Assembly: GCA_934597125.1 (NCBI GenBank)
Contig: CAKTQM010000048.1
Span: 1-11,654 of the forward strand
Direction of reading: 5' to 3'
DNA from: an uncultured Oscillospiraceae bacterium
GTDB lineage: Bacteria; Bacillota; Clostridia; Oscillospirales; Oscillospiraceae
Length of the DNA stretch: 11,654 nucleotides
Below the pieces are notes generated by a model. That model ran no database searches, was not told where the DNA came from, and was given only the letters and a program-made list of their open reading frames with translations. Each line of letters starts with the position of its first letter. Within the stretch, counting starts at the first letter, position 1. Positions 1-11,654 of the stretch are shown one piece after another. The position numbers and the translations under genes were made by a program.

Positions 1-290
1 ATGGCGGCCACGTTGCCGGCGATGACGGCAAAGAAGCTGTTCAGACCCATGCCGGGGGCCATGACAAAGGGCTTGTTAGCCAGAAAGGCCATGCACACGG
101 TGCCGATGGCGCTGGCAATGCAGGTTGCCAGAAACACGCCGTTCCAGAGAGGGGTGCCGACGGCGAAGTTTGTCAGCAGATTGGGGTTCAGGGCGATGAT
201 ATACGCCATAGTCATGAAGGTGGTCAGGCCCGCCAGGATCTCCGTCTTGACGGTGGTGCCGTTTTCCTTCAGGTGGAAGATGCGCTCCAT
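1..290 (-). CDS. NCS2/AzgA-type purine permease, N-terminal part (partial)
   Basis: This is the first 96 codons of a membrane transporter whose 3' part lies beyond the left edge. The translation begins MERIFHLKENGTTVKTEILA. Residues 17-36 contain the pattern EILAGLTTFMTMAYII followed by NP, and residues 78-87 read MAPGMGLNSF. Both are hallmarks of the AzgA/PbuG/AdeP branch of NCS2 permeases, which import adenine, guanine or hypoxanthine by proton symport across the cytoplasmic membrane. Two hydrophobic segments are visible, at about 18-36 and 51-70. The ATG at 290 is chosen because AAAGGAG lies about 10 bases upstream (minus strand, 303-310) and a promoter lies behind it. Family assignment is strong. 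The exact purine cannot be told from this fragment, and a uracil/xanthine-type NCS2 member is less likely because of the APGMGLN motif. Confidence 0.9.
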   Translation of the reverse strand, partial: MERIFHLKENGTTVKTEILAGLTTFMTMAYIIALNPNLLTNFAVGTPLWNGVFLATCIASAIGTVCMAFLANKPFVMAPGMGLNSFFAVIAGNVAA

Positions 291-292
291 TG

Positions 293-313
293 TGATAAGT
301 CTCTCCTTTATCA
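293..313 (-). promoter_or_regulatory. Short hairpin presenting the permease ribosome site
   Basis: On the minus strand TGATAA (313-308) and TTATCA (298-293) form a perfect 6-bp inverted repeat. The nine-base loop is AGGAGAGAC, so the Shine-Dalgarno sequence of the permease is displayed in the loop just before the start codon at 290. The stem is AT-rich and may be only marginally stable. Whether it affects translation is unknown. Confidence 0.4.
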
Positions 314-353
314 GTTTTGTCGATATGTGGGTATTGCTGTGGTATATAACAAT

Positions 354-382
354 ATCTTAACGCACCTCTTAACGTTTTACAA
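354..382 (-). promoter_or_regulatory. Promoter of the purine permease
   Basis: On the minus strand the -35 element TTGTAA (382-377) and the -10 element TAAGAT (359-354) are separated by exactly 17 bases. Each matches 4 of 6 consensus positions of the housekeeping sigma factor. The predicted start is near 347, giving a leader of about 57 bases before the permease ATG. That is too short for a purine riboswitch with expression platform, and none is visible. Confidence 0.65.
355..374 (-). repeat. Direct repeat CGTTAAGA x2 inside the permease promoter
   Basis: Two exact copies of CGTTAAGA (minus strand, 374-367 and 362-355) are spaced 12 bases start to start. They fill most of the spacer and run into the -10 element of the permease promoter. 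A tandem repeat with near-helical period in this position is a plausible operator, but the regulator is unknown and the short length leaves room for chance. Confidence 0.5.
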
Positions 383-426
383 GACTTTTTGTCAGGTTGG
401 CTAATTATTTTTTTAGATAGCAGGGT

Positions 427-615
427 TCAGCGAAACGAAAAAGGCACGGACAGGGGATCGTCGATCCACTTCCGTGCCTTTTGGCGGTTATACGCTTTGG
501 GATTCCTGCTTTTGCGGGTGACGGGGTTCAGCGGGCCCCAGGTGCCCCGCAGCATGGCGTTACGCCTGCGCTTCTCCTTTTTAGAGAGCTTTTCATAGGG
601 AATGAACTTTTCCAT
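427..615 (-). CDS. Small basic protein with terminator inside its 3' coding end (possible ribosome-rescue factor)
   Basis: This is a 62-residue protein of unrecognised family. It is strongly basic, with 18 Lys/Arg against 5 Asp/Glu. A lysine/arginine-rich stretch lies at 12-18, followed by GTWGPLNPVTRK (24-35) and NPKAYNR (38-44). The tail IDDPLSVPFSFR is different in character. It has no signal peptide or membrane segment. The ATG at 615 is chosen because AAAGGAGT lies 8 bases upstream and a -35/-10 pair lies just behind that. The longer in-frame start at 744 would begin upstream of the promoter. The last 18 codons (from Gln45) encode a 12-bp hairpin followed by a T-run, and the TGA at 427-429 lies beyond the expected transcript end. 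ArfA and BrfA ribosome-rescue factors have this architecture and a basic core, but I see no clear sequence homology to either, so that role is inference. A generic small ribosome- or RNA-binding protein is the alternative. Confidence 0.75.
   Translation of the reverse strand: MEKFIPYEKLSKKEKRRRNAMLRGTWGPLNPVTRKSRNPKAYNRQKARKWIDDPLSVPFSFR
439..482 (-). terminator. Intrinsic terminator embedded in the small gene
   Basis: On the minus strand AAAAGGCACGGA (482-471) pairs perfectly with TCCGTGCCTTTT (450-439). A second helix GGATC/GATCC (467-463 with 459-455) with a three-base loop is nested inside. The arm runs into TTTTTCGTTT (442-433). The core GC stem ends at 443, so release is expected about 7-8 bases on, near 436-434. 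That is inside codons 60-61 and before the stop codon. Flanking A's on the other side make it potentially bidirectional, but nothing is seen to be transcribed into it from the plus strand. Confidence 0.85.
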
Positions 616-622
616 ATCCGAT

Positions 623-630
623 ACTCCTTT
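623..630 (-). promoter_or_regulatory. Ribosome binding site that fixes the small gene's start
   Basis: AAAGGAGT on the minus strand is followed by 8 bases and then ATG at 615-613. The match and spacing are near ideal. Together with the promoter at 646-674 it places the start at 615 and not at the in-frame ATG at 744. Confidence 0.8.
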
Positions 631-645
631 CTTGCATTGTGGTGC

Positions 646-674
646 AGCATAGCAGAAAAAGGGCGCTGTGTCAA
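646..674 (-). promoter_or_regulatory. Promoter of the small basic protein gene
   Basis: On the minus strand a perfect TTGACA (674-669) is followed by 17 bases and TATGCT (651-646). TGC precedes the -10 element, giving an extended -10 form. The predicted start near 639 yields a leader of about 24 bases and, with the terminator at 439-482, a transcript of only about 200 bases. It is divergent from the glnN promoter; the two -35 elements are about 64 bases apart. Confidence 0.8.
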
Positions 675-737
675 ATGACAAAATGGTACACATTTTTCCT
701 GTTTCGTAAGAATATCTGAAAAAGTGGGAAACGCGGA

Positions 738-766
738 TTGACAAACCGCTTTTTCGTGTTTATAAT
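738..766 (+). promoter_or_regulatory. Consensus housekeeping promoter of glnN
   Basis: TTGACA (738-743), a 17-base spacer and TATAAT (761-766) give a perfect match to the housekeeping sigma consensus. The expected start is near 773, about 80 bases ahead of the glnN ATG. Such a strong promoter suggests that control lies after initiation, in the leader hairpin that follows immediately. Confidence 0.9.
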
Positions 767-781
767 TACCCAATCAAAAGC

Positions 782-821
782 AAAGGCGTCATGGAGAGGC
801 TGTTCTCTCCGACGCTTTTTT
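782..821 (+). terminator. Leader hairpin/attenuator upstream of glnN
   Basis: GCGTC (786-790) pairs with GACGC (811-815) and GGAGAG (793-798) pairs with CTCTCC (805-810). There is a two-base bulge (791-792) and a six-base loop GCTGTT (799-804). A run of six T's (816-821) follows, and AAAG (782-785) can pair into it. This is a complete intrinsic terminator lying between the promoter and the ribosome site at 837-844, so it should stop transcription unless it is relieved. ANTAR-domain antiterminators act on hexaloop hairpins in nitrogen genes. Here loop position 4 is G as in that family, but position 1 is G and not A, and only one hairpin fits between the predicted start and the terminator. Confidence 0.75.
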
Positions 822-836
822 GCATTATAACCGGTG

Positions 837-844
837 AAAAGGAG
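837..844 (+). promoter_or_regulatory. Ribosome binding site that fixes the glnN start
   Basis: AAAAGGAG lies 9 bases before the ATG at 854. The in-frame ATG at 791 is inside the terminator hairpin and has only a poor AAAGG four bases away, so 854 is the start. Confidence 0.8.
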
Positions 845-853
845 TGGATCAGC

Positions 854-2950
854 ATGAGTACGGTTCCGGAATACTTTGGCAGCCTGGTGTTTGATGACCG
901 CCAGATGAAGGCGCGGCTTCCCTATGAGGTATATACTTCCCTGAAACAGACCATCGACCAGGGCGGCAGTCTGGACAACGAGGTTGCCAACGCTGTGGCC
1001 GACGCCATGAAGGATTGGGCCGTGGAGCACGGCGCCACCCACTATACCCACTGGTTCCAGCCCCTGACGGGCATCACCGCGGAAAAGCATGACAGCTTTA
1101 TCGCCCCGTCCCCTGACGGCGGCGTCATTATGGAGTTCTCCGGCAAGGAACTGATCCAGGGCGAGCCGGATGCCTCCAGCTTCCCCTCCGGCGGATTGCG
1201 CGCCACCTTTGAGGCCCGGGGCTATACGGCGTGGGATCCCACCTCCTACGCCTTTATTAAGGACAAAGCTCTGTGCATCCCCACCGCCTTCTGTTCCTAC
1301 GGCGGCGAGGCGCTGGACAAGAAAACGCCCCTGCTGCGCTCGATGCAGGCGCTGAACAAGCAGGCTATGCGGATCCTGGATCTCTTCGGCAACGAGGAGG
1401 TCAAGTGCGTCCGCACCTCTGTGGGGCCGGAGCAGGAATACTTTCTGGTGGATCGGAAGATGTTCGACCAGCGCATGGATCTGACCTTCTGCGGCCGTAC
1501 CCTTTTCGGCGCCATGCCCCCCAAGGGACAGGAGATGGACGACCACTATTTCGGCGCCATCAAGCCCCGCGTGGCGGCCTATATGGCCGATCTGAACGAG
1601 GAACTGTGGAAGCTGGGGGTATTGGCTAAGACCGAGCATAACGAGGTGGCCCCCGCCCAGCACGAGCTGGCCCCCATCTATACCACCACCAACGTGGCCT
1701 GTGACCACAACCAGCTGACTATGGAGATCATGCGCAAGGTGGCCGAGCGCCACGGCCTGGTGTGCCTGCTGCACGAAAAGCCCTTCGACGGCGTCAACGG
1801 CTCCGGCAAGCACAACAACTGGTCGATGGCCACCGATACCGGCGTGAATCTGCTGACCCCCGGCGACACGCCGGATCAGAACGCCCGCTTTTTACTGTTC
1901 CTGTGCGCCGTTATTCAGGCGGTGGACGACTATCAGGATCTGCTGCGCCTGTCCGTGGCTACGGCGGGTAACGACCACCGCCTGGGCGCCAACGAGGCGC
2001 CTCCCGCCGTGGTGTCCATCTTCCTGGGGGATGAGCTGACGGCCATTCTGGACGCCATTGAAAAGGACGAGCCCTACTCCGGCACCGAAAAGCGTGTCAT
2101 GAAGCTGGGCGTCCATGTGCTGCCCAGATTTCTGCGGGATACCACCGACCGCAACCGTACCTCGCCCTTTGCCTTTACCGGCAACAAGTTCGAGTTCCGG
2201 ATGCTGGGCTCCGCCAACTCCATCGCCTGCACCAACATTATGCTGAATGCCGCCGTGGCGGAGTCGCTGCGGCAGTACGCCGATGTGCTGGAGCGTGCCG
2301 ACGACTTCGAGGAGGCCCTTCACACCCTGATCCGCGACACCATTCGCGCTCACAAGCGCATCATCTTCAACGGCAACGGCTATGACGAGGCCTGGCTGAA
2401 GGAGGCCACGGAAGAGCGGGGCCTTTTGAACCTGCCCACCACCCCCGACGCCCTGCCTTATATCCTGAGGGAGAAGAATGTCCGCATGCTGACCTCTTTG
2501 AAGGTCATGTCGGAGGCGGAGATCCGCTCCCGCTGCGAGATCATGCTGGATAACTACCGCAAGACCGTCCATATCGAGGCGCGTACCATGGTGGATATGG
2601 CCCGCCGCCAGATCCTGCCCGCCGTGGAGGGCTATACCGTCACGCTGGCGGAGGGACTGACCGCCAAGAAGGCCGCCGTTCCCACCCTCAGCGGCCGCTA
2701 TGAGACCGGCCTGATCGAGACCCTTTCCGCCCTGACCGACCGGATCGCCGACGCCGCGTCTGAGCTGGAGACGGCGCTGGAGACCTATCACGGCATCACC
2801 GACGTGACCGAGAGCGCCAATTTCATCCGCGATGCCGTCCTGCCCGGGATGGCCGCCCTGCGCGCCCCCTGTGACGCCGCCGAAAAGTGCATTCCTGCCG
2901 CCTGTTGGCCCTTCCCCACCTATGGGGAGCTGATGTTCGGCGTGAAGTAA
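854..2950 (+). CDS. glnN: Glutamine synthetase, class III (GSIII)
   Basis: This cytoplasmic enzyme condenses glutamate and ammonia to glutamine using ATP and is the entry point of nitrogen assimilation. The 698-residue length is typical of the large class III enzymes, against about 450 for class [13 protein letters not shown] (62-73) is a GSIII signature. Catalytic-core motifs follow in order: [10 protein letters not shown] (191-200) with metal-binding glutamates, [11 protein letters not shown] (261-271), [11 protein letters not shown] (314-324), the ammonia/ATP-site segment [15 protein letters not shown] (371-385), and [18 protein letters not shown] (432-449). A helical GSIII C-terminal domain occupies the last 200 or so residues. 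All motifs look intact. The gene is monocistronic, with its own promoter, a leader hairpin and a terminator only 7 bases after the stop. Regulation by the leader is likely. Confidence 0.97.
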
Positions 2951-2957
2951 GGCATTC

Positions 2958-3000
2958 GCGCCCCTTGAAACGAGCTGTTTTAAGGGGCGCCTGCTCTTTT
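2958..3000 (+). terminator. Intrinsic terminator after glnN
   Basis: GCGCCCCTT (2958-2966) pairs perfectly with AAGGGGCGC (2982-2990). The stem continues inward through a G-T pair and AAAC/GTTT, leaving a five-base loop GAGCT (2972-2976), about 14 bp in all. CTGCTCTTTT follows, a somewhat interrupted T-run. It separates glnN from the murD group. Confidence 0.85.
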
Positions 3001-3023
3001 CCGCGGTTTTTTCCGTGTTTTGA

Positions 3024-3052
3024 TTGAATCCGCGGGGCAGGTGCGGTATAAT
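3024..3052 (+). promoter_or_regulatory. Promoter of the murD-yunB-ligA-GH13 group
   Basis: TTGAAT (3024-3029), a 17-base spacer and a perfect TATAAT (3047-3052). The predicted start near 3059 leaves a leader of about 27 bases with GGGAGG before the murD ATG. This promoter overlaps the in-frame upstream extension of murD that would start at 3020, which rules that longer start out. Confidence 0.8.
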
Positions 3053-3085
3053 AAAGCGATTTACGAAAATAGGGGAGGGTATCCC

Positions 3086-4471
3086 ATGACATTACAGGAA
3101 TACTTGAATTCGATCCGCCATAAGACTGTGGCGGTGGTGGGCATCGGCGTCAGCAATACGCCGCTGATCCGCCTGCTGCTGCAAGAGGGCGTCGCCGTGA
3201 CCGCCTGCGACAAGCGGACGCGGGAGCAGCTGGGCGAGCTGGCCGGCGAGCTGGAGTCGCTCGGCGCGCGGCTGCAGCTGGGGACGGAGTATCTGGAGGG
3301 ACTGGATCAGGATATCATTTTCCGCACACCGGGGCTGCGGCCCGATGTGCCCCAGCTGACGCGGGCCGTGGCCGGCGGCAGCGTGCTGACCTCGGAGATG
3401 GAGGTGTTTTTCCGGGTGTGTCCCTGTCCCATTATCGCCGTGACCGGCAGCGACGGCAAGACCACCACCACCACCATCATCGCGGAGCTGCTGAAAAAGG
3501 CGGGGCATACCGTCCACGTGGGCGGCAACATCGGCCATCCGCTGCTGTGTGAGGCGGGGCAGATGCGGCCCACCGATTACGCGGTGCTGGAGCTGTCCAG
3601 CTTTCAGCTGATGACTATGCAGTGCAGCCCCCATATCGCCGTGGTGACGAATCTGGCTCCCAACCATCTGGATGTACACAGGGACATGGCGGAGTATGTG
3701 GCCGCCAAGGAGAATATCTTCCGCCACCAGCAGGCGGGGGATCGGGCGATCTTCAATTTTGACAACGACATCACCCGCGCCCAGGGGGAGAGTATTCCGC
3801 AGCGGGCGGTGTATTTCAGCCGCCGGAGCGAACCGGAAAAGGGCGTGTTCCTGCGGGGGGAGGAGATCGTCTGCCGTGACGGGGCGGGGGAACGTACCGT
3901 CATGACCGCCGGAGATATCAAGCTGCCGGGCGTCCACAATGTGGAGAACTATATGGCGGCCATCGCCGCGGTGGACGGTCTGGTGCCCGACGAGACCATT
4001 CGGGACTTTGCCCGTGAGTTTGGCGGCGTGGAGCACCGGATCGAGCTGGTGCGCACCTATCGGGGCGTGCGGTACTATAATGACTCCATTGCCTCCAGCC
4101 CCAGCCGTACCACGGCGGGACTGCGCTCCTTCAAGGAGAAGGTGATTTTGATTGCCGGCGGCTATGATAAGCATATTCCCTTTGACGCGCTGGGGGAGGA
4201 GATCGTGGAGCACGTAAAGCTGCTGGTGCTGTGCGGCGCTACCGCCGGCAAGATCCGCGCCGCTGTGGAGAATGCGGCGGACTACCGTGCCGGCCATCCG
4301 GAGATCCTGGAGGTCACGCCCTTCCAAAAGGCGGTGGAGACCGCCCGGGATCGGGCGGAGAGCGGCGACGTGGTGACGCTGTCGCCCGCCTGCGCGGCCT
4401 TTGACCAGTTCAAGAACTTTGCCGAGCGGGGCAAGACATTTAAGTCCATTGTCAACAGCTGGCAGGAATAG
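3086..4471 (+). CDS. murD: UDP-N-acetylmuramoyl-L-alanine--D-glutamate ligase
   Basis: MurD adds D-glutamate to UDP-MurNAc-L-Ala in the cytoplasm using ATP, an essential step of peptidoglycan precursor synthesis. The 461 residues match the family's usual length. An N-terminal Rossmann-like segment VAVVGIGVSN is at 15-24. The ATP loop GSDGKTTTTT is at 121-130. The central ligase motifs are LELSSFQL (168-175), NHLDVH (193-198) and GVHNVENYMAAIAA (282-295). The C-terminal domain has NDSIASSPSRT (332-342), GGYDK (358-362) and LSPACAAFDQFKNF (432-445). The classical NDSKAT motif reads NDSIAS here, so the usual Lys is Ile; I recall this as common in Clostridia. GGAGG sits 7 bases before the ATG. 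It is the first gene of a same-strand group and lies outside any visible dcw cell-wall cluster. Confidence 0.97.
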   Translation: MTLQEYLNSIRHKTVAVVGIGVSNTPLIRLLLQEGVAVTACDKRTREQLGELAGELESLGARLQLGTEYLEGLDQDIIFRTPGLRPDVPQLTRAVAGGSVLTSEMEVFFRVCPCPIIAVTGSDGKTTTTTIIAELLKKAGHTVHVGGNIGHPLLCEAGQMRPTDYAVLELSSFQLMTMQCSPHIAVVTNLAPNHLDVHRDMAEYVAAKENIFRHQQAGDRAIFNFDNDITRAQGESIPQRAVYFSRRSEPEKGVFLRGEEIVCRDGAGERTVMTAGDIKLPGVHNVENYMAAIAAVDGLVPDETIRDFAREFGGVEHRIELVRTYRGVRYYNDSIASSPSRTTAGLRSFKEKVILIAGGYDKHIPFDALGEEIVEHVKLLVLCGATAGKIRAAVENAADYRAGHPEILEVTPFQKAVETARDRAESGDVVTLSPACAAFDQFKNFAERGKTFKSIVNSWQE

Positions 4472-4495
4472 GGATAAGCCGCGGCGGCATACCCT
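4466..4495 (+). promoter_or_regulatory. Candidate sigma-E-like promoter before yunB
   Basis: GAATA (4466-4470) and CATACCCT (4488-4495) resemble the -35 and -10 elements of the mother-cell sporulation factor sigma-E (roughly KMATAWT, N14, CATACAMT). The -10 matches 7 of 8 positions. The -35 loses its last two positions and the spacer is about one base long. Initiation would be near 4502, leaving a very short leader that begins at the ribosome site. In Bacillus subtilis yunB is known as a sigma-E gene, which is the main reason to look here. Confidence 0.3.
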
Positions 4496-4518
4496 TCCCG
4501 TAAGGGGAGGTGTGTGCC

Positions 4519-5214
4519 ATGGAGGGCTTGCGCTATCTGCGCCTGACCGCCCGCCAGCGGGTGGGCGTCTGGCTGACGCTGCTGACGCTGGCGCTGCTGG
4601 CGGCGGCGGTGTCGCTTTTGTGGCATCTGAAGCCGGTGATGACCAGTATGGCTACCGCAAGGGTGTCCAATATGGTGAACCGCATCGTATCCGCCGCCGT
4701 CAACGAGGCGGTGGAGAACGGCCAGATCGACTACGGCAATTTTGTCATCTTCGACAAGGACGATACCGGCCATATCACCGCCCTGCGCAGCAATGTGGCC
4801 GAGGTGAACCGTATGCAGGGCCAGATCGCCGATGAGATATTGCACCGGCTGTCGGAGATCTCCACCAGTGAGCTGGAGATCCCGCTGGGCACGCTGACCG
4901 GCTCGGCGCTGCTGGCGGGGCGGGGGCCCAGCCTTTTTGTGCGGATGCAGGCGGTGGGCAGCGCCAGCGCCACGTTTCGCAATCAGTTTACATCCGCCGG
5001 TATCAACCAGACCCGCCACCAGATCTTTTTGGATGTGGATGTGTATATGAGCATCCTGCTGCCGGGGATGAAGACATCCACCAAGGTGTCCAACGAGATC
5101 GCCGTGGCGGAAACAGTGATCGTGGGCGGCGTGCCGGACACCTATACCTATTTCAGCACCATGCCCGACGAGATCGCGCAGTATGCCGAGGACTATATCA
5201 TGAACAACGGATAA
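4519..5214 (+). CDS. yunB: Sporulation protein YunB-like
   Basis: This 231-residue protein matches the YunB sporulation family, expressed in the mother cell in Bacillus and needed for normal spores; its biochemical role is not known. A basic N-terminus (residues 1-14) is followed by one membrane helix at about 15-36, giving a single-pass protein with most of its mass outside the cytoplasm. Recognisable segments are the helix with VNRIVSAAVNEAV (53-65), IPLGTLTGSALLAGRGP (121-137), GINQTRHQIFLDV (161-173) and VSNEIAVAETVIVGGVPDTY (190-209). The ATG at 4519 is preferred over the in-frame GTG at 4510 because GGAGG (4506-4510) overlaps the latter and lies 8 bases from the ATG. A weak CCCTT/AAGGG hairpin (4492-4506) touches that site. 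It lies 47 bases after murD and 13 before ligA. Its presence marks the organism as a spore former or a recent descendant of one. Confidence 0.88.
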   Translation: MEGLRYLRLTARQRVGVWLTLLTLALLAAAVSLLWHLKPVMTSMATARVSNMVNRIVSAAVNEAVENGQIDYGNFVIFDKDDTGHITALRSNVAEVNRMQGQIADEILHRLSEISTSELEIPLGTLTGSALLAGRGPSLFVRMQAVGSASATFRNQFTSAGINQTRHQIFLDVDVYMSILLPGMKTSTKVSNEIAVAETVIVGGVPDTYTYFSTMPDEIAQYAEDYIMNNG

Positions 5215-5227
5215 ATGAGGATGCACT

Positions 5228-7201
5228 ATGGACTATCGTGAAGAAATGAAGCAGCTGCGGGAGACCCTGAATGCCAACGGGTATCTCTATTACGTGCTGG
5301 ACGCCCCCACCATGTCGGACTATGAGTACGATCATCTGCTGCGGCGGCTGGAGGATCTGGAAAAGGAGCATCCCGAGGAGATCACCCCTGATTCCCCCAC
5401 CCAGCGGGTGGGCGGCAAGCTCCTCAGCCAGTTTGAGGAGGTGCGTCACGCCGTGCCGCTGGAGAGCCTGCAGGACGTGTTCAACGGGGAAGAGGTGCGG
5501 GAATTTCTGGAAAGAGTGTCGGCGGAGCTGCCTGACGCGGCGTACAGCGTGGAGCCCAAGGTGGACGGATTGTCTGTGGCGCTGGAATACCGTGACGGTG
5601 TGTTCGTCCGGGGCGCCACCCGCGGTGACGGACGGGTGGGGGAGGATGTGACGGAGAACCTGCGCACCATCCGTGCCATTCCCATGACATTGCCGGAGAA
5701 GCTGCCCCACCTTATCGTGCGGGGCGAGGTCTATATGGCCCGCACCGTGTTTGAGGAGATCAACGCCCGCCGCGAGATCGAGGGCAAGCCTCTGCTTGCC
5801 AACCCCCGCAACGCCGCCGCCGGTTCCCTGCGGCAGCTGGATTCCAGGATCGCCGCCCAGCGGCGGCTGGACATCGCCGTGTTCAATCTGCAGCTGGCGG
5901 AGGGGCGGACGTTTGCCACCCATACCGAAACGCTGGATTATCTGGCCGGCCAGCACTTCAAGGTCATTCCCCACAAGCCACTGGGGAAGGCGGAGGACAT
6001 TCTGACGGAGATCGAACGTCTGGGTGACGACCGCATGGCCTTTCCCTTTGATATCGACGGCGCGGTGGTGAAGCTGGACAGCCTGTCCCAGCGGGAGGTG
6101 CTGGGCAGCACCGCCAAATGTCCCCGCTGGGCCGTGGCCTATAAATACCCGCCGGAGCAGAAGCCCTCGGTGCTGAAAAATATCGTGATACAGGTGGGCC
6201 GCACCGGCGTGCTGACACCCAAGGCGGAGCTGGAGCCGGTGCGTCTGGCAGGCACTACCGTTACCTACGCCACACTGCACAATCAGGATTTCATCACCGC
6301 CAAGGATATCCGTATCGGGGATACTGTCATCGTTCAGAAGGCGGGGGAGATCATTCCGGAGATCGTGGAGGTGGTGAAGGACAAGCGTCCCGCGGGCGCA
6401 GTACCCTACTACCTGCCCCGGACGTGCCCCGTGTGCGGTGCGCCGGTCAGCCGGGACGAGGACGGCGCGGCCATCCGCTGCACCGGCGCGGAGTGTCCCG
6501 CCCAGCTGCTGCGGAATTTGACCCATTTTGTCAGCCGCAATGCCATGGATATCGACGGCATGGGGCCGGCGGTGATCCAGCTGCTGGTGGACAACGGTCT
6601 GGTTAAGACCGCCGCCGACCTCTACAGCCTGCGGGCGGAGGATATCGCCCGTTTGGATCGCATGGGCGAAAAATCCGCCGCCAACACCATTGCCGCCATT
6701 GAAAAGAGCAAGGAAAACGACCTGTGGCGGCTGATCAGCGCGTTGGGCATCCGTCAGGTGGGGGATAAGGCCGCTAAGGTACTGGCTGCCCGCTTCGGCA
6801 GCTTCGATGCCCTTGCCGCCGCCACGGAGGAGGAACTGACCGCCATTGATGATGTGGGACAGGTCACTGCCCGCTATCTCCGCCAGTGGCTGGAAAGCCC
6901 CCAGTCGCAGGATCTGCTGGCACGCCTGCGGGCGGCGGGTGTGAATATGACCAGCCGTCAGGAGCGGCTGGACGACCGCTTTGCCGGACAGACCTTCGTG
7001 CTGACCGGCACGCTGGAGCGCTTTACCCGTGACGAGGCCGCCGCCATGATCGAGCAGCGGGGCGGACGGGCCAGCGGCTCCGTCAGCAAGAAAACCACCT
7101 ATGTAGTGGCCGGCGAAAACGCCGGCAGCAAGCTGCGCAAGGCTCAGGAACTGAACATCCCCGTGCTGACGGAGGAGGAGTTCCTGACGCTGCTGCAATA
7201 A
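5228..7201 (+). CDS. ligA: NAD-dependent DNA ligase
   Basis: LigA seals nicks in duplex DNA during replication and repair, using NAD+ to adenylate an active-site lysine. The 657 residues are typical. An N-terminal NAD-binding Ia region includes YYVLDAPTMSDYEYD (21-35). The nucleotidyl-transfer motif KVDGLS (111-116) carries catalytic Lys111. TRGDGRVGEDVT (131-142) and RGEVYM (165-170) follow. The OB-fold segment includes VGRTGVLTPKAELEPV (323-338). A four-cysteine zinc finger uses Cys400, 403, 418 and 423. Helix-hairpin-helix repeats span about 435-560, and a BRCT domain runs from about 585 to the end (GQTFVLTGTL, 587-596). All expected domains and residues are present. It starts 13 bases after yunB behind a modest TGAGG site, so it is probably co-transcribed from the murD promoter. 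Confidence 0.98.
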   Translation: MDYREEMKQLRETLNANGYLYYVLDAPTMSDYEYDHLLRRLEDLEKEHPEEITPDSPTQRVGGKLLSQFEEVRHAVPLESLQDVFNGEEVREFLERVSAELPDAAYSVEPKVDGLSVALEYRDGVFVRGATRGDGRVGEDVTENLRTIRAIPMTLPEKLPHLIVRGEVYMARTVFEEINARREIEGKPLLANPRNAAAGSLRQLDSRIAAQRRLDIAVFNLQLAEGRTFATHTETLDYLAGQHFKVIPHKPLGKAEDILTEIERLGDDRMAFPFDIDGAVVKLDSLSQREVLGSTAKCPRWAVAYKYPPEQKPSVLKNIVIQVGRTGVLTPKAELEPVRLAGTTVTYATLHNQDFITAKDIRIGDTVIVQKAGEIIPEIVEVVKDKRPAGAVPYYLPRTCPVCGAPVSRDEDGAAIRCTGAECPAQLLRNLTHFVSRNAMDIDGMGPAVIQLLVDNGLVKTAADLYSLRAEDIARLDRMGEKSAANTIAAIEKSKENDLWRLISALGIRQVGDKAAKVLAARFGSFDALAAATEEELTAIDDVGQVTARYLRQWLESPQSQDLLARLRAAGVNMTSRQERLDDRFAGQTFVLTGTLERFTRDEAAAMIEQRGGRASGSVSKKTTYVVAGENAGSKLRKAQELNIPVLTEEEFLTLLQ

Positions 7202-7221
7202 CAGACAAAGGAGGACACACC

Positions 7222-8496
7222 ATGGCAGTGCATACCGATCCGACCCTGCGCCATCAGGTGATCTACAGCGTGTTTGTCCGCGGCCACACCAAAGAGGGCA
7301 CCTTCCGCGCCCTGGAGGGCGATCTGGCCCGCCTGCGGGCGCTGGGGGCGGACATCCTGTGGCTCATGCCCATCCATCCCATCGGCGTGGAGGGCCGAAA
7401 GGGCACCGTGGGCAGCCCCTACGCCATCTGCGATTACCGCGCCGTCAACCCCGATATGGGTACGGTGGACGACCTGCGCCATCTGGTGGAGGCCATCCAC
7501 CAGCAGGGGATGCGGTGCATCATCGACGTGGTGTACAACCACACCTCGCCGGATTCCGTGCTGGCTAAAACCCATCCGGAGTTTTTCCTGCGGGATGAAA
7601 ACGGCCGTCCCACCCGCCGCGTGGCGGACTGGTGGGACATCGTGGATCTGGATTACCGAAACCGCGATCTGTGGCGCTATCAGATCGACACTTTGAAGCA
7701 GTGGGCGGCCATTGTGGACGGCTTCCGCTGCGACGTGGCAAGCGCCGTGCCCATGGACTTCTGGCGGCAGGCCAGGGAGGAGGTGGAGGCCGTCCGTCCG
7801 GGCTGCCTCTGGTTGGCGGAGAGCGTCCACGGCGCCCACGTGCTGGCTATGCGGAAAATGGGTGCCTACTGCGCCACGGATACCGAGGTGCAGGAGGTCT
7901 TCGACCTGACCTATGACTACGACGTGTGGCCCTGCTTTGAAGGGGTGCTGACGGGGAAGACGAGCCTGAGAGAGTATGTGGATCTGCTGAACTATCAGGA
8001 ACTGACCTATCCCGCCCACTACATCAAGGCGCGGTTCCTGGAGAATCACGACACGCCCCGCGCCGCCGATTGGATGCGGGACGACCGGCAGCTTGACAAC
8101 TGGCTGGTGTTCCTCTACTTCCAGCGGGGCACGGTGATGCTCTACAGCGGTATGGAGTATGCCCCCAGGGCGCGGGTGGACTTCTTTGAGAACCAGAGCA
8201 ACTACGGCGACATGCAGCGGGATATCCAGCTTTCTCTGCGGAAGCTGAAAGAGATCAAGAGGACGCTGCCCCTGACCGGCGGTTACTGGCTGGAGGAGGC
8301 GGATGGCCTTGTGCTGGGCCATTACGAAAGCCCGCAGGGCCGGATACTGGGGGTGTTCGACCTGCTGGGCCGCGGCGCGGGCAGCGTCAGAGTGGAGCTG
8401 CCGGACGGCACGTATCCCAATGCACTGGGCGGCAGCGTCACCGTGGAGGGCGGTACGGCGGCCTTTGACGGCAGGCCCGTCATCTGCGCCATTTGA
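7222..8496 (+). CDS. GH13 alpha-amylase family enzyme, cytoplasmic
   Basis: This 424-residue enzyme of the alpha-amylase clan acts on alpha-glucosidic bonds, probably in maltodextrins or glycogen-like material. The four GH13 signature regions are present: DVVYNH (102-107), GFRCDVAS (167-174) with nucleophile Asp171, LAESVHG (198-204) with acid/base Glu200, and LENHDTPR (273-280) with the stabilising Asp277. The segment after region I that usually forms domain B is short, and a small beta-sandwich-like tail follows about residue 350. There is no signal peptide, so it works inside the cell. AAAGGAGG lies 7 bases before the ATG and 20 bases separate it from ligA, so it likely belongs to the same transcript. 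No clear terminator follows. Hydrolase versus transglycosylase and exact substrate cannot be settled from motifs. Confidence 0.92.
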   Translation: MAVHTDPTLRHQVIYSVFVRGHTKEGTFRALEGDLARLRALGADILWLMPIHPIGVEGRKGTVGSPYAICDYRAVNPDMGTVDDLRHLVEAIHQQGMRCIIDVVYNHTSPDSVLAKTHPEFFLRDENGRPTRRVADWWDIVDLDYRNRDLWRYQIDTLKQWAAIVDGFRCDVASAVPMDFWRQAREEVEAVRPGCLWLAESVHGAHVLAMRKMGAYCATDTEVQEVFDLTYDYDVWPCFEGVLTGKTSLREYVDLLNYQELTYPAHYIKARFLENHDTPRAADWMRDDRQLDNWLVFLYFQRGTVMLYSGMEYAPRARVDFFENQSNYGDMQRDIQLSLRKLKEIKRTLPLTGGYWLEEADGLVLGHYESPQGRILGVFDLLGRGAGSVRVELPDGTYPNALGGSVTVEGGTAAFDGRPVICAI

Positions 8497-8529
8497 CTTT
8501 TTTCACAAAAAAAGCCGTCCCACATCGGG

Positions 8530-8609
8530 GAAAACGCAGAAATCCCCCCGCACAAATTGACTTTCCCATGAAACGTGATACCATATAAAGTGTATATCTG
8601 TGCGTTTTC
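8530..8609. repeat. 9-bp inverted repeat flanking the nifJ promoter
   Basis: GAAAACGCA (8530-8538) and its exact reverse complement TGCGTTTTC (8601-8609) lie 62 bases apart, bracketing the probable nifJ promoter. GA after the left arm and TC before the right arm extend it across a two-base offset. It could be a split operator or chance. The surrounding non-coding stretch 8497-8655 otherwise holds the promoter, a T-run and A-run (8498-8513) without a proper hairpin, and the nifJ ribosome site. Confidence 0.4.
8557..8589 (+). promoter_or_regulatory. Probable nifJ promoter
   Basis: TTGACT (8557-8562) matches 5 of 6 positions of the -35 consensus. The best -10, TATAAA (8584-8589), is 21 bases away, and the overlapping CATATA (8582-8587) is 19 away. 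Both spacers are long. A strong leader-proximal start is still expected because nifJ begins 159 bases after the previous gene with its own GAGGAGG. No canonical Rex (TTGTTAA/TTAACAA) or full cre site is seen. Confidence 0.5.
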
Positions 8610-8655
8610 GACCCATGGGGCGGAAACGGCTCGGAATAAAGAGGAGGAAAAGAGT

Positions 8656-11654
8656 ATGAGTAAGCTCATGAAGATCTGCGACGGTAACGAAGCCGCGGCA
8701 TATGTGGCATATGCCTTCTCGGAAGTTGCCGCCATCTATCCCATCACCCCGTCCAGCCCCATGGCGGAGCACGCGGACGAGTGGTCGGCCAAGGGGAAGA
8801 AGAACATCTTCGGCCAGACCGTCCGTCTGGTGGAGATGCAGTCCGAGGCCGGTGCCTGCGGCGCCTGCCACGGCGCACTGGAGGCCGGCGCGCTGGCCAC
8901 CAGCTTCACCGCGTCCCAGGGCCTGATGCTGATGATCCCCACCATGCACCGCATCTCCGGCGAGCGTCTGCCCGGCGTGCTGCATGTGGCGTCCCGTACC
9001 GTGGGTACCCACGCATTCTCCATCTTTGGCGATCACTCCGACGTGATGAACTGCCGCCAGACGGGCTTTGCCCTGTTGAGCAGCGGCAGCGTGCAGCAGG
9101 CCGCCGATCTGGCCGCCGTGGCGCACCTGAGCGCCATCAAGTCCCGCATCCCCTTCCTGCACTTCTTTGACGGCTTCCGCACCAGCCATGAGATCCAGAA
9201 GATCGACGTGCTGGATTACGACGAGTACGCCAAGCTGGTGGACTATGAGGCGCTGGCCAAGTTCCGCGCCAACGCCCTGAATCCCGAGGATCCCCGTATG
9301 CGCTCTCTGGTGGATAACCCCGACATCTACTTCCAGCTGCGTGAGTCCAACAACACCGACTATGCCCAGCTGCCCGACGTGGTGGAGGACTACATGGCCC
9401 AGATCAGCAAGCTGACCGGCCGCGAGTACCATCTGTTCAACTACTTCGGCGCACCGGATGCCGAGCGTGTCATCGTGGCGATGGGCTCCGTCTCCGGCTG
9501 CGCGCAGGAGGTCGTGAATTACCTGAACGCCAAGGGCGAGAAGGTGGGCTTCCTGCAGGTGCACCTGTTCCGCCCCTTCTCCGCCAAGCATCTGCTGGCG
9601 GCCGTGCCCAAGACGGTGAAGAAGATCGCCGTTCTGGATCGCGTGAAGGAAGCCGGCTCCATCGGCGAGCCGCTGTATGAGGATATCTGCGCCGCCTATA
9701 TCAACGACGCCAACCGTCCTCTGATCTACGCCGGCCGCTATGGCCTGTCCTCCAAGGACACCACTCCCGCCCAGATCAAGGCCGTGTTCGACAATCTGAG
9801 CCTGTCCGAGCCCAAGAACCACTTCACCATCGGCATCGAGGACGATGTGACCCATCTGTCTCTGCCCATCGGCGCACCGCTGCTGACCGAGCCGGAGGGC
9901 ACCATCGCCTGCAAGTTCTGGGGCCTGGGTTCCGACGGTACCGTGGGTGCCAACAAGAATTCCATCAAGATCATCGGCGAAACCACCGATATGTACTGCC
10001 AGGCGTACTTTGAGTACGACACCAAGAAGTCCTTCGGTATCACCAAGAGCCACCTGCGCTTCGGCAAGCACCCCATCAGTTCCACCTACTACGTCTCCAA
10101 CGCGGACTTCATCGCCTGCCACAACCAGACCTATCTCACCAAGTACGACATCATCTCCGAGCTGAAGCCCCACGGCAGCTTCCTGCTGAACTGCGAATGG
10201 GCGGAGAACGAGCTGGAGCAGCACATCCCCGGCGATATCCTCAAGTACATCGCGGAGAACGACATCAAGTTCTACATCATCGACGCCAACAAGGAGTCTC
10301 AGGCTCTGGGTCTGGGCAATCGCTCCAACATGGTGCTGCAGGCCGCCTTCTTCAAGCTGGCCAATGTTATCCCCGTGGAGGACGCTGTGGCTCATATGAA
10401 GGCTGCCGTCAAGAAGACCTACGGCCTCAAGGGCGAGAAGATCGTCAACATGAATATTGCCGCCGTGGATGCCGGTATCAACGCTCTGGTCGAGGTCAAG
10501 GTGAAGCCCGAGTGGAAGAATCTGTCCGGCGCCGCCATCAAGCCCGCTGCCGATAACCTGCCCTATGTCATCAAGAACATTCTGGTGCCCATCAACGCCC
10601 AGAAGGGCGACGATCTGCCCGTTTCCGCCTTCAAGGGCATGGAGGACGGCACCATGCCGCTGGGCACTTCCCGCTATGAAAAGCGCGGCATCGCCACCCA
10701 TCTGCCTGTGTGGGACGCCACCGAGTGCCTGCAGTGCAACATGTGCTCCTTTGTCTGCCCCCACGCTGTTATCCGTCCCTTCCTGCTGGATGAGAAGGAA
10801 GCGGCCAACGCCCCTGCCGGTCTGGTGATGGTGGATGCCAAGGGCCCCCAGCTGTCCGGTATGAAGTACGCCATGGGCGTGTCCACGCTGGACTGCACCA
10901 GCTGCGGCAGCTGCGTCTCCTCCTGCCCCAAGAGCGGCAAGGCGTTGAAGATGGTGCCTACCCACGAGGTGTCCCTGGATCAGACCAACTGGGAGTATCT
11001 GTTCAACCTGCCCATCAAGGGAGACAAGGTGGATAAGTTCAGCCTGAAGGGCAGCCAGTTCAAGCAGCCGCTGGTGGAGTTCAACGGCGCCTGCGCCGGT
11101 TGCGGCGAGACCCCCTATATCAAGCTGCTGACTCAGCTGTTCGGCGACAAGATGTATCTGGCAAACGCCACCGGCTGCACCCAGGCCTGGGGCGCGGCGA
11201 TGCCCTGTGTCCCCTACTGCAAGAACCAGGAGGGCAAGGGCGTTGCCTGGTCGAACTCCCTGTTTGAAAACAACGCGGAGTTCTCCTATGGTATGTGTCT
11301 GGCGGTCAAGCAGCTGCGTGACTGCGTCACCGGCTATGTGAAGGAGCTGGATGCCCTCACCAAGGACGAGACCGTCAAGGCTGCCATTGCCAAGTATCTG
11401 GAGACCTATGACGATCTGGACGCTTCCACCCCTGCCACCGCCGCGCTTGTGGCCGTGCTGGAGAATGGCAAGTTCTCCGCCGACGAGCAGAAGCTGGTGG
11501 ACGAGATCCTCAAGCGCAGGAAGGATCTGTCCAAGAAGACCATGTGGATGTACGGCGGCGACGGCTGGGCTTACGACATCGGCTACGGCGGTCTGGATCA
11601 CGTTTTCGCCATGGGCGAGGATGTGAACGTGCTGCTGGTGGATACCGAGGTGTA
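8656..11654 (+). CDS. nifJ: Pyruvate:ferredoxin (flavodoxin) oxidoreductase, 3' end missing
   Basis: PFOR oxidises pyruvate with CoA to acetyl-CoA and CO2, passing electrons to ferredoxin; it is the main pyruvate-oxidising enzyme of anaerobic Clostridia. The first 999 codons of a protein normally near 1,170-1,200 residues are present, open to the right edge. Domain I has YPITPSSPMAE (28-38). Thr31, Glu64 and Arg114 coincide with the active-site positions I recall from the Desulfovibrio africanus enzyme. RYEKRG (673-678) is the EKR domain. Two ferredoxin-type clusters follow: Cys691, 694, 697, 701 and Cys747, 750, 753, 757. The proximal cluster uses CAGC (Cys813, Cys816) and Cys841. The thiamine-diphosphate site begins GDGWAYDIGYGG (968-979). 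The ATG at 8656 follows GAGGAGG by 8 bases. This is the single-chain form, with its own probable promoter. Confidence 0.97.
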   Translation, partial: MSKLMKICDGNEAAAYVAYAFSEVAAIYPITPSSPMAEHADEWSAKGKKNIFGQTVRLVEMQSEAGACGACHGALEAGALATSFTASQGLMLMIPTMHRISGERLPGVLHVASRTVGTHAFSIFGDHSDVMNCRQTGFALLSSGSVQQAADLAAVAHLSAIKSRIPFLHFFDGFRTSHEIQKIDVLDYDEYAKLVDYEALAKFRANALNPEDPRMRSLVDNPDIYFQLRESNNTDYAQLPDVVEDYMAQISKLTGREYHLFNYFGAPDAERVIVAMGSVSGCAQEVVNYLNAKGEKVGFLQVHLFRPFSAKHLLAAVPKTVKKIAVLDRVKEAGSIGEPLYEDICAAYINDANRPLIYAGRYGLSSKDTTPAQIKAVFDNLSLSEPKNHFTIGIEDDVTHLSLPIGAPLLTEPEGTIACKFWGLGSDGTVGANKNSIKIIGETTDMYCQAYFEYDTKKSFGITKSHLRFGKHPISSTYYVSNADFIACHNQTYLTKYDIISELKPHGSFLLNCEWAENELEQHIPGDILKYIAENDIKFYIIDANKESQALGLGNRSNMVLQAAFFKLANVIPVEDAVAHMKAAVKKTYGLKGEKIVNMNIAAVDAGINALVEVKVKPEWKNLSGAAIKPAADNLPYVIKNILVPINAQKGDDLPVSAFKGMEDGTMPLGTSRYEKRGIATHLPVWDATECLQCNMCSFVCPHAVIRPFLLDEKEAANAPAGLVMVDAKGPQLSGMKYAMGVSTLDCTSCGSCVSSCPKSGKALKMVPTHEVSLDQTNWEYLFNLPIKGDKVDKFSLKGSQFKQPLVEFNGACAGCGETPYIKLLTQLFGDKMYLANATGCTQAWGAAMPCVPYCKNQEGKGVAWSNSLFENNAEFSYGMCLAVKQLRDCVTGYVKELDALTKDETVKAAIAKYLETYDDLDASTPATAALVAVLENGKFSADEQKLVDEILKRRKDLSKKTMWMYGGDGWAYDIGYGGLDHVFAMGEDVNVLLVDTEV

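Follow-up and report, generated by a model that had tools for sequence, protein, structure and literature searches.

The closest described systems are two alternative ribosome-rescue factors, ArfA (YhdL) of Escherichia coli and BrfA (YqkK) of Bacillus subtilis. To our knowledge, arfA and brfA are the only two genes with this anatomy, a terminator that leaves the mRNA non-stop. In the excerpted text of PMC5378476, Pro23 of ArfA lies at the decoding centre in one state, residues 25–29 add a strand to RF2, and the basic residues 31–48 lie in the mRNA tunnel and sense the empty channel. BrfA, as described in part of PMC6881298, is a small protein with an N-terminal helix (residues 4–17), a conserved R25 and a basic end (48–55). 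Its gene has a rho-independent terminator in the coding region before the stop, a brfA GFP fusion accumulates only without smpB, and recruitment of RF2 has been demonstrated. Excerpts of a survey confine ArfA and BrfA to Gammaproteobacteria, some Betaproteobacteria and the B. subtilis group (PMC11633108), and those of a review hold that further rescue factors are hard to find by sequence (PMC8012679). Firmicutes are without ArfB in the available portions of published surveys (PMC11633108, PMC6514570, PMC8874680). Among the papers listed by searches of the open-licence literature, preprints excluded, there is no clostridial rescue factor of this kind.

The gene described here lies in an 11,654-nt stretch of DNA from an uncultured Oscillospiraceae bacterium (hereafter the window). 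By analogy, it probably encodes an undescribed factor that would work like these two known emergency factors. A conserved terminator placed ahead of the stop gives a search signature that does not depend on homology, and in this case it points to a large, so far unannotated protein family in gut bacteria.

The gene and its hairpin in the window

The features of the gene are collected in Table 1. The promoter scan gives a match to 10 of 12 consensus positions, with a TG ahead of the -10 element. The 62-codon frame, the near-consensus promoter and the ribosome-binding site all proved to be as the preliminary description had given them, coordinates and arithmetic included.

Table 1. Positions of the gene and its predicted signals in the window
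Feature	Position	Strand	Remarks
Open reading frame, small basic protein	615-427	-	62 codons; ATG 615-613; TGA 429-427
Predicted sigma-70-type promoter	646..674	-	TTGACA 674-669, N17, TATGCT 651-646
Ribosome-binding site AAAGGAG	624..630	-	read from the sequence
Conserved protein core, residues 1-44	484..615	-	alignment of 88 rows
Predicted terminator hairpin in the coding region	439..482	-	outermost G-C pair 478/443, extended by A-U pairs
U-tract TTTTTCGTTTCG	431..442	-	read from the sequence
TGA stop	427..429	-	13 nt after the stem; predicted to be absent from most transcripts

The hairpin is contained within codons 45–59. Its outermost G-C pair, from which the distance to the TGA is counted, joins nt 138 and 173 of the frame and is followed by TTTTTCGTTTCGC and then by the TGA. 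The RNA of positions 425–485 (minus strand) folds at -26.4 kcal/mol (z -4.61), and none of 200 shuffles is equally low; the earlier claim of a terminator hairpin inside the frame and before the TGA is borne out by this fold and by the gap. Compared with synonymous-codon shuffles, nt 121–189 of the window gene give a z of -2.83, with 1 of 200 shuffles as low. A generic terminator scanner with a loop limit of 8 did not report the hairpin, probably because of that limit and of the interruption in the stem. The codons of KAR (AAGGCACGG) and VPF (GTGCCTTTT) sit in the two stem arms, and part of the apparent conservation of the C-terminal protein sequence therefore follows from the stem. Intrinsic terminators usually release their RNA about 7–9 nt beyond the stem. 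The transcript is thus expected to end at about 436–434, ahead of the stop codon and with about 60 codons left, and the arithmetic by which this release point had been predicted is right.

Rfam returned no matches in the window at gathering thresholds. On the plus strand, positions 738–766 form a perfect 12/12 sigma-70-like promoter, directly followed by a terminator-like hairpin with a T-run (792–811). This element (738–811) precedes a large plus-strand frame that by eye is like glutamine synthetase, and it is possibly an attenuated leader.

The hairpin across homologous loci

The contigs of 84,980 genomes were scanned with six patterns, two of which overlap the hairpin region. Of 95 confirmed places, the best 80 (L001–L080) were retained, and with the window they make up a core set of 81 loci. 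The titles of these best 80 of 95 loci are mostly those of MAGs of Oscillospiraceae, Ruminococcaceae and other Clostridia. Caproicibacter, with the culturable C. fermentans EA1 at L005, and Gracilibacteraceae are also among them, and a few are labelled only as Firmicutes, Bacillota or uncultured bacterium.

The main detector looks for a G-C-closed stem with a U-rich tail in nt 100–230 of the frame only, so that stronger distal terminators are invisible to it. Within this range, all loci but L068 (80 of the 81) share a hairpin in the same coding position. The stem ends at nt 166–183 in 78 loci and at nt 203 in L077 and L078. The stop codon lies at least 10 nt beyond the stem in 77 of the 80; in L019, L050 and L058 it follows after 4 nt, within the U-tract. 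No hairpin-bearing locus (0/80) has a stop ahead of the stem end. The preliminary description had asked, as its test, for a recurrent hairpin of constant coding position combined with variable C-terminal residues, and the outcome is strongly positive.

Other settings were also applied. With a stricter T-run at the stem and a range to nt 420, a first detector puts its best hairpin ahead of the stop codon in 55 of the 81 loci, at or past it in 9, and finds none in 17. Folding of 80-nt windows, which swallowed neighbouring stems, puts the stop past the stem end in 74/81. When run on 411 control frames, the main (lax) detector reports 302 with a hairpin, 192 of them past the stop, 7 at 0–9 nt and 103 at 10 nt or more before it; this control is too permissive and was replaced by a strict one. 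By the strict criteria, a terminator is present within nt 100–240 in 77 of the 81 family genes, and in 73 of the 81 it lies at least 6 nt before the stop, as against 43 of 519 control frames of the same loci with a terminator before the stop and 106 of 519 with one after it.

The folding of this region is also distinctive. Against mononucleotide shuffles, nt 121–189 have a mean z of -5.45 over the 81 loci, every one of which falls below -2, and nine other 69-nt windows (nt 1 to 399) have means between -1.11 and +0.33. Shuffling of synonymous codons gives a mean z of -3.70, with z < -2 in 76 of the 81 loci and a value below all 200 shuffles in 51. Both arms covary between loci (GGCACGG/CCGTGCC, GACACGG/CCGTGTC, GGCACAG/CTGTGCC, GGCACGC/GCGTGCC), and in the 22 loci with a stem beginning at nt 138 standard pairing accounts for 153 of the 154 outer pairs. 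Since the hairpins were picked for pairing, the weight of the covariation rests on the variety of pair types together with the synonymous and mononucleotide shuffle tests. We regard the non-stop architecture, as read from these loci, as very nearly certain.

Conservation of the protein

In a protein database search, 3,309 of 3,333 candidates matched at E up to 1e-3, and a profile built from divergent members matches at least 7,569 of 8,000 scored candidates. Such database names as were shown for the matches are 'uncharacterized' or 'hypothetical'. Three family members were compared with the Pfam and NCBIfam models and gave no match at E up to 5. The family profile found no PDB chain at E up to 10, in a copy that may lack the BrfA chain of 6SZS (an entry taken from excerpts of PMC8874680).

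The window protein was aligned with 26 among the best 120 of the 3,309 matches. Throughout an alignment of 88 rows, F4, P6, R23, W26, P31, R34 and Y42 are invariant and R44 is nearly so. Residues 1–50 include 17 Lys/Arg against 3 acidic residues, and a basic stretch spans 35–49. In codons 2–12, 46% of comparisons with the window differ and 98% of the differences are synonymous, a figure somewhat flattered because the peptide MEKFIPYE was among the six scan patterns. An RBS-like motif precedes 75 of 79 genes, and promoter-like sites matching at least 10 of 12 positions occur in 37 of the 79 upstream regions versus 1.2 expected from mononucleotide shuffles (L025 and L047, with short upstream sequence, are left out of both counts). 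The frame at 615–427 on the minus strand is a real gene, and its peptide core is, judging from the sequence comparison, under protein-level selection. An AlphaFold2 model (mean pLDDT 73.4, pTM 0.36) has helices at 12–22 and 44–52. Foldseek found no match to this model in the PDB, and we make no claim about the fold.

Tails and stop codons

The C-terminal tails are mostly unlike one another even among proteins 81–87% identical to that of the window; the tails of P0011/P0016 and of P0013/P0030 are partly alike. In two loci the frame stays open without a stop, for 432 codons in L001 and 272 in L100. With counting begun 9 nt beyond the stem, the first stop in 80 loci has a median distance of 28 nt in frame, compared with 89.5 and 71.5 nt in the other frames. 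In-frame stops are thus nearer, which indicates that the stop is not entirely neutral and would be expected if there is read-through in some transcripts. The downstream stop would then serve these leaky transcripts. The U-tract would give their products hydrophobic tails, as in ArfA, where excerpts of PMC8012679 attribute the hydrophobic read-through tails to the U-tract.

Carrier genomes

The carrier genomes searched number twenty and between them have 21 of the 80 loci. A single copy of the gene is present in 16 of them; the other 4 have two copies, in one case weakly. Two paralogues were seen in G005, G009, G014 and G019. Pairs from the same assembly include L039/L040, L031/L036 and L037/L071, and several paralogue pairs are clearly different in sequence.

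A tmRNA scores above the Rfam cut-off in 15 of the 20 carrier genomes. SmpB is found in 30 of 37 genomes, including G002, one of the five without a tmRNA match; it was not detected in G001, G006, G014, G015, G022, G333 and G398, in a set of draft-like genomes with many contigs. Neither tmRNA nor SmpB was detected in four of the 20 (G001, G006, G014 and G015, again draft-like). RNase R was used as a check for lost tmRNA loci, and a full match is absent also from G004 and G013, which do have tmRNA. If the absence from the four genomes were real, the family protein could be the main rescue system there.

The Pfam ArfA model (PF03889) matched in none of the 20 carrier genomes and was positive in the E. 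coli control. Exactly two proteins with an RF-1 domain occur in each of 24 genomes; with only two, these are presumably RF1 and RF2, and ArfB is presumably absent, in agreement with the published surveys cited above. ArfB (YaeJ), like the proposed factor, is an alternative means of rescue in bacteria. However, it has a GGQ hydrolase domain of its own, and the present protein has no Pfam match to such a domain. This genomic context fits a backup rescue factor. No neighbouring gene is shared: no cluster of open reading frames reaches beyond 8 of the 81 loci. The two largest clusters consist mostly of frames that overlap the gene, and the gene looks solitary.

The spread of the family was sampled around Caproicibacter (G003), which is included in every tally. 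The family is present in 4 of 291 genomes of the class of G003 (by either profile), in 33 of 295 of its order and in 14 of 150 of its family; it also occurs in 6 of 299 genomes of the phylum, two of them weak. This distribution shows the family to be patchy.

Proposed function and comparison with known factors

We consider it likely, by analogy, that the protein is a backup ribosome-rescue factor acting like ArfA and BrfA. Its own promoter would start transcription, which would end at the in-frame hairpin; an mRNA ending inside the frame lacks the stop codon, and about 60 residues would be coded. Ribosomes would stall at the mRNA end, where tmRNA-SmpB would tag the product for destruction and keep it scarce, as arfA and brfA suggest. 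Under an overload or a loss of trans-translation, product without a tag would build up. Its basic C-terminal half may then enter the empty mRNA channel of stalled ribosomes, while the middle, with the NPVTR segment, may recruit a release factor, probably RF2, so that the nascent chain is freed without a stop codon. RF2 rather than RF1 as the partner is a guess from the known factors. Control by tmRNA follows from the established behaviour of non-stop mRNAs, and we hold it to be highly likely. The rescue-factor reading of the preliminary description is supported by the near-universal hairpins and the genome context; the activity itself, with ribosome binding and recruitment of a release factor, and the dependence on tmRNA are inferred.

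The arfA gene of E. coli K-12 has 72 codons and, as a positive control at the lax setting of the detector, shows an in-frame hairpin at nt 153–199 with its stop 17 nt beyond; the same type of hairpin, predictive of a non-stop mRNA, is present in 80 of the 81 loci of the family. By eye, both proteins have P-x-x-R and then K-x(1-2)-Y-x-R, although their P-to-Y spacings differ in length by 5 residues (11 versus 16). A further difference is that arfA mRNA is also cleaved by RNase III, according to excerpts of PMC8012679. Homology to ArfA was rejected, with hhalign probabilities of 0.7–1.7% (including 1.7% and 0.8%) against a narrow ArfA alignment of 14 rows at 80–93% identity to E. coli.

BrfA was compared by its published description only, in excerpts of PMC6881298. 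Its terminator ahead of the stop has a counterpart, at the sequence level, in the present family, and the two predicted products are similar in length, at about 60 residues for the present protein and about 62 for BrfA. However, the reported homologues of BrfA come from a subset of Bacillaceae, mainly Bacillus. The same excerpts describe rescue factors as poorly compatible between species. The order of parts (helix, conserved residues, basic stretch) is alike in the present protein, ArfA and BrfA. As the parts are alike but statistical evidence of homology to ArfA is absent, the protein is described as working like ArfA and BrfA and is filed as a member of neither. ArfT of Francisella is likewise a small rescue protein dependent on a release factor. 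Its characteristic motif is a KGG-type repeat. This motif was found in no row of four alignments of the present family. ArfT differs further in its length of about 40 residues (PMC8012679, in excerpt), and the available text of PMC8874680 gives it no RNase III site and an mRNA level unchanged without ssrA.

Three other explanations were weighed. The gene could be non-stop and controlled by tmRNA with a product that is some other ribosome-directed protein, such as a hibernation, stress-signalling or translation-inhibiting factor. Regulatory anatomy tells the mode of expression and not the activity, and the searches run gave no structural or profile link to any rescue factor. However, arfA and brfA, with the same anatomy, both encode rescue factors in the excerpts of PMC6881298 and PMC8012679, and making more protein when tmRNA fails is a logic best suited to a substitute. 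The carrier genomes, moreover, offer neither a Pfam ArfA match (0/20) nor a third RF-1-domain protein (24/24). We therefore judge a different ribosome-directed role unlikely.

It is less probable still, and in our view improbable, that this is an ordinary small gene with a weak or leaky terminator, in which read-through predominates, translation ends at the stop codon and the hairpin acts in 3'-end stability or coupling. The coding position of the hairpin is fixed in 80 of 81 loci, with no stop before the stem end in those 80, and the tails vary freely (to 432 codons in L001 and 272 in L100). The closeness of in-frame stops would be in keeping with read-through, as would a branch of homologues with ordinary stops, among them L117. 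The lax detector also finds a gap of 10 nt or more between hairpin and later stop in 103 of 302 hairpin-bearing control frames, which points in the same direction, but the strict control gives 43/519.

A leader peptide whose hairpin attenuates a downstream gene, for which the hairpin is suitably placed between a promoter and a same-strand gene (in the window one that is transporter-like by eye, starting near 291), was rejected as very improbable, since the neighbouring genes differ between loci with none in common, and since the peptide core is under protein-level selection, unlike most leader peptides.

A rescue factor made from a non-stop mRNA thus remains the preferred reading. If its activity is confirmed, this would show that a sensor of tmRNA failure, carried by the 3' end of the gene that it controls, has been used repeatedly, and the protein would be a candidate backup for Clostridia, with a bearing on trans-translation as an antibiotic target.

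Divergent members and the branch with ordinary stops

The samples around Caproicibacter supply 50 distinct loci of the wider family. The detector scores 33 of them as non-stop, with the stop 6 nt or more beyond the stem end, and the remaining 17 as not. Fragments or broken copies account for five of the 17 (L110, L143, L144, L145 and L155). The other 12 are open genes that, by the detector, either have an ordinary stop or lack a hairpin (L093, L096, L104, L111, L113, L115, L116, L117, L118, L140, L141 and L142). The preliminary description had held that homologues with the stop codon ahead of the hairpin would count against its reading. By the main detector there are none among the 80 core loci with a hairpin, but this objection partly applies to divergent relatives: L111, L113, L115, L116, L118 and L120, for example, have ordinary stops with no in-frame hairpin, and in L117 the terminator is positioned after the stop.

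On a tree of 56 columns, whose 73 rows comprise 28 core loci out of 81, 44 from the wider set and L120, one weakly supported branch of eight (91/47) takes in 7 of the 13 rows that are not non-stop. The non-stop label requires at least six changes on this tree. A further frame of about 120 residues (149 are listed for L116) overlaps the gene in four loci, L111, L113, L115 and L116, and in L120, which is a viral contig. An XRE-like regulator frame near the gene was recognised by eye in the translations of the same five loci, and L113 also has a relaxase-like frame, read in the same way. The ordinary-stop gene with its overlapping frame looks, from its sequence, like a mobile-element operon in five of six cases, L118 being the exception. 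Seven of eight tested genomes with ordinary-stop members have tmRNA (G340, G385, G415, G438, G449, G493 and G541), and G398 does not. Since the core is retained without the non-stop device in some lineages, tmRNA control would be a property of the main branch and not of every member.

We give about even chances to a wider account, in which the family would be an independently evolved non-stop rescue family, patchy in Oscillospirales and other Clostridia without detected ArfA or ArfB, and its mobile-element branch would have lost the terminator, escaped tmRNA control and become a constitutive rescue (or anti-rescue) protein.

The phylum sample also contains two very distant short members, L141 and L142, of 57 and 61 residues (RGDWGEL.PVT....SKKAYNRHKEN); in L141 the stop lies 5 nt beyond a weak stem. 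With the L087 protein as query, the search returned no plasmid records, two phage records and one viral contig. Close relatives, some of them identical to one another, are found on 15 contigs classed as viral in IMG/VR (L121–L135), and all 15 have the in-frame hairpin with a gap of at least 10 nt.
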